Of a stretch of 64,000 nt of DNA, positions 1 to 64,000 are shown in pieces. The translations under genes and the position numbers were made by a program. This DNA is from Calditrichota bacterium (GTDB lineage Bacteria > Calditrichota > Calditrichia > Calditrichales > Calditrichaceae). Each line of letters begins with the position of its first letter. Within the stretch, counting starts at the first letter, position 1. Location of the stretch: the NCBI GenBank assembly GCA_024278755.1, contig JAJRSO010000038.1, positions 124,001 through 188,000 of the forward strand, read 5' to 3'. Below the pieces are notes generated by a model. That model searched no databases and was not told the origin of the DNA. It saw only the letters and a list, made by a program, of their open reading frames with translations.

Positions 1-2840
1 TTGGGGGCGGTAAACGGCTGCCGTTTACCGACCGGATTGTTAAAATAACCCAGTAAATCCCGGGAAAGCAGATCGATGATATAATCCGCAATAAATCCGC
101 CGCTGTTAAAGCGTTCGTCAATTACCGCGCCTTTCTTGTCCTGTTGCGCAAAATAGTAGCGGTTAAAATTTTTGTAGCCGTCAATCGAAGTGTTGGGCAG
201 CCAGACATAAGCAAGTTTCCCGTCAGATAGACGGTCGACTTTTTTTCTGTTTTCCTCAATCCATTCTCGCTGACGTAAAGGAGCTTCGCTTTTAACCGGA
301 ACCACGGTAACGGTGCGAGCGCCCTTCATCTGCGGTTTAGCGTTAACGGTAAGAGTGATTTGTTTATCGGCGGTTTTATCAAATAAGCTGAATAAATTTC
401 GATTGTCTTTTACCTGAATTCCGTTTACAGCCAAAATATAATCGCCTTCCTGTACATCAATACCGGGGCCACTGAGTGGCGCGCGTAATTTTGGATTCCA
501 GTTTTCGCCATTGTAGATATGTTTGATACGGAAACGTCCTTGATCAATCATATAATCAGCGCCAAGCAGACCGGGCGCTGCTTTTTCGATATCGGGCAGA
601 TCGCCGCCGCCTGTGAACGAATGGCCGATTGATGTTTCACCGCCTAAAATATCCAGCAGATAGGTGAGATCGGCACGGTGACGGACATATCCCACCATAG
701 GTGCATAGGCTTTATACGCCCAATCCAAATCCAGTCCGTGTACATTATCCACATAAAAATAATCCCGCTGAAAACGCCAGGCTTCCCGAAATATCTGTTT
801 CCATTCGGCCGGAGGGTCTACCTTCATCTGTAATTTATCCGCCGCTATTTTACCCTCGTTTGCTTTGATTTCTTCCCCGGCTTCCGTGATAAAAAAATCA
901 GACTCTTTTGTATGATAAAGCAGTTTCTCTCCGTTAAAAGATACCGCATATCCCCGGATACCTTTAATTAACTCCTTAGATTCCCGTTCCTTTAAATCAT
1001 AGTGATGTAATACGGCGCCAGATTCGTTTGAAATCGATTCCTGATAAAAGAGCTGGCCTTCTTTGCCCGTTTGTAAGTTACTGTAATCTCTTTCGGGTAT
1101 GTCCAGAGCCAAAATTCGCTGATCGATAGTTTTAAAATCGATGGTCACCGTGACGTCTTTCTTGTTATCTTCTTTGTCTTCCTTCTTTTTCTTCTTCTTT
1201 TTTTTAACCTCCTCTTCATCACTTTCCGGTAGAAGCGGAGACGGCTCGTCCGCCGAAAGGACCACAAGATAGACGGCGCGTTTTACCGGCCTGTCCAATG
1301 AACTCATATCCAGCCAGCCCACATTTAAACCGTAATCGGTACTTGAAATAAAGTATAAATATTTTCCCGATTTATCCCAGGCGGGTGATTTACAATCAGA
1401 CATCCCGTCCGTAAGCGGATATGATTTCTTATCTTTAAGAGAATAGATAAAAATAGTGTTATATTTATTAGTCAGGCGTTTGGTATAGGCAATCCATTTG
1501 GAATCCGGTGACCAGGCCGGAAAGATAGTACGCTCGGGATGCGCAAATCCTTCGTTGTCAATCATATATGTAGCGCCGTTTTTTGTATTTAAAACCCATA
1601 AGTTTCGATCGGCATCGCCAAAACTGATCCATTTGGAATCCGGTGACCAAGCGGGGGAATAATAAAAAGTAGGTTTTTTCAAAGTAAACGTTTTTATATC
1701 ACCGCCAAACTGATCGGCAGTAACCAGGCGGTATTCACCGGATGCGTCGGAAAACCAGCAGACGCGTTTTCCATTGGGCGACCAGGCCGGCGCACGCTCG
1801 GCGCTGCCGGAACTTTTTGTCAGATTCCGAATATCGCCTTTTTTTTCCGGAACGGTAAAAATTTCGCCTCTGGCTTCAAATACAGCCCGCTTACCACTAG
1901 GTGACAGGTTAAACCGAACGATATTTTTTTCAACTTTTTCCCAGTGCGGCCGGGCCCATGGGAAATCACCCCGTACGGAAATATGTAGCTGTTCCGGTGT
2001 TTTATCGCCGGGATTATAAACAAACAGGTAACCGGCATTCTCAAAAATCAGTTTTCCATTGCCTGTAGCTAAGCTTTTGCAGTCGAATTCTTTAAAAAAA
2101 GTAACCTGTTGAACTATTTTTGTCTTTAAGGAATAGGACCAAATATTCATCGTGAAATCCCGGTCGCTTAAAAAATAAATGGTGTCATCTACCCAAACCG
2201 GCGTATTGTCATTGGTTCCATTCCAGGGAAGCTTTTCCGTTTTTAACGAATTTATATCGATAATACGAATCGGATTATTTTGACCGCCGCGGTAATTGCG
2301 GAATTCACTTTCCCAGGGATTTATCTTTTGATAAACAAGGGAATTCCCGTCCGGAGAAAACATACCTTTGGCGATACGGGGAATCGGCAGAGGAGCAGGC
2401 ATGGATGCTTTAGGGGATATTGACCAGAATTTTAATATTCCGCGACCGGGAGTGCTTTCCCGATCGGATGCAAAGATAATTTTACTTCCGTCCGGTGTCC
2501 AGCCGCGTACCACGTCGAAACCGGGATGCCAGGTTAACCGCACAGGTTCTCCGCCGTTTGAAGGAATAAGATAGACATCCGTATTTCCGTCATATTGAGC
2601 GCTAAAGGCAATCTGTTTACCATCCGGAGAAAAATGAGGCGCTGATTCAATACCAGGAAAAGTGGTTAAGCGAATGGCTTCACCGCCGGTTACAGGTATG
2701 GTCCAAATATCACCTGCATAGACGAAGGTTATCAGGTTTTTGCTAATATCGGGATTGCGCAGGAGCCGGGTTTCTTGAGCAGAGAGAGCCGATATAAACA
2801 GCAGGATGCCTGCAATTATTAAAATGAAAGAGTTTTTCAT
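1..2840 (-). CDS. Tricorn-like S41 peptidase with beta-propeller and PDZ domain (C-terminus cut by window edge)
   Basis: About 946 residues are visible; the gene runs off the left edge. The product starts MKNSFILIIAG, a clear signal peptide ending near SALSAQ, so it is exported. ATG at 2840 has GGAAGGA 7 nt upstream. Residues 25-700 carry repeated WD40/PD40-like propeller blades (repeats of the type SPDGKQIAF and WSPDSKW). A Lys/Glu-rich linker lies near residues 545-570. A GHSF motif supplies the probable catalytic His740, followed by a PDZ domain (about 770-830, GPGIDVQEGDYILAVNG). The start of the S41 core (KGAVIDERFNSGG, near 890-905) is the last part seen. In tricorn family proteins the nucleophilic Ser lies downstream, so it falls outside the window and activity cannot be judged. 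Family members degrade peptides to short products. It sits downstream of susCD on the same strand, behind a terminator, so it is probably transcribed separately. Confidence 0.9.
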   Translation of the reverse strand, partial: MKNSFILIIAGILLFISALSAQETRLLRNPDISKNLITFVYAGDIWTIPVTGGEAIRLTTFPGIESAPHFSPDGKQIAFSAQYDGNTDVYLIPSNGGEPVRLTWHPGFDVVRGWTPDGSKIIFASDRESTPGRGILKFWSISPKASMPAPLPIPRIAKGMFSPDGNSLVYQKINPWESEFRNYRGGQNNPIRIIDINSLKTEKLPWNGTNDNTPVWVDDTIYFLSDRDFTMNIWSYSLKTKIVQQVTFFKEFDCKSLATGNGKLIFENAGYLFVYNPGDKTPEQLHISVRGDFPWARPHWEKVEKNIVRFNLSPSGKRAVFEARGEIFTVPEKKGDIRNLTKSSGSAERAPAWSPNGKRVCWFSDASGEYRLVTADQFGGDIKTFTLKKPTFYYSPAWSPDSKWISFGDADRNLWVLNTKNGATYMIDNEGFAHPERTIFPAWSPDSKWIAYTKRLTNKYNTIFIYSLKDKKSYPLTDGMSDCKSPAWDKSGKYLYFISSTDYGLNVGWLDMSSLDRPVKRAVYLVVLSADEPSPLLPESDEEEVKKKKKKKKEDKEDNKKDVTVTIDFKTIDQRILALDIPERDYSNLQTGKEGQLFYQESISNESGAVLHHYDLKERESKELIKGIRGYAVSFNGEKLLYHTKESDFFITEAGEEIKANEGKIAADKLQMKVDPPAEWKQIFREAWRFQRDYFYVDNVHGLDLDWAYKAYAPMVGYVRHRADLTYLLDILGGETSIGHSFTGGGDLPDIEKAAPGLLGADYMIDQGRFRIKHIYNGENWNPKLRAPLSGPGIDVQEGDYILAVNGIQVKDNRNLFSLFDKTADKQITLTVNAKPQMKGARTVTVVPVKSEAPLRQREWIEENRKKVDRLSDGKLAYVWLPNTSIDGYKNFNRYYFAQQDKKGAVIDERFNSGGFIADYIIDLLSRDLLGYFNNPVGKRQPFTAP

Positions 2841-2901
2841 TTTCTTTCCTTCCGATAGGGTTTTATTAGAGACGGAGGTGCGGTAATCGCCGGGATAAAA
2901 G

Positions 2902-2930
2902 AAAAAAAGGGGGGCTGAAAACAGCCCCCT
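2902..2930 (-). terminator. Rho-independent terminator after the SusD-like gene
   Basis: Read on the minus strand, an 8-bp GC-rich stem GGGGGCTG/CAGCCCCC with a TTTT loop is followed by CTTTTTTTC. It lies 18 nt beyond the SusD-like stop codon and separates susCD from the downstream protease gene. Confidence 0.85.
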
Positions 2931-2947
2931 CGATAAACGCGGTAAAA

Positions 2948-4162
2948 TTAATCAATATTTGGATTGTTGTTTCGTTCGTCCTGAGTAATCGGTAAAAACA
3001 TCCAGGCGCCTGCCGGAAGATGCCATTTATTAAAACGCCGTTCGTCCGGTAAACGGGCGCCGGTTGTAAAGAGTTCTTTATCGCGTTCCGTATAAATTAC
3101 ATCCAAATCAACAGCGGCCAGATTGGCCAGTCCGTGAGATGTTCTGACTTCATTTACCAAATCCAACGCATTTCCGCTGCCGGCGCCACGCAGGGTTAAC
3201 TCTGCTTTCATTAAATTATTTTCCTGCCAGGTGGCGGTATTGATGGGGGATGATTGTTCCGGGTACATATCCTGCCTGTAATAAACCGGAATTGTTGCCG
3301 GGTTAAGAGCCGGCGTTTCAACGATTTTAATTCGATTGGCTTCATTAGGATCTGCAACGATATAATCGTGGAAGCGGAAATCCACGCCGAGCTGAACCCT
3401 TCCGGCTCCGGCAAATCCCCACCAGTAGTTGTCGGCATCAACCGAATGCAGCGACTGAAACGGAGCGTCTCCATTTACCAGTCCGGCGTCAGCATAGGTT
3501 GCAGCGCTGTTATAATCGCCTTTATAGAGATAGGTTCTGGCAATTAACGTGTTGGTAAGACGGGTATCGTAATCATTGGCATAGGTTAAGGCTTCTTTAA
3601 ATTTATCGATTGCCAGATCATACATATCCGCAGAGGGGATAAAAGGACCGTCGTCAATAATGCCGCCACCCTGATCCGGATTTAACCCAAAATAAGCAGC
3701 GTAAAAGAAACGTGCCATGCCACCGAAAAACTTACCGGTAAACAGAGCGCTGTTTTTAAGGGCATCATCGGTCACAGTGATACTGTTGGTTCTTCTGACA
3801 AGATCATCCGCAAAGAAACGCATTTCGCCCAGATTGTTATATAAACCCTGAACAGATGTGTTATCTAACTGGATTTCACCAAGGTCAATTTCCTGAAAAG
3901 ACGGAAACGAAGCCCCTTTTAAATTAGAATCATAGAGTAATTCATCCGATAAATCTCCGGACAAACATGATAATGCATCAATCACTTCGGAATATTGTGT
4001 TTTTACGCCTTTTATTACAAAATTTAACTGACTTTCGTTATTTAATCGGGCGTCTTCCACCGCATCGATAAGCGGGTCAATATCGGTAACATAATTTTCA
4101 CAGGCATGAAACAGCATTATGGCTGAGAAAAATAAGACTAAAATCAATGATATTCTTTTCAT
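2948..4162 (-). CDS. SusD/RagB-family outer-membrane lipoprotein
   Basis: A 404-residue protein. I place the start at the ATG at 4162 because GAGGAGGA sits 7 nt upstream; the longer frame from the TTG at 4180 would overlap that Shine-Dalgarno. The N-terminus MKRISLILVLFFSAIML is a signal peptide ending in HAC, so Cys21 is the likely lipidated residue, although the lipobox is weak. The C-terminal quarter has the SusD pattern: ERDKELF, then RRFNKW, then FLPITQDERNNNPN. TPR-like helices (YDLAIDKFKEAL, IARTYLYKGDYNSAATYA) fit the family fold. SusD proteins form the surface lid over a SusC channel and capture glycans or peptides. The partner is encoded 19 nt upstream. No substrate can be named; no glycoside hydrolase or sigma/anti-sigma pair is adjacent. 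At about 400 residues it is on the short side for the family. Confidence 0.88.
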   Translation of the reverse strand: MKRISLILVLFFSAIMLFHACENYVTDIDPLIDAVEDARLNNESQLNFVIKGVKTQYSEVIDALSCLSGDLSDELLYDSNLKGASFPSFQEIDLGEIQLDNTSVQGLYNNLGEMRFFADDLVRRTNSITVTDDALKNSALFTGKFFGGMARFFYAAYFGLNPDQGGGIIDDGPFIPSADMYDLAIDKFKEALTYANDYDTRLTNTLIARTYLYKGDYNSAATYADAGLVNGDAPFQSLHSVDADNYWWGFAGAGRVQLGVDFRFHDYIVADPNEANRIKIVETPALNPATIPVYYRQDMYPEQSSPINTATWQENNLMKAELTLRGAGSGNALDLVNEVRTSHGLANLAAVDLDVIYTERDKELFTTGARLPDERRFNKWHLPAGAWMFLPITQDERNNNPNID

Positions 4163-4181
4163 AATATTTATCCTCCTCAAA

Positions 4182-7106
4182 TTATAATGCTAACCGTAGC
4201 CAAAAATTATAAACCGTTGGGTTTTGAAGCGTGAGGAAATCGATACCTCTCGCACCGCTACGGGAACCTCCCACATTAACTTCCACATCGGCGCCATCAT
4301 ATTTTGTAAAGGTAACCAAATTACGTGCCGAAATGCCGAGTATAACATCGTCCACTAGCTGGTAGCTCGGATATTTTGCTAAAATATCTTTAAAACTGTA
4401 ACTCAAACTGATTTCACGAATTTTAAGATAGTCGGCGTCCTGAATATAATTTCCATCATAACGCCAATCCATTTTAGCATATTTTTCTGCCGCTGCCTTG
4501 TATTCGGCGCTGCCCGGAGCTAATCGGGTGATATTCGTATCAACTTCGGCGAACCAGCCCACAGAAGTATTGCCGGCCACATCCAGTTGATTCGCAAGTT
4601 TATTAAACTCGGGATTATTGCCTAAACGTGTTGGAAATTGTTTTGTGTAATTAAATACTTTATGTCCAAGCGCCCAGTCTAACAAGGCATAAAATTTAAA
4701 GTTTTTAAGAAAACGGAAATTCAGAGAGAACGAACCGGTGTGATTGGGAATGGGGTTACCGAAAGAAACGCGGTCATCGGAGATTTTAGGTCCGGTATAG
4801 TTACCGTTGGCATCAAATTCGGCTCCTTCGACTTTCCATGTATAAAATTCATGTTTGGGAAGATCTTCTTTAATTACATTGACATCCCAACTGTAAATGG
4901 GCTGAGCGCCACCCATATCGGTTACTTTATTCTCCTGATAATTCCATATAAAACTCATGTTTAGCTCATAATCTCTGGAGCGGATAGGCACAGCCTGGAG
5001 GCGAGATTCCCATCCGGAACTTTCCATACCGCCAATATTAAAAGGAATGGAGCTTGCTGTTAAACCGGTGGAAGGTGATTCGTTTTGCCCAACAATTGAG
5101 TTTACAGCATATTGGCGATAGTAAGTAAATTCGGCAGAATAGTTAGTAAAAAATTCGGTTTCAAATCCGAGTTCAATTTCTTTAATTCGTTCGGGTTCAA
5201 TTTTACCATTTCCAATGGCTGATAATACAGCGCCTGCGCCATAGCCGCTGGGCTGTGCTCTCCAAAGGAACGGAATACCATCACGGGAGCCGGGTAATAC
5301 GCCGCTTTCGCCGTAGGCAACGCGAGTTTTGAACAGGTTAAAAAAGGACGGTATAAAGTCGTATTTATCCAGGCGTAAGGCAAAACTTGCTTTCGGATAG
5401 ATAATGCTTGGCGCTTTGTCACCGATTGTGCTGGCATAGTCTTTACGGACGCCCAGCGTTAAATAGTATTGATTAATATATGAAAAGGTTTGCTCAAAAA
5501 AGATACCGGCGTCTTTTCCATGAAATTTGCTTTCATCTTTATCCTTAAATTCGGCGCCTGCATTGATATCGGTAATTAATTCGGTATCAAAACCTTCGGC
5601 TGTAAGATTAGAAGTGGTATTTTTCCGCTCGAAAATTTGTGTTCCAAACATTGAGGAGGCCATCAAATCCGGCATCACATTATATTTGTAACGCACATTA
5701 AAATCGTATGTAAACTGACGGTTTTGACGATTATAAATACTCCTGCGCCCATTGCTTAGCAACAGATACGGTTTATCGGCCGGAAAGAGTTGATCCTGGC
5801 GCCAGTTTGAGTTATCAACACCAATGGCAAAATTGGCGTCCAAATTTTTAATGGGCGTATACGTAATATTAGCAGAACCGATAAAACGATTAATATCGTT
5901 CCTGTCTTGTAAGGCTACGATGGAGGCGCTGTCGGTATATCCATAGGAATTTGGCCATAAGAGCGTATTGCCAAGATAGCCGTAAATATTGTTGTCGTTC
6001 CAGGGACGCGACATTTCGGTGATAGAATAACTACCCGAGAGTCTTAAACTGATTTTTTCATTTGGGAACGCATTAATATTCATACGCACCGAATTACGAT
6101 TTAAATAGTTACCGACCAATATTCCGTCTTCATTACGTTTGTCAAAAGAGGCAAAATACTTGAGGTAACTTGTACCGCCGGTGGCGCTTATGGTGTTTTG
6201 TGTAATGGGGCCGGTTCTAAAAATATTATTGGCGTCTTTATAGGAAAGAAATTCATTCTTGCCATATTCATAGGATTGCTCATTCCAGCCGGACAAATAC
6301 CGGTAATTAATGGCAATTCCGTTTCCTTTACCATCTTTCGAGGGAACAATACGGCCTCGTTTAGTGGTAATAAGCACAACGCCGTTAGAGCCGTTTGCGC
6401 CATAAGTTGCCGCCCCGGCAGGTCCTTTTAAAATTTCAATATTTTCAATATCGTCCGGGTTTAAATCGGCCAGTGCACTCATCCCCTGTCCGCCGGTACC
6501 ATATCCCACAACTTCGGAATTATCAATACGAACACCGTCAATAAAGATAAGCGGCTGTTCATTGCCATTTAAGCCGCCGCCGGAACGTACATAAAAACTA
6601 AATCCACCGCCCACATTACCGGAAGAAGGTTTTATTTGAATACCGGATACTTTACCTGCAACCAATTGCGAAAGGTCCTGATAGGATGTCGCGTCGGTAT
6701 ACGATTCGGCCGCTACTCTCGATACGGATACTTCAGCAATGTCCTTCGACGTTCTGGAGGCAATACCGGTCGTTACGATTTCTTCGCTTCTGAAAATATC
6801 TTCTTTCATTTTTATTGCCAGAGCAGAAAGTTTATCCTGAGAATTTAGAGTAAGGGTAAGTGCTTTGTATCCAACATAATTAAAGATAAGGTTAAAATTA
6901 CCTTCGGCATCATAGTACAATGAAAAATATCCATCTCTGTCGGTGGTTGTTCCGATGTTAGTGTCCTGAATAAAAACATTGGCACCACTGAGTGGTTCTC
7001 CTGTCTTTTGATCGGTAACAAGTCCTTTGATGTCAACAGAAAAAACAGGAAGGGTGAGGAGAAAAACGAGGAACAGACCGATGGTTAAAACAAACTTCTT
7101 CCGCAT
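4182..7106 (-). CDS. SusC/RagA-family TonB-dependent outer-membrane transporter
   Basis: 974 residues from the ATG at 7106, which has AAAGGAGG 4 nt upstream; a longer in-frame start at 7157 lacks such a site. In order: signal peptide (MRKKFVLTIGLFLVFLL), a carboxypeptidase-regulatory-like beta-sandwich (about 26-110, VTDQKTGEPLSGANVFI), a plug domain (about 115-250, with IFIDGVRID and IEILKGPAGAATYGANG, typical of SusC), then a 22-strand beta-barrel ending in a terminal aromatic-rich strand (NFWLRLAL). It imports large substrates across the outer membrane using TonB energy. It forms a transcription unit with the downstream susD-like gene (19-nt gap). Upstream, TTGTCT and TACATT spaced 17 bp within the A/T-rich leader are a possible promoter, which is weak evidence. 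Confidence 0.93.
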   Translation of the reverse strand: MRKKFVLTIGLFLVFLLTLPVFSVDIKGLVTDQKTGEPLSGANVFIQDTNIGTTTDRDGYFSLYYDAEGNFNLIFNYVGYKALTLTLNSQDKLSALAIKMKEDIFRSEEIVTTGIASRTSKDIAEVSVSRVAAESYTDATSYQDLSQLVAGKVSGIQIKPSSGNVGGGFSFYVRSGGGLNGNEQPLIFIDGVRIDNSEVVGYGTGGQGMSALADLNPDDIENIEILKGPAGAATYGANGSNGVVLITTKRGRIVPSKDGKGNGIAINYRYLSGWNEQSYEYGKNEFLSYKDANNIFRTGPITQNTISATGGTSYLKYFASFDKRNEDGILVGNYLNRNSVRMNINAFPNEKISLRLSGSYSITEMSRPWNDNNIYGYLGNTLLWPNSYGYTDSASIVALQDRNDINRFIGSANITYTPIKNLDANFAIGVDNSNWRQDQLFPADKPYLLLSNGRRSIYNRQNRQFTYDFNVRYKYNVMPDLMASSMFGTQIFERKNTTSNLTAEGFDTELITDINAGAEFKDKDESKFHGKDAGIFFEQTFSYINQYYLTLGVRKDYASTIGDKAPSIIYPKASFALRLDKYDFIPSFFNLFKTRVAYGESGVLPGSRDGIPFLWRAQPSGYGAGAVLSAIGNGKIEPERIKEIELGFETEFFTNYSAEFTYYRQYAVNSIVGQNESPSTGLTASSIPFNIGGMESSGWESRLQAVPIRSRDYELNMSFIWNYQENKVTDMGGAQPIYSWDVNVIKEDLPKHEFYTWKVEGAEFDANGNYTGPKISDDRVSFGNPIPNHTGSFSLNFRFLKNFKFYALLDWALGHKVFNYTKQFPTRLGNNPEFNKLANQLDVAGNTSVGWFAEVDTNITRLAPGSAEYKAAAEKYAKMDWRYDGNYIQDADYLKIREISLSYSFKDILAKYPSYQLVDDVILGISARNLVTFTKYDGADVEVNVGGSRSGARGIDFLTLQNPTVYNFWLRLAL

Positions 7107-7294
7107 AAAACCTCCTTTTAAATACATAGTTAGGTAATTTATTTGTATTAGGAACATTGGTTTTATAAAAAAGTAATAATAAAATGTACAATTTTAGATT
7201 TTAAAAGACAACTCTAAATAAAAAATCTTAATCATTATAGTAATACCAGTCGGATTAATTTCATTAATAAAAATCGGATGCGGTAAACCTGATT

Positions 7295-8008
7295 TTAATG
7301 ATCTTTTAAAGGACTCCATTCTTTCCAGACGTTGGCCACTAAATCCGGGCCGGGTTTCAACACTTTCTTGCCGGGCTCCCAACCGGCGGGGCATACTTCG
7401 GTACCGTTAGAGGCGCGCACATGCTGAAAGGCTTTTACCTGGCGGATGGTTTCGCTCATCTGCCTGCCCACAGGCGGCGTTAAAACTTCCATGGCCTGAA
7501 TCACACCGTCGGGATCGATGATAAAACGTCCGCGCAGTTCAATGCCGGCATTTTCATCATAGACGCCGTAAATACGTCCCACATTGCCCGGGCCATCCGA
7601 GGCCATGTGAAAGGGGACATCCTTTCCGGCCATTTTAGACAGTTCCTGGTCGTTCCATACCTTGTGCACAAACTGGCTGTCCACACTCACGGAAATAACT
7701 TCCACGCCCAATTCCTGAAGCGTATCATAACTTGCAGCGACCGCTGACACTTCCGTCGCTCAGACAAAGGTAAAATCGCCGGGGTAAAAGCAGAGTAAAA
7801 TCCACTTGCCCAAAAAATCCGATAATTTCACAGAGGTAAAAGTCCCTCTGTAATAGGCGGGCGCTTCAAAATCAGGCGCTTTTGCGCCCACTCGTGCAAT
7901 TGCTTCCATCCTACTCTCCTTTAAATTAATGTTAGTTGATTCGCTTGCAGACGGCTCTCCGACTCTGGCGCCGGTTGGCCGTGCGCATCCGATTGGTTTG
8001 TCAGACAT
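7295..8008 (-). CDS. prxU: Selenocysteine-containing peroxiredoxin (in-frame TGA at the peroxidatic position)
   Basis: Reading through the single in-frame TGA (7762-7760) gives a 237-residue AhpC/Prx-family protein. The TGA is codon 83 and falls exactly where the peroxidatic Cys belongs: P76-G-D-F-T80-F-V-[TGA]-A-T-E-V, the PxxxTxxC motif with U for C. Both sides align continuously to one peroxiredoxin: [27 protein letters not shown] and a resolving Cys206 in EVCPAGW. There is no indel or other stop, so decay would have had to strike precisely the catalytic codon. A SECIS-like hairpin follows. Family role: reduction of peroxides. The start is ambiguous: ATG 8008 (AAGGAG, 10-nt spacer) gives an N-terminal extension with [16 protein letters not shown] 7909 has a stronger site (AAAGGAG, 6-nt gap to ATG) and gives 204 residues beginning MEAIARVG. 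No reductase gene is adjacent. The selAB/selC/selD genes this predicts are not in the window. Confidence 0.9.
7733..7762 (-). promoter_or_regulatory. Candidate bacterial SECIS element (UGA plus downstream hairpin)
   Basis: The RNA after the UGA folds a hairpin UGUCAGCGGUCGCUGCA (7749-7733): lower pairs U-A and G-C, a single bulged U, a 4-bp stem CAGC/GCUG and a GGUC apical loop. The E. coli fdhF SECIS has the same architecture: bulged U, 4-bp stem, GGUC loop. There are 17 nt between UGA and the loop, inside the 16-37 nt range described for bacterial SECIS. A competing 6-bp pairing AGCGAC/GUCGCU around the UGA is also possible. Function is inferred from structure only. Confidence 0.82.
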
Positions 8009-8074
8009 AATAAAATATCTCCTTCCGCAGATTACCGCATCCGGCAGAGGAAAAGAAATCCTGAAGACAATGAA

Positions 8075-8103
8075 ATTATACAAAATAAAAATCTGCCGGG
8101 CAA
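8075..8103 (-). promoter_or_regulatory. Sigma-70-type promoter of the selenoperoxiredoxin gene
   Basis: On the minus strand, TTGCCC (8103-8098) and a perfect TATAAT (8080-8075) are separated by 17 bp, about 65 bp upstream of the first start codon. The leader between them and the ATG has no obvious regulator palindrome. Confidence 0.6.
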
Positions 8104-8236
8104 ATAGTTAAAAAATCAAAAAAATGAACATGGCTTTTCCAGCCACAAAGTCTCAATGACGCCCATGCCTGTCATTCCCTGCCTGCCCCTTTTGGGGGAA
8201 TCTCCTGTCTGGAATTCTGTCGGGCGAAGCAATGAG

Positions 8237-8261
8237 ATCCCCGATACAACCACTCGGGGAT
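8237..8261. repeat. REP-like palindrome in intergenic DNA (8104-8411)
   Basis: ATCCCCGA and TCGGGGAT form a perfect 8-bp inverted repeat around a 9-nt loop. The neighbouring text (GAAGCAATGAGATCC on the plus strand) resembles interspersed intergenic palindromes known from many bacterial genomes. The remaining part of 8104-8411 contains further fragments of this sort (GACGCCCATGCCTGTCATTCC) and no gene I can support. Confidence 0.5.
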
Positions 8262-8411
8262 GACAATTAGGGGATGGCAAACTCGCCCAAAATAGAACAC
8301 TGATTACATAGATTAAAAAATGAATACGGCAATAATTTTTATTCAAAAGAATCAGTGCAAATCGGCAGGATCCGCGGTATCTGTGTTCCATAAAGCGCGG
8401 TAAAATGATTC

Positions 8412-8845
8412 TTAGCGTTTTCGTTTGGGGCGGTAGGCATGGGTGCTTTGGCCAAAATACATTTCGGCACTTTCCATTATCGTTTGCGAAAGTGTGGGAT
8501 GAGGATGAATGAATAGTTTTAAATCGGATGCATTGGCGGTCATTTCTATGGCCAACACACCTTCGGCAATCACTTCACCGGCTCCGGCTCCGGCGATGCC
8601 CATACCAAAATACGCTCTGTTTTTTATCTATCAGCAACTTGGTAAGGCCGTCAGTGCGGTCCATGGTTAATGCCCGGCCCGAAGCTGCCCAGGGGAAGTG
8701 TAAAATTTCTACATTGAGATTTTGCTCTTTAGCCTGATTTTCCGTTAATCCGGGCCAGCTGGCCGTAAGTGGTTACCCGGCCATAGGGAATGAGGGAAAC
8801 AAAGCGGTATATTGCATTGTAAAGAGAGGTGTGCTGTGTTTTCAT
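8412..8845 (-). pseudogene. Chimeric pseudogene: alkyltransferase-like N-terminus joined to dihydrolipoamide dehydrogenase C-terminus
   Basis: From the ATG at 8845 the frame reads MKTQHTSLYNAIYRFVSLIP, then YGRVTTYGQLAR. This is the start of an MGMT/ATL-family DNA-repair protein, but it stops after about 38 codons and the PCHR active-site region is absent. In the next frame, beginning at about 8755 around CCGGATTAACGG, the sequence continues as a flavoprotein disulfide-reductase C-terminus: LTENQAKEQNLNVEILHFPW, then [21 protein letters not shown]. After a second frameshift near 8610 comes [15 protein letters not shown], then [15 protein letters not shown], the dimerisation segment of LpdA with its conserved HPHPT. 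Neither half can be functional. The simplest reading is a deletion joining two co-directional genes, with later indels; an assembly join is the alternative. Confidence 0.8.
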
Positions 8846-9013
8846 TAAATCGTTTCCATAAAAAACCTCATCTAAATTAATTTACCCCGGCCTTTATTGC
8901 AAGCGGGCAGAAACCACGGCGGCTGTTTTTTGAAAAAAAATTATGTGGTTGTGTCTTTAACTCAGAAAAACATTGATTAAATTCTTTAATTAGATGAGAT
9001 TACCTCGTTGTTC

Positions 9014-9073
9014 ATTCTTCACTCCTCGTAATGACGCTCAACCCTCGTCATTGCGAGCGAAAGCGAAGCAATC
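9014..9073. repeat. Head-to-head REP-like pair in the 8846-9278 intergenic region
   Basis: CGTCATTGCGAGCGAAAGCG followed by AAGCAATC (9046-9073) faces an inverted, diverged copy at 9014-9036, whose reverse complement reads CGTCATTACGAGGAGTGAAG. The motif CGTCATTGCGAG...GAAGCAATC is a widely seen interspersed intergenic repeat type. Elsewhere in 8846-9278 I see only A/T-rich DNA and the ribosome-binding site (AGGAGA) of the next gene. Confidence 0.55.
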
Positions 9074-9278
9074 TTACGCAAATAGCTGAGCTAAAGAAAT
9101 AATCATAAAATCATATTTAGTGTTTTGTTTTTAAGAAACATTTCGTAGTTTTTGGGCAAACAAGAACTGCCTGTACTTTTTCTATTCTGAAGCTCAATTT
9201 TGTTTTTAATTTTCTCAACATGTTCGGGTGTTGCCAGGTCCCGAGTTATCCTGTTTTAATAAAAAAATAGGAGACCAT

Positions 9279-12200
9279 ATGAAACGTAACCTGATTATAA
9301 TTTCTATTCTTTTTTGTGTCGTGATTATTCTATCTGGTTTTTTGCCAGAAAACTTTCAGAAAAAGACACAGCCCACAGATTATAAAATGGGCGATTACAG
9401 CCTGTTAAATATTAATAACCTGACCACATGGGGATATAAAAAAGGCGGGATTGGTTCAACACCGGATGGTGATGCGGGCGTTTTTTATCCCGCTGGAAGC
9501 AGTACCGTGATTTTTACATCCGGTCTGATCTGGGGAGGATACATACACGATCCCAATCCGGATTTACCAAACTACAGATTCGGTGGACAGGGATACGAGC
9601 TATCTACCGTTGGAGGACGCGTTATTTCACTTGGGAATGCGCAGGACCCGGCGGATGAGTCGGTTCGTATTTACCGTATCCGGAAGGACTGGCAGTCTCT
9701 TCAAACGGATGACCCAGAATTAAAAGCAGAGGCTTTAATGCTGGTGGAACATGGTTTTACCCGTGATACCGTTAACTTAGTGCAAAAAATTATAGATCAG
9801 TATCAAAAAGACTGGCAGGAATGGCCCGCAGCATACGGCGCCCCCTTTTATGATATGAATAAAAATGGTATTTACAAACCCGATTTGGGTGAAACGCCAG
9901 GATTGGCCGATGCGGATCAGGTTTTATGGTTAGTCGTTAATGATTTGGATGAAAAGCATACGCATAATTTCTGCGATTGTCCACCCATTGGTCTGGAAAT
10001 CCAGCAAACAGTGTGGGGATACGACCAACCCGGTCTCCCGCTTGGTCAAACCAGCTTCCAACGTTGGCGTATTATAAATAAATCGGGTTTCCCAATTGAT
10101 TCTATATACGCGGGAATGTTTGTTGATCCGGATATTGGTGATTATTCGAATGATTTGGTCGGATGTGATACGACTTTACAGGCTGGGTTTGCCTACAATG
10201 CGTATCAGGACGATCAATTATTTACCCCTTTTGGAATCTATCCGCCAGCTATTGGGTATCAATTAGTACAGGGTCCCATCATCCACGCTCCCGGAGCAAA
10301 CGCTTTTTTTAATTCTAAATTCAAACATGATTATAAAAATCTGCCATTAAAGGCATTCAGTTACTCTGGTTTATCGAGCAGCATCTCTGATTTAGATTTA
10401 CCATCATATACTTATGGAATAAATCTCTATCATATGTTACGTGGTTTTACAAGAAGTGGTGATCTGGAAATCAAAAATCCATATATCCATAAATCCGGGC
10501 CGGATAAGGGGAAATATACAAAATTTCCACTGTCGGGCAACCCCTTGTTGCAAAGCGGTGATGTGGATAATACGGGTGATAATTGGGAACCGGGTGACCG
10601 GCGTTTTATCATGGGCAGCGGCCCGTTTTCCATGGCGCCCGGTGATACCCAGGAGGTGGTGTATGCGCTAATTGGCGGACTCGGTAACGCCCTTTATCCC
10701 TATTGTGTGGAAGAGCTGAAGCTCAATGCCCGGTATATTCAAAACATGTATCCCGAATTAGACGGTTTAAACGATCCCTTTCCGCAGACCAAAGTAAATG
10801 CGCTATCCAATAAAAACAGAGTGACGCTGGAATGGGGCAGTGATACGGCATTAACAAAGGAAATCGAACAAAATCAGCGAGACGGAATTTACCGTTTTGA
10901 GGGATATAATATTTATCAGCTCCCGTCGCCAGAGGCGTCGGACAACCAGGCTATTTTAATTGAAAGCATCGATTCGGAAGACGGGCCGGCCGGCATATTT
11001 GGTTATAAAAGAGATCCTTTTACGGGCATTTTTTCTAACAAACTGCTTGTAAACGGCTCCAACAGCGGAATCCGTCACTATACAACAATTGAACTGGATT
11101 ATTTTACGAATCAGCCCTTTCAGCCGGGACAAACCTATACCTTTGCTGTAAGTGCTTACCGCTATATCCCAAAAGCGGAAACCCCTTTTCCCATTATTGA
11201 ATCCAAATTAACGCGAATTAATGTTTTAATACACGAGTTTAATCCGGGATACTCTGCACAAACCGGACAGGAGATCGAAGTGCAGCATTCCGGCTTTTCC
11301 ACGGGATATGTAAAAGCCGTTGTGGTGAATCCTGCAGCTCTAACCGGTCATACCTACCGGGTTTCTTTTAATGAAGAAGAGCGCTGGACACTGAGAGATT
11401 TAAGCACAGGTGAGGTAAAGCTGACAAACCGGGAAAATATTTCCGGCGATGAAAACTTTCCCATCATAGATGGAATTATGCCGGTTGTATGGGGGCCTTC
11501 TGAATCCGGGCAGTTAAAAATGGACTGGGATTTCCATGACCCGCATCTTGGTGTTATAGAATATGACTGGGGCGGACAGGTCTTGAATGGTGGCATTGGT
11601 CTTGGAGCAGACTTTTTTGGCAGTACCGTTCCAAACGATTCCTTAATCCCGGTACGGATTGAATTTCAGATGCAAAACCAAGTCGAACAGAATGGCTGGG
11701 CCGGACAGGGGGCCGTCTATCTTAACGATTCCAGTTACACGTATATCGGCGTCGGGAACCTTCCTGTAAAAGCGTTTGATATTCGTAGACCCGATCAACC
11801 GCGCAGACTGAATATTTGTTTTACGGAAAATTCTGAGACATCAAACCGCACCTGGGATATGGGCTGGGACGGTACACAATTCCCGGATGAACGCGGGGCC
11901 GATGAATATTTATTTATAATGAACAGTTCCTATAACACCGGCAATTCGTATGACAATGGTCATAAAGGAACCAGCGAAGATGTTTTATACGCGCTTTGGT
12001 TAAGGCAAGGTTATGGACACAGCTATTTAGAAGATTATGGCGTTTTTGATATTCTGCCCAGCAGGCGTCTTCTTCCACAGGATAGTTATGTTTTTAGCGC
12101 ACCGGAACCACCGAATCTGCCTACGAAATTTAAGCTTCTTCCGGCCTATCCCAATCCGTTTAACGGAAGCGTGCGTTTTCGTTTTCGTATCCCTAATCAG

Positions 12201-12353
12201 GCAAAAGTGAAAATTGAGTTGTATGATATTAACGGCCGACACGTTGCGCATATTTTCGACAAAAAGCTGGAGCAAGGAACGCATTCCATCTCCTGGCGTC
12301 CAGAGGATTTGGCAAGTGGAATGTATTTTTATAAAGTGGCTTTCTGCGGATAG
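9279..12353 (+). CDS. Large secreted protein with C-terminal sorting (T9SS-type) domain, paralogue 1; tail probably frameshifted
   Basis: 1024 residues from the ATG at 9279 (AGGAGA 4 nt upstream); a start at 9228 would add 17 residues before the signal peptide MKRNLIIISILFCVVIILSG. No enzyme domain is recognised. Segments shared with the next gene include VRIYRIRKDWQ, QYQKDWQEWP, GAPFYD, GETPGLADADQVLW, GDRRFIMGSGPFSMAPGDTQ and fibronectin-III-like stretches (TYTFAVSAYRY). The last 85 residues begin KFKLLPAYPNPFNGSVRFRF, the FlgD-Ig/Por-type sorting domain used for type IX secretion. The frame ends abruptly in FYKVAFCG. Removing one T from the TTT at 12341-12343 would continue as VASADSIKWEKLS to NKCRMFII, ending at 12423 with a KxRMxxI-like tail. 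So the terminal strand of the sorting signal is probably lost by a frameshift or a base-calling error. Function unknown; likely surface-exposed. Confidence 0.85.
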   Translation: MKRNLIIISILFCVVIILSGFLPENFQKKTQPTDYKMGDYSLLNINNLTTWGYKKGGIGSTPDGDAGVFYPAGSSTVIFTSGLIWGGYIHDPNPDLPNYRFGGQGYELSTVGGRVISLGNAQDPADESVRIYRIRKDWQSLQTDDPELKAEALMLVEHGFTRDTVNLVQKIIDQYQKDWQEWPAAYGAPFYDMNKNGIYKPDLGETPGLADADQVLWLVVNDLDEKHTHNFCDCPPIGLEIQQTVWGYDQPGLPLGQTSFQRWRIINKSGFPIDSIYAGMFVDPDIGDYSNDLVGCDTTLQAGFAYNAYQDDQLFTPFGIYPPAIGYQLVQGPIIHAPGANAFFNSKFKHDYKNLPLKAFSYSGLSSSISDLDLPSYTYGINLYHMLRGFTRSGDLEIKNPYIHKSGPDKGKYTKFPLSGNPLLQSGDVDNTGDNWEPGDRRFIMGSGPFSMAPGDTQEVVYALIGGLGNALYPYCVEELKLNARYIQNMYPELDGLNDPFPQTKVNALSNKNRVTLEWGSDTALTKEIEQNQRDGIYRFEGYNIYQLPSPEASDNQAILIESIDSEDGPAGIFGYKRDPFTGIFSNKLLVNGSNSGIRHYTTIELDYFTNQPFQPGQTYTFAVSAYRYIPKAETPFPIIESKLTRINVLIHEFNPGYSAQTGQEIEVQHSGFSTGYVKAVVVNPAALTGHTYRVSFNEEERWTLRDLSTGEVKLTNRENISGDENFPIIDGIMPVVWGPSESGQLKMDWDFHDPHLGVIEYDWGGQVLNGGIGLGADFFGSTVPNDSLIPVRIEFQMQNQVEQNGWAGQGAVYLNDSSYTYIGVGNLPVKAFDIRRPDQPRRLNICFTENSETSNRTWDMGWDGTQFPDERGADEYLFIMNSSYNTGNSYDNGHKGTSEDVLYALWLRQGYGHSYLEDYGVFDILPSRRLLPQDSYVFSAPEPPNLPTKFKLLPAYPNPFNGSVRFRFRIPNQAKVKIELYDINGRHVAHIFDKKLEQGTHSISWRPEDLASGMYFYKVAFCG

Positions 12354-12568
12354 TATAAAATGGGAAAAATTATCTACATCAAATAAAACAGGTTTAAATA
12401 AATGCCGGATGTTTATCATATAAAAAATAAATATCATGACTATGTCCTTAGTTCTGAAAAAAGATTCATTCACTTTTCACCTAATATTCGCTCAACTTAG
12501 GTTACACCAGAAAAAGGTTGGTTTACTAAGCTAAAGTACTAATGAAAAAACGTTTTACAGGAATGCAT

Positions 12569-15500
12569 ATGAATTATCGTATTGGTTTTGTTTTCACTCT
12601 GTTGGGAATGTTCATAATCCTGACGTCTTTTTTACCGGAAAATTTAAAAAAAACTGAATCCCCGGCCTTTGGAAGCGACGGTCACCGCACGTTTTATAAC
12701 ATAAATAATATTAATGGTATTATTTATTACAATGGTGAATCCGGACAATCGCTCAATGGGGAAGGAGGCATTTTATATCCGGCAGGCAGCGCCGCTATTG
12801 GTTTCGCCGAAGGTGTATTGTGGGGAGGGTATGTGAACGATCCCGACCCAAACCGGGTAAAACTAAGAATCGGGGGACAAATGTATTTAGCTGGTACCAC
12901 TCCCGGCCGAATCATTTCTCCGGGTGTTGCGCAGGATTCGCAGGATGAAAGAGTCCGTATTTACCGAATCCGCAAAGACTGGCAAACGTTAAAACCGGAC
13001 GATCCGCTGATATTAGATGAGATTGAACTGATACGCGGAATGGGATTTTCTGTTGATTCCTCTACTATCGGCCAGGAGATCGTTGACCAATATCAAAAAG
13101 ACTGGCAGGAATGGCCGGTTGACTATGGCGCGCCGTTTTACGATTTGAATCATAACGGCATTTATGAACCCGGCCTTGGTGAAACGCCTGGCCTGGCCGG
13201 AGCCGATCAGGTACTTTGGTTTGTTACAAATGATTTAAATGAAAACGTTACCTTTTACTTTAGTGGCTCTCCATCGATGGGTCTGGAACTTCAGGTTAGC
13301 CTCTGGGGCTATGATCAACCTGACCTGCCGCTGGGACAGGCCACGTTTAGGCGTTACCGCCTTATTAATAAATCTGCTTTTCAGATTGATTCCATGTATA
13401 TCGGAATGTTTTCGGATCCGGATATTGGAAATTATGTAGATGACTATGTGGGCTGTGATTCCATTTTAGAGCTTGGCTATGCTTATAACTCTGCTGAAAC
13501 AGATATTCAATTCGATCCTTTTAATCTTTATCCGCCGGCAGCAGGATATCAGCTGTTACAAGGACCGATTGTTCCCTCTGCCGGAGACAAAGCGCTGTTT
13601 GATTTTAAACAAAAGGTTGGCTTTAAAAATCTTTCTCTTAAAGCATTTAGTTATATCCCTACCAGAGATATCGGTGGTTTACCGGATTACCGGAAAATTG
13701 GTATTATGAATTACAACTCCCTGAGAGGATATTTTGAATCGGCAAATATGGCGAATCTTGATCCTTATTTCCATCGTTCCGGTCCCGATAAAGGGGAAAT
13801 TACCAAATTTCCGCTTTCGGGAGACCCGGTATCCGGAACGGGAGATATCGATGGCGAAGGTGAAAACCCACCTCCGGGTGACCGTCGTTTTATTATGGGC
13901 AGCGGGCCCTTTTCCATGGCACCCGGAGACACGCAGGAGGTGGTTTATGCTCAGATCGGCGGAATTGGAACAAAATGGAAAAATTATTGCGTTGAAATTT
14001 TAAAAACCAATGCCCGCTACATAAAAGAAATTTATCCCCACTTTCCCCTGATTTCGCAATTTAAAATTAAACCGCATCTCAGCGCTTCTTCCCGGGACGG
14101 GTACATAAGTCTAAATTGGGGAAATAATCCGCAATTTACGGAACTGCTTGAAGCGGATAATCCTGAAGGAAATTTTTCCTTTGAAGGCTATAAGGTCTGG
14201 CAACTGCCTTCGGAAGAAGCGGCCGACGCTGAGGCTGTTTTACTGGCAACGTATGACAAGGAGAGTGCGCCGGGAAATATTTATGGAAAATATCTCGATG
14301 AAGATTTCGGATATTATATTACAATTCCCTACGCCTTCGGAACTAATTCCGGTATTCAGCGCTATTTTATCGTTCAAAGGGATTATTTTGACGAAGACAC
14401 GTTTATCGACGGAAAAAAATATACGTTCGCCGTCTCAGCTTACCGTTATTCTCCGGATCCGGCTCTGCCATTTCCGGTAATTGAATCGGGTTTAGCGCGG
14501 ATAACGGTTGTGGCCCACGGCTCCAATCCAGGCTACAGCGCTGAAATCGGGGCGGAACTGCCGGTCAGCCATCTGGGAAAAAGCAGCGGAACCGTTTCTG
14601 CAAAGGTAATTGACCCGGGGCTGCTCACCGGAAACCACTATAAAGTTTCCTTTGATCAAAATGCGAATTGGTCCGTAACTGATTTGGATTTGAATGAAGT
14701 TAAGATTTCCGATCAGAGCAACCAGAGCGGCAATTCGGCCTATCCTGTAATCGACGGCCTGCTCATTACCGTATTCGGCCCGGATAGCAATGATATTGGT
14801 GATTGGAACGATACCGTTCATTCCGATTCGTTTCGTGTCTCAGGAGTGGACTGGGGCGGTCGTCTGCTAAACGGGGGACTGGATCTCGGAGAACTCTTTT
14901 TAGGAAGCACGATCAAAAGAGAAGAATTGGAACCGGTGCGGCTGGAATTCCAATCGCTCGAATCGATCCGGGCAAATGGATTTATTAGCGATGGCGCGGT
15001 GTACCGGAAAGATTTGGATTATAGTTTTAGCGGAATCGGAAAGCTGCCCATTGCCGCCTACAGTTTAAGCGATTCGCTGCATCCCCGCCGCCTGAATATC
15101 TGTTTTTCGGAAATGTATATTCCGGATTCATTAAATCCGAATTTAACCTGGGATATGGGTTGTGATTATGAATCAAAGCCCGGCCCAAAAGGGGGATACG
15201 AAGCGCTGTTTATTATGAAAAGCGATTACGATGGCGGACAGAATTACAATAATCTGCATAAAGGCGTAAACTCGGATGTGCTGTATGTGCTTTGGTTAAA
15301 GATAGAGCCATCATACAGTGCGTTAAATGAGGGTTACCGGTTTGCGATTGGGGCACAACTTAAAAACACACCCGAAGATGTTTTCACGTTCAGCGCTCCG
15401 GGAGAAGCAAATGTTCCCGCAAAATTCAGATTATATCAAAACTATCCTAACCCTTTTAATAATCAAACGACCATACGCTACTGGATTGAAAACAAGACAA

Positions 15501-15682
15501 AGGTACAGTTGGATGTTTATAATATGCTGGGACAAAAAGTGGCTGCTCTGGTGAACCGCGTGCAGGAGCAGGGCGAATATTTTGTTAAGTGGAGTCCCCC
15601 AAAAGGCGCCAGCGGGATATATTTTTATCAAATCAAAACAGACAAAACGGTAAAAACTAAAAAAATGGTTTTGGTTCATTAA
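12569..15682 (+). CDS. Large secreted protein with C-terminal sorting (T9SS-type) domain, paralogue 2
   Basis: 1037 residues from the ATG at 12569, chosen because ACAGGA lies upstream at normal spacing and a signal peptide follows directly (MNYRIGFVFTLLGMFIILTS); the ATG at 12542 has no ribosome-binding site. Collinear with the preceding gene over its whole length, so the pair is a tandem duplication: both share FLPEN after the signal peptide, RIYRIRKDWQ, the QKDWQEWP block, GDRRFIMGSGPFSMAPGDTQ and HKG-(V/T)-(N/S)-(S/E)-DVLY. Unlike its neighbour it has an intact sorting domain: NYPNPFNNQTTIRYWI, ending TVKTKKMVLVH. No catalytic motif recognised. The next gene starts 13 nt after the stop and ends in the same peptide, suggesting one transcription unit of secreted proteins. 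Confidence 0.87.
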   Translation: MNYRIGFVFTLLGMFIILTSFLPENLKKTESPAFGSDGHRTFYNINNINGIIYYNGESGQSLNGEGGILYPAGSAAIGFAEGVLWGGYVNDPDPNRVKLRIGGQMYLAGTTPGRIISPGVAQDSQDERVRIYRIRKDWQTLKPDDPLILDEIELIRGMGFSVDSSTIGQEIVDQYQKDWQEWPVDYGAPFYDLNHNGIYEPGLGETPGLAGADQVLWFVTNDLNENVTFYFSGSPSMGLELQVSLWGYDQPDLPLGQATFRRYRLINKSAFQIDSMYIGMFSDPDIGNYVDDYVGCDSILELGYAYNSAETDIQFDPFNLYPPAAGYQLLQGPIVPSAGDKALFDFKQKVGFKNLSLKAFSYIPTRDIGGLPDYRKIGIMNYNSLRGYFESANMANLDPYFHRSGPDKGEITKFPLSGDPVSGTGDIDGEGENPPPGDRRFIMGSGPFSMAPGDTQEVVYAQIGGIGTKWKNYCVEILKTNARYIKEIYPHFPLISQFKIKPHLSASSRDGYISLNWGNNPQFTELLEADNPEGNFSFEGYKVWQLPSEEAADAEAVLLATYDKESAPGNIYGKYLDEDFGYYITIPYAFGTNSGIQRYFIVQRDYFDEDTFIDGKKYTFAVSAYRYSPDPALPFPVIESGLARITVVAHGSNPGYSAEIGAELPVSHLGKSSGTVSAKVIDPGLLTGNHYKVSFDQNANWSVTDLDLNEVKISDQSNQSGNSAYPVIDGLLITVFGPDSNDIGDWNDTVHSDSFRVSGVDWGGRLLNGGLDLGELFLGSTIKREELEPVRLEFQSLESIRANGFISDGAVYRKDLDYSFSGIGKLPIAAYSLSDSLHPRRLNICFSEMYIPDSLNPNLTWDMGCDYESKPGPKGGYEALFIMKSDYDGGQNYNNLHKGVNSDVLYVLWLKIEPSYSALNEGYRFAIGAQLKNTPEDVFTFSAPGEANVPAKFRLYQNYPNPFNNQTTIRYWIENKTKVQLDVYNMLGQKVAALVNRVQEQGEYFVKWSPPKGASGIYFYQIKTDKTVKTKKMVLVH

Positions 15683-15694
15683 AGGATTCTTAAA

Positions 15695-17426
15695 ATGCGA
15701 AAAATGAAATCAACAGTTGGGCTGATTTTCCTTCTGCTTACCATATCCTTGTCTTCAGCCGGCGCGCAGAGAAGTGAATACCTTCCTTTCAAGGACCGAA
15801 TCCCGCCGAATTTCCGAGGACAAAAAGAAAGGCTTCCCGAAAACGATCTTCGCTTCCAAGCCAGCCGGGCGGATAAAGCATACAGCATAAACGGTATTGC
15901 CGAAGACTGGTCTCTTGTTCCGGATTTTGGAATGGTTCCATCCGATGACTGGGCCGCCGCCATAACAACGGATCAAAAAAATAATGTCTACCTCGCTGGT
16001 TCCAGTACGGCTGCCGGCTTTGGCTTGGATATCAGCCTGGTAAAATATGATGCTGCGGGGCAGGAGCTTTGGGCAGCTGTTTATGACAGTCCCGCCGGAT
16101 TGGATGACAAAGCGGTTAACGTTTTTATCGGAAGCGACGGTGCCGTGTATTTAGCAGGAAAAAGTTACAGTAAGTGGAATCAGAGCAGCGCCCTTCTTCT
16201 TAAATATGATACGGAAGGAAATTTGCTGTGGGATAAACAGTACGACAATCTCGGAGATGAATTAATGTATGCCGAGATGAATAACGATCATTATATTGTG
16301 TTTGGTGCAGAGTGCAGGAACGGGCTGCAAACCAGTAAACTGGATACCAGCGGACAGGTGTTCTGGTCGGATTTATACGAAAGCAAAGGTGAATTAGGAA
16401 ATTATTACAATACCTTAGTAACCGATAAAGCAGGAAACACCTATGCCAACGGATTCATTCGGGATCCGAATGAACGTCCTGTAACGGTGGTCCTAAAATA
16501 TGATCAAAACGGGCAGTTAGTCTGGGCCGCTATATTTAATGAGAACGATGCCGGTTACTGCAATTTCGGAAATATGGCAGTTGATAAAGAGGGCAATGCC
16601 GTAATTTGCGGGAGCGATAAAAATTCTGATAAAATGGTTGTGACTAAAATTGACAGCAGCGGCAGTTTGCTGTGGTCAGCAGTTTATACGGACCCGTTTC
16701 TTAATTATGTGCAGGGTCAAAAAGTAGTTCTGGATGGGCAGGGTTCTGCTTATGCGCTGGGAACATGCAAAACACATTTTAACTGGACAAGTGTGCTGGT
16801 AAAATACGATACCGAAGGCAACCAGCTTTGGGCCGTCCTATTTGACGACACGTATGAAAACCGACCAGCTGGGTAATTTATATGTCTGCGGCAGTGTTCA
16901 TTCTTCCACAGATGATATTGATGTGACCGTTGTAAAGTTTGATACGGACGGCAATTATAAATGGCAGGCGGTCTCCGGCGCCGGCCTGAACGGCTGGGAC
17001 TGGTTTAGTGATGCTGCCGTTACCAGCGAGGGAGATGTCTTTGTCACGGCTTCTTCAAAAACCGTGTCTGGCAGGCAGCGCTTTATCAGTCTGTTTAAAT
17101 ATGGGCAAAGCGGGAAAGACAGCGTGGAGTATGTGCTGCCGGAGCAGTTTTCATTAACGCAGAACGCGCCCAATCCCTTTAACAACCAAACCCTGCTGCG
17201 TTTTTCGGTGAAGAAGGAAATGCCGGTAAAAGTCAGCGTTTATAACTGCATCGGCCGGCGTGTTTTTTTTAAAAAATTAGGAGTGCTGCAACAGGGGAAC
17301 CATTCCGTTCATTTTAACGGTGCAAATCTGGCCAGCGGCGTTTATTATTATCGGATTGAAGCAGGAGGGACGGTAAAGACTAAAAAAATGGTTTTGGTGC
17401 ATTATAAAAGACCTATAAAATATTGA
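15695..17426 (+). pseudogene. Secreted beta-propeller (SBBP-like) repeat protein with sorting domain, broken by a frameshift
   Basis: Starts MRKMKSTVGLIFLLLTISLS with a signal peptide (AAAGGA 8 nt upstream of ATG 15695). At least six repeats of about 50 residues have the pattern KYD-x-x-G-x-x-x-W...D-x-x-G-x-x-Y-x-x-G, as in SBBP or Delta-60 propeller blades. The first frame stops at 16876 (FDDTYENRPAG). The repeat pattern resumes in another frame from about 16850 (KTDQLGNLYVCGSVH, then KFDTDGNYKWQAV) and runs to a sorting domain (NAPNPFNNQTLLRF, ending TVKTKKMVLVHYKRPIKY) at 17426. Compared with the other blades about a dozen residues are missing at the switch, so a small deletion rather than a single-base error is likely. 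The first product would lack its sorting domain and could not be surface-anchored. Confidence 0.8.
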
Positions 17427-17693
17427 CAAAAAAGAAACTAATCTGAAATCTGAGTTCGTTATTCTCCAATCGTTAATGAAATAAAATAATGACCAACGAT
17501 TAACGATTAACGAAGTACGATCAAACCAGGTCTTAGTTCATTCGAAAGAACGTTCGCCGGACTTTTACACCTGGAAGGATGGAATTCGTCTTTAACTAAA
17601 AAAACACAGTTAGAATATACATTTTTCGTATTCAGACAAGTGACGGATTTTTGCAGTCGAATAAGTGTATTTTAATCAAATAAGGAAGCCGGA

Positions 17694-18249
17694 ATTAAGC
17701 CCTTAATAAAGACATCCGAAGCGCTCTTTTATCTATTAGCAGGCAGCATTCTTTTTGTATATGGACAGGATGCCATTAGTACCGAAAGCGCTTTTTCAAA
17801 ACTAGATTCTGTGCAGAGAACGGTGATAATAGCTAAACAACTGGAGCGTCTGCCGCAGCGCGGTTTGGATGCGGTGCTGGAATTGCAGCCGGCCATAATC
17901 GTGCAGGACGGCGACATGCATATTTTGGGCGGGCGGGACGATGAAGCGGGTTTTTATCTCAATGGTCTGCCCATTACCGATCTCTTTACCGGCGTTTCGT
18001 TTATACATGACACCCCGAAGACAATTGGACAGATTGGTGTTTTCACAACCGGATATTCCGCTCCTTTCGGAGGCGCTAATCCGGGAATTATTAAAAATCG
18101 ATCCGCCTATTATAAGTTTTGCTTTCAGCGGTTATTCGGCAGAGAGAATTGTGGCCTACTACGGTGATTTTGGATTTAAAGGGCTTCTGCAAATGCCCAT
18201 TAAAATAGAAGAAGTAAGCGCTTTACTGGATACGATTCGACATCCTTAA
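17694..18249 (+). pseudogene. Chimeric pseudogene: TonB-dependent receptor N-terminus joined to a receiver-domain C-terminus
   Basis: After AAGGAAG the frame opens at an ATT (17694), perhaps a mutated ATG. It runs through a signal-like segment into a plug domain: RTVIIAKQLERLPQRGLDAV, then MHILGGRDDEAGFYLNGLPI, then FTTGYSAPFGGANPGII, the usual start of an outer-membrane receptor. Around 18085-18095 the homology ends. In another frame the text becomes LKIDPPIISFAFSGYSAERI, then YYGDFGFKGLLQMPIKIEEV, stopping at 18249: the last third of a response-regulator receiver domain as found at the end of hybrid histidine kinases. The conserved Lys before Pro is Met here. Like 8412-8845 this joins the head of one gene to the tail of another, on the same strand. 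Confidence 0.75.
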
Positions 18250-18270
18250 AAAGGGGCGAAAAGCCCCTTC
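18246..18270 (-). terminator. Rho-independent terminator of the peptidoglycan-sugar operon
   Basis: On the minus strand, stem AAGGGGC/GCCCCTT with loop TTTTC is followed by TTTAA, starting just after the permease stop codon. It overlaps the end of the preceding plus-strand pseudogene by a few bases. Confidence 0.8.
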
Positions 18271-18272
18271 AG

Positions 18273-20126
18273 TTACTCATCTTTTTTCATTCCAAATGTT
18301 TTATCTAACGGAATAAACGGAATAATTAAAAATCCCGGAATAGTGGCAATCATCACCCAGATAAAAAAGTGCTGATAGCCGATAATTTCCTGCAGCCAGC
18401 CGCTGAACATTCCCGGAATCATCATCCCCAAAGCCATAAAACCGGTGGCGATAGCAAAATGCGCGGTTTTATATTTTCCTTCGGATACAAAAATCATAAA
18501 CAGCATATACGCGGTGAAGCCGAACCCATAGCCAAATTGCTCGGCCGCGACGCAGGCATTAATAATCCAAAAATTATCCGGCTGCGCGTAAGATAAATAA
18601 ACATACACAACATCCGGAATATTGATAGCGAGAGCCATTATCCAAATCCAGTATTTCAATCCGTTTTTTGCCGCCAGAAAACCCCCCAGCAGCCCGCCGA
18701 TGGTTAAAAAGAGGATTCCGACAGTCCCGTAAATAAATCCGACTTCCCCGGTGGTTAGCGCCATGCCTCCCAGTTCCTGCGCGTCGAGCAGAAATGGAGA
18801 GGCCAGCTTTACCAACTGGCTTTCTGCGAGGCGGTATAAAAGCAGAAAAGCCAGAATCAAGCCGATGCGCTCTTTTTTGAAAAAGAGCATAAAGGTTTCG
18901 GCAAATTCTTTAAGTACGGTTTTAAAACCTTCTGTCGGCGCCGGTTTATCCGAAACCGGATAGGGCAGGATAATTTTATGATAGATGAAAAAGGCGATAA
19001 ACATTACCGTTAAAAAGAAAAACGTAATGGACCAGGCCAATGGAATGTTGCCGGCGCGCCCTTTAAAGACGGCAGAAGAGGAACTGTGTAATTTGGGATC
19101 CAACTGAATTAAGGTTGCAGCGGGCGTTTTCCAATTGGTGCGATTAAATTCCAGACGCTGACCTTCCATTAAGGCAATGCTTTTATCACCGGAATGGTAA
19201 CCAAAATTCAGCACAATATTCTGATCATCCTGTGGTTCGGCTGATAAGCGAATAAAGACAAGCCCAATATTTCCTTCTTTTTCGGAAGGCGCTTTCAACT
19301 CTGCGCCAAAGTATTTATGCAGAATTTTTTCCAGCGGTTTCGTAATATAAGCATGCCAGGTCGATTCATTGGCCTTTGCTTCTTCCGCCGATAAAACGAT
19401 TTCACTCTTTGTAAAACCGTGGGTAGTATTCCATTCTTTGGCCCAGCTTTTAAGCGAATCGGCTTTCTGTCTGGCAATCGGATGCGCCGCAATAGCCGGT
19501 TGTTTCGGAACAGTAATAAAATGAATCGCACCGTTTTCTTCGTTAAAAACAATGGAATCCGGAGAGGCAAACACTGCCTGTTGAATTCCGGGGGCGGCCG
19601 TCACTTCGATATCAATATCGGGCAGACCGCTATTGGTTTCAATAAATCCGGCCAGAATGATTAATAGCCCCTGACCGGTAATCATGGCAAAACGGTAAAA
19701 AGTACTGCGAATGCCCACGTACCATGCTTGTTCGTGTTGATCCAGTCCCAGCATATAAAAACCATCCGCGGCAATATCGTGTGTGGCGGAACTAAAAGCC
19801 AGCAACCACATAAAGGCGAGGGTCATCTGAAAAAATCCGGGCAAAGGAATGGTAAAAGCAACTCCGGCCAGTCCGGCGCCTACTACAAGCTGCATGGCGA
19901 TGATCCAAAAACGCTTGGTTCTGAAAATATCGACAATGGGACTCCAGAAGGGTTTGATTACCCAGGGCAGGTAGAGCCAGCTTGTATAAAGGGCAATATC
20001 CGTATTCGAAACGCCAAGACGCTTGTACATTATAACCGAAACCATCATCACAATTACATAAGGAATGCCTTCAGCAAAATAAAGGGAAGGAACCCAAAAC
20101 CAGGGCGACCGTTTTTTTGTGTTCAT
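18273..20126 (-). CDS. AmpG-like MFS permease with a large inserted periplasmic domain
   Basis: 617 residues. The N-terminus (WVPSLYFAEGIPYVIVMMVS, then LPWVIKPFWSPIVD) is typical of AmpG/MurT-type inner-membrane permeases, which import anhydromuropeptides or N-acetylmuramic acid. Five hydrophobic helices (to about residue 162) are followed by some 185 mostly hydrophilic residues (about 165-350), then by seven further helices. With the N-terminus inside, that insertion faces the periplasm. Ordinary AmpG has no such domain and I recognise no fold in it. It is the last gene of a five-gene minus-strand set (16 nt after the SpoIID-like gene) with kinase and muramidase neighbours, and a terminator follows. 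Substrate inferred from context only. Confidence 0.85.
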   Translation of the reverse strand: MNTKKRSPWFWVPSLYFAEGIPYVIVMMVSVIMYKRLGVSNTDIALYTSWLYLPWVIKPFWSPIVDIFRTKRFWIIAMQLVVGAGLAGVAFTIPLPGFFQMTLAFMWLLAFSSATHDIAADGFYMLGLDQHEQAWYVGIRSTFYRFAMITGQGLLIILAGFIETNSGLPDIDIEVTAAPGIQQAVFASPDSIVFNEENGAIHFITVPKQPAIAAHPIARQKADSLKSWAKEWNTTHGFTKSEIVLSAEEAKANESTWHAYITKPLEKILHKYFGAELKAPSEKEGNIGLVFIRLSAEPQDDQNIVLNFGYHSGDKSIALMEGQRLEFNRTNWKTPAATLIQLDPKLHSSSSAVFKGRAGNIPLAWSITFFFLTVMFIAFFIYHKIILPYPVSDKPAPTEGFKTVLKEFAETFMLFFKKERIGLILAFLLLYRLAESQLVKLASPFLLDAQELGGMALTTGEVGFIYGTVGILFLTIGGLLGGFLAAKNGLKYWIWIMALAINIPDVVYVYLSYAQPDNFWIINACVAAEQFGYGFGFTAYMLFMIFVSEGKYKTAHFAIATGFMALGMMIPGMFSGWLQEIIGYQHFFIWVMIATIPGFLIIPFIPLDKTFGMKKDE

Positions 20127-20142
20127 CTGTTTCTCCGTAAAA

Positions 20143-21474
20143 TCAGTATATGCGTTTTAATGTACTGCCCGGATAGTAGTGCAGAACAATCTCTTCAGAT
20201 GTGTAGCTTTTTAGCGACATTCCCAGCGCGCCGATTTGACACAATCCCGCTCCATGCCCCCAGCCGGCCCCCGTTAGGACAAATGAATCGTCTTCTGCTT
20301 TTGTAACGGTAAAAGCGGAGCTGTACAAGAATTTTTTATGCAGGGCCCGACGGATAACATACTCATCATCAAGCAAATGGCGGAAATTTATACCGTTTGA
20401 ATCCATACAGTCAATAGCCGCTTTTTTAGCGCGTCCGGAACCGCCCCGTTCCAAAATTGTAATATTTTGGACAGAAGCCACATCAATTCCGCGGAATTGT
20501 TTTAAGCTGGAAATGAGTTCCGACTGAGTGATTCGTTCTTCCCAACGGAAATAGTGGCCGTCTTCGTCTACACTGCCAAGATATTTTTTAAGTTCATTTT
20601 CCGGGATGATGTGCGGAGAGCAAAATGTATGGGGTTTGCTATTTACCCATGCGGCGAAATTCGTTTCGTCGCTGAGCGGTTTTTGCCATTCGGGCGGTTC
20701 GTCAGCGGCATCGGCTTTAATTTGTAAATAGGGAAGCGCGGGACCTGACCAGATATTTTCGAAGGCTTCCATCACGCCGCCGCAGCTCTTGGAATAGCGG
20801 GCGTCGCAGATAGTATTTTCATACAGCAGAACCTGTCCGTAGGTGTTTAGCGCGCCTTTGATGGATTGCGGTGTAAGAAAGGTCGTCCCCTGATAGCGCT
20901 GGCAGCAGTCGTCATTGCACACATCCATCCCGAGATGCACATGCTTTTGTTCCACATTGGCCAGCATCCATGAACGGGCCGTAATCGTCTGCGCCTCGAT
21001 TAAGGCTTCGGGACAGGCGGCGCCCATTTCGGAAGTGGCGACACACATCAGGTACTGTTCGATGGGTAATTCGTTAATCATTATTAACCGGTCTTCATAG
21101 CTGCCGATGATAAGGGCGCCGGAATAGACGGCATTGATGTATTTTTTCCAGTGAAAATCACGCCCGCTGATGACGTTTTTTACCAAAAGCCCCCGGCCGG
21201 GAGCAATTTCCTTTCCGTCCCGAATCGGGAAGATAGAAATGGTATTGGGCGCGCTATATGTTTTATCATCGAGGCTAAATTGAATATGGTCTCTGCTGTA
21301 TTTGAAATAGAGTTCCGTTCCCGCTTTGAGGGCGATACTGCGGCCCGAATAATCGATCTGGTAAGCAGGGGATTGGGGAATAACGATGGAAACCGATGTA
21401 TAGCGGTCTTCGGGCAAAATAATGCCAACCCGGATGAGCGGCTCTTTGTCCGGAATAATTCCTGGTTGTAGCAT
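20143..21474 (-). CDS. SpoIID/LytB-domain protein
   Basis: 443 residues. The central part has the SpoIID signature (LPIEQYLMCVATSEMGAACP, then EAQTITARSWML) and the C-terminus has GAGWGHGAGLCQIGALGMSL with the family's closing YYPGSTLKRIY. SpoIID is a lytic transglycosylase acting on stripped glycan strands, and LytB is an amidase enhancer. No signal peptide is visible at the N-terminus (MLQPGIIPDKEPLIRVGIIL), so either it works in the cytoplasm or the start is misplaced. A Cys-rich insert DVCNDDCCQRYQG lies in the middle, with another Cys in KSCGG. Start ATG 21474 overlaps the stop of the upstream kinase by one base, implying translational coupling. Confidence 0.85.
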   Translation of the reverse strand: MLQPGIIPDKEPLIRVGIILPEDRYTSVSIVIPQSPAYQIDYSGRSIALKAGTELYFKYSRDHIQFSLDDKTYSAPNTISIFPIRDGKEIAPGRGLLVKNVISGRDFHWKKYINAVYSGALIIGSYEDRLIMINELPIEQYLMCVATSEMGAACPEALIEAQTITARSWMLANVEQKHVHLGMDVCNDDCCQRYQGTTFLTPQSIKGALNTYGQVLLYENTICDARYSKSCGGVMEAFENIWSGPALPYLQIKADAADEPPEWQKPLSDETNFAAWVNSKPHTFCSPHIIPENELKKYLGSVDEDGHYFRWEERITQSELISSLKQFRGIDVASVQNITILERGGSGRAKKAAIDCMDSNGINFRHLLDDEYVIRRALHKKFLYSSAFTVTKAEDDSFVLTGAGWGHGAGLCQIGALGMSLKSYTSEEIVLHYYPGSTLKRIY

Positions 21475-22667
21475 TATTGTTCCTTACTGTAATTCTGAAA
21501 CGCGTCGATTCCGGCGCCAATAGCGGGGGCTTCGCGCAGGCGGGAAATTTTAATAATCTGTCTTAAATTCGAGTAATGTTTTTTCGCTTTTTCATCCAGA
21601 ACCTTCGAATTTTTAATGCGATCGTTTAATTGTTTTAATAACGGTTCATAAAGCGTTGTTGTGCCGTGCCGGCTGTCCATTAATTCGCCGAGGCGCTGCC
21701 CGATAATAACGCTTTCCAAAAGTGTGCCCGTAAACGGATGCTTTGCTTGCAGAGGCGCTCTGTTTTCGTTTATAAAGGCAAACAACCCCCGCCAACCGCT
21801 GTACAGGGTGGTGATGCGCTCGTATAGCAGCAGACTCAGCTGAGTTGCCGTCAGAGTGAGGGTCGCGCTGGAATCGGCGTCGCCCTGGGCCGCCTGCTCG
21901 GATATTTGCAACGGGTACACTTGCTGAGCATTTAATTCCCGAAGGCTTTTACCGCTAATGGCAGCGTAAATACTCTGAATGCCTCCGGCCGAGGCAAACC
22001 GTTCCAGTGAGCGGCCGTCTTCGCTTTTCATTTCCCAGCTTTTAGCCAGCCAGTCTTTTGTCTTGTCGAAAGGAACAAGGTCTCCATTGAGTTTTAACGC
22101 ATCGGCCACACCGGTTCCGCCGCCAAGATAATAGGCATTCTGCACCTCTCTAAACAATCCGTCTGCCGAAAAATTTTCTCCGATGCCGCAGTAATCGGCG
22201 TCACTGCCCAAATGATAGACAGGCGCTGCAAAATTGATTTGCGAAAGCTTCAGCCGCTCTTCCAGCAAATCGGAGTATTGCAGCATCCGCGGCCCGTTAG
22301 CCACGGCCACGATGCCGCGTTTGTTTTCAGTTTTCAGCCCCGGCATACCAATTCCGACGAGAATGGTGTCTTTACCAGATTGTTTTGCCAATCCTTCGAT
22401 AACCTGGGCGCAGGCTTCCACATACACTGCTTCCTGTTGCTTTTCCGCGTCGGTCGGGGCGGCTGTGCCACTCTGCATTTCCTGAATCTGTACCGCGATG
22501 GAAACCGGTTCGAAATCTGCCTGAAAACCGGGGATGTCTTTATAGGAGCGTTGGGCGTTTAGGGCGCCCTGCGCAAACGTTTTTGTATTTGGATCGTATT
22601 GTATTTCCCATGCGCTGACCTTTGTTGCGCCGCCGTCCACGCCAATGAGTAAAAAATTATGAGGCAT
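21474..22667 (-). CDS. BadF/BadG-type sugar kinase (N-acetylglucosamine or N-acetylmuramate kinase-like)
   Basis: 397 residues with the ASKHA-fold nucleotide site LLIGVDGGATKVSAWEI at the N-terminus, VGIGMPGLK in the middle and a second phosphate loop YYLGGGTGVADAL near residues 175-190. AAGGA lies 5 nt before the ATG. BadF/BadG-family kinases phosphorylate amino sugars; in Tannerella forsythia such a kinase (MurK) works beside an AmpG-like MurNAc permease (MurT) and the etherase MurQ. Here the same context occurs (permease two genes downstream, muramidase upstream) but no murQ is seen. It is longer than typical bacterial family members. Specificity for GlcNAc or MurNAc cannot be told from sequence. 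Confidence 0.8.
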   Translation of the reverse strand: MPHNFLLIGVDGGATKVSAWEIQYDPNTKTFAQGALNAQRSYKDIPGFQADFEPVSIAVQIQEMQSGTAAPTDAEKQQEAVYVEACAQVIEGLAKQSGKDTILVGIGMPGLKTENKRGIVAVANGPRMLQYSDLLEERLKLSQINFAAPVYHLGSDADYCGIGENFSADGLFREVQNAYYLGGGTGVADALKLNGDLVPFDKTKDWLAKSWEMKSEDGRSLERFASAGGIQSIYAAISGKSLRELNAQQVYPLQISEQAAQGDADSSATLTLTATQLSLLLYERITTLYSGWRGLFAFINENRAPLQAKHPFTGTLLESVIIGQRLGELMDSRHGTTTLYEPLLKQLNDRIKNSKVLDEKAKKHYSNLRQIIKISRLREAPAIGAGIDAFQNYSKEQ

Positions 22668-22982
22668 AAAAATCCTTTTTTTATAGTGGTTCTAAATTAA
22701 AAACTAAAATTTGTTAAATACCGGTGCGAAGCCCAAAAGTTTCGCACTGTTTTTTTACACGAAAGTCAAGAAGCCCGCGCGAAGAGAAACGGAGATAATA
22801 ATATCTAAAAATCAGGTTCTCCATTTTAAAATCCAATTGATTGAAAACCTATTCTCCACATCAATCGTCAAGCGGTTTCTTCTTCGTGAAAAGAATACAA
22901 ACTCCAAATACGTTTCTGTTTTCCCGCCAAATTACAAAATATAAACGGTATGGTATCTCTACAGACTTTTCCCACGATGCCG
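22668..22982. other. Intergenic gap inside the peptidoglycan-sugar set, with one hairpin
   Basis: No gene is supported. GTGCGAA (22724-22730) and TTCGCAC (22741-22747) form a 7-bp inverted repeat with a 10-nt loop, followed on the plus strand by TGTTTTTTT. On the minus strand, the direction of the surrounding genes, no T-run follows, so it is not a convincing terminator for them. The 315-bp gap could hold a separate promoter for the kinase-SpoIID-permease trio. Confidence 0.35.
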
Positions 22983-24530
22983 CTAATTATTCCGCTTTTG
23001 CCGCCGTTTTAAGGCTTCCACTCGCATATAGTCTTTGGCTTCGTCGTTGCGATCGATGGTGGCCTGGTCGATGTTGTGATCGGTGCCGCCCTGATGCCGG
23101 ACAACTTCATAGATGGCATCCCACACCCGGCCGATGCGCCAGGTTTCACTGATACGCAGCACCATGGCATAATCTTCGCCGTAATTGCGGGCGTACGGTT
23201 CTTCATTCATGCTGAAACCCAGTTCACGGATCAGGCTGATAGGAATGGAGCGCGGCGCCCCGGCCCCGTTAATGCGCAGCAGGTTGTTACGCCCGTTCTC
23301 TTCGGTCCATTCGTCGTGCGTTACCACCGGCAATTCCTCCATGCGCGAATAGGCGCTGTTCGCATCCAGCTCCCAAACTTCGTAAGAACCGATAACCATG
23401 CCGATTTTAGGGTCGCTTTCATAGACGGCCAATATTTTTTCAACGGCGTCCGGTTTTAGACGGTCGTCCGAATCTAATTGCACATAGTATTCGCCGCGAG
23501 CCGTAAAGGCGCCCATATTCAGACAGAGTCCCAGATTATTAATATTGTACACCAAAAGCTGCACCGCTGGTTTTTCGGCATTGTATTTATCACCACCTTT
23601 TTGGTAGCGTTCCACTTCTTTAATGGTGGGATCGTCGGTTCCACCGTTGACCACAACAATCACTTCCACTTCCTGTACGGTTTGCCTCTGTACACTTTCG
23701 ATGGCGGCGCCGATGAATTCGGGGCGGTTGTTTACCGGAATGATTACCGAGGCTTTTAGAGAAGCGTTTCCCGGGGCAGCGGGCCGTTCTTCGTAAAACG
23801 CGCCGGGGGCAAGGTAGGCGCCGATGCGTTTCAGATGCGCTGTTAAGACTTCTTCCGCTTCAACCTGGCTTTCCCGTCCGGCCAGAAGATAATCAAAAAC
23901 ATTATGCGCGGTGCTTTCCGCTTTTATGCTGTAAAGGGAACCGGCGTAGCGGTTGGCGGTGTGTAGAATCTCGTGATTTTCGGCCAGCTTTAATCGCAGA
24001 TCATACAGGGTGTTGAATTTCAGACGTTCATCGCAATAACCGATTGCTTCCAACGCTTCTTTGCGATACATAAAAACGCGACCAAAATCCTGATTATCCC
24101 GCAGACGGCCGTGGTGGTGTTTAAGCAGTTTTACTTCTTTTATCTGAGCGCTTTCAACCAGTTCATAGTCGCCGTAAAGCATGCCCGCTTTGGGATAGTA
24201 TTCCATTTGTAAAAAGAAGACTTCCAAAATTCCTTGTTTTAACTGAATTTCGATATTTTCATTATCAAGATAGAGAATATGCGGGCCGCGGGCCGCTTTA
24301 AACGCAGCATTGAGCAGGCCGCCTTTAGTGGCATGCTGGACGGCGGAAGCGGAGCAGGCGGCGCCTTTTTCTTTCAGTTCGGTTAAAAACGAAACGATAT
24401 CCGCATCTTCGGGATTAATAATTATGATTTCCGTTTCCGGATCGGCCTGTGCCAGAATCGAACGCATGGTATTGGCAAAATGGGCCTCCGGGGAGCCGTG
24501 TAAAATGATGCTTGTTTTTATTTCCGGCAT
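22983..24530 (-). CDS. Glycosyltransferase family 2 protein with two GT-A-like halves
   Basis: 515 residues. The C-terminal half (about 245-500) is a standard GT2 domain: ASVIIPVNNRPEFIGAAIES, EVEVIVVVNGGTDDPTIKEV, LGLCLNMGAFTARGEYYVQL and the metal-binding DSDDRLKPD. The N-terminal half also starts like a GT2 domain (KTSIILHGSPEAHFANTMRS, then EIIIINPEDADIV) and has a weaker YLDNENIEI at the DxD position, so it may be degenerate. No membrane segment. GT2 enzymes transfer sugars from nucleotide donors. Its link to the neighbouring muramidase, kinase and permease is unexplained; it may synthesise a cell-envelope glycan. It lies 59 nt downstream of the NamZ-like gene. Confidence 0.87.
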   Translation of the reverse strand: MPEIKTSIILHGSPEAHFANTMRSILAQADPETEIIIINPEDADIVSFLTELKEKGAACSASAVQHATKGGLLNAAFKAARGPHILYLDNENIEIQLKQGILEVFFLQMEYYPKAGMLYGDYELVESAQIKEVKLLKHHHGRLRDNQDFGRVFMYRKEALEAIGYCDERLKFNTLYDLRLKLAENHEILHTANRYAGSLYSIKAESTAHNVFDYLLAGRESQVEAEEVLTAHLKRIGAYLAPGAFYEERPAAPGNASLKASVIIPVNNRPEFIGAAIESVQRQTVQEVEVIVVVNGGTDDPTIKEVERYQKGGDKYNAEKPAVQLLVYNINNLGLCLNMGAFTARGEYYVQLDSDDRLKPDAVEKILAVYESDPKIGMVIGSYEVWELDANSAYSRMEELPVVTHDEWTEENGRNNLLRINGAGAPRSIPISLIRELGFSMNEEPYARNYGEDYAMVLRISETWRIGRVWDAIYEVVRHQGGTDHNIDQATIDRNDEAKDYMRVEALKRRQKRNN

Positions 24531-24589
24531 TTTATCTCCATTCTAAATTATTCTCGATTTCCTAAGGTTATGCTCAGGGCAAGCATTGT

Positions 24590-25867
24590 TTATTTATAAA
24601 GTAAGTATTTTTTTCGGATTTGTTTGAAATCATCCAGCGATTTTTTCCATTTCTTTTCAATTTCCGAAACCGGAACGCGGTTACCTAAATCTTCCGCAAT
24701 CCAGCCGCAACCCAAAACTTTATTGAACATTTTCAATCGCTTCTTTTTGGCAAATAGGTCATATTCCGGATAAAGCTTCATAACGGTTTCCATAATGTAA
24801 AAACCGGCGCTGTAGGAATTAAAAGCCGTTACATCTGTCAGATGCAACTGCACACCCTGCAAGGTTTCTCCTTTAAAGATACCGTAATAGGGTTTAAAAT
24901 ACAGAGGGCGGAAAAGGATGCCCGGAAGATGCAGCGCATTTAACGAATCGGCCAAAAGCGCGCCATCTATCCACGGAGCGCCGGTTATTTCGAACGGAGA
25001 CGTATATCCAACGCCTTCCGAAAGCGTATGCAATTCGCCATAGGTTCCGGTCGTACTCATAAACAGTACGGTTTGCCAGTGCGGTACATGCGGAGAGGGC
25101 GGCACCCAAAAGAGTCCTGTTTTATCCCACAGCATATCCCGCGTCCAGCCGCTAAGCGGAATGACCGTCAAATCGCAGTGAATGTCAAATTCATTATTGA
25201 ACAGCTGCGCCAGTTCACCGATGGTCATTCCGTGGCGGTAGGGAATGGGGTAGAGTCCAACAAACGAAAAATAACCTTTTTCGACGAGATTACCTTCTAC
25301 CGCCAGGCCGCCGATGGGATTGGGCCTGTCCAGTACGATTACCGGAATATTGTTTTCGGAGGCGGCCTCCATAACCATTGCCATCGTATAAATGTAGGTG
25401 TAAGCGCGAACGCCAATATCCTGAATATCGACAATTAAAACATCGATATCTTTGAGCATTTCTTTAGTAGGCTTGCGATTTTTTCCGTATAGACTATAGA
25501 CAGGCAAACCCGTTTTGGGATCGATCGCATCCTGCACTTTTTCACCGGCTGTAACCGCACCGCGGATACCGTGTTCAGGGCCAAAAAGGGCGTGCAGATC
25601 GATGTTAGGATTAGCGGCAAACAGATCGGCGGTGCTCTGCAGCGAGCCGTTGATACCGCTGGGATTGGTAAGCAACCCCACCCGTTTGTCCTTAATTAAG
25701 GAGAGGTGATTGGCAATAAAATTTTCACTGCCTAAAATAACCCGTTTTTGTATCCGGACTTTAGGATTAATTTGATTTATTGGGGGAGCGGGTTTTATTT
25801 GTTTTTGTGCTGTACAGGACAGGAGAAGCACAGGTAAAAGAGAAACAAAGGCTTTTTTTAAACGCAA
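24590..25867 (-). CDS. namZ: NamZ-type exo-beta-N-acetylmuramidase (DUF1343), lipoprotein
   Basis: DUF1343 family, whose characterised members (NamZ) release MurNAc from the non-reducing ends of peptidoglycan fragments. Motifs: RVGLLTNPSGI, LFGPEHGIRG, LYGKNRKPT, DIQDIGVRAYTYIYTM, DRPNPIGG and FWVPPSPHVPHW. I favour the TTG at 25867 as start: GGAG lies 6 nt upstream and it begins a compact lipoprotein signal (MRLKKAFVSLLPVLLLSC). The upstream ATG at 25909 adds 14 residues in front of it and has no site. LLLSC gives the lipidated Cys, so the enzyme would be anchored in the periplasm or on the outer membrane. First gene of the minus-strand set; its product would feed the AmpG-like permease and the sugar kinase. 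Confidence 0.87.
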   Translation of the reverse strand: MRLKKAFVSLLPVLLLSCTAQKQIKPAPPINQINPKVRIQKRVILGSENFIANHLSLIKDKRVGLLTNPSGINGSLQSTADLFAANPNIDLHALFGPEHGIRGAVTAGEKVQDAIDPKTGLPVYSLYGKNRKPTKEMLKDIDVLIVDIQDIGVRAYTYIYTMAMVMEAASENNIPVIVLDRPNPIGGLAVEGNLVEKGYFSFVGLYPIPYRHGMTIGELAQLFNNEFDIHCDLTVIPLSGWTRDMLWDKTGLFWVPPSPHVPHWQTVLFMSTTGTYGELHTLSEGVGYTSPFEITGAPWIDGALLADSLNALHLPGILFRPLYFKPYYGIFKGETLQGVQLHLTDVTAFNSYSAGFYIMETVMKLYPEYDLFAKKKRLKMFNKVLGCGWIAEDLGNRVPVSEIEKKWKKSLDDFKQIRKKYLLYK

Positions 25868-26011
25868 GAAAGACTCCACATAAAAAAGGTTTATTAGATA
25901 TATGAACAAACTAATTTTAAAATAATAAGAATTATGCAGAATTCCAATAGGAAATTTAATTCCATTTCTGAGTTCCCCACATTTTTCAAATTAAATTATT
26001 GAAAGCTATCC

Positions 26012-26136
26012 ATGAATTCACTATAAAAACCACGAATTCCACGAATTTACACGAATCTATTCAATATAATTTCAATAAAAACAATCCGTGTCTTTCTGTG
26101 GAAATCGGTGGCTATACCTTTTTAGACCGGACTCAT
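26012..26136. repeat. MITE-like interspersed repeat, copy 1 (in the 25910-26383 intergenic region)
   Basis: About 125 bp, starting ATGAATTCACTATAAAAA and ending TTTTTAGACCGGACTCAT. Its ends are imperfect inverted repeats (in the consensus 14 of 18 positions agree). The interior contains CACGAATTCCACGAATTTAC and CCGTGTCTTTCTGTGGAAAT. Near-identical copies occur at 40338-40471 and 51111-51235. It carries no coding capacity. Other DNA in this gap is A/T-rich with no recognisable gene. Confidence 0.8.
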
Positions 26137-26383
26137 CAATTATTTGATAAGTTTAAACATCGTATGTTAAAATGCGTTTCGTATTTATTGTGATGTTGCT
26201 TAAATTCGATTGGTACTTTATGTACAATTTGCGATGGGATAGCGCCTTGCTTTTAGCTAAAGGAAGTAATCCGTCTTTTTTGAATTTTAAGCTTTTTATC
26301 CTCTAATCCATTAGATCTATAGCATCTTATAGGTGATGTATTATAAATTTTCGGGAGATACTAAGGAAAAAACAGAAAAAGGA

Positions 26384-26412
26384 TTGACAGGTATCGATTA
26401 TCCCCTTATATT
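26384..26412 (+). promoter_or_regulatory. Consensus promoter of the SUF operon
   Basis: A perfect TTGACA (26384-26389) and TATATT (26407-26412) are 17 bp apart. The predicted transcription start, near 26419, lies directly in front of the first operator palindrome. Confidence 0.8.
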
Positions 26413-26421
26413 CAAGCCTCA

Positions 26422-26484
26422 AAAAATAGGACAAAAAAAGTCCTATTTTTTTATTTTTTAAATAGGACAAAATTGGTCTGATTT
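26422..26484 (+). promoter_or_regulatory. Two tandem palindromic operators, probably for the Rrf2 regulator
   Basis: Site 1 (26422-26450) is a perfect 11-bp inverted repeat, AAAAATAGGAC and GTCCTATTTTT, around seven A. Site 2 (26460-26484) repeats it imperfectly: AAATAGGAC, 7-bp spacer, GTCTGATTT, ending at the start codon. Centre-to-centre distance is 36 bp. Both share the half-site ATAGGAC with a 7-bp spacer, so they look like binding sites for one dimeric regulator. Site 1 with its T-rich tail could also fold as an RNA hairpin (attenuator). Confidence 0.7.
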
Positions 26485-26910
26485 ATGATGCGCTTCAGTA
26501 AAAAAGTGGAATATGCTCTTATCGCCATGGTAAACATGGGCTCCGGCGCCGAGCTGTACACTTCCAAATCTCTTTCGGAGCAATTCAATATTCCTCCGGA
26601 AGTGATGGGAAAAGTCTTACAGGCATTAGTGCGCAGCGGTCTGCTTATGTCGGTACAGGGCGTTAAAGGCGGCTACACCATTTCCAGACCTTTAAACAAG
26701 ATAAATGTACTGGAATTAATTGAGGCAGTGGACGGCCGGGTCAAACTGGCCTCGTGCGGAACCAATCCGCCGGAGTCCTGTGCCCAGTACGGCTACTGCG
26801 GCATTCAGACGCCGGTAGAAATTATTCAGGAAAAGCTAATCGGTTTTTTCAAAGCCATTACATTATTGGATATAAAAAACACATATAACAAAAATGCGTC
26901 GGTTTCGTAG
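26485..26910 (+). CDS. Rrf2-family Fe-S-sensing transcriptional regulator (IscR/SufR-like)
   Basis: 141 residues. A winged helix-turn-helix at the N-terminus (SKSLSEQFNIPPEVMGKVLQ, then GGYTISRP) is followed by three cysteines, Cys91, Cys99 and Cys105, spaced much like the cluster ligands of IscR (92, 98, 104). Family members repress Fe-S assembly genes when carrying a cluster. It is the first gene behind a consensus promoter with two palindromes and precedes the suf genes, so autoregulated repression of the whole set is the natural inference. No Shine-Dalgarno precedes the ATG; site 2 of the operator occupies that place. Confidence 0.92.
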   Translation: MMRFSKKVEYALIAMVNMGSGAELYTSKSLSEQFNIPPEVMGKVLQALVRSGLLMSVQGVKGGYTISRPLNKINVLELIEAVDGRVKLASCGTNPPESCAQYGYCGIQTPVEIIQEKLIGFFKAITLLDIKNTYNKNASVS

Positions 26911-26953
26911 AATGGATTTTTTATACACCGACAAATATCTTTGAGAGGAAATT

Positions 26954-27253
26954 ATGTCATTTGAACAAGAGATACTGGATGCGCTTAAAGCGGTATATGA
27001 TCCGGAAATACGGGTGAATATTGTGGACTTGGGTCTGGTTTACAGTGTGCAAAAAACGGATGACGGCACTGCTGAGATCAAAATGACCTTAACGACACCG
27101 GGTTGTCCGGTGAGCGACCAGATTATGCGCGATGTTAAATTTGCGGCCGGGAAACACCCTGAAGTAAGCAAGGTGGATGTGGAGCTGGTTTGGGAGCCGC
27201 AATGGAACCGGGATATGATGAGCGAAGACGCAAAGCTGATGCTCGGGTTTTAG
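26954..27253 (+). CDS. DUF59/MIP18-family Fe-S maturation factor (SufT-like), copy 1
   Basis: 99 residues, the whole being one DUF59 domain: ILDALKAVYDPEIRVNIVDL, GLVYSV and TTPGCPVSD with the conserved Cys51. It ends VDVELVWEPQWNRDMMSEDA. Such proteins (SufT, PaaD-like) help transfer or mature clusters. ATG 26954 has GAGAGGA 6 nt upstream. A paralogue lies at 31637 in the same operon. It is placed between the regulator and sufB. Confidence 0.9.
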   Translation: MSFEQEILDALKAVYDPEIRVNIVDLGLVYSVQKTDDGTAEIKMTLTTPGCPVSDQIMRDVKFAAGKHPEVSKVDVELVWEPQWNRDMMSEDAKLMLGF

Positions 27254-27317
27254 CGCGACGCTACTCGCCCGTTGTGTGATTTTGTCGTTTAAGGAACAAG
27301 AATAAAAAGGTAGCTAA

Positions 27318-28760
27318 ATGAGTGAAGAAACAAAAAAAATAGAAGCCGTTACCAGTCAGGAATATAAATACGGATTCGTGACCGATATAGAATCCGACAC
27401 TATTCCACCGGGACTGAATGAGGATGTGGTGCGCCTTATTTCGGCCAAGAAAAAAGAACCGGAATTTTTACTGGAATGGCGCCTTAAAGCCTTTCGCCAC
27501 TGGCAGAAAATGGAAGAGCCGCATTGGGCGCATCTGAACTACGAACCCATAGATTATCAGACCAGCAGTTACTATTCGGCGCCAAAAGAGACCAAAAAAC
27601 TCAATAGTTTAGACGAAGTGGACCCGGAGCTGTTGCGCACATACGAAAAACTGGGCATTCCCTTATCCGAGCAGGAACGTCTGGCCGGCGTGGCGGTGGA
27701 TGCGGTATTCGACAGCGTTTCCGTGGCCACAACGTTTAAGGACAAACTCTCTGAGCTGGGTATTATTTTCTGCTCATTTTCGGAAGCGGTGCAGAACCAT
27801 CCCGACTTAATTAAAAAATACCTTGGCTCTGTGGTGCCTCCGGGCGATAATTTTTTTGCCGCTTTAAACTCTGCCGTTTTTAGTGACGGCTCGTTTGTGT
27901 ACATTCCCAAAGGCGTGCACTGTCCCATGGAATTATCCACCTACTTCCGTATAAATGCCGCCGAAACAGGGCAGTTTGAGCGCACGCTGATTGTCGCGGA
28001 CGAAGACAGTACGGTCAGTTATCTCGAAGGGTGTACTGCGCCGCAGCGCGACGAAAATCAGCTGCATGCCGCGGTGGTGGAACTGGTGTCGCATAAGGGC
28101 GCCAATTTAAAATATTCCACGGTGCAAAACTGGTACCCGGGCGATAAAGATGGCAAAGGCGGTATTTATAATTTTGTAACCAAACGCGGTATTGCCCACG
28201 AGAACGCCAAGATTTCCTGGACACAGGTGGAAACCGGTTCCGCCATTACCTGGAAATATCCGGGTGTGATTTTAAAAGGGGATAACTCGGTGGGCGAGTT
28301 TTACTCGGTTGCTTTGACCAATAATCACCAGCAGGCCGATACCGGAACGAAAATGATCCATCTGGGGAAAAACACTAAAAGTACTATCGTTTCCAAAGGT
28401 ATCTCGGCGGGAAAAAGCAATAATTCCTATCGCGGATTGGTGAAGATTGGTAAAAACGCGGAAAATGCCCGCAATTTCTCACAGTGCGATTCGCTGCTGA
28501 TTGGCGATACCTGCGGGGCGCATACGTTTCCCTATATCGATGTGCACAACACAACAGCAAAACTGGAACACGAAGCGACCACATCAAAAATTGGCGAAGA
28601 CCAGATATTTTATCTGAATCAGCGCGGTATTTCCACCGAAGATGCGGTTTCGATGATTGTAAACGGTTACTGTAAAACAGTATTTCGTGAACTGCCTATG
28701 GAATTTGCCGTGGAAGCGCAAAATTTGCTTAGTCTCAGCCTTGAAGGCAGTGTCGGATAA
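27318..28760 (+). CDS. sufB: SufB, scaffold subunit of the SufBCD Fe-S assembly complex
   Basis: 480 residues, full family length. Recognised by [20 protein letters not shown] at the N-terminus, the beta-helix core ([11 protein letters not shown]-like segment [20 protein letters not shown]), [49 protein letters not shown] and [20 protein letters not shown] with the following G-I-S-T-E-D. Works with SufC and SufD encoded downstream to build Fe-S clusters on its cysteines. AAGGTAG precedes the ATG. There is a 119-nt gap to sufC without a terminator. Confidence 0.97.
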
Positions 28761-28879
28761 AAAGAATACGGAGACCGGAAAGCAAATTAGTAGAAGCGGA
28801 GAGGAAAGCCCGGACACAGTACAAAAGATATTTTAGGAAAGATAGCGGTTGTATCGCTTAAAGATCACAAGGAGTAAAA

Positions 28880-29617
28880 ATGTTAGAAATAAAAAATTTA
28901 CAGGCTTCTATAGATGGTAAACAAATCTTAAACGGAATTAATCTTTCCGTTGGGCCGGGAGAAATCCACGCCATTATGGGACCGAACGGTTCCGGGAAAA
29001 GTACGCTTTCCAATGTGCTGGCCGGTCGGGAAGAATATGTGGTAACGGGCGGTGAAGTCTGTTATAACGGTGAAAATCTGTTGGAGCTGCCCGCGGAAGA
29101 TCGCGCCCGTCGGGGCATCTTTTTAGCGTTTCAGTACCCGGTGGAAATACCCGGTGTAAGCAATACTTATTTTTTAAAAACAGCGCTCAACGAAAAACGA
29201 AAGTTTAACGGCCAGGAGGAGATGGACGCGGCTGATTTTCTGGCGCTGGTAAAACAGAAAATGAAGGTGGTCGATATCGATAAAAGTTTGTTGAGCCGGC
29301 CGATTAATGAAGGGTTTTCGGGCGGAGAAAAAAAGAAAAATGAAATTTTTCAGATGGCGGTGCTGGAACCGAGTTTGGCAATTTTAGACGAAACCGATTC
29401 GGGACTGGATATCGACGCCTTGCGGGTGGTTGCTAACGGGGTAAACAGCCTGCACAATAACGAGAATTCATTTCTGGTGATTACCCATTATCAGAGGTTG
29501 CTGGACTATATTGTACCGGATTTTGTACACGTGCTTTCCAAAGGAAAGATTGTTAAAACCGGCGGCAAAGAACTAGCCCTCGAGCTGGAGGAAAAAGGCT
29601 ACGACTGGCTGACGTAG
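28880..29617 (+). CDS. sufC: SufC, ATPase subunit of the SufBCD complex
   Basis: 245 residues, an ABC-type ATPase: Walker A GPNGSGKST near residue 35, Q-loop in LAFQYPVEIPGVSN, signature FSGGEKKKNEIFQMAVLEP, Walker B LAILDETDSGLD, then TH in VITHYQRLLDYIVPD. The signature with its Lys run and the tail (HVLSKGKIVKTGGKELALEL) are those of SufC. It drives conformational change in SufBD. AAGGAG lies 6 nt before the ATG. A 224-nt gap to sufD holds no gene. Confidence 0.97.
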   Translation: MLEIKNLQASIDGKQILNGINLSVGPGEIHAIMGPNGSGKSTLSNVLAGREEYVVTGGEVCYNGENLLELPAEDRARRGIFLAFQYPVEIPGVSNTYFLKTALNEKRKFNGQEEMDAADFLALVKQKMKVVDIDKSLLSRPINEGFSGGEKKKNEIFQMAVLEPSLAILDETDSGLDIDALRVVANGVNSLHNNENSFLVITHYQRLLDYIVPDFVHVLSKGKIVKTGGKELALELEEKGYDWLT

Positions 29618-29841
29618 TTGTGTTCTAGAATTAAACTATTAGCACGAAGTGCTACGAAGGAGTACGAAGAGATACGGAGAATCGGAAAGGTTTTTTATGA
29701 AAACCACCTTAAAGAATCTGGTTTAAGCCGAAAAGCGGTGCTGAAAAACCAAAAAAATTCTCGGTGGCCGAAATCAGCGCTTTCCTTTTATTAATGAAAC
29801 GTTTGGTTCAAACGAACAGAGAAAACTTGGAGTAAATTTTT

Positions 29842-31158
29842 ATGAACGGTCAAACACAAGCGGTTAAAAATTATCTGACTGCTTTTGAAATAATAGAAAA
29901 ACAGAATAAAAACCTGCATCCGGAGCGGGAGAAAGCAATACAAGCGTTTGCCGAAGCGGGCTTTCCGGATAAAAAAAATGAAGCCTGGCGTTTTACGGAT
30001 TTATCCCGTCTCCTGGATGTCGATTTTATTCCGGGGCGTCCGGCAGAGTTAAACCGGGAGATTAAAGCCGAAATCGAACCGTATCTGTTTACACAATGGA
30101 AGGGCGCTCAGCTGGTTTTTGTGGATGGGTTCTTCTCCGAGACATTTTCCCGGATTCCGGTTTCCCCGGAGGCCGTACAAATATCCACACAACTTTCCGA
30201 AACGAATACAAATCACACCGAAACCATTCCGCAAGAGGATTTACCAAAGGCGGAAAACGCGTTTACCCTGTTAAACACAGCGCTGACACGAACAGGCGTA
30301 TCCATCCGGATTAAAAAAAATACAAATGCTCTTCCCATACATATTTTATCCATTCAGACAAATCGCGCGGAGTTTTCGTTTTCCATGCCAAAAAACAGGA
30401 TTCATTTGGAAAGCGGCAGTTCTTTGCAAATGATAGAAACATTTGTAGCCACGGGTGAAACAGTCTATTTTACCAACGCAATTACAACCATTCAACTGGA
30501 TGAAAACAGCCGCTGCGATTATTATAAAATGCAAAACGAAAGCCGCAAAGCCAATCATATCTCCGGACTGAAGGCCGTTCAGGAACGGAACAGCGTATTT
30601 CGAGCGCATACGCTTGATTTTGGCGGCGGACTGGCGCGCAACAACCTGAAGGCAGTATTGAACGGCGAAGGGGCCGAAACGGTGTTAAACGGATTGTATC
30701 TCGGTCGGGGCAATCAGCATATCGAGAACCATACGGTTATCGAACACGCCGCTGCGCATTGCAACAGCTCCGAGCTTTTCCAGGGAATCCTGGCGGATAG
30801 TTCCCGCGGTGTGTTCAGCGGAATGATTCATGTGCATCGCGACGCTCAAAAAACAGACGCCCGCCAGTCCAATAATTGTTTATTATTGTCGGAAGAGGCA
30901 AAAATTGATTCCAAACCGCAACTGGAAATTTACGCGGACGATGTGCAATGCAGTCACGGCGCCACCGTCGGCCAACTGAACGAAGAAGAGATTTTTTATC
31001 TTCGCTCCCGCGGCATTGGGAAAGAGACGGCAAGGCATATCCTGACCTACGCTTTCGCCGAGAAAATAATCGAACACATCGATATTCCCGAATTGAAAGA
31101 ACGGGCGGAAACGTTTTTTCGGAATAAGCTTGGCGAAAAGCTGCATCTTAATAAATAA
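29842..31158 (+). CDS. sufD: SufD, second beta-helix subunit of the SufBCD complex
   Basis: 438 residues. The N-terminal helical part has NEAWRFTDLSRLL. The C-terminal beta-helix ends in the diagnostic block SSELFQGILADSSRGVFSGM, SNNCLLLSEEAKIDSKPQLE, IYADDVQCSHGATVGQLNEE and EIFYLRSRGIGKETARHIL. Partner of SufB and SufC in cluster assembly and iron entry. Close in length to known SufD. The next gene starts 14 nt after the stop. Confidence 0.95.
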   Translation: MNGQTQAVKNYLTAFEIIEKQNKNLHPEREKAIQAFAEAGFPDKKNEAWRFTDLSRLLDVDFIPGRPAELNREIKAEIEPYLFTQWKGAQLVFVDGFFSETFSRIPVSPEAVQISTQLSETNTNHTETIPQEDLPKAENAFTLLNTALTRTGVSIRIKKNTNALPIHILSIQTNRAEFSFSMPKNRIHLESGSSLQMIETFVATGETVYFTNAITTIQLDENSRCDYYKMQNESRKANHISGLKAVQERNSVFRAHTLDFGGGLARNNLKAVLNGEGAETVLNGLYLGRGNQHIENHTVIEHAAAHCNSSELFQGILADSSRGVFSGMIHVHRDAQKTDARQSNNCLLLSEEAKIDSKPQLEIYADDVQCSHGATVGQLNEEEIFYLRSRGIGKETARHILTYAFAEKIIEHIDIPELKERAETFFRNKLGEKLHLNK

Positions 31159-31172
31159 CAACAGAGGACGAA

Positions 31173-31631
31173 ATGAATCCCGAATTTAAAGAACTGTATC
31201 AGGAAATAATTTTAGAACACAACCGTTCGCCGCGGAATTTTGGCGTTCTCGAAAATGCGACCCACGTGATGGAGGGCCGCAACCCGCTCTGCGGCGACCA
31301 GTATAAAATCTATATGATTATTGAAGATGATATTATCAAAGACGTACGGTTCGAAGGTTCCGGCTGCGCTATTTCCAAAGCCTCCGCCTCGGTTATGACC
31401 ACGGTGGTTAAAGGAAAACCAAAGACTGAGGCCGAACGGTATTTTACCCTGTTTCATAAAATCGTAACCGGAGAGACGGACGAAGAGGAGACCTTCGAAA
31501 GCGCCGGTAAAATAGCGGCATTTGCGGGCGTCGCCGAATTTCCCGTTCGTGTAAAATGCGCTTCGCTGGCCTGGCACACCATGCACAACGCTCTTCAGGG
31601 CAATAAAACATCGGTATCGACCGAAGAATAG
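31173..31631 (+). CDS. sufU: SufU-type (NifU/IscU-family) Fe-S assembly protein
   Basis: 152 residues with the three conserved cysteines of the SufU/IscU fold: Cys40 in GRNPLCGDQYK (followed by Asp42), Cys65 in EGSGCAISKASASVM and Cys129 in RVKCASLAWH. The extra segment between the second and third Cys marks SufU rather than IscU. In SUF systems SufU acts as a zinc-dependent sulfur acceptor for SufS, encoded two genes downstream. AGAGGA lies 6 nt before the ATG. Confidence 0.95.
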   Translation: MNPEFKELYQEIILEHNRSPRNFGVLENATHVMEGRNPLCGDQYKIYMIIEDDIIKDVRFEGSGCAISKASASVMTTVVKGKPKTEAERYFTLFHKIVTGETDEEETFESAGKIAAFAGVAEFPVRVKCASLAWHTMHNALQGNKTSVSTEE

Positions 31632-31636
31632 AAAAT

Positions 31637-31948
31637 ATGACCGAACATTATTTAGACGAAGACCTTATCGTTACAGTATTAAAAACCGTTTACGATCCCG
31701 AAATTCCGGTGGACGTGTACGAACTGGGGTTGATTTATAAAATTACTATAAACAATCAACATGTAAAAATTGATATGACGTTAACCACGCCCAACTGCCC
31801 GGAGGCACAGTCCCTGCCCCTTGCGGTTAAAGAACGGGTGGAGATGCTGCCCGCTGTAGAGTCTGCCGAAGTTGAAATTGTTTGGGAACCCAAATGGGGA
31901 CCGGAGATGATGAGCGAAGAAGCCAAACTGGCTATCGGATATTTTTAG
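31637..31948 (+). CDS. DUF59/MIP18-family Fe-S maturation factor (SufT-like), copy 2
   Basis: 103 residues: TVLKTVYDPEIPVDVYELGL, then TTPNCPEAQSLP with the conserved Cys54, ending IVWEPKWGPEMMSEEAKLAI. Clearly paralogous to the product of 26954, sharing the WEP-x-W-x-x-x-MMSE-x-AKL end. Lies 5 nt after sufU and 1 nt before sufS, so co-translated with both. This is the usual place of sufT next to sufU and sufS. Confidence 0.92.
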   Translation: MTEHYLDEDLIVTVLKTVYDPEIPVDVYELGLIYKITINNQHVKIDMTLTTPNCPEAQSLPLAVKERVEMLPAVESAEVEIVWEPKWGPEMMSEEAKLAIGYF

Positions 31949-31949
31949 A

Positions 31950-33200
31950 ATGGAAACAGATATGCAAAGTTCAAAACAGACGATCGATGCCGCTAAAATT
32001 CGCCGGGATTTTCCGGTGCTGAATCAACAGGTACATGGAAAACCGCTGGTGTATTTTGACAACGGCGCGACCACCCAAAAGCCCATAGCGGTTATAAAAG
32101 CCCTGACCCGCTATTATGAAAATGACAATGCCAATGTACACCGTGGCATCCACCAATTAAGCGAACGCGCTACCAACGGATTTGAAACAGCCCGTAAAAA
32201 AGTGGCTGCCTTTATCGGGGCCAAATCGGAGCGACAAATCATTTTTACCCGCGGAACAACGGAATCCATTAATCTCGTTGCCGCAGCCTGGGGACGGAAA
32301 TTTGTTTCCGAAGGGGATGAAATTATTTTAACCGAAATGGAGCACCACAGTAATCTGATTCCCTGGCAGCTATTGGCACAGGAAAAAGGCGCCGTGCTGA
32401 AATATCTTTCCATTACGGAAGAGGGTACGCTGGATTTTACGGGGTTTGAATCCATTTTATCAAACCGCACTAAGCTGATTGCCGTAACGCATATGTCCAA
32501 TGTTTTCGGCACCATTAATCCCATCAAAAAGATTATTCGTCTGGCGCACGATCGCGGCATTCCGGTATTGCTCGATGCCGCCCAGAGCGTGCCTCATCTG
32601 CCCATCGATGTGGAACATCTCGATTGCGACTTCCTGGCCTTCTCCGGGCATAAAATGTTGGCGCCCACCGGAATCGGTGTTTTATATGCCAAACGCTCCC
32701 GTCTCGAAAATATGGATCCTTATCAGGGCGGCGGTGAAATGATTAGCTCCGTCTGGCACGATAAGTCTACATGGAATGAAATCCCACATAAATTTGAAGC
32801 GGGAACTCCTCATATTGCCGGCGCCATCGGTCTGGGCGCTGCCATCGATTATTTAAACACGCTTGGGATGGAAAATATTACCCACTATGAACAAGAGTTG
32901 ACCACCTTTGCGCTGGATAAAATGATGCGCATCCCCAATATGAAAATATACGGCAACGCGCCGGAACGTGGCGGCGCCATTTCGTTTAATATCGGCAATG
33001 TGCATCCACACGATCTCTCCCATTTTTTGGATCAGCAGGGAATTGCCGTGCGCGCCGGGCACCATTGCGCGCAACTGATTATGCGTAAATTTGATATTGC
33101 CGCCACCACCCGTGCCAGTTTTTATTTTTACAATACCTTCGAAGAAATTGACTATTTTGTGGAACAGTTGACCGAAGCACAAAGATTTTTTGATTATTAG
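31950..33200 (+). CDS. sufS: SufS, PLP-dependent cysteine desulfurase
   Basis: 416 residues, class V aminotransferase fold. Lys235 in AFSGHKMLAPTG binds PLP, and Cys373 in VRAGHHCAQLIMRKF is the persulfide-forming residue of group II desulfurases (SufS type, with RAGHHCA). Other markers: VYFDNGATTQKPIAVI, NVHRGIHQLSERAT, LTEMEHHSNLIPW and LLDAAQSVPH. It provides sulfur to SufU and SufB. The start follows the preceding stop after one base; the in-frame ATG at 31962 is an alternative. Confidence 0.96.
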   Translation: METDMQSSKQTIDAAKIRRDFPVLNQQVHGKPLVYFDNGATTQKPIAVIKALTRYYENDNANVHRGIHQLSERATNGFETARKKVAAFIGAKSERQIIFTRGTTESINLVAAAWGRKFVSEGDEIILTEMEHHSNLIPWQLLAQEKGAVLKYLSITEEGTLDFTGFESILSNRTKLIAVTHMSNVFGTINPIKKIIRLAHDRGIPVLLDAAQSVPHLPIDVEHLDCDFLAFSGHKMLAPTGIGVLYAKRSRLENMDPYQGGGEMISSVWHDKSTWNEIPHKFEAGTPHIAGAIGLGAAIDYLNTLGMENITHYEQELTTFALDKMMRIPNMKIYGNAPERGGAISFNIGNVHPHDLSHFLDQQGIAVRAGHHCAQLIMRKFDIAATTRASFYFYNTFEEIDYFVEQLTEAQRFFDY

Positions 33201-33208
33201 CGGCAGGG

Positions 33209-34375
33209 TTGTTCACAAACCGGGAAAAGCGATTGAAAAAACGAAAACTATCCATCGAAGAAAATAAAAAATATATCAATTTGCGCCGGAATTTTCCCAA
33301 ACCGGTTATTGGCGTTACGGGAAATTTAGGAAAGACCTCCACCCTCGAAATGATCCGCACTCTTCTGGCCTCCCGTGGGAAAGTGCTAAAAAATCCACGC
33401 GGTTACGGAAGCTGGAAAAATAATATCAATACACTGGAACGCCTGAATCCCGAATACAATTATGCTTTATTTGAATTCGATTACCAGCGCGGCAACCATT
33501 TCACCGAAATTTTACGGCTTATCAAACCCAGTATCGGTATCGTTACGAATATTGGCGATGCACATCTTAATTATCTGGGCAGTATGATGAAAGTGGCCCT
33601 GGAGCGATCGGGTGTGGTGAAATATCTTGCTCGGGGCGGAACGGCCATATTAAATAAAGACGATGAATTGTGTTCGTCACTGGCCGATTCCATTTCTACC
33701 GAAAATATTGTGAAATTTGGCCTGAGCGAGTCGGCCGATTATTTTGCAGCGGATATTCAGCAACTTGGCCCCAAAGGTATTTCTCTAAAAATTAACGGTC
33801 AGTATCCGGCTGTTTTGCCATTTTACAGCATCCAGGATATATATAATTTTTTAGCCGCCGTGGCCTGTGCTAGAATTCTTGATTTTTCATTTGAAGAAAT
33901 TATCGAAATCACCCAAAATCAGTTTCAGCTTCCGGCAGGACACGGTCGTTTGCTTCAAATCGGCAGCCGTTATTTTCTGGACGAAAGCTACATTGCCACG
34001 CCCCGCTCCCTAAGCAAGGCTGCCCGTGCGCTAATCGGATTTCAATCCTATAGTAAAAATATTGTTTTTATTGTGGGCGATATGACCGGGGCCGGTGTGA
34101 ATGTGGAAGAGCAGCATCTGAATATGGGCTATTTTTTGTCGGCATTACCCATCAGCCAAATCATTACGGTGGGCGAATATGCCAAATACATTGCCAAAGG
34201 CGCTTCGCTAATCAAGGCGAGTGGCAAAACAATCCACTCGGTAAATACCACCGATGAAGTAATAAAAATTTTAAAAGACCATCTGCCCGCCCGAGCGGTG
34301 CTTGGTATAAAAGGCGTCGGGTCGGTTGCCGCTCATCGGATATACCGTTTTTTAGAAGACTCCAAACTGGTGTGA
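33209..34375 (+). CDS. Mur-ligase-family protein
   Basis: 388 residues. P-loop PVIGVTGNLGKTSTLEMIRT near residue 35, then NPRGYGSWKNNINTLERL, FEFDYQRGNHFTEILRLIKP, IVTNIGDAHLNYLGSM and LPAGHGRLLQIGSRYFLDES. The central and C-terminal domains match MurF- or cyanophycin-synthetase-like ligases, which use ATP to join an amino acid or peptide to a carboxylate. It is shorter than MurF and lacks an obvious N-terminal UDP-binding domain, so the substrate is unknown. The start is uncertain: TTG at 33209 gives the frame above and another TTG lies at 33233; neither has a good ribosome-binding site. It begins 8 nt after sufS and is probably in the same transcript. Confidence 0.75.
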   Translation: MFTNREKRLKKRKLSIEENKKYINLRRNFPKPVIGVTGNLGKTSTLEMIRTLLASRGKVLKNPRGYGSWKNNINTLERLNPEYNYALFEFDYQRGNHFTEILRLIKPSIGIVTNIGDAHLNYLGSMMKVALERSGVVKYLARGGTAILNKDDELCSSLADSISTENIVKFGLSESADYFAADIQQLGPKGISLKINGQYPAVLPFYSIQDIYNFLAAVACARILDFSFEEIIEITQNQFQLPAGHGRLLQIGSRYFLDESYIATPRSLSKAARALIGFQSYSKNIVFIVGDMTGAGVNVEEQHLNMGYFLSALPISQIITVGEYAKYIAKGASLIKASGKTIHSVNTTDEVIKILKDHLPARAVLGIKGVGSVAAHRIYRFLEDSKLV

Positions 34376-34485
34376 TGCCTGTGGCACAGGGGAAAGCCCG
34401 CCACCGTGTTTATTTCTTGTATTATAGTGGCGATTACCATAAATTCCCGCTTGGCTCAGCGATTACAAGTTATGAAGAGGATGCG

Positions 34486-35895
34486 ATGATACGTATTGTA
34501 CAAGTCTTTTTAATCCTTCTATTTTTTCTGTTTGGTCTTTCTTTTTCACAAAACCAACTTCGGGATAATCTTTTCGGTGATTACGAAAAATTGTTGGATC
34601 AGCTCCAAAATCAGGACGCCAGCATCCTCTCGCCGGATAACTATAAACGCGCCATTAAGTATTATAAAGAGGCCAGCACCGACTATGAGGATAAAGACGA
34701 AAGTCTGGTTGATATAAAAAAGAATTTGCTTAAGTCTAAAGAATATGCTTTAAAAGCTCTAAAAATTACCGCCTTGGCCAATGACACACTGCAAAATGCC
34801 ATTACAGCCCGTGACCAGGCTTTAAAAGAAAATGCGCCTATTTTTGCACCCGAAAAATGGGAAGAAGCCGAAGAGGTATTTTTGGACGCCACAACGAATC
34901 TTGAAGATGAAGATTTGGACGATGCGCTTAAGTACGGCGCCCGCGCGTATGATTTATATAAACGGACGCAAATCGCCGCTATCCGAAACGGAATTCTTGG
35001 CGATGCCCGCAGCCAGTTATACCTGGCCGAGCAGGAAGGCGCGGAAAAATATTGTTTAAATACCTTTCGCAGCGCGCAAAATCTGCTGGCAGAAGCGGAA
35101 CAGGTACTTGACCGTAACCCCTATGCAAAAGAAGAAGGCGTTAAAAAAGCCATGCATGCCTCTTACCAGGCCAGACATGCGCAGTATTTAGCAAAGACCA
35201 TCAAAACCCTGTCGCAAAAAAAAGAAAACTGGGAACGGTTGATTTTACAGTTTGAAGAGATGCTCAGCACAATGGGCGCACAGTTCCATTATGAACCGAA
35301 ATTTGATGAAGGTTTTGATGCCAGCGTAAAAACTCTAATGAGTCATATTGTTGATCTAAAAAGCGAACAAAAACGATTATTGGCCGAGAATGCAAAACTG
35401 GAAGATGCCCTCAGCTCGTTAAAAGAGAGCGAGGCCGCTACCTCGGCCACCCTGCAAAAAAAACAGATACGTGAAGAAAAAATAGCAAAGATAAAAGCTA
35501 TCTTTTCTAAAGATGAGGCAGAAGTTATTTATCAGGGCAGTAATATTATTATCCGCCTCGTTGGTTTACAGTTTCCTTCCGGACGTGCCTTAATTCAGCC
35601 GGAATACTTTTCCTTACTTACCAAAGTACAACGGGCCATTCGTATTTTCCCTGATAAATACCTAATGGTCGAAGGACATACCGATGCTACGGGAAATTCG
35701 TTTAAAAATAAAACACTCTCCGAGCAGCGCGCCCGTGCCGTCGCCGAATATCTGATTGCCAATTTGGAACTGAATCCGGAACAAATTGAATATTACGGAA
35801 TGGGAGAACAAAAACCCATTGCTTCCAATAAAACCCGTCAGGGACGTTTGCGCAATCGCCGTATTGATATTATTATTTCTCTGGATGATTCTTAA
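34486..35895 (+). CDS. OmpA-family outer-membrane protein with peptidoglycan-binding domain
   Basis: 469 residues from the ATG at 34486, which has GAGG at good spacing and directly begins a signal peptide (MIRIVQVFLILLFFLFGLSF). Residues 30-250 are helical with DUF4398-like repeats (SPDNYKRAIKYYKEASTDYE, APEKWEEAEEVFLDA). A coiled coil follows (about 285-340). The C-terminal OmpA domain has the peptidoglycan-binding pattern VEGHTDATG...LSEQRARAVAEYL and GRLRNRRIDIII. There is no N-terminal beta-barrel, so it is probably periplasmic or lipid-independent. It should tether the envelope to the cell wall. Confidence 0.9.
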   Translation: MIRIVQVFLILLFFLFGLSFSQNQLRDNLFGDYEKLLDQLQNQDASILSPDNYKRAIKYYKEASTDYEDKDESLVDIKKNLLKSKEYALKALKITALANDTLQNAITARDQALKENAPIFAPEKWEEAEEVFLDATTNLEDEDLDDALKYGARAYDLYKRTQIAAIRNGILGDARSQLYLAEQEGAEKYCLNTFRSAQNLLAEAEQVLDRNPYAKEEGVKKAMHASYQARHAQYLAKTIKTLSQKKENWERLILQFEEMLSTMGAQFHYEPKFDEGFDASVKTLMSHIVDLKSEQKRLLAENAKLEDALSSLKESEAATSATLQKKQIREEKIAKIKAIFSKDEAEVIYQGSNIIIRLVGLQFPSGRALIQPEYFSLLTKVQRAIRIFPDKYLMVEGHTDATGNSFKNKTLSEQRARAVAEYLIANLELNPEQIEYYGMGEQKPIASNKTRQGRLRNRRIDIIISLDDS

Positions 35896-36075
35896 AAGTA
35901 GGAATTGCCGCGCTCCTGATTTGAAATACTAAGAAGAAATTTTTTTATCTGGTTTGATAACGGGAAAATATAAACGGCGTAAAGACTCTAAAATTAAATA
36001 GATAACGGCGATAAGGCCGGTATTTTATCCGCCGTATTTTATTAATGGCACTTCATTTGCTTTTAGTGCATTACT

Positions 36076-36459
36076 ATGAAACCGTTTTTAAAACCTAAAA
36101 AAAACATTCTTGTAGTCGATCCGGATAAAGAATTTTGTAAAAATATGCGTCTCTTCCTTGAAGAGAATTATAGCGTTACCTGCCGTCACGGACTGGAATA
36201 TCTCGACTATACCATTCTTCTTAAACGAATTAATCTTCTGTTGATCGATGCCGATTTCGGCGGCCGGAAACTGGCGGATGTACTGGCGCAAGTCCATCAA
36301 AAACACCCGATTTTAAAAAGTATTGTTATGTACACCTATTTTTCTTCCGATAAAAATGAAGAACGCACGATTTCGGAAGAAGCGGATGATATGATAGCAA
36401 AGCCTTTTGATGTGAAAATATTAAAAGAAAAACTGGATTCTCTTCTTTCATCTGTTTAA
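36076..36459 (+). CDS. Stand-alone response-regulator receiver domain
   Basis: 127 residues, only a REC domain: acidic pocket VVDPDKEF near residue 15, phosphoacceptor Asp58 in LLLIDADFGG and Lys in DMIAKPFDVKI near residue 111. The usual Thr/Ser switch is represented by TYFSS. No output domain, so it may act as a phosphotransfer or protein-interaction module. It precedes a TPR protein and an NtrC-type regulator on the same strand. No histidine kinase is near. The 180-bp gap upstream shows nothing recognisable. Confidence 0.88.
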   Translation: MKPFLKPKKNILVVDPDKEFCKNMRLFLEENYSVTCRHGLEYLDYTILLKRINLLLIDADFGGRKLADVLAQVHQKHPILKSIVMYTYFSSDKNEERTISEEADDMIAKPFDVKILKEKLDSLLSSV

Positions 36460-36558
36460 AACTGTTTTATACCCGGTTTAATGGCAACCTTTTTTTCAAT
36501 TGAATTAAACTATATCAAAACGTATATTGAGTAGCATCATTATAATGGAGAATGCGAG

Positions 36559-37704
36559 TTGAAGGGATTTGGCTATCAGGATGCTATACAAATTGAAAAC
36601 CGGGAGTTTCGTATCCATACCGGTTGTGAACCTGATAAAAAGCGCATTGTTTGTGAAGTGTTCGAAGAAGGCCGCTATGTGTATAGCCTGGTGGATTCGT
36701 ACAATGTCCGCCCTCCGGAATCCGATTCCATTCAGGAGGTCTATCTTAAAAATATTACTTCCGATTTGCACCAGTCCATAATGGACGAAATAAAAGTCCT
36801 CTTTTATGCTTTCGAGAAACTAAAATCCGTTAAAGACGCCCAGCCGCATTACCGCCTTGGAAAACTGTTTTTAGCGCGCAATTTTTTTGACGAAGCGGTG
36901 GTCTGTTTTAATAATGCCATACGTTTGAAGTCCGACTATATCCGGGCCTACCAACAACTCGCCATTACCTATCTGAAAATGCAGAAGCAGGATCAGGCGG
37001 TGGAAACCTGTAATACCGTTCTGGAACAACATCCGGATTTTCCCGATATTCTCGATTTACTTGCGGTTATCTATACCCATATAGGCGCTTACGAAAAAGC
37101 GAAAAATGCTTTGCAGAAGGCGATTGAAATTAAACCCGATTACCTGGAATCACAGTTTAATCTCGGTACGGTGCTGTTTTTATCAACCCTGACCGATGAA
37201 GATGAAAATATTGTCATTCCGGTGCGTATCATGCGCATGATAAACCAAATCCGTGAACTTGATGTTTACCAGGATGAAACCTGGCAGAGCCGCTTTGAAG
37301 AGTTGGAAGAAACGATAAAATCACGGGTCAAAAATGAGATAGTAACGATTCTGCTTCAGTTTCAGATTTATTTTATCATGGCTAAAGATACGGTGGGCTC
37401 CTCACTTGATTTTTTTCTGATTAAATTTATGTTCGGCGGAAAAGAAATGAATCAGGAGGAGATGGAATACTATGAAAAACAAATCAGCGAAGAAGCGGCC
37501 AGCCATGAAGGATTTGCCGATTACTGGAACGAAATGGGCATCGTTCATCTGATTCAGTGCCGGGATTTTTTTTTAAAAGCAGTCAATGAATTTGAAGAAG
37601 CAGTCAAAATCAATCCGAAATATGCCGATGCCAAACAAAACCACGGTTTAATTAAAAACAATAAAAAAGGATTTTTAATTCTACTCAGAGCTATCCTGAA
37701 ATAA
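36559..37704 (+). CDS. Tetratricopeptide-repeat protein
   Basis: 381 residues from a TTG start (GGAG 8 nt upstream). Residues 100-220 carry TPR units (HYRLGKLFLARNFFDEAVVC, AYQQLAITYLKMQKQDQAVE, LAVIYTHIGAYEKAKNALQK) and another lies near the C-terminus (FLKAVNEFEEAVKINPKYAD). The first 75 residues are a separate small domain with no match I recognise. No signal peptide, so probably cytoplasmic and used as a scaffold. The NtrC-type gene begins 4 nt after the stop, so the two are likely co-translated. Confidence 0.85.
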   Translation: MKGFGYQDAIQIENREFRIHTGCEPDKKRIVCEVFEEGRYVYSLVDSYNVRPPESDSIQEVYLKNITSDLHQSIMDEIKVLFYAFEKLKSVKDAQPHYRLGKLFLARNFFDEAVVCFNNAIRLKSDYIRAYQQLAITYLKMQKQDQAVETCNTVLEQHPDFPDILDLLAVIYTHIGAYEKAKNALQKAIEIKPDYLESQFNLGTVLFLSTLTDEDENIVIPVRIMRMINQIRELDVYQDETWQSRFEELEETIKSRVKNEIVTILLQFQIYFIMAKDTVGSSLDFFLIKFMFGGKEMNQEEMEYYEKQISEEAASHEGFADYWNEMGIVHLIQCRDFFLKAVNEFEEAVKINPKYADAKQNHGLIKNNKKGFLILLRAILK

Positions 37705-37708
37705 TTTT

Positions 37709-39043
37709 ATGCCGCGTATTTTAGCCGTAGATAACGAAAACCGCATGTGCCGGTTGATAAAAACTTCCCTCGAGCTGGAAGGGTACCAGGTTGATATGGC
37801 CTTTTCCGGCGGGGAAGCCCTTACGAAAATTTCGAATACCGAATATGATATTGTTATCACCGATTTAAAAATGGAACCTGTCGGCGGGATGGAAGTGTTG
37901 GAAAACGTACGTCAAAGCCAACCCCACTGCGAAGTGATAATGATTACGGCTTTTGCCGCCCAGGATACGGCGCTTGAGGCCATGAAAAAGGGCGCCAACG
38001 ATTATCTGATCAAACCGTTTCAAATGGATGAATTAAGCCTGCGCATCCGGCGGATTTTAAAACAAAAACAGATGGAGCAGGAAAACAAACGGTTGCGCGC
38101 CCGGGAAAAGCCGCCGCTTGTATTTCCGGGCATTATCGGTAAAAGCCGTGTAATGCGCCGTGTGTTTGAACAGATTGAGCAGGTAAGTCCCACGGAAACG
38201 GCTGTGCATATCCGCGGCGAAAGCGGCACCGGAAAAGATCTGGCCGCCAAAGCGGTGCATCTGAAAAGTCGGCGTAAAGAGGGGCCGTTTGTGACTATAA
38301 ATTGTGCCGCCTTGCCGGAAAACCTGCTGGAAAGCGAACTGTTCGGCTATGAAAAGGGCGCCTTTTCCGGAGCGCATAAGCAGAAGAAGGGGCTGTTTGA
38401 AACGGCTGAAAACGGTACTATCTTTTTGGATGAAATTGGCGACCTGCCAATGTCGTTGCAGGCTAAGTTGCTGCGCGTCCTGCAAAACAACGAAATCATC
38501 CATCTCGGCGGAACCGAGCCGGTTCAGGTTGATTTTCGGCTCATAACGGCGACCCATCGTAATCTGGAAGAGATGATTACCTCTCAGGATTTCCGTTCCG
38601 ATCTCTATTACCGCATCAATGTGTTTCCTATCGAAATGCCCCCGTTACGCGAACGCCGTGAAGATATTCCGGAACTGATTCAGTTTTTTATGAAGGATTT
38701 TCCCGACAAAACCCTCACCGCACAGGCGCGGCTGCAATTAATGGAATATGATTTCCCAGGCAATATCCGGGAACTGCAAAATATCCTGGCCCGTACGGCC
38801 ATTAGCGCCGAACCGCTAATTGAGGCCTTTCAGTTGCCTCGGGGAAACGTAACGGCAAGTCCCGAAAGCGGAACTGCATGGGAAACGCTTCCCGATGAAG
38901 GCATTCAATTAGACGAACTGGAAAAGAAACTCATTATTGCCGCGATAGATAAAGCAATGGGCAATAAGAGCCGGGCAGCGGAACTGCTGGGCATTACACG
39001 GCGGCGGCTCTATTCGATGATGGAGCGTTTTGGGATTAAGTAA
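37709..39043 (+). CDS. NtrC-family sigma-54-dependent response regulator
   Basis: 444 residues: receiver domain (1-120) with phosphoacceptor Asp52 in VITDLKM; AAA+ domain (about 140-370) with Walker A GESGTGKD, the sigma-54-contact loop as GAFSGAH (Ser in place of Thr in GAFTGA) and Walker B TIFLDEIGDLP; and a Fis-type helix-turn-helix at the C-terminus (NKSRAAELLGITRRRLYSMM). It activates RpoN-dependent promoters when phosphorylated. No cognate kinase, rpoN or obvious -24/-12 promoter was seen nearby, so targets are unknown. Confidence 0.95.
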   Translation: MPRILAVDNENRMCRLIKTSLELEGYQVDMAFSGGEALTKISNTEYDIVITDLKMEPVGGMEVLENVRQSQPHCEVIMITAFAAQDTALEAMKKGANDYLIKPFQMDELSLRIRRILKQKQMEQENKRLRAREKPPLVFPGIIGKSRVMRRVFEQIEQVSPTETAVHIRGESGTGKDLAAKAVHLKSRRKEGPFVTINCAALPENLLESELFGYEKGAFSGAHKQKKGLFETAENGTIFLDEIGDLPMSLQAKLLRVLQNNEIIHLGGTEPVQVDFRLITATHRNLEEMITSQDFRSDLYYRINVFPIEMPPLRERREDIPELIQFFMKDFPDKTLTAQARLQLMEYDFPGNIRELQNILARTAISAEPLIEAFQLPRGNVTASPESGTAWETLPDEGIQLDELEKKLIIAAIDKAMGNKSRAAELLGITRRRLYSMMERFGIK

Positions 39044-39054
39044 AAGGATTTATG

Positions 39055-39609
39055 ATGAAAATAATCGATTTAACCCATACTATTTCCGCTAAAACACCGG
39101 TATTTCCAGGAACACCGCCGGTAAAAGTAAAAATCTTTGCCACAGTGGAAAAAGACGGTTTCCGCGAGAAGCTGTTTCAGATTGCTTCACATGTGGGCAC
39201 CCACATGGACGCCCCGGCGCATATGCTGGCCGGCGGCCGTTATCTGGATTCGCTTCCGGTAGACCGTTTTATGGGTAGCGCCATTGTGGTGGATGTACGG
39301 AATAGGGGGGGTATGGAATTAGGCCCCGAAGTGTTGGACGGCGTTCCGGAGGCGGATTTTATCCTGTTTCACAGCGGTTGGAGTGCAAAATGGGGAACAC
39401 CGGCGTATTTTAATTCTTATCCTTATCCCGGGGAAGCCCTTGCAAACGCGCTGGTAAAGCGCGGCGTCAAGGGAATCGGGATGGACACCATTTCGGCGGA
39501 TGCGGCGGACAGCGCAACCTTTGCTACGCACCATATTCTTTTGGGCCGCGAGGCGTTAATTATCGAAAATCTTACCAATCTTACGGCGTTGCCGGACCGG
39601 CCATTCTAA
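39055..39609 (+). CDS. Cyclase-family protein (kynurenine-formamidase-like)
   Basis: 184 residues starting at the second of two adjacent ATG codons, for which AAGGA has normal spacing. Motifs of the metal-dependent cyclase/formamidase family: IIDLTHTISAKTPVFPGTP, then SHVGTHMDAPAHMLAGG (the HxGTHxDxPxH metal site) and GIGMDTISAD. Members hydrolyse amides or cyclic substrates such as N-formylkynurenine, but no tryptophan-degradation gene is nearby, so the substrate is open. It lies 11 nt after the regulator gene, possibly in the same operon. Confidence 0.9.
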   Translation: MKIIDLTHTISAKTPVFPGTPPVKVKIFATVEKDGFREKLFQIASHVGTHMDAPAHMLAGGRYLDSLPVDRFMGSAIVVDVRNRGGMELGPEVLDGVPEADFILFHSGWSAKWGTPAYFNSYPYPGEALANALVKRGVKGIGMDTISADAADSATFATHHILLGREALIIENLTNLTALPDRPF

Positions 39610-39690
39610 TTTATCGCCCTTCCTTTAAAAACGGAAGAAGCGGACGGCGATCCGGTGCGAGCTATTGCTATCATATAATAGGGAAAACGA

Positions 39691-40254
39691 ATGCTAAAAC
39701 GATGCGCCTGGGTACCGAGTAATGATGTGTTGTACCAGCAATACCATGATAGAGAGTGGGGCGTTCCGGTTTATGAAGACCGTTTGATTTTTGAATTTTT
39801 ATGTCTCGAAGCCTTTCAGGCCGGGCTCAGTTGGCGCATAGTGCTGTACAAGCGGGAGAACTTCCGCAGAGCTTTTGAAAATTTTGATCCCCAAGTAGTG
39901 GCCCGTTTTAATGAAACTAAAATTCAGGAATTGTTGAAGAACGCGGGCATTATCCGCAACCGTTTAAAAGTGCGGGCGGCCGTGAATAACGCCCAAAAGT
40001 TTTTGGAAGTGCAGCGGGAATTCGGCCGCTTTTCCGACTATATCTGGCGCTTTACCGGGGGGCGGCCTCTTGTGAACCACTGGAAATCAACGGAGGACAT
40101 TCCGACCAGCACCGAACTATCCGATGCCATCAGCATAGATTTAAAGCGACGCGGGTTTAAGTTTATGGGTACGACCGTGGTGTATGCCCATATGCAGGCC
40201 GCGGGCATGGTGAACGACCACACGACCGACTGTTTTCGGCACGGAGAAGTTTAG
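39691..40254 (+). CDS. tag: DNA-3-methyladenine glycosylase I
   Basis: 187 residues, the usual length of TagI. CAWVPSNDVLYQQYHDREWG with the zinc-binding Cys5 and His, then LEAFQAGLSWRIVLYKRENF, the helical core, FKFMGTTVVYAHMQAAGMVN and the zinc-ligand end DHTTDCFRH. It excises 3-methyladenine from DNA as the first step of base-excision repair. It lies 81 nt after the cyclase gene and is followed by a MITE-like repeat. Confidence 0.95.
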   Translation: MLKRCAWVPSNDVLYQQYHDREWGVPVYEDRLIFEFLCLEAFQAGLSWRIVLYKRENFRRAFENFDPQVVARFNETKIQELLKNAGIIRNRLKVRAAVNNAQKFLEVQREFGRFSDYIWRFTGGRPLVNHWKSTEDIPTSTELSDAISIDLKRRGFKFMGTTVVYAHMQAAGMVNDHTTDCFRHGEV

Positions 40255-40337
40255 ATAAAAGACAAAAGAATCTATTAAATTAGCATAATTTTGATATTAA
40301 AACCTATTTTTTGCCTGTCGGTTTTTACATTTTTATG

Positions 40338-40471
40338 ATGAGTTCACTATAAAAAACACGAATTCCACGAATTTCACGAATTTACACGAATCTATTTAAT
40401 GTAATTTCAATAAAAACAATCCGTGTCTTTCTGTGGAAATCAATGGCTATGCCTTTTTAGACTGGACTCAT
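40338..40471. repeat. MITE-like interspersed repeat, copy 2 (in the 40255-40617 intergenic region)
   Basis: About 134 bp, starting ATGAGTTCACTATAAAAA and ending TTTTTAGACTGGACTCAT. It is collinear with copies 1 and 3 but has one additional CACGAATTT-like unit (three tandem CACGAAT units instead of two). It lies between the glycosylase gene and kdsA; the rest of the gap is A/T-rich with no other feature apart from GGAG before kdsA. Confidence 0.8.
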
Positions 40472-40617
40472 TTATTTTTTTAAAGTAGATAGCGATCACT
40501 GCAGCGGTTGTTTCGCATTTTGTAAATGGGCTTGTACTTACAGATTTTCAATAGTTTGTGTCGTGTACTGAAATAGATTAAATTTATGAATTATTGAATT
40601 TCATAACGGAGAAAAAG

Positions 40618-41444
40618 ATGCAGGCAATAAAAACAGGGCAGGTAGAATTTGGTGAGGGAAAACCGCTGGTGTTGATCGCCGGTCCCTGTGTAGTGGAATC
40701 GGAACAACTGGTGATGAACGTTGCGGAATACATGGTGGAATTGTGCCATCGGCTTAATATCCCTTATATTTTTAAAGCATCATACGTAAAAGCCAACCGC
40801 ACCAGTATCAATTCCTTTATCGGGCCCGGACCCGTTGAGGGCCTCAACATTCTGCAAAAAGTAAAAACGCAGTTCAATGTACCCATTTTAACCGATATTC
40901 ATCATCCGCAGGAAGCGTCTGTTGCCGCCGAAGTCGCGGACGTCCTGCAAATACCGGCATTCTTAAGCCGTCAAACCGATCTGCTGACAGCCGCCGGACG
41001 TACCGGAAAAATAGTCAATATTAAAAAAGGACAGTTTCTCTCTCCGTTTGATATGGCCAATGCGGCAAAAAAACCGCCTCCACCGGAAACAATCAAATCC
41101 TGCTTACCGAGCGCGGCACCACGTTTGGCTACAATAATCTGGTAGTGGATTTTCGCGGTTTTATGGAAATGAATAAAACCGGTTACCCTGTTATTTACGA
41201 TGTTACACATTCGTTACAACGTCCCGCCGCTTCAGGCAATATTTCCGGCGGACAACCGGAATATGTAAAACAGATGGCGTTGGCGGCAATCGCCACGGGA
41301 ACTTTAAGCGGCTTATTTATCGAAACACATCCCCAACCGAAAAAAGCGCTATCCGATGCACAATCCATGCTGCCTATGGAGCAGACGGAAGACCTGTTGC
41401 AGGCGATAAAAACAATGGAAGAAACGGTAAAAACAATTTATTAA
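40618..41444 (+). CDS. kdsA: KdsA, 3-deoxy-D-manno-octulosonate-8-phosphate synthase, with a -1 frameshift at an A7 tract
   Basis: Condenses arabinose-5-phosphate with PEP, the first committed step to KDO. ATG 40618 is preceded by CGGAG at normal spacing. The N-terminal 150 residues have VLIAGPCVVES, YIFKASYVKANRTSINSF and IVNIKKGQFLSPFDMANAAK. After AAT GCG GCA AAA AAA (A7 tract 41067-41073) the frame turns into CCG CCT CCA and ends at 41145. One base back, the sequence continues as KKTASTGNNQILLTERGTTF, then GYNNLVVD, GYPVIYDVTHSLQRP and the normal C-terminus to 41444. One more A, or -1 slippage on A-AAA-AAA, restores a 275-residue protein of family length. Every catalytic motif survives, so a working gene with a sequencing error or slippage is more likely than a pseudogene. 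Confidence 0.9.
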
Positions 41445-41506
41445 GTCGTTTATTGGGCCGGTATCTGGCGCTGCAAGGCTAAACGAAGTTAACCAAAGAG
41501 GATATT

Positions 41507-42025
41507 ATGCGTTTTAAATTGCAAAAAATTAAGTGGATACTTATGGATGTGGACGGCGTTATGACCGATGGCAGCATCACTTACGCCTCTTCCGGCGAAG
41601 AGATAAAAACCTTTAATGCTCAGGATGGGGCCGGAATTAATCTGGCGCATATGGCCGGATTGCACACGGGAATCATTACCGGCCGGAAATCCGAAATGGT
41701 ACAGCGCCGAATTCGCGATTTAAAATACGACTATTTTAAAGAAGGCGTATCCCGTAAGGCGGCCATGTATGAGAAATTTAAACAGGAGTTTGGCGTCAGT
41801 GACGATCAGGTTTGTTATATGGGGGATGATTTTGCTGATTTGGGTATTTTGTTACAGGTAGGATTTAGTGTGGCGCCCTCCAATGCCCGCGATGAAATTA
41901 AAGCTGTTTGTGATTTTGTCACTCTTGCACCAGGCGGTTCCGGGGCGGTTCGGGAGCTAATTGACAAGGTATTAAAAGCGCAGGGGAAACTGTTTTCGCT
42001 TTTCGAGCAGTTTAAAGAATTATAA
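41507..42025 (+). CDS. kdsC: KdsC, KDO-8-phosphate phosphatase (HAD family)
   Basis: 172 residues. HAD motif I is Asp14 and Asp16 in WILMDVDGVMTDGSI; motif II is TGRKSE; motif III and IV regions are VSRKAAMYEKF and VCYMGDDFADLGIL. The absence of a cap domain is typical of the tetrameric KdsC group. It dephosphorylates KDO-8-P, the product of KdsA encoded 62 nt upstream. AGAGGA precedes the ATG. Confidence 0.95.
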   Translation: MRFKLQKIKWILMDVDGVMTDGSITYASSGEEIKTFNAQDGAGINLAHMAGLHTGIITGRKSEMVQRRIRDLKYDYFKEGVSRKAAMYEKFKQEFGVSDDQVCYMGDDFADLGILLQVGFSVAPSNARDEIKAVCDFVTLAPGGSGAVRELIDKVLKAQGKLFSLFEQFKEL

Positions 42026-42138
42026 GACGGAAAATCTTTAATCGGATTGTCCGTGACGCAGAGCGGTAAAAATCTATCAAACCGTGTGGTTCTATCTTTT
42101 ATGGAAACTAATTATCCGGTAAATCGTAAAGGCTTTTT

Positions 42139-42978
42139 ATGAAAATCAAGAAAACCGGTTTTTTTATTTTATTACTGAGCGTTACAACCGGATTCGCCCA
42201 AATCCGGGTAGTCATTGCCGATTTTAAAAATGAAAGTTCGGTAATATTTCTGGATTCATGGGAGCGCAATGTACCGGATATGCTGCAATCCGCCTTATCC
42301 CGTTCGGATAAGATTACGATATTGCAACGTAAAAAACTGGATGCGGTTTTCGAGGAACAAAAACTGGCTTTGGCCGGATTCTCGGAAGACAGCGCTTTGG
42401 TAAAGCAGATTGGCAACCTGGCCGCCGCCGATGTAATCCTCTCGGGCAGTATTTATAAAACGGGCAAAAAATACCGCATTAATGTGAATATTACGCGGGT
42501 TAAAACAACCCGTGTAATCACCGAAATTGCCGAAGCGCCCGATTACAGGCATCTGGAAGAGATGATGGATATTCTGGCAAATAATATTGCGTTCCAACTG
42601 ACTGGGAATAAAAAATATATACAAAAAAAAGTGATTGCCGATTATCCGACACTCTACTTTGCCTCCGCTGCCGGTGGGTTTTTACTGACAGCCGCATTGT
42701 TTAACGGTCAGTATCGGAATAATCTGGATAAGTATAAAGCAAATACAAATATTAGTAAATTTGATATCTATTATGATAGGGCCAATTCCGCACATAAACT
42801 GATGGTCTTAACAACCAGTCTTGGAGTAGCGGCCATTGCAGGCGCGGCCTACTGCTGGATTGGCAACATGACCGGGGGCGCCGTAAAAGCGCACCCACAA
42901 AATGAAATAAAAATTGAGCCGGGAGTAAGCTGGTTTCCGGGAGAAGGGGGGCGATTAAGTGTTAACATATCTTTTTAG
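42139..42978 (+). CDS. CsgG/FlgO-like secreted or membrane-anchored protein, function unknown
   Basis: 279 residues with a signal peptide (MKIKKTGFFILLLSVTTGFA). Residues 20-150 resemble the CsgG/curli-assembly-like alpha/beta domain: IRVVIADFKNESS, DMLQSALSRSDKITILQRKK, LAAADVILSGSIYKTGKKYR and NVNITRVKTTRVI. The C-terminal part contains two hydrophobic segments (TLYFASAAGGFLLTAALF near 175 and a second near 225). No lipobox Cys, unlike true CsgG. It overlaps the next gene by 20 bp and sits between kdsC and kdsD. A role in envelope assembly is inferred only from context. Confidence 0.7.
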   Translation: MKIKKTGFFILLLSVTTGFAQIRVVIADFKNESSVIFLDSWERNVPDMLQSALSRSDKITILQRKKLDAVFEEQKLALAGFSEDSALVKQIGNLAAADVILSGSIYKTGKKYRINVNITRVKTTRVITEIAEAPDYRHLEEMMDILANNIAFQLTGNKKYIQKKVIADYPTLYFASAAGGFLLTAALFNGQYRNNLDKYKANTNISKFDIYYDRANSAHKLMVLTTSLGVAAIAGAAYCWIGNMTGGAVKAHPQNEIKIEPGVSWFPGEGGRLSVNISF

Positions 42979-43738
42979 CTTGCTTCTGCTGTTTGTTTTT
43001 GCCGGATGTTCCGATATCCCGCGGAACAATCTGTTAGATCCCAAAAATCCCGATGGATACGACGATTCTGTGATATTAATCGAAGCCTTTGTAAACACAA
43101 GTAGCGCCATTCCCGGCGGTTACAGCGAAATGGCCGAAGCGGGTCTGGATGACGTGCAGTCTTTTTACGGTAACCGGGTTATTGTTGTAGAATATCACCG
43201 GGATATTCAGGAGTATGACGACTCGCTAAATACCGTGGCCACTAATATTCGCTTTACCGAACTGCACGATGTTTACACGGCCGGAAAAGAAATTCCCCGC
43301 GCTGTGCCCGATATATTTATCAATGGAGCCGAACGGCGGGTAAGCGGCGCTTCCGGCGCGTCTTCCGTGGCCGAACTGGTTCGTCAAAAAACGGCGCCTT
43401 TAATTGATATAAAAAATTTCATAAGTATAGATATTGAAGTGAAGTTTTTACACAGTGATGAACTACAGGTAACCTGTCGCATTGCGTCACTTGGCAATAA
43501 AGCGGCCGAAAATAAAAAACTGCGTCTAATTTATATTGGTGAAGAGGAAAACGACAAAACTTGGCGCGCGGTACAGGATATGGTAATGAGCGAAAACATG
43601 GCGGATATTTCTAAGGGCGGGATTGTAAAAGTAATATTTGAACCGTATTCATATACGCAGAAACCCGGAAAAATTGTGGTTGCGGTTACTTCTAAAAACG
43701 GACTGCAAATTGATCAGGCCATGGTAAAGGAGCTATAA
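42959..43738 (+). CDS. Lipoprotein with Omp28/thioredoxin-like region, function unknown
   Basis: 259 residues from a GTG start. Lipoprotein signal MLTYLFSLLLLFVFAGCSD gives lipidated Cys17, and DIPRNNLLDPKNPD directly after it is typical of FCB surface lipoproteins. Residues 40-140 resemble the thioredoxin-like Omp28 domain (VIVVEYHRDIQEYDDSLNTV, then IPRAVPDIFINGAERRVSGA), but the redox CxxC is missing (AGLDDVQSFYG at that place). The C-terminal half looks like a beta-sandwich. It overlaps the preceding gene by 20 bp and the next starts one base after its stop, so the three are co-translated. Confidence 0.7.
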   Translation: MLTYLFSLLLLFVFAGCSDIPRNNLLDPKNPDGYDDSVILIEAFVNTSSAIPGGYSEMAEAGLDDVQSFYGNRVIVVEYHRDIQEYDDSLNTVATNIRFTELHDVYTAGKEIPRAVPDIFINGAERRVSGASGASSVAELVRQKTAPLIDIKNFISIDIEVKFLHSDELQVTCRIASLGNKAAENKKLRLIYIGEEENDKTWRAVQDMVMSENMADISKGGIVKVIFEPYSYTQKPGKIVVAVTSKNGLQIDQAMVKEL

Positions 43739-43739
43739 A

Positions 43740-44435
43740 ATGGCGAAATTAAAACTATGGATAGCATTGCTGCTTCCTGCCGTTTATATTTCCTGTTCGG
43801 GCATAGACGATCTGATTTATGATCGCCATCCGGAACTGAGTGAAATGCAGATTTCTGCGTCTCGGGTTTCTCCGTTTGATACGGTCTATGCATCCATCGA
43901 AGCAAAAAACCCTATTGATGGTATTCTGGAATACAAATGGACGGTAAAAAACCTTGGAAACGGGAATAGTGTAAACAGCGCTATTGATGGCCCGGCTGAC
44001 CTCGATTCTGTACGCTGGATTGCGCCTATTGCCGGAGGGTTTTATGAACTGAAAGTAACTGTAAGCAATACGGCAAAAAAATCTACTGCCGCCAAACAGA
44101 TAGAAGTAATTGTAAGCGATAAGCCGGTGGTTGATTTGCGCAAACCGGTTTCGGGCGCGTATTTTACTGCCGGACAGTCGATATTAATTGAAGCGCGGGC
44201 CGAACATGTCAACGGTCTTTCATGGGTTAAGGCTTTTATACAAGATAGTTTAATCGGGCAAAGCAGTCAGAATACCAGTGGTATCTATCCGTTCAGCGCG
44301 CTTGCCACAAACAATATGGTAGGAAAAACAATCGTTCGTATCGAAGCAAAAACCGCTTTTGTCGAACAGGCCGGAGCGGATAGTGTGGAAATTGAAATTG
44401 GTGGAATAATACCGGGGAAAAATGGACATAAATAA
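43740..44435 (+). CDS. Lipoprotein with Ig/PKD-like domains, function unknown
   Basis: 231 residues. Signal MAKLKLWIALLLPAVYISCS suggests lipidation at Cys19. Two beta-sandwich segments follow: one PKD-like (about 35-125, with LEYKWTVKNLG, RWIAPIAGGFYELKVTVSNT) and one Ig-like (about 130-225, with PVSGAYFTAGQSILIEARAE). No catalytic motif. The last 14 bases overlap the start of kdsD, so it is embedded in the KDO/LPS operon. It may be a structural component of the envelope; no named family is recognised. Confidence 0.7.
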   Translation: MAKLKLWIALLLPAVYISCSGIDDLIYDRHPELSEMQISASRVSPFDTVYASIEAKNPIDGILEYKWTVKNLGNGNSVNSAIDGPADLDSVRWIAPIAGGFYELKVTVSNTAKKSTAAKQIEVIVSDKPVVDLRKPVSGAYFTAGQSILIEARAEHVNGLSWVKAFIQDSLIGQSSQNTSGIYPFSALATNNMVGKTIVRIEAKTAFVEQAGADSVEIEIGGIIPGKNGHK

Positions 44436-45393
44436 AATAATAGAAATAGGGCGCAAAGTTATTCGTATCGAACAAGAAGCGGTTGCCGCTGCCGAGACGC
44501 GTATCGGCGAAAATTTTGCCAGAGCCGTTGAACTAATTTTGCAAAGCAGCGGAAGGGTAATGGTCACCGGTATGGGAAAGTCCGGCGCCATCGGAAAAAA
44601 AATTGCCTCAACGTTAGCCAGCACAGGAACGACCGCGGCTTTTATGCATCCGGCTGAAGGGATTCATGGCGATCTGGGGATGATCCTGAAAACAGATGTG
44701 GTGATTGCCATATCCAAAAGCGGGGAGACGGATGAACTCGTTCATCTGTTGCCTAGTTTCAAACGGCTCGAAGTGCCGCTGATTGCCATGACAGGAAAAA
44801 AAGAATCGACCCTGGCCCGTTATGCGGACGCCGTGCTGGATATCGGTGTAAAAGAAGAAGCCTGTCCCAACGATTTAGCGCCTACGGCCAGCACAACCGT
44901 CACTCTTGCCGTTGGAGATGCCCTGGCGGTAGCGCTTTTGGAAAGCAGGGGGTTCTCAAAAGAAGATTTTGCCATTTTACATCCCGGCGGGGCTTTGGGT
45001 AAAAAACTGCTGCTTCGTGTTTCGGATATTATGGAAAGCGGTGAACTCTTGCCGTCCTGCCGACCGTCCGATCCAATGCGGACGGCAATCATGGAAATGG
45101 CCCATAAGAGAGGCATTTGCCCGGTCGTCGATGACGATCGAAAACTGCTGGGAGTGTTAACCACCGGCGATTTGAATCGCCTCATTGAAAAGACCGAAAA
45201 ATTTTCCTCTATTCCAGCTGCCGAGGTTATGAATCGCTCCCCCAAATTTGTTTACAAAGACGACCTGGCCAGCATCGCCTATCGTGAAATGGAAAAGCAC
45301 CGCATCATTAGTATGCCGGTTTTAGATAAGGAGCGCCGGCTAACCGGAGTGCTTCATCTGCATGATTTAATGCGCGAGGGAATTTCGGGATGA
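44422..45393 (+). CDS. kdsD: KdsD, D-arabinose-5-phosphate isomerase
   Basis: 323 residues: an SIS domain (about 40-170: VMVTGMGKSGAIGKKIASTL, FMHPAEGIHGDLGMI, AISKSGETDELVHLLP, PNDLAPTASTTVTLAVGDAL) followed by two CBS domains (about 205-320: MRTAIMEMAHKRGICPVVDD, then VLDKERRLTGVLHLHDLMR). This is the KdsD/KpsF architecture. It converts ribulose-5-phosphate to arabinose-5-phosphate for KdsA. It overlaps the previous gene by 14 bp and the next by 4 bp. Confidence 0.95.
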   Translation: MDINKIIEIGRKVIRIEQEAVAAAETRIGENFARAVELILQSSGRVMVTGMGKSGAIGKKIASTLASTGTTAAFMHPAEGIHGDLGMILKTDVVIAISKSGETDELVHLLPSFKRLEVPLIAMTGKKESTLARYADAVLDIGVKEEACPNDLAPTASTTVTLAVGDALAVALLESRGFSKEDFAILHPGGALGKKLLLRVSDIMESGELLPSCRPSDPMRTAIMEMAHKRGICPVVDDDRKLLGVLTTGDLNRLIEKTEKFSSIPAAEVMNRSPKFVYKDDLASIAYREMEKHRIISMPVLDKERRLTGVLHLHDLMREGISG

Positions 45394-45944
45394 TGCAACA
45401 AATTTGGACGTTATTATTCTTTACTTCAGTCCTTTTTACCTCAGTCTCCTGTTCTTCTGACCGGCAAAAAGAAATGTCTGCGACGGATAACAATAGTTAT
45501 CCCGATCAGGAAAGCTGGCAGGCGGTTTTACGCGTTACCAAAGACGGACGGACTACCGGATTGATTCATGCCGGGCATATCCAGAAATTCTCAACAAAAA
45601 AAATTACGCTGCTGAAGGCGGGTTTAAAAGTGGATTTTTTTGACGCCGATGGGAATCACTCCTCGGTACTAAATTCGCGGGGCGGAAAAATTTTTGACGA
45701 TCGCCAGGACATGACAGCCTTCGGAAATGTTGTTGTCGTTTCGGACAGCGGACTGACACTTTTTACCGATACGCTACGATGGAATAATAAAGAACAAAAG
45801 ATCCATTCCGATATCCCCGTCGTTTTTATTTCCGATGAGGGCGATACACTTTACGGCGATAGTTTTAAGTCGGATCCTGACCTTGTAAATTATGAAATCG
45901 AAAACCCACACGGAAAAAGCTCAAAAATAATTTCAATCGAATAA
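45390..45944 (+). CDS. lptC: LptC-like LPS-export protein
   Basis: 184 residues. N-terminal hydrophobic segment ending in SVSCSSD, so either a lipoprotein or a single-span anchor. The body is a beta-jellyroll: GLIHAGHIQKFSTKKITLLK, then DGNHSSVLNSRGGKIFDDRQ, DMTAFGNVVVVSDSGLTLFT and DTLYGDSFKSDPDL, the LptC/DUF1239 pattern. LptC passes LPS from the inner-membrane LptBFG to LptA. Position between kdsD and the LptA/LptB genes agrees. Confidence 0.85.
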   Translation: MMQQIWTLLFFTSVLFTSVSCSSDRQKEMSATDNNSYPDQESWQAVLRVTKDGRTTGLIHAGHIQKFSTKKITLLKAGLKVDFFDADGNHSSVLNSRGGKIFDDRQDMTAFGNVVVVSDSGLTLFTDTLRWNNKEQKIHSDIPVVFISDEGDTLYGDSFKSDPDLVNYEIENPHGKSSKIISIE

Positions 45945-45947
45945 ACG

Positions 45948-47036
45948 ATGCAAAAACACATACTACTAATCTCATATATCTTTCTTATTATTGGATTTCT
46001 GACGGCGCAGCAGAAAGGGCTGGAACTAATCCATGCCGATAAAACCATCGGTAAAAAAATTGCCGGGGAACAGGTACGTATTTTTGAGGGGCTGGTTCAT
46101 TTTCGTCAGGATACGATGGATATGTATTGCAACAGCGCCAGGTTTTTTAGCGAAAAGAACCGCATTGATTTTATGGGATCGGTGCTAATAGATGACGGCC
46201 TTCGTAAACTGCGGGCTGATAAAATTGAGTATTTCCCCAAGACTAAATTTGCCAGATGTCTGAAAAATGTAAAAATTACGGATGCCGAGGACTCTCTTAG
46301 CACACAGTTGTTTACGTTTGATTTTAATACCGAAGAGGCCCGGGCCGATAGCGGAATGTATGTTTATAACCGGACCAACCGGGTGCATATTTGGGGACAA
46401 AAAGGCTGGTATAATCCAAAACAAAAAATGAGCCGTGTTGAAAAGAATGCAAAATTAATGCGTATCGACAGTACCGGAACCGATACGCTAATTATCACAG
46501 CCTCCGAAATGAAATACCAGGAAACCGCTCCGCCTCTGGCCCTGGCCATTAAAAATGTACGCATTAAACAGGGGGCTTTAACGGCTATTTGTGATACCGC
46601 ACGTTTTTTTCCTAAAGATGAAATCGTACAACTTATCCGGCAGCCGCGTGCTTGGTTTGATGATAACGAAATGTCCGGAGCCCGGATGCAGATAGGATTC
46701 GATTCTCTTGGAATTAAAAGAATCGACATTTATGAAAAAGCAAAAGCGATTAATCGGGCCGATTCCCTAAAAGACGAATGGAATTTGCTAAAAGGCAAAG
46801 AAATTCATATGGATATTAAAGATAAAAAGCCACTGCGTATTTCGGCCTATGGCAGCGCTTCCAGTACGTATTACCTGAAAGAGGAAGAAGAGAGCAGCGG
46901 GATGAATTTTGCCACATCGGACACCATTATTGTATATTTTAAAGAAAGTAAAGCCGACAGTATCCGAATCGTAGGCGGAGCTCAAGGCGTTTATTATCCG
47001 CAGGATTATAAAGGAGTAAAAAAAGGTGCAGAGTAA
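45948..47036 (+). CDS. OstA/LptA-like periplasmic LPS-transport protein
   Basis: 362 residues with a signal peptide (MQKHILLISYIFLIIGFLTA). The following repeat units match the OstA/LptA fold: GKKIAGEQVRIFEGLVHFRQ, DTMDMYCNSARFFSEKNRID, FMGSVLIDDGLRKLRADKIE and later AICDTARFFPKDEIVQLIRQ. It is about twice the size of E. coli LptA, so it has two or more jellyroll units and may form a longer bridge through the periplasm. It lies 3 nt after lptC and overlaps lptB by 11 bp. Confidence 0.85.
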   Translation: MQKHILLISYIFLIIGFLTAQQKGLELIHADKTIGKKIAGEQVRIFEGLVHFRQDTMDMYCNSARFFSEKNRIDFMGSVLIDDGLRKLRADKIEYFPKTKFARCLKNVKITDAEDSLSTQLFTFDFNTEEARADSGMYVYNRTNRVHIWGQKGWYNPKQKMSRVEKNAKLMRIDSTGTDTLIITASEMKYQETAPPLALAIKNVRIKQGALTAICDTARFFPKDEIVQLIRQPRAWFDDNEMSGARMQIGFDSLGIKRIDIYEKAKAINRADSLKDEWNLLKGKEIHMDIKDKKPLRISAYGSASSTYYLKEEEESSGMNFATSDTIIVYFKESKADSIRIVGGAQGVYYPQDYKGVKKGAE

Positions 47037-47772
47037 TGGAAAGCGTGCGGTTTTGGATAGCGATGATTTGGTAAAAATCTATGGGAAGCGGCGGGTGGTT
47101 GACCGGGTTTCGGTAAATGTGAAGCAGGGCGAAATTGTAGGCTTGCTTGGCCCAAACGGCGCCGGGAAAACCACAACGTTTTATATGATTACCGGAATGA
47201 TTCGGCCGAATGAGGGATTTATCCGGCTTAATAATAAAAATATTACAAACTTGCCCATGTATCGCCGCGCCAGGCTGGGTGTGGCCTATTTGCCGCAGGA
47301 AGCCTCTATTTTTCGTAAACTTACCGTAGAAGAAAATTTACTGGCTGTGATGCAGATGATTGGCGTTGCTAAAAATGAACAGCGCAAACGTACCGACCAG
47401 TATCTTGAAGAGCTAAATATTACGCATATCGCCAAAAGCAAGGGATATAATTTATCCGGCGGAGAGCGCAGGCGTACAGAAATTGCCCGTACGCTGGTCA
47501 CCAATCCAAAATTCATTCTGCTGGATGAACCGTTTGCCGGAGTCGACCCCATCGCAGTGGAAGATATTCAAAATATTGTTCACGGACTCAAAGAGCGGGG
47601 AATTGGAGTCTTAATTACGGATCATAATGTGCACGAGACCCTGAGCATTACAGACCGAGCCTATCTGTTGTTTGAAGGAAAAATATTGAAAGAAGGCAAT
47701 GCGGAGTTTCTGGCGCAGGACGAAGAAGCGCGGAAACTCTATTTTGGAGATAAATTTCAGCTAAAACGTTAG
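47026..47772 (+). CDS. lptB: LptB, ATPase of the LPS exporter
   Basis: 248 residues from a GTG start with AAGGAG upstream, overlapping the preceding gene by 11 bp. ABC ATPase motifs: LLGPNGAGKTTTFYMITGM, Q-loop YLPQEASIFRKLTVEENLLA, signature NLSGGERRRTEIARTL, Walker B FILLDEPFAGVDPIAVEDIQ and ITDHNVHETLSITDRAYLL. The QEASIFR and DHNVRETL-type motifs are specific for LptB. The membrane partners LptF/LptG are not in the window. The 3' end converges with the next gene (4-bp overlap). Confidence 0.96.
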   Translation: MQSNGKRAVLDSDDLVKIYGKRRVVDRVSVNVKQGEIVGLLGPNGAGKTTTFYMITGMIRPNEGFIRLNNKNITNLPMYRRARLGVAYLPQEASIFRKLTVEENLLAVMQMIGVAKNEQRKRTDQYLEELNITHIAKSKGYNLSGGERRRTEIARTLVTNPKFILLDEPFAGVDPIAVEDIQNIVHGLKERGIGVLITDHNVHETLSITDRAYLLFEGKILKEGNAEFLAQDEEARKLYFGDKFQLKR

Positions 47773-48242
47773 GCTGAAGAAGATACGGAAGTATTAATCT
47801 TCATCCCGTTATTTCCCACAAAAACAGTATTTTGCTCACCGAACATTTTTTTAATCAACATTGGCGAAAGCCGGTGTACGCGCGGTAAATGTACTCGATT
47901 AAAAGGATAAGCCGAATTCATAAGCAGGGCAGATTCGCCGTCAATATATTCGAGATGATATTTTTGATGTTCGAAGAATTTAATTAACTGTTCGGTGGAG
48001 AGTTCGTCAAAACGGATACGAATATCGAACAAAGGACGGTCAATCCCCGAGGGGAAGGGCTGTTTCCGCTCTTCACAGTTTTTTTTAATAACGAGCAACG
48101 CTCTTCTTATTCTTGGAGAAAGCTCGTTTTCCTGGCGCGCCTGCACATAACATCCGGGAATGTTTTCACAGGAGCCCACATAAGTATTCCCGTCAAATTC
48201 TTTTTTTATGATAACTTTCACAATAATTCCGGACTGTTTCAT
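47769..48242 (-). CDS. Single-chain HicB-like/HicA-like fusion protein
   Basis: 157 residues. The N-terminal part (about 6-50) looks like a HicB antitoxin partial RNase-H fold: VKVIIKKEFDGNTYVGSCEN, then IPGCYVQARQENEL. Residues 77-135 resemble the HicA mRNA-interferase fold: STEQLIKFFEHQKYHLEYID, then HLPRVHRLSPMLIKKMF, but the catalytic GSHH-type His position reads GESALLM, so the toxin half is probably inactive. HicA and HicB are normally separate genes. It has its own consensus promoter 24 bp upstream and no ribosome-binding site. A regulatory or RNA-binding role is possible. Domain assignments are by pattern only. Confidence 0.6.
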   Translation of the reverse strand: MKQSGIIVKVIIKKEFDGNTYVGSCENIPGCYVQARQENELSPRIRRALLVIKKNCEERKQPFPSGIDRPLFDIRIRFDELSTEQLIKFFEHQKYHLEYIDGESALLMNSAYPFNRVHLPRVHRLSPMLIKKMFGEQNTVFVGNNGMKINTSVSSSA

Positions 48243-48265
48243 ATACGTTAGCGTTGATTACTTCA

Positions 48266-48294
48266 AATATAGTCTGAACTTAATATAAAGTCAA
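48266..48294 (-). promoter_or_regulatory. Promoter of the HicB/HicA-like gene
   Basis: On the minus strand TTGACT (48294-48289) and TATATT (48271-48266) are 17 bp apart, giving a very short leader before the ATG at 48242. Confidence 0.65.
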
Positions 48295-48483
48295 CGAAGA
48301 GATGTATTAGGCGGTTTAAAAGAAAAAATTAGCCGCGAAAAGTGGCAATGGATGCGAATAAACTAAAACAAACGGAACAATAAATCTAATCAGTGAAAAT
48401 CTGTCTTTATCTTTGAAAATATAAAAACTTGATAGAAATATTAAAATATGTGTTTTTTCTACCTATCCGCTTCCGGCAGGGCC

Positions 48484-48535
48484 GTAATCCGTTGGGTTTC
48501 TTTCTTTTGTAATTGTTCTTACCCGTACGGATTAC
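48484..48535. repeat. Long inverted repeat in the 48295-48656 intergenic region
   Basis: GTAATCCGT (48484-48492) and ACGGATTAC (48527-48535) are perfect 9-bp inverse copies. Inside them GGGT (48494-48497) and ACCC (48521-48524) can pair as well, leaving a 23-nt T-rich loop. No T-run follows on either strand, so it is not a standard terminator. Nothing else is recognisable in the gap. Confidence 0.5.
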
Positions 48536-48656
48536 AACAGAAAGTTTTTTAGTGTCCAATCGCATAAAATGGCTTAAAAAATTTTAGCAATTAATTAAAA
48601 GTATTCGTAACTTTGTTTTTAGTGAGTTATGTATAAACTAATTTTGGAAGTAGAAA

Positions 48657-49076
48657 ATGAAAAAAGTGTTAGTTGTTGGCAATGATAATTCATGCCGAAG
48701 CCGCATGATAGCAGCCTTAATGAAGCATATCTCTTTTAACCGAATTGATGTAACCAGCGCCGGGATAACAACCGGGGAAATTGAACCGTTGGTTTTGAAG
48801 GTGCTGCAGGAAATCGGGGTAAATATTGAGCAGGAAAAATCCAAATCACTAAACGAATTTATCCACACCACTTTTGATATAATCATAACAACAACCTCGG
48901 AATCCCGAGATAAAGCCAATACTTTGTTGCACAGCACAACAAAAATACATAAAGAATTGCCGGACCCGCGAGCGGTTGAAGGAGATGCCTTCGACAAGGA
49001 AAATGCCTTTCGTGAATTACGTGACGAAGTAAATGAGTGGTTAAACGAATTTATTACACGTCACCGTCTGATCTAA
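48657..49076 (+). CDS. Low-molecular-weight phosphatase/arsenate-reductase-fold protein without the catalytic Cys
   Basis: 139 residues. The N-terminus KKVLVVGNDNSCRSRMIAAL aligns with the P-loop of LMW tyrosine phosphatases and thioredoxin-linked arsenate reductases (CxxNxCRS), but the nucleophile Cys of CX5R is Gly7 here (codon GGC), while the second Cys and Arg remain. The rest of the fold is kept: TSAGITTGEIEPLVLKVLQE, then IITTTSESRD and the general-acid loop LPDPRAVEGDAF. So it may be a non-catalytic binding protein, unless the Gly codon is a sequence error. It stands alone; the antiporter gene starts 77 nt downstream. Confidence 0.8.
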   Translation: MKKVLVVGNDNSCRSRMIAALMKHISFNRIDVTSAGITTGEIEPLVLKVLQEIGVNIEQEKSKSLNEFIHTTFDIIITTTSESRDKANTLLHSTTKIHKELPDPRAVEGDAFDKENAFRELRDEVNEWLNEFITRHRLI

Positions 49077-49153
49077 TAACTAAGCAATCTTAAAAGTTTG
49101 CCGAAAGAAAGAAACGGTTGTAACGATATTAATAAAGATTTAAGGAGACTTCG

Positions 49154-50701
49154 ATGTCTGTCTTTATGAAAAGGGGAGTTAAAACTGTCCTCTTCAGCGT
49201 ACCTGTCCTAGTTTTTATGTTTGCTTACGGCTTTGCCCAGCACACAAATACAGAAGAACCTTCCGATTCTTCTATCACTATTCAGGAAACGGTTGAAACC
49301 GTCCATGCCGAAACAACAGAGACGGAAACAGCCGAAGAAGCGGATGCCCTTGGCGCCACGCTGGCCCTGTGGTGGGCTATTCCATTCGCCGGAATTTTAC
49401 TTTCCATTGCCTTGTTTCCGTTAATTGCCCCCCATTTCTGGCACCATCATTTTCCAAAAATTTCGGCCGCTTGGGCCCTTTTATTTGCCGTTCCTTTTAT
49501 CATTCAGTACGGAGGGCACGCCTGGCACGAGATATTTCATATCTATCTGCTCGATTATATTCCGTTTATAATTCTGCTTTGGGGATTGTTTACAATTTCG
49601 GGCGGTATCCTGGTAAAGGGTTCCTTAAAGGGAACGCCGCAGGTAAACCTGCTTATGATTCTGGTTGGCACTCTTTTGGCTTCGTGGATTGGTACTACCG
49701 GGGCGGCAATGGTGATGATTCGTCCGTTATTGCGCGCTAACGCCCATCGAAAATATAAAGTGCATCTGGTTGTGTTTTTTATTTTTCTGGTAGCCAATAT
49801 CGGCGGTTCTCTTACGCCGCTTGGCGATCCGCCGCTTTTTCTCGGATTCCTGCATGGCGTCAGTTTTTTCTGGACACTGCATTTAATTCCTGAAATGCTG
49901 ACAGCTGCCGCTATATTATTGGTGACCTTATTCCTCGTGGACAGCTTCTATTATCGTAAAGAAACGATTGTTTATAATGATGATGAAACCTTGGAACCGC
50001 TTAAAATTGAAGGTGCATTTAATTTTCTGTTTTTATTAGGTGTGATTGTGGGCGTGATTTTTAGCGGTGTTGTTCATATGGGCCATGTGGAAATTTTGGG
50101 TGTGCATATGGCTATACAAAATATCATTCGTGATTTTTGGATTGTAGGTATGGGGCTGCTTTCTATGAAACTTACGAAAAAAGAAATCCGGGATGGCAAT
50201 GAATTTAGCTGGTTTCCCATTTTGGAGGTGGCTTATTTATTCGCCGGAATCTTTATGACCATTATTCCCGCTTTGGCTATTTTAAAAGCCGGAGAACATG
50301 GCGCTTTAGCCGGATTGATTCGTGCAGTTAAAGAACCCTGGCACTATTTTTGGGTAACCGGAACGCTTTCCAGCTTTTTAGATAATGCGCCGACCTATTT
50401 AACGTTTTTTAACAGCGCCTTGGGAAAACTGGGACTTTCCGAAGAACATATCCGCGCCGCCTTTATTGCCGGAAATATATCGGAACAATTGCCGGAATTT
50501 ATAAGTTATTTAAAAGCCATTTCGATTGGCGCTGTTTTTATGGGCGCCAATACCTATATCGGCAATGCGCCAAACTTTATGGTAAAATCTATTGCCGAAG
50601 AGAGCGGTATTACCATGCCCAGTTTCTTTGGGTATATGCTAAAATATTCCATTCCCATTTTAATTCCGACTTTTATCATTATTACTCTGATATTCTTTTA
50701 A
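49154..50701 (+). CDS. NhaD/ArsB-superfamily sodium:proton antiporter-like membrane protein
   Basis: 515 residues. An N-terminal signal-like helix is followed by a Glu/Thr-rich stretch (about 28-66) and then 11-12 membrane helices. Conserved ion-transporter motifs: GTTGAAMVMIRPLLRAN, NIGGSLTPLGDPPLFLGFLH, SSFLDNAPTYLTFFNSALG and GAVFMGANTYIGNAPNFMVK, as in NhaD-type antiporters. It probably exchanges Na+ for H+ in the inner membrane; other anion substrates of the superfamily cannot be excluded. AAGGAGA precedes the ATG, and a strong terminator follows the stop. Confidence 0.87.
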   Translation: MSVFMKRGVKTVLFSVPVLVFMFAYGFAQHTNTEEPSDSSITIQETVETVHAETTETETAEEADALGATLALWWAIPFAGILLSIALFPLIAPHFWHHHFPKISAAWALLFAVPFIIQYGGHAWHEIFHIYLLDYIPFIILLWGLFTISGGILVKGSLKGTPQVNLLMILVGTLLASWIGTTGAAMVMIRPLLRANAHRKYKVHLVVFFIFLVANIGGSLTPLGDPPLFLGFLHGVSFFWTLHLIPEMLTAAAILLVTLFLVDSFYYRKETIVYNDDETLEPLKIEGAFNFLFLLGVIVGVIFSGVVHMGHVEILGVHMAIQNIIRDFWIVGMGLLSMKLTKKEIRDGNEFSWFPILEVAYLFAGIFMTIIPALAILKAGEHGALAGLIRAVKEPWHYFWVTGTLSSFLDNAPTYLTFFNSALGKLGLSEEHIRAAFIAGNISEQLPEFISYLKAISIGAVFMGANTYIGNAPNFMVKSIAEESGITMPSFFGYMLKYSIPILIPTFIIITLIFF

Positions 50702-50705
50702 ATTT

Positions 50706-50730
50706 AAGGCGGCTTTTTGCCGCCTTTTTT
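50706..50730 (+). terminator. Rho-independent terminator after the antiporter gene
   Basis: Stem AAGGCGGC/GCCGCCTT with a TTTTT loop followed by TTTT, 5 nt after the stop codon. Confidence 0.9.
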
Positions 50731-51110
50731 ATTTATATTGCCGGGACTGGTCCCTCTTTCCACCCCACCAATCTTCATTCGTTAATCTTCAATCGAATAT
50801 AAAAAGCACCCGGATTGCAGAATTTTCTACACAACCACGAGAGATCAGTTCGTCCTTGTGAAGACGGTACAAGCAACCATTCAATCGGCAAACGCTATTT
50901 GATAATCTTTAATAAAAATCAAATTAAGTCAGAATATCGATTTGCGATTTTAGAGGGCAGACATTTGGATTTTATAAGATGGGATATTCTGCCAAAAGTA
51001 TTAGGGAAATCATGTCTAAGGCGCTATAGGAGAAATTATATTTTCAATTCATCCCTTGCTTTACTATCATAAGCACAGGGCAAAGAAGTTCTGTTATTAT
51101 AAAGGAAATA
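50731..51110. other. Intergenic region without a supported gene
   Basis: An open frame of 85 codons (50815-51072) exists but starts without a ribosome-binding site, matches no family I know and shows no clear coding pattern. The stretch is A/T-rich and lies between a terminator and a MITE-like repeat, so it may be decayed DNA. Confidence 0.4.
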
Positions 51111-51235
51111 ATGAGTTCACTATAAAAATCATGAATTCCACGAATTTACACGAATCTATTCAATGTAATTTTAATAAAAACAATCCGTGTCTTTCTGTGG
51201 AAATTGGTGGCTATGCCTTTTTAGACCGGACTCAA
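51111..51235. repeat. MITE-like interspersed repeat, copy 3 (upstream of mutL)
   Basis: About 125 bp, starting ATGAGTTCACTATAAAAA and ending TTTTTAGACCGGACTCAA. Nearly identical to copy 1, with the same orientation in the window. It ends about 100 bp before the mutL start, so it may contribute to or displace that gene's promoter. Confidence 0.8.
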
Positions 51236-51333
51236 TAATCAAACAACATTCTGTTTTTTTCCAAGACAATTTCATTTTTTAACCCATTTTCTTTATATTG
51301 CAAGCACAGGAAAAGACCAATGAAAGACAATGC

Positions 51334-53160
51334 ATGACAAGGAACAGCAATAAAGCCCGTATTCACGTGCTTCCGGAAAATCTGGCCAATAAAATTGCCG
51401 CCGGTGAAGTGGTGGAACGGCCGGCGTCTGTCGTCAAGGAACTTGTAGAAAACGCTATTGACGCAGAAGCGACAAAAATAATAATCGCCATTGAACAGGC
51501 CGGTAAAAATTTGATTCAGGTGGTGGATAACGGTATCGGAATGAATTCCGAAGATATCCAAACAGCCTTCGAACGGCATGCTACCAGCAAGATACAATCC
51601 GAGCGCGATCTGGAACAGATCGAAACGCTTGGTTTTCGGGGAGAGGCCCTGCCAAGCATTGCTTCGGTTGCGCAGGTGGAAGTGAAATCGCGCCATATAA
51701 AAGATACAATGGGCAGTGTTTTTACGCTTCATGGCGGCAAAGATGCGAAACTGAAAAAGATCGCCGCGAATACCGGAACCAGTATCAGCGTAAAAAATCT
51801 GTTTTTTAACACACCGGCCAGACGTCAATTTTTGCGTTCGGACAACAGCGAATATCAGCAGATTCTTACCGTACTCAAACGCTTTTTTCTGGCCTATGCG
51901 GATATTCATTTTGAGTTGTGGGTAAATGGTAAAGAAGTATTCAAATTACCGGAATGCGATTTGGGCGAACGGGTGGAAAAAATACTGGGTTCCGCTTCAT
52001 TTAAAGGAATGCTGCCCCTAAATGCCAGTCTCGGCGGCATTGAGCTGAGTGGGTTTATCAGTCGTCCCGATGTGGTGCGTAAGTCACGGGGGCATCAATT
52101 CCTGTTCTTAAACGGACGTCCGATTATCAGTAAATCTCTGCACCATGCGGTTTTTCAGGGCTATTCCAATTTAATCGGACCGGGGGAGTTTCCCATCTTT
52201 TGTCTCTTTCTTGAAATGGATCCCACATTGGCGGATGTAAACGTCCATCCTACAAAAATGGAAGTGCGTTTTTCAAACGATCGCAGCCTCTACTATTTTT
52301 TTATCAACAGTATTCAAAAGGTTTTAAGCGCCGAAGGGGTAGTGCCGGAGCTTTATGCCGCTCCTTCCGGAAGCGCGGTTCAGAAAGAAAGCTCTGCCGA
52401 AAGCAGACCGCGTGAAATAATTGACGAAATGAAAAACCGCAAACGCAGCATGGCGCGTTTCTCAGGGGCGCAGCTTAGCCTGACCTATTTTGATACAAGC
52501 GAAAAAAAAGAAAATCCCCTGCAGGATTCGATTCGTACGGAAAAGACCACAATCGAACCGCCGGCGGTCGCTATGGAGCAGTATAAAACAGATGTTCAGT
52601 TCTGGCAAGTGCACAACCGTTATATTTTATCCGAAATAAAAAGCGGCATTGTTCTGATTGACCAGCATGTGGCGCACGAGCGGATTTTATATGAAAAAAT
52701 ATCCAAAATATTCAATGACGGACAAAAATCCTTCGGACAAAAATTGCTCTTTCCACAAAAAATAAATCTGAACTATGAAGACTTTGCCATACTTAAAGAA
52801 ATTATTGACGTTTTAAATAAAATGGGTTTCAGCATCAAAACATTCAGCGGCACTACCGTGGTTATCGATGCAATGCCGACCGATGTAAAAGTGGGCAGGG
52901 AATCGCAGATTCTGTTGGATATTATCGATTATTACAAGAATGAGCCTTTGCGGGATTTTAATCATACGGAAAAAATCTCCGCAGCCTATGCCTGTAAAAA
53001 CGCTATAAAATCCGGAGAAAAACTGTCACAGGTGGAAATGCACAATCTCGTGGATCAGTTATTTGCCTGTGAATCACCTTTCTTCTGTCCCCACGGCCGT
53101 CCGGTGATTATTACCATTGATATGGAAGAATTAGACCGTAAATTTAAACGAATTCCTTAA
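51334..53160 (+). CDS. mutL: MutL, DNA mismatch-repair protein
   Basis: About 608 residues from the ATG at 51334; a TTG at 51298 would add 12 residues, and neither has a strong ribosome-binding site. GHKL ATPase motifs: KIAAGEVVERPASVVKELVE, DNGIGM, HATSKI and GFRGEALPSIASV; then NTPARRQFL and DVNVHPTKMEVRF. The C-terminal dimerisation domain has an endonuclease-type site DQHVAHERILYE (Val where the motif usually has Ala) and CPHGRPV, so this MutL probably nicks DNA itself, as in bacteria without MutH. mutS is not in the window. miaA follows after 7 nt, a common arrangement. Confidence 0.97.
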   Translation: MTRNSNKARIHVLPENLANKIAAGEVVERPASVVKELVENAIDAEATKIIIAIEQAGKNLIQVVDNGIGMNSEDIQTAFERHATSKIQSERDLEQIETLGFRGEALPSIASVAQVEVKSRHIKDTMGSVFTLHGGKDAKLKKIAANTGTSISVKNLFFNTPARRQFLRSDNSEYQQILTVLKRFFLAYADIHFELWVNGKEVFKLPECDLGERVEKILGSASFKGMLPLNASLGGIELSGFISRPDVVRKSRGHQFLFLNGRPIISKSLHHAVFQGYSNLIGPGEFPIFCLFLEMDPTLADVNVHPTKMEVRFSNDRSLYYFFINSIQKVLSAEGVVPELYAAPSGSAVQKESSAESRPREIIDEMKNRKRSMARFSGAQLSLTYFDTSEKKENPLQDSIRTEKTTIEPPAVAMEQYKTDVQFWQVHNRYILSEIKSGIVLIDQHVAHERILYEKISKIFNDGQKSFGQKLLFPQKINLNYEDFAILKEIIDVLNKMGFSIKTFSGTTVVIDAMPTDVKVGRESQILLDIIDYYKNEPLRDFNHTEKISAAYACKNAIKSGEKLSQVEMHNLVDQLFACESPFFCPHGRPVIITIDMEELDRKFKRIP

Positions 53161-53167
53161 GCATTTT

Positions 53168-54088
53168 ATGACGAACATTGTTCCCGTAATTATAGGGCCA
53201 ACCGCTTCCGGCAAGACAGCTTTATCGCTGGTAATAGCGAAAGAGGTAAACGGCGATATAATCTCCGCAGATTCCCGTCAGTTTTATAAATACATGGATA
53301 TCGGCACCGCAAAAGTCAGCCGGGAAGACCGGGCGGAAATTCCCCATCATTTTATCGATATTTTGCAGCCGGATGAGTACTACAGCGCCGGGATGTTTGC
53401 TACAGACGCCAGAAAAAAAATAGGCGATTTGCAAAAGAAGGATGTTTTGCCCGTTATTGTCGGAGGAAGCGGTCTGTATATCAAAGCCCTGACAGACGGT
53501 ATTTTTGAATTTGAGACATCCTTTGAGGCCGAGCGCAGATTACTTTTGGAACGGGTGCAGGCCGAGGGGCTGGAGGCTCTCTATGAAGAGTTAAAAAAAT
53601 GCGACCCATCCTATGCCGCAATAGTGAGCTCCAACGATAAACAGCGTATTACGCGGGCTCTGGAAGTGTTCATGGCCACAGGACGGCCCTTTTCGGACTG
53701 GCATAACGAGAAAACGACAAAGGCAGATTTCGAGCCGCTTTTCATCGGCTTAAATATGGAAAGAGAAGTGCTGTATTCGCGCATCAACAGGCGTGTGGAT
53801 AAAATGATTGCGGATGGGCTAATAGAAGAGGTAAAAACGCTGCAGGAAAATGGCTTTACCAGCGGCATGAATGCTCTGAATACGGTGGGTTATAAAGAAG
53901 TGTTTTCCTTTTTGAATGATGAAATTTCCGAAATTGAAATGATTGATTTAATAAAACGAAACACTCGGCGCTATGCCAAACGGCAGCTTACCTGGTTTAA
54001 AAGTAATCCAAATATCCACTGGTTTACCGTCCGGACCGAGCAGGATTTGAATACGTCGATAGAAAAAATGTTATTAAAATTCAAATAA
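53168..54088 (+). CDS. miaA: MiaA, tRNA dimethylallyltransferase
   Basis: 306 residues. P-loop VIIGPTASGKTALSLVIAKE, then DIISADSRQFYKYMDIGTAK, PHHFIDILQPDEYYSAGMFA, VGGSGLYIKALTDGIFE and ALNTVGYKEVFSFL, plus the basic end RRYAKRQLTWFKSNPNIHWF. It adds a dimethylallyl group to A37 of tRNAs reading UNN codons. It begins 7 nt after mutL. Confidence 0.97.
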   Translation: MTNIVPVIIGPTASGKTALSLVIAKEVNGDIISADSRQFYKYMDIGTAKVSREDRAEIPHHFIDILQPDEYYSAGMFATDARKKIGDLQKKDVLPVIVGGSGLYIKALTDGIFEFETSFEAERRLLLERVQAEGLEALYEELKKCDPSYAAIVSSNDKQRITRALEVFMATGRPFSDWHNEKTTKADFEPLFIGLNMEREVLYSRINRRVDKMIADGLIEEVKTLQENGFTSGMNALNTVGYKEVFSFLNDEISEIEMIDLIKRNTRRYAKRQLTWFKSNPNIHWFTVRTEQDLNTSIEKMLLKFK

Positions 54089-54349
54089 TTGCGCGCATTA
54101 TTGTCATTAATTTTTTACATATTTTACCGAAAACGGTTTTGATACGATGAGTTTGCTTAAGAATAATTTGCACAAAAGGACAGGTTATTTAAAGCCCTAA
54201 AACAGCATCATTTTTCTCTGTTTCATATTGATTATTTGCGTCTTCAAAACTCCAGCGAAACGCCGGATTTTTCCCGAGAAGCTCTACAAGTGGAGGACGC
54301 TTAGTTATTCGGTTTAGAAAAGTATAAAAATAATTGATGAGAGTCGGCG

Positions 54350-55888
54350 ATGATTTCTAAAGTCTTAAGCGCGGCAGTATTGGGTATCGACGCCTATCAG
54401 GTAGAAGTGGAAACACATATCGAAGGCGGTATGCCCTATTTTGGCATTGTGGGTCTGCCGGATAACGCGGTACGTGAAAGCCGCGAACGGGTAGTGGCGG
54501 CCATTAAAAACAGCGGTTTTCCGTTTGTGCATCAGCAGCGTATCACCATCAATCTTGCCCCTGCCGACATAAAAAAAGAGGGTTCGGCCTACGATTTACC
54601 CATTGCCATAGGAATATTAGCGGCCAAAGGCGAAACAGATCATAAAAAACTGGAACAGTTCTGCATTCTCGGAGAACTGGCTCTGGACGGTTCGCTGCGG
54701 CCGATTCACGGAAGTCTGTCCATTTCCATAAAAACCAAAGAGTTAGGGTTAGCCGGAATTATTTTACCCGCTGAAAACGCAGCCGAGGCGGCGGTAGGAA
54801 GTCCGAATCTGGATATTTATCCCATGGAAACCCTGTTGGATGTGGTTAATTTTCTAAACGGAATTGAATCTGTTCAGCCATATACAATGGACATCCATAA
54901 ACTATTTGATAAACGGCAGAAATCAGTGCTGGATTTTCAGGATGTAAAAGGGCAGGAGCATGTAAAACGCGCCATGGAAGTGGCGGCCGCGGGAGGCCAT
55001 AATCTGATTATGGTGGGACCGCCCGGTTCCGGAAAAACCATGCTGGCCAAACGCTTTCCCTCCATCCTGCCGCGCTTAACGCTTGAAGAAGCCATTGAAA
55101 CCACTAAAATTCATTCTGTTGCCGGACTCATTCCGCCCGATCACGGCTTAACAACCACACGGCCTTTCCGTTCGCCGCACCATACCATTTCGGATGCCGC
55201 TTTAGCGGGTGGCGGTAAATATCCGCGTCCGGGAGAGGTAAGTCTTGCAAATCACGGGGTTTTGTTTTTAGATGAACTGCCCGAATTCCAGAAAAACGTA
55301 CTGGAAGTTCTGCGCCAGCCTGCAGAAGACGGCAAGGTAACCATCAGCAGAGCCGCTTTATCGCTAACCTATCCTGCTAATTTTATGCTGGTGGCCGCTA
55401 TGAATCCTTGTCCCTGCGGCTATTATGGTGATCCGACCCATGCCTGTAGCTGTACCGCTCCACAAATTCAGAAATACCGTACCCGCATTTCCGGTCCGCT
55501 GCTTGATCGTATCGACATTCATGTGGAAGTTCCCGCCGTAAAGTTTAAAGAACTCTCTTCGGATCGAAAGGGAGAAGCTTCGGAAGTGATTCAGTCCCGA
55601 GTTCAGGAAGCGCGAAAGATCCAGACAGAACGTTTTAAGGAAGATACTAATGTGTTTTGCAATGCGGATATGCTGTCCGCGCATATTGCCAGATATTGCG
55701 CCATAGACGAACAGGGAAAAGATTTGCTGCGCACGGCCATCAATAAACTGGGGCTTTCCGCCCGGGCTTACAACCGTATTTTAAAAGTTTCGCGTACCAT
55801 TGCCGATTTAGCAGAGAGTGAAAATATCCGTCCCGATTTTATTGCCGAGGCGGTTCAGTATCGCACTCTGGATCGGGATTTATGGTAG
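54350..55888 (+). CDS. comM: YifB/ComM-family Mg-chelatase-like AAA+ ATPase
   Basis: 512 residues. The N-terminal Lon-protease-like domain ([60 protein letters not shown]) is followed by the AAA+ core with Walker [21 protein letters not shown] and Walker [21 protein letters not shown], then [16 protein letters not shown] and the C-terminal [18 protein letters not shown]. ComM is a hexameric branch-migration helicase that aids integration of DNA taken up by transformation. The 261-bp gap before it holds nothing recognisable. Confidence 0.92.
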
Positions 55889-56136
55889 ATGAAATGCGTG
55901 GTGTTGGCATTATTTTAGAGTGAAAAGCTTAAATCAGAGTACGCTTTGCGCGTCTTGTGTTTTGCTAAAAATGGCAACCCCAAAAAGCTATCAGAGGCCT
56001 CCCGTATAGCGCTAAAATAGCGGCGCTTCTTCCAACTTTAATAAACTTATTCATTAAGATTCTTTCACTCCTGCCGAGATTCGTTTACATTGAAATAAAG
56101 TAGAAAAATAAAAGTGTAAAATGGTCTTTCTTTAAT

Positions 56137-56165
56137 TTGAATTACCTTATTTTAATGGCTAAATT
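56137..56165 (+). promoter_or_regulatory. Probable promoter of korAB (in the 55889-56225 intergenic region)
   Basis: TTGAAT (56137-56142) and TAAATT (56160-56165) are 17 bp apart, about 60 bp before the start codon. I see no palindrome or other feature in the rest of this gap. Confidence 0.5.
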
Positions 56166-56225
56166 CTATGAATATTTAATATGAAATTAATTTTTTCTCG
56201 AAAAAAATAAACTAGGATGGGAAAG

Positions 56226-58061
56226 ATGAGTGATAAGCAAGTAAAAACACTTGAGAGCATTACGATTCGTTTTGCCGGTGACTCCGGAGACGGCATGCAG
56301 CTTACGGGCGGTCAGTTTACGGATACAACGGCAATAGCGGGAAATGATTTAAATACTTTTCCGGATTATCCGGCAGAAATTCGCGCACCGGTCGGAACAA
56401 CCTTCGGTGTTTCCGGCTTTCAGATTCAATTGAGCTCTAAACCGGTGCATACCCCAGGCGACGCACCGGATGTGCTGGTGGCAATGAATCCTGCCGCTCT
56501 TAAAGTAAACCTGCCGATACTACGTGATAACGGTATTATAATTGTTAATACGGATTCTTTTCAGCAGCGGAATCTGGATTTGGCAAAATATGAATCCAAT
56601 CCTCTGGAAGATGACAGCCTTAAATTATATCAGGTGTTTCGGGTCCCAATTACCACTTTAACACGTGAAGCGTTAAAAGATTCGCCCCTGCGCCCCAAAG
56701 AAAAAGATCGTTCCAAAAACTTCTTTGCCCTGGGCATGACCTACTGGATGTATACCCGTTCTATGGAACCAACCTTAGAATGGATTAATACAAAGTTTAA
56801 AAATAAACCCGAATTGATAAAGGCCAACACCCTGGCCCTGAAAGCCGGCTATAATTTTGCCCTGTCTACGGAAATATTTACCACGTCTTACCGTATCGAA
56901 CGTGCCAGCATCAAACCGGGAAAATACCGTAATATTACCGGAAACGAAGCAACGGCGCTCGGCTTTATTGCCGCTGCCAAAAAGGCCGGTAAAGAACTCT
57001 ATCTCGGAAGTTATCCCATCACACCGGCCAGTGATATTTTACATGAACTCTCCAAATATCGTAATTACGGCGTAAAAACATTTCAGGCAGAAGATGAAAT
57101 TGCGGGTATCGCTTCGGCCATTGGCGCCTCTTATGCCGGCGATATGGCCATAACCACCACCAGCGGTCCCGGACTTGCCTTAAAATCCGAAGCCCTCGGT
57201 CTGGCGGTTATTACCGAACTTCCCCTTGTTGTTGTCAATGTGCAGCGTGGCGGGCCTTCCACGGGTTTGCCCACTAAAACCGAACAGGCTGACCTGATGC
57301 AGGCGATGTACGGGCGTAACGGCGAAGCGCCGGTACCCATCATTGCGGCAAATTCTCCGTCCGATTGTTTTAACGCTGCTTTCGAAGCAATGGAAGTTGC
57401 GTTTAAATTTAATACGCCTGTTTTGTTACTTACCGACGGTTACATCGCCAACGGTGCGGAACCATGGCTCATTCCTAAAGTAGATGAATTGCCAGAGATA
57501 AAAGTTGAATATGCGACCGATCCGGATAACTACCAACCATATAAACGCGACGAAGAGACACTGTCCAGGACAATGGCTATTCCGGGAATGGCCGGTTTCG
57601 AGCATCATGTGGGAGGCCTTGAAAAAGATATTACCGGCAATGTGTCCTATGTCCCTGAAATTCATCACGAAATGGTGAATCTGCGCGCCGAAAAAATTAA
57701 GCGCGTTAACAATTATACCCAGGAACCCGAACTTTTTGGCGAGCCGGAAGGCGAACTTCTTGTAATTAGCTGGGGGAGTACATACGGTTCTGTATTTAAG
57801 GCCATGGAAGAAGCAAAAAATCGTGGTTTAAGTGTATCCTGGTACCATCTACGCTGGATCAACCCTCTTCCGAAAAATTTAGGCACCATTATTAAACACT
57901 TTAAAAAGGTTTTAGTGCCGGAAATAAATCTTGGCCAATTAGTAAAACTGATTCGTGCAGAATATCTGGTGGATGCACAGGGCTTTAACAGAGTCCTCGG
58001 ACTTCCGTTAAACTCCGGTGAACTGCTGGAAGCAATCGAATCTCATTTGAAAGGATTATAA
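56226..58061 (+). CDS. korA: 2-oxoacid:ferredoxin oxidoreductase, fused gamma-alpha subunit (KorA-like)
   Basis: 611 residues from the ATG at 56226, preceded by AGGATGGGAAAG. An in-frame ATG at 56217 overlaps that site and is less likely. Residues 10-190 are the gamma domain (IRFAGDSGDGMQLTGGQFTD, APVGTTFGVSGFQI). From about 220 the alpha domain follows (GNEATALGFIAAAKKAGKEL, YPITPASDILHELSK, GPGLALKSEALGLAVITELP, VVNVQRGGPSTGLPTKTEQA). With KorB it oxidises 2-oxoglutarate or a related oxoacid to acyl-CoA and reduces ferredoxin. Oxoglutarate is suggested by the two-gene layout but not proven. Confidence 0.93.
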   Translation: MSDKQVKTLESITIRFAGDSGDGMQLTGGQFTDTTAIAGNDLNTFPDYPAEIRAPVGTTFGVSGFQIQLSSKPVHTPGDAPDVLVAMNPAALKVNLPILRDNGIIIVNTDSFQQRNLDLAKYESNPLEDDSLKLYQVFRVPITTLTREALKDSPLRPKEKDRSKNFFALGMTYWMYTRSMEPTLEWINTKFKNKPELIKANTLALKAGYNFALSTEIFTTSYRIERASIKPGKYRNITGNEATALGFIAAAKKAGKELYLGSYPITPASDILHELSKYRNYGVKTFQAEDEIAGIASAIGASYAGDMAITTTSGPGLALKSEALGLAVITELPLVVVNVQRGGPSTGLPTKTEQADLMQAMYGRNGEAPVPIIAANSPSDCFNAAFEAMEVAFKFNTPVLLLTDGYIANGAEPWLIPKVDELPEIKVEYATDPDNYQPYKRDEETLSRTMAIPGMAGFEHHVGGLEKDITGNVSYVPEIHHEMVNLRAEKIKRVNNYTQEPELFGEPEGELLVISWGSTYGSVFKAMEEAKNRGLSVSWYHLRWINPLPKNLGTIIKHFKKVLVPEINLGQLVKLIRAEYLVDAQGFNRVLGLPLNSGELLEAIESHLKGL

Positions 58062-58063
58062 AA

Positions 58064-59092
58064 ATGGCTGAAACAATGCATATAGAACCGGTAAAATTAA
58101 CCCGGGATGATTTTACTTCACCTATCGACGCCCGCTGGTGCCCGGGCTGTGGTGATTACTCTATTCTGGCACAGATGAAAAAGGTGCTACCCGAACTGGG
58201 CGTACCAAAAGAAAATATCGTATTTATTGCCGGTATCGGTTGTTCCAGCCGGTTTCCGTATTATGTGGATACCTATGGCTACCACACCATTCATGGCCGC
58301 GCTCCGGCAATTGCTTCGGGTGTTAAAATTGCAAATCCCGATTTAAAAGTATTTGTAATGACCGGTGACGGCGATGCGCTAAGTATTGGCGGTAACCATT
58401 TTATTCATCTTTGCCGCAGAAATATTGATATTACCATCGTCCTTTTCAATAACGAAATCTACGGGCTTACGAAAGGACAATATTCACCCACATCCAAACA
58501 GGGACAGATTACAAAATCGTCTCCGTACGGTTCCATCGAGCGGCCGTTCAACCCGGTTGAAATGGCCCTGGCGGCCGGCGCGACTTTTGTTGCCCGTACC
58601 ATCGACCGCGAACCGAAACATCTGGAACATATATTAAAAAGAGCGGCAATGCATAAGGGTACGTCTTTTGTGGAAGTGTATCAGAACTGTGTTATTTTTA
58701 ATGACGGCGTATACAATTCCTTAACCGATAAAAAGGTTAAAGATGATAACCTGATTTATATGGAAAATGATAAATCGCTTCTTTTTGGAAAAGAAAAGGA
58801 AAAAGCGCTGCATTGGAATGGCACTCGTTTTGAAGTTGTTCAGGTTTCTGACCACTCCGTCGATACATTGACTAAGCACAAAGAAGACGGCGGCAATCCT
58901 GCGGCTGAATTTGCTTTGTCCAGCCTGAGTATGGAAGCGCACTTACCAACGCCCATCGGTGTTTTTCGGAATGCGCATATTCCGACTTACGAGCAGATGT
59001 TGCAAAAACAGATTGATGACGTAACGGAACAAAAAGGTGAGGGCACGCTTGAAACGCTACTTAACAGTGGCAAAACATTCGAAATTAAATAA
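58064..59092 (+). CDS. korB: 2-oxoacid:ferredoxin oxidoreductase, beta subunit (KorB-like)
   Basis: 342 residues, two bases after korA. Cysteines of the 4Fe-4S site appear in ARWCPGCGDYSIL; TPP-binding motif VMTGDGDALSIGGNHFIHLC, then VLFNNEIYGLTKGQYSPTS. The SPTS and GLTKGQ patterns are those of 2-oxoglutarate-type enzymes. A C-terminal tail of some 50 residues follows the last recognised segment. It ends with a strong terminator. Confidence 0.94.
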   Translation: MAETMHIEPVKLTRDDFTSPIDARWCPGCGDYSILAQMKKVLPELGVPKENIVFIAGIGCSSRFPYYVDTYGYHTIHGRAPAIASGVKIANPDLKVFVMTGDGDALSIGGNHFIHLCRRNIDITIVLFNNEIYGLTKGQYSPTSKQGQITKSSPYGSIERPFNPVEMALAAGATFVARTIDREPKHLEHILKRAAMHKGTSFVEVYQNCVIFNDGVYNSLTDKKVKDDNLIYMENDKSLLFGKEKEKALHWNGTRFEVVQVSDHSVDTLTKHKEDGGNPAAEFALSSLSMEAHLPTPIGVFRNAHIPTYEQMLQKQIDDVTEQKGEGTLETLLNSGKTFEIK

Positions 59093-59117
59093 ATGTTCGA
59101 ATATAAAAGTAAATTCC

Positions 59118-59150
59118 AAAAGGACAGAATTCGTTCTGTCCTTTTTTTTT
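59118..59150 (+). terminator. Rho-independent terminator after korB
   Basis: AAAAGGACAGAA and TTCTGTCCTTTT pair perfectly around a stable TTCG tetraloop, followed by TTTTT. Begins 26 nt after the stop codon. Confidence 0.95.
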
Positions 59151-59200
59151 ACTTAAAATTCAGCATTACCGACCGAAAACAATATCTAAGTTACTAGTGA

Positions 59201-60208
59201 ATGGTTATAATGTCTGCTTTCTTACAAATTCCAAAAATACTTGTCGTGGATGATGTCCCCGAGAACATTGAAATTATAGAAGAAATATTGGAAGAAGAAT
59301 CTTATAAAATCTATAAAGCGTCCAACGGTAAAGAAGCGTTAAATATCATACAAGAGATTATGCCGGATCTTATATTACTCGATGCGTTAATGCCCGTACT
59401 GAGCGGTTTTGAAGCTGCGAAAATCATTAAGTCCGACCGCATTACCCGATTGATTCCAATTATTATGATAACCGCCCTGGACGGACGGGAAGACCGTCTG
59501 AAAGGGCTTAAAGCCGGGGTAGACGATTTTATTTCCAAACCCTTTAATATTTTTGAACTGCGTGCCCGAATTAAAAATCTGCTGAAACTCCGGGAATATA
59601 TAAACGAACTGGAAAACGCCGAAGAGGTGATTTTTAGCCTGGCTCGCGCCGTGGAAGCAAAGGACAAATACACCGAAGGCCATTGCGGACGGCTCTCTTT
59701 TTTGGCCGAACGTATGGGAAGGGAATTGGAATTAGAAGAAAGTGATTTGTTAATTCTGCGCCGGGGCGGTATTTTGCACGATATCGGGAAAATTGCCATA
59801 AGCGACAGTATTCTGTTAAAAGCCGGTCCGCTTACGGAAGAAGAATTTGAGATTATTAAAACTCACCCCACCGAGGGTGAAAAAATATGCGCGCCCTTAA
59901 AAACCCTCAAACCGCTTTTACCAACTATTTTGTATCACCACGAACGTTTCAACGGCAGCGGCTATCCCAAGGGGCTTGTCGGACGCGAGACGCCCATTCA
60001 TGCCCGGATTATGGGTATTGTAGACTGTTACGATGCCTTAACCACGAAACGTTCTTACCGAAATGCCTTATCTCACGAAACCGCGGTTAAAATTATCCGC
60101 GATGAAACCAAAAAAGAATTATGGGATCCCGAATTAGTAGAGACCTTTATTCGTATGATGGCAAACGGATTCAAGGCCAGCGATTATTCGGAAAAATTTA
60201 CTAAGTAG
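59201..60208 (+). CDS. REC-HD-GYP response regulator (c-di-GMP phosphodiesterase-like)
   Basis: 335 residues. Receiver domain 10-130 with acidic pair VVDDVPEN and phosphoacceptor Asp61 in ILLDALMPVLSG, Lys in DDFISKPFNIFEL. HD-GYP domain from about 150: ARAVEAKDKYTEGHCGRLSF, HDIGKIAISDSILLKAGPLT, IKTHPTEGEKI, LYHHERFNGSGYPKGLVGRE and IMGIVDCYDALTTKRSYR. All metal and GYP residues are present, so it should degrade cyclic di-GMP when phosphorylated. No partner kinase nearby. The in-frame ATG at 59210 is an alternative start. Confidence 0.94.
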   Translation: MVIMSAFLQIPKILVVDDVPENIEIIEEILEEESYKIYKASNGKEALNIIQEIMPDLILLDALMPVLSGFEAAKIIKSDRITRLIPIIMITALDGREDRLKGLKAGVDDFISKPFNIFELRARIKNLLKLREYINELENAEEVIFSLARAVEAKDKYTEGHCGRLSFLAERMGRELELEESDLLILRRGGILHDIGKIAISDSILLKAGPLTEEEFEIIKTHPTEGEKICAPLKTLKPLLPTILYHHERFNGSGYPKGLVGRETPIHARIMGIVDCYDALTTKRSYRNALSHETAVKIIRDETKKELWDPELVETFIRMMANGFKASDYSEKFTK

Positions 60209-60504
60209 CTGCATAATACATTTCGATGATATCTTTTTTATCAATCCGACGTTTTGTATAGGTACCGTCCTTAATAATGCCGTTAAATGAAACAGTGCTC
60301 GCGGATATCAAAAAAAAGTGTATGATTTTGTTTCTTTATCGGCACGTGGGATAGAGCAGCTAAACACTGTTTATGGGGAAAATACATTTTTGGTAAAGTT
60401 GTTCTGCGGTATTTGGTTGAATTTGGGACATCGTCTTTTGACCTGCCACCCAAAATTCATTAACTTTCAACGCTTTAAACAGATTCACTATTTTAGGAAT
60501 TCAT

Positions 60505-60870
60505 ATGTATCGTTTACACATACAAACATCCATATCGGCCGCTCATTTTCTTAAAGATTATAACGGTAACTGTTCCGTTTTGCATGGCCATAACTGGAAG
60601 ATCGAAGTTATGGTAAAATCGGATCGGACGGATACGGTAGGAATGGTAATTGATTTTAAAGATTTAAAAGATCTTACCTGGCGGGTTGCCGGAAGATTTG
60701 ATCACCGGGTCTTTAACGAAGTGGCGCCGTTTGATAAGCAAAATCCAACCGCGGAAAATATTTCCCGGCATTTTTATACTGAAATAGGCGCGTTGCTGCC
60801 GTCAGGCGTTCAAATGGATCGAATAAAACTTTGGGAAACCGAAAATTACGCCATTGAGTATTTTGAATAA
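60505..60870 (+). CDS. queD: QueD, 6-carboxy-5,6,7,8-tetrahydropterin synthase
   Basis: 121 residues. Zinc ligands His14, His27 and His29 in SISAAHFL and VLHGHNW; catalytic Cys23 in NGNCSVLHGH; then GMVIDFKDLK, FDHRVFNEV, NPTAENISRHFY and the closing WETENYAIEYFE. It converts 7,8-dihydroneopterin triphosphate to carboxy-tetrahydropterin for 7-deazaguanine synthesis. The 296-bp gap upstream shows no preQ1-riboswitch-like element. queE starts one base after the stop. Confidence 0.96.
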   Translation: MYRLHIQTSISAAHFLKDYNGNCSVLHGHNWKIEVMVKSDRTDTVGMVIDFKDLKDLTWRVAGRFDHRVFNEVAPFDKQNPTAENISRHFYTEIGALLPSGVQMDRIKLWETENYAIEYFE

Positions 60871-60871
60871 A

Positions 60872-61519
60872 ATGTTCGGCAGCCTTAAAATAACCGAAGT
60901 CTTTTTCAGTATTCAGGGCGAATCCACCCAAGCCGGAAGACCCTGTGTATTTGTGCGTCTCAGCGGTTGCAATTTGCGCTGCAACTGGTGTGATACGGAA
61001 TATGCGTTTTATGAGGGAGAACAACACAGTTTTAATGCGCTGCTTGAAGAAATTAAACGTTACCGTTGTAATTTAGTCGAAATTACCGGTGGGGAACCGC
61101 TGCTTCAAAAGAACGTGTTGCCCTTTATGAAACGTCTTTGCGACGACGGTTACGAAGTATTGCTGGAAACCGGCGGCCACATGGATATTGCTCCCGTGGA
61201 TGAACGGGTGCAACGAATCATGGATGTTAAGTGCCCGTCCAGCGGCGAATCGGACAAGAACCGTTTTGCTAATCTTGATGTACTTACGAAACATGATCAG
61301 GTGAAATTTGTCATCGGAAGCAGGGAAGATTACGACTGGGCAAAACAAATAATGAACAAGTATGATCTTGACAAAAAATGTCCGCTACTTATGTCTCCTG
61401 TTTCAGGATTGATTGAAAATAAAACATTGGCGGAATGGATTTTAGAAGACAATTTAAGAATTCGTTTTCAGTTGCAATTGCATAAATATATCTGGGCGCC
61501 GGATACAAAGGGCGTATGA
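60872..61519 (+). CDS. queE: QueE, 7-carboxy-7-deazaguanine synthase (radical SAM)
   Basis: 215 residues from the ATG at 60872, immediately after queD; a TTG at 60854 overlapping queD is less likely. FSIQGESTQAGRPCVFVRLS, then GCNLRCNWCDT with the CX3CX2C cluster ligands Cys33, Cys37 and Cys40, EITGGEPLLQ and VKCPSSGE. It performs the radical-mediated ring contraction giving CDG. The 183-bp gap to queF shows no terminator. Confidence 0.96.
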   Translation: MFGSLKITEVFFSIQGESTQAGRPCVFVRLSGCNLRCNWCDTEYAFYEGEQHSFNALLEEIKRYRCNLVEITGGEPLLQKNVLPFMKRLCDDGYEVLLETGGHMDIAPVDERVQRIMDVKCPSSGESDKNRFANLDVLTKHDQVKFVIGSREDYDWAKQIMNKYDLDKKCPLLMSPVSGLIENKTLAEWILEDNLRIRFQLQLHKYIWAPDTKGV

Positions 61520-61702
61520 TAATTAGTGATTGCCGGCCTTCGAAAGATATGCGCCTTTAGAGCAACGTAAATCGCAGCGTTTTACAAAGGAAAAACAGTA
61601 AAAATCTCCCTTTCTTCTGTGGTAAAGTCCACATGAAAAAATACGTTAACGAATTATAAGCAACGATTAATTGTAAACCGTAATTTAAACTCAGGATTCA
61701 TT

Positions 61703-62062
61703 ATGTCAAAACTCGAAGTATTCGATAATAAATTTCCCGATAGGGATTATTTTATAACACATGTAAATGAAGAATTTACATCCACCTGCCCCATTACCGG
61801 CTTGCCGGATTTCGGAACCATTACCATTCATTATATTCCAGACAAGCTATGTGTGGAGCTGAAATCTCTTAAATTCTATTTTTTGGAATTTCGCAATAAA
61901 GGCATTTTTTACGAAGCGGTTATCAACGAAATTCTGGATGACCTGGTTGGTTTGATAAAGCCGCGCTACATGGAAGTTACCGGTAATTTTACAAATAGAG
62001 GCGGTTTGCATAGTGATGTAACCGCCGTTTTCGATCCGCAAAACCGGAAACGTTTCCGATGA
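61703..62062 (+). CDS. queF: QueF, NADPH-dependent preQ0 reductase (type I)
   Basis: 119 residues, the short unimodular type. Catalytic Cys29 and Asp36 in [15 protein letters not shown], the NADPH-type motif [15 protein letters not shown], then [20 protein letters not shown]. It reduces preQ0 to preQ1, showing that the pathway here leads to queuosine rather than stopping at preQ0. It overlaps queC by 4 bp. Confidence 0.96.
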
Positions 62063-62724
62063 AAGCGGTGGTTTTGCTTTCCGGCGGTCTGGATAGTTGT
62101 GTGACGGCTGCCATCGCCGCCCGGGATTACGAATCGGCGTTTCTTCATTTGAATTATGGTCAACGTACCGAAAAAAGGGAATTACGCGCGTTTAATGAAA
62201 TTGCCGATTTCTATGCCGTTTCAGAAAAGCTGGTAGTGGACGCCCGTTTTTTTAATCAGATTGGCGGCTCCAGTCTGACCGATACAAAGATGGAAATTGC
62301 CGAGGCTGATTTAAATTCTGCGGAAATCCCGGCAACCTATGTGCCTTTTCGTAATGCTAATATTTTGTCCATTGCCGTTAGCTGGGCCGAAGTAATCGGC
62401 GCCGGAAAAATATTTATCGGGGCGGTTGAAGAGGATTCCTCCGGCTATCCCGACTGCCGCGAGGATTTTTTTAACGCCTTTAACCGGGCCGTGCATTTGG
62501 GAACCAGGCCGGAAACCCGTATCGAAATTATAACGCCCGTAATTCAAATGAATAAAGCGCAGATTGTACAAAAAGGGCTGGAAATAGAAGCGCCCCTGCA
62601 CTTGACATGGTCCTGTTATCAGAACGAAGAAAAAGCCTGCGGCGTATGTGATAGCTGCGCCCTGCGCTTACGCGGCTTTGAACAGGCCGGAGCATCGGAT
62701 CCCATTCCTTATGTCTCCCGTTAA
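62059..62724 (+). CDS. queC: QueC, 7-cyano-7-deazaguanine (preQ0) synthase
   Basis: 221 residues. ATP-binding [14 protein letters not shown], then [33 protein letters not shown] and the zinc site in [20 protein letters not shown]. It turns CDG into preQ0. tgt, queA and queG/queH are not in the window. Confidence 0.97.
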
Positions 62725-62747
62725 AATGCTGTCGGAAGGAGGAAAAA

Positions 62748-63182
62748 ATGAATCCCATCGCCTATCGCAATCTTACCAGTTACAAATATCAGTTAATGAA
62801 AGACTATACTCTTGAAATAAATATTCTTCCTGATGGGGACATTATTACTCCGTTTATTGATTTAAGTGCGGATGGCGTTCTGATTATTAAGAAAAATTAC
62901 GCCTGGGACGGCCCCAGCGGGCCAACAGTGGATACAAATAATTTTATGCGCGGATCGCTGGTGCATGACGCTCTTTATCAGTTGATGCGCGGAAAAAATC
63001 TAAAAATTTCCGAACGCGATAAAGTGGACCGTCTGTTACAGGCCATTTGCCGGGAAGACGGTATGTCCGCTTTTCGCGCCTGGTATGTGTACAAAGGGGT
63101 AAGTCTGTTTGGAAAAAGCAATGCCCGTCCGGGAAAAGATGAGGAAGACATTGTTTATACTGCTCCGGAGGCCAAAAACTAA
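62748..63182 (+). CDS. DUF1353-family protein
   Basis: 144 residues with the DUF1353 pattern: LIIKKNYAWDGPSGPTVDTN, then MRGSLVHDALYQLMR and ISERDKVDRLLQAICREDGM. This family is often seen in phages and in scattered bacterial genomes; its function is unknown. AGGAGG precedes the ATG at 6 nt. The next gene begins two bases after its stop. No phage genes are around it. Confidence 0.85.
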   Translation: MNPIAYRNLTSYKYQLMKDYTLEINILPDGDIITPFIDLSADGVLIIKKNYAWDGPSGPTVDTNNFMRGSLVHDALYQLMRGKNLKISERDKVDRLLQAICREDGMSAFRAWYVYKGVSLFGKSNARPGKDEEDIVYTAPEAKN

Positions 63183-63184
63183 TC

Positions 63185-63652
63185 ATGCGCATCTGGGTTG
63201 ATGCCGACGCCTGCCCCCGGCCGGTAAAAGAAATTATTTTTCGCGCGGCACAACGCAGACAAATTGCCACCACCCTGGTTGCAAATCTGCCTCTTAAAAC
63301 GCCGCGCTCACCCTATATTAACTCGATACTGGTGCCTGGCGGATTCGATATTGCCGATGAAAAAATTGAATTGCTAAGCGCAAAAGGCGATTTAATTATT
63401 ACGGCCGATATTCCGCTGGCGGCAAAAGTAGTTGCCAAAGGCGCCCTGGCGCTGAACCCGAGAGGGAATCTTTATACAAAAGAAAATATCAATGAAGCGC
63501 TGACTATGCGTAATTTAAAAGACGAATTACGAGGCAGCGGGATCGAAACGGGCGGCCCTTCTGCCTTTAGCGGTAAAGACCGGGAAGCCTTTGCTAATCA
63601 ATTAGATCGTATACTATCCAACATTAAAGGCAAAGAAAATGACAACGTATGA
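63185..63652 (+). CDS. YaiI/YqxD-family (DUF188) protein
   Basis: 155 residues. MRIWVDADACPRPVKEIIFR, then KGDLIITADIPLAAKVVAKG, ALALNPRGNLYT and GGPSAFSGKDREAFANQLDR, covering the family from end to end. A PIN-like nuclease fold has been suggested for DUF188, without an established role. It overlaps the next gene by 14 bp. Confidence 0.92.
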   Translation: MRIWVDADACPRPVKEIIFRAAQRRQIATTLVANLPLKTPRSPYINSILVPGGFDIADEKIELLSAKGDLIITADIPLAAKVVAKGALALNPRGNLYTKENINEALTMRNLKDELRGSGIETGGPSAFSGKDREAFANQLDRILSNIKGKENDNV

Positions 63653-64000
63653 ACAGGAACAAGCGGAAATTTTGTTTAACGAAGGTATAAAATTATATGA
63701 GCGGGAAAAGATAGAAGAGGCGGAAGAAAAATTTTTAAGGGCCCTGCAATTACATCCGGATTCCGAAGAAATTATGTACAATCTGGCGCTGGTCTATATT
63801 GAACAGAAAAAATACGAACAGAGCTGGGAACTGGCGGCTTCTATCCATTCTCTGGATTGTGACGAACTATTCGATGAACTGGAAAAAACGGGGTATAGTC
63901 CGTCGTTTGAAATGCCTGACAGTATTCCCGATTTCTGTTCGGACTGTCCCTATTTTCGTCCGGTGAGCATGATTCGTGACGAAGGCGGTTTTTGTACTTT
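63639..64000 (+). CDS. TPR protein (cut by window edge)
   Basis: The first 120 residues are visible, from the ATG at 63639 (overlapping the DUF188 gene). Two TPR units cover residues 8-75 (AEILFNEGIKLYEREKIEEA, then IMYNLALVYIEQKKYEQSWE). After about residue 95 comes a Cys-containing segment FCSDCPYFRP, and another Cys near the edge (GGFCTF), which could be a metal site. No signal peptide. The remainder and the function cannot be seen. Confidence 0.8.
   Translation, partial: MTTYEQEQAEILFNEGIKLYEREKIEEAEEKFLRALQLHPDSEEIMYNLALVYIEQKKYEQSWELAASIHSLDCDELFDELEKTGYSPSFEMPDSIPDFCSDCPYFRPVSMIRDEGGFCT

Follow-up and report, generated by a model that had tools for sequence, protein, structure and literature searches.

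One described system close to the locus reported here is the Lpt system (LptA-G): the three genes that we call A, B and C are encoded in an lptC-lptA-lptB operon. However, A, B and C are not themselves Lpt proteins, the gene for LptE lies apart from them, and operons for lipopolysaccharide (LPS) exist without the trio. The relatives of the individual proteins lie in other families. The periplasmic domain of A has the fold common to LpoB, TolB-N, GNA1162 (DUF799) and the N-domain of CsgG, but A differs from this group in having no lipobox, no TolB beta-propeller and no CsgG barrel, and in carrying an extra helical hairpin and a C-terminal beta-hairpin. CsgG is itself a lipoprotein. The FlgO, FlgP and FlgT proteins of vibrios, which are outer-membrane flagellar accessories, are likewise three small envelope proteins of which one has a TolB-N-like fold, and some A members give weak FlgO or FlgT_M matches; the trio is unlike them in that no flagellar genes were recognised nearby and the folds of B and C are different. 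Like B, the Omp28 lipoproteins, the Omp28-related selenoproteins (NF045500) and HBP35 of Porphyromonas gingivalis are lipoproteins with a thioredoxin fold and a beta-sandwich, although no homologue of B has a CxxC motif, B has no in-frame TGA, and its identity to HBP35 is only ∼11%. HBP35 is reported to combine a thioredoxin motif with an attachment domain at its C terminus (PMC2907840). The domains of C are shared with PKD/Big_7 lipoproteins, from which C differs in having two domains only and in always being third in the trio. The trio is thus made of ordinary known domains in an undescribed combination: our literature search found no paper on it, queries pairing GNA1162 with CsgG and Omp28 with thioredoxin returned nothing relevant, and a search on operons and the outer membrane of Calditrichota found nothing.

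Gene layout and the A-B junction

We analysed a window of 64,000 nucleotides from a Calditrichota genome (G000:C27:124001-188000), in which the trio lies between kdsC and kdsD (Table 1) as originally predicted, with the flanking kdsC, kdsD, lptC and lptA confirmed by family models. The prediction that the genes overlap or nearly touch each other and kdsD was also borne out: A and B overlap by 20 nt, B and C are 1 nt apart, and C overlaps kdsD by 14 nt, with a gap of 113 nt between kdsC and A. Each of A, B and C is conserved to 20-30% identity in dozens of genomes, with the lipobox cysteines of B and C and the fold residues of all three retained in alignments of the homologues; they are therefore real genes, and chance ORFs can be discounted. 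Promoter and terminator scans performed no better than on shuffled sequence.

Table 1. Features of the trio locus in the window.
Feature	Position	Strand	Evidence
kdsA, split in two ORFs (40594-41145 and 41145-41444)	40594..41444	+	ORFs, sequence, TIGR01362 matches in two pieces of contig C27
kdsC	41507..42025	+	TIGR01670 E 3e-45
gene A	42139..42978	+	Pfam, homologues, AlphaFold model, Foldseek
gene A, alpha/beta domain (aa 22-135), fold of TolB-N, LpoB, GNA1162	42202..42543	+	Pfam, model, Foldseek
gene A, helical hairpin (aa 171-245), hydrophobic stretches at ∼aa 171-189 and ∼221-239	42649..42873	+	model, homologues
putative Shine-Dalgarno-like purine-rich stretch within 3′ end of A, directly 5′ of the GTG of B	42940..42951	+	sequence; inferred
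gene B, GTG start	42959..43738	+	NCBIfam, homologues, model, Foldseek
gene C	43740..44435	+	Pfam, homologues, PDB-sequence profile search
kdsD	44422..45393	+	TIGR00393 E 3e-95
lptC	45390..45944	+	TIGR04409 E 8e-19
lptA (OstA-like)	45948..47036	+	PF13100 E 1.5e-17, PF03968
lptB	47026..47772	+	ORF, ABC-transporter sequence; ∼67-84% identity to same-place lptB of relatives

The frameshift that splits kdsA lies near a run of seven A residues (about 41069-41075) and may be a sequence error in the metagenome-assembled genome or real decay; the KdsA pieces are only ∼40-55% identical to other KdsA proteins of the family, compared with ∼70% for KdsD. Beyond the operon, a small gene on the minus strand (47769-48242), antisense to and abutting lptB, has a HicB-like “GSCENIPGCYVQ” stretch by eye; it is conserved in the sister genome G004 (L089:150-818) and has no Pfam match at E 0.001.

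Between the stop codon of A and the lipobox cysteine of B there are 9.3 codons in the window, and no more than 15.3 in 25 of the 29 loci. A typical signal peptide does not fit into this space, so that in these loci B must start within A or at its very end. A start at an overlap of exactly 20 or 23 nt is found in 17 loci, where it is usually GTG or TTG; the KSB1-type loci K138, K139, K141 and K142 are without the tight overlap. Because the signal peptide of B starts inside A in most loci, A and B are probably coupled in translation, as judged from the layout of the genes. It had been proposed that translation of the whole trio is tied to its neighbours and to LPS production; the conserved overlap upholds this for A and B only, and 12 Calditrichota without the trio speak against a tie to LPS production in general. 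The overlap itself (42959-42978) encodes two conserved features in different frames, namely the terminal strand of A, ending in Phe, and the start of the B signal peptide. Phe is the last residue of A in every aligned homologue, including those from loci without the overlap, so the overlap cannot be its sole cause.

Domain composition of the three proteins

Protein A starts with a signal peptide, continues with an alpha/beta domain and a helical hairpin, which includes two hydrophobic helices, and closes with a beta-hairpin (AlphaFold model, pLDDT 84). Its signal peptide mostly ends in AQ, and a Cys lipobox is absent from the A alignments. The nearest solved structures are TolB, LpoB and GNA1162, with 7mx5, 4q6l and 4hrv found by Foldseek at E ∼5e-5 and probability 1.00; a profile search of PDB sequences with A found no relative. 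Two Pfam families score above their cut-offs, CsgG (E 2e-11, over profile positions 9-100 of 210 only) and LpoB (1.4e-5), and these recur among the A homologues (CsgG in 24 of 25, LpoB in 19 of 25), with TolB_N in 2 of 25 and weak FlgO and FlgT_M matches in some. The original description of A as CsgG-like with two hydrophobic segments holds for the N-terminal alpha/beta domain and for the two hydrophobic stretches, which recur in homologues covering that region, but not for the rest of CsgG, as only the N-terminal part of the profile is matched and the model shows a helical hairpin in place of barrel-forming segments. For the C-terminal part of A (117 residues) there was no clear paralogue elsewhere in the genome, the best other match having E 0.6.

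Protein B was expected to be a lipoprotein with an Omp28-like region lacking CxxC, and this proved correct. It has a lipobox (Cys17), a thioredoxin fold at aa 39-149 and a beta-sandwich at aa 155-258 (model pLDDT 93), and its nearest structure is HBP35 (5y1a; Foldseek E 1.9e-10, TM 0.63). Sequence similarity to the NCBIfam Omp28 lipoprotein model NF033782 is weak (E 1e-4), the 21.6 bits falling short of the curated score of 150 bits, and weak Omp28 matches occur in 5-6 of 27 B members. After the signal peptide, CxxC is found in none of 34 B homologues, although a few of them have a single Cys close to where it would lie; a thioredoxin-type oxidoreductase, or disulfide enzyme, is thereby rejected. 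Matches of B to MS2 coat protein in the PDB-sequence profile search look like chance. Two Omp28-like frames with one in-frame TGA each, L189 (G167:C5:131793-132410) and L190 (G175:C98:2121-2750), are possibly Omp28-related selenoproteins and redox-active cousins of B.

The assignment of C as an Ig/PKD-like lipoprotein is likewise confirmed, by a lipobox (Cys19), a PKD-like domain and a Big_7 Ig domain (Pfam E 4e-7). Among 24 C members, Big_7 is found in 23 and PKD in 12, and a profile search of PDB sequences with C returned mainly Ig-, PKD- and FnIII-like modules. C is tandemly duplicated in L093 (G003) and L104 (G016), where open frames of 358 and 321 aa hold parts of both copies.

Distribution and history of the trio

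Searches of relatives with each of the three proteins placed A, B and C next to one another. In families f1, f2 and f4, the majority of genomes have the arrangement kdsC-A-B-C-kdsD-lptC-lptA-lptB. B is present in 25 of 40 Calditrichota genomes, a count that includes G038 and G039, where B consists of contig-end pieces only. In 20 of the 25 the trio belongs to the LPS locus; kds genes accompany it in 19, and the sister genome G004 (89% complete) is without them, its trio being joined directly to lptC in the order A-B-C-lptC-lptA-lptB (L089, G004:C56); in G004 there was no KdsD match and no KdsA above the cut-off. An AMP-binding gene of acyl-CoA-ligase type lies upstream of A there. In the other five genomes (G028, G035, G036, G038 and G039) the trio is elsewhere. 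In G028 and G038 (L158, L159) kdsC was not found between kdsA and kdsD, and in G028 this interval holds an exported 450-aa protein of an unclassified family. The locus L122 (JAGHBR010000146.1), labelled “Caldisericaceae”, has the trio in the same position as Calditrichota G012:C137, and its label looks wrong. In L128, from a metagenome-assembled genome titled Caldithrix abyssi (a cultured species), A, B and the first part of C follow kdsC.

Fifteen genomes are without B, and all 12 of their kdsC-kdsD junctions that could be read are closed, running kdsA-kdsC-kdsD and then lptC-lptA-lptB where the contig goes on. They include G011 (same family), G015, from the genus of G017, G018 and G020, and ten others. 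LPS genes thus do not need the trio. KdsD was found in 35 of the 40 genomes and LptE in 34, with or without the trio, and in the genome of the window LptE is encoded away from it (G000:C77). Matches to the LptD profile PF04453 occur in only 5 of 40 genomes, too sparse for comparing LptD distribution.

Beyond the phylum, a scan of one genome per species gave 28 loci, from Calditrichota/Calditrichia/Caldithrix, KSB1 and other bacteria, among them K134-K143 (loci L134-L143). The trio is flanked by kds genes in K140-K142, with K140 beginning at B on a contig edge, and K139 reads pyrG, A-B-C, a lipid A acyltransferase gene and lptC-lptA-lptB; in K134-K138 and K143 the trio is apart from recognised LPS genes. 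A wider search of 385 genomes yielded four strong B orthologues outside Calditrichota: G359, with kdsA-A-B-C-kdsD-lptC-lptA-lptB, G092 and G235, where the trio stands alone, and G366, identical in sequence to K143. Linkage to kds-lptCAB outside Calditrichota amounts to five loci. Wherever a contig spans all three genes, in Calditrichota, KSB1 or other lineages, the order and strand of A-B-C are constant. Of the 25 Calditrichota with B, 20 thus show the proposed linkage to kds and lpt genes, as do five loci from other lineages, whereas five Calditrichota and several others do not. Scattering together with loss of linkage in close relatives had been named as evidence against the proposal; the trio is often unlinked but never scattered.

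In a tree of A+B+C the in-operon trios fall in two deep clades, one from KSB1 and one from f1/f2/f4 Calditrichota, each with unlinked sisters, and linkage changes 3 times on this tree against 8.8 in shuffles. G015 and G011 look like losses of the trio, since in the LPS-gene tree they nest among trio-bearing genomes; both trees are quick, with moderate support. The simplest reading of these sequence comparisons is an ancestral linkage to the LPS operon followed by loss or relocation, although the trio may instead have been inserted twice, separately, at the same kdsC-kdsD junction.

Possible roles of the trio

The lone trios found away from LPS genes in several lineages show that A, B and C form a unit of their own. 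In G004 and K139, whose kds genes have disappeared from the locus, the trio has stayed beside lptCAB, which makes a link to LPS export or outer-membrane assembly more likely than one to KDO synthesis. In an indirect, post hoc rate-covariation (mirror-tree) test of 15 pairs in 15 genomes, run on saturated distances after removal of slow genes and taking kdsD and lptB to represent the species background, A covaried with LptA at 0.77 (0.76 without order f2, as for all bracketed values here) and with B at 0.58 (0.49), compared with 0.35 (-0.05) for LptC-LptA and 0.24 (0.00) and 0.16 (0.08) for the controls A-LptE and LptA-LptE; other pairs, B-LptE at 0.54 (0.38) among them, were significant as well. 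That the rate of A tracks those of LptA and B is a weak hint that A may work at the Lpt bridge.

Our preferred explanation, which we hold tentatively, is that A, B and C would form a largely vertically inherited three-protein envelope complex that is optional for LPS production. A would be exported and present a periplasmic docking domain of TolB-N/LpoB type, anchored via its helical hairpin, while B, with a thioredoxin fold without redox site and a beta-sandwich, and C, with two Ig-like domains, would be lipoproteins near the outer membrane. The overlapping and probably coupled translation of A and B would keep these partners in step, and a position inside the kds-lptCAB operon would have the trio co-expressed with LPS assembly. 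The in-operon trio would then most likely serve as a scaffold or adaptor, placed either at the Lpt bridge in the periplasm (LptA) or at the outer membrane, and be neither an enzyme nor a pore. In a more specific version, which we consider rather doubtful, the trio would serve the LPS bridge as a lineage-specific accessory, in which A would dock on the long, OstA-like LptA and, with B and C, tie the bridge to the outer membrane or tune LPS delivery; we know of no Lpt accessory with such a role.

Against the preferred explanation, a passenger module would lead one to expect empty sites and unlinked trios just as much. An envelope or surface complex that is self-contained and unrelated to LPS, and has long been carried along between kdsC and kdsD in a well-expressed housekeeping operon, is a real possibility: it fits the 12 Calditrichota with a closed junction and no trio, the trios off LPS genes in G028, G035, G036, G038, K134-K138, K143, G092 and G235, and the finding of LptE in 34 of 40 genomes, trio-bearing or not. 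It accounts less well for an LPS context kept in two deep clades despite turnover of the neighbours (G004, K139, G359), and for a covariation of A with LptA that exceeds that of known Lpt partners.

The remaining alternatives give A, B or C a more familiar function. An envelope-stress or growth-control accessory resembling LpoB or TolB, with a peptidoglycan synthase or a Tol protein as the docking partner of A, and with B and C relaying the state of the outer membrane, would suit the fold of A and its LpoB and TolB_N matches (19 and 2 of 25 members), but this fold is generic and the loci read had no recognisable PBP or Tol gene next to the trio; we hold this reading to be very improbable. We regard as similarly improbable an LPS-export part proper that replaces LptE or helps to fold LptD, for example as a redox chaperone. 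The trio does adjoin lptC-lptA-lptB, and B has a thioredoxin fold; however, CxxC is missing from all 34 B homologues, 12 genomes have the LPS operon without the trio, and LptE is encoded elsewhere (G000:C77) and occurs with and without the trio, so that the trio is not a missing LptE. The trio proteins have no match to PF04390 (LptE) in Pfam. The 12 closed junctions lacking B speak against an obligatory Lpt component; the original prediction that no known LPS-export part corresponds to these genes agrees with the absence of a match to any classical Lpt part. Least probable of all is an outer-membrane secretion machine exporting a fibre or polysaccharide, with A as a CsgG-type pore and B and C as lipoprotein accessories. 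In its favour, 24 of 25 A homologues match CsgG in Pfam, but A matches only positions 9-100 of the 210 in that profile, the hydrophobic segments in its model are alpha-helical instead of barrel hairpins, its top PDB matches are TolB-N, LpoB and GNA1162 and not CsgG, it has no lipobox whereas CsgG is lipidated, and no secreted-subunit gene was recognised beside the lone trios. The partial profile and the fold largely refute a CsgG pore.

The suggestion of an undescribed envelope-assembly module tied to LPS thus survives in part: the trio is conserved and often in the LPS operon, probably ancestrally, but it is dispensable and often elsewhere. It is best read as an undescribed, dispensable three-protein envelope complex, the ancestral form of which was probably co-expressed with LPS export. 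Almost no work seems to exist on the biology of the envelope in Calditrichota and KSB1, and a trio kept beside lptCAB in two deep lineages and cleanly absent in others offers natural presence/absence pairs for an accessory of LPS or the outer membrane. Should it be unrelated to LPS, the trio would still constitute a defined periplasmic module, so far undescribed, one member of which is a redox-dead lipoprotein with a thioredoxin fold.
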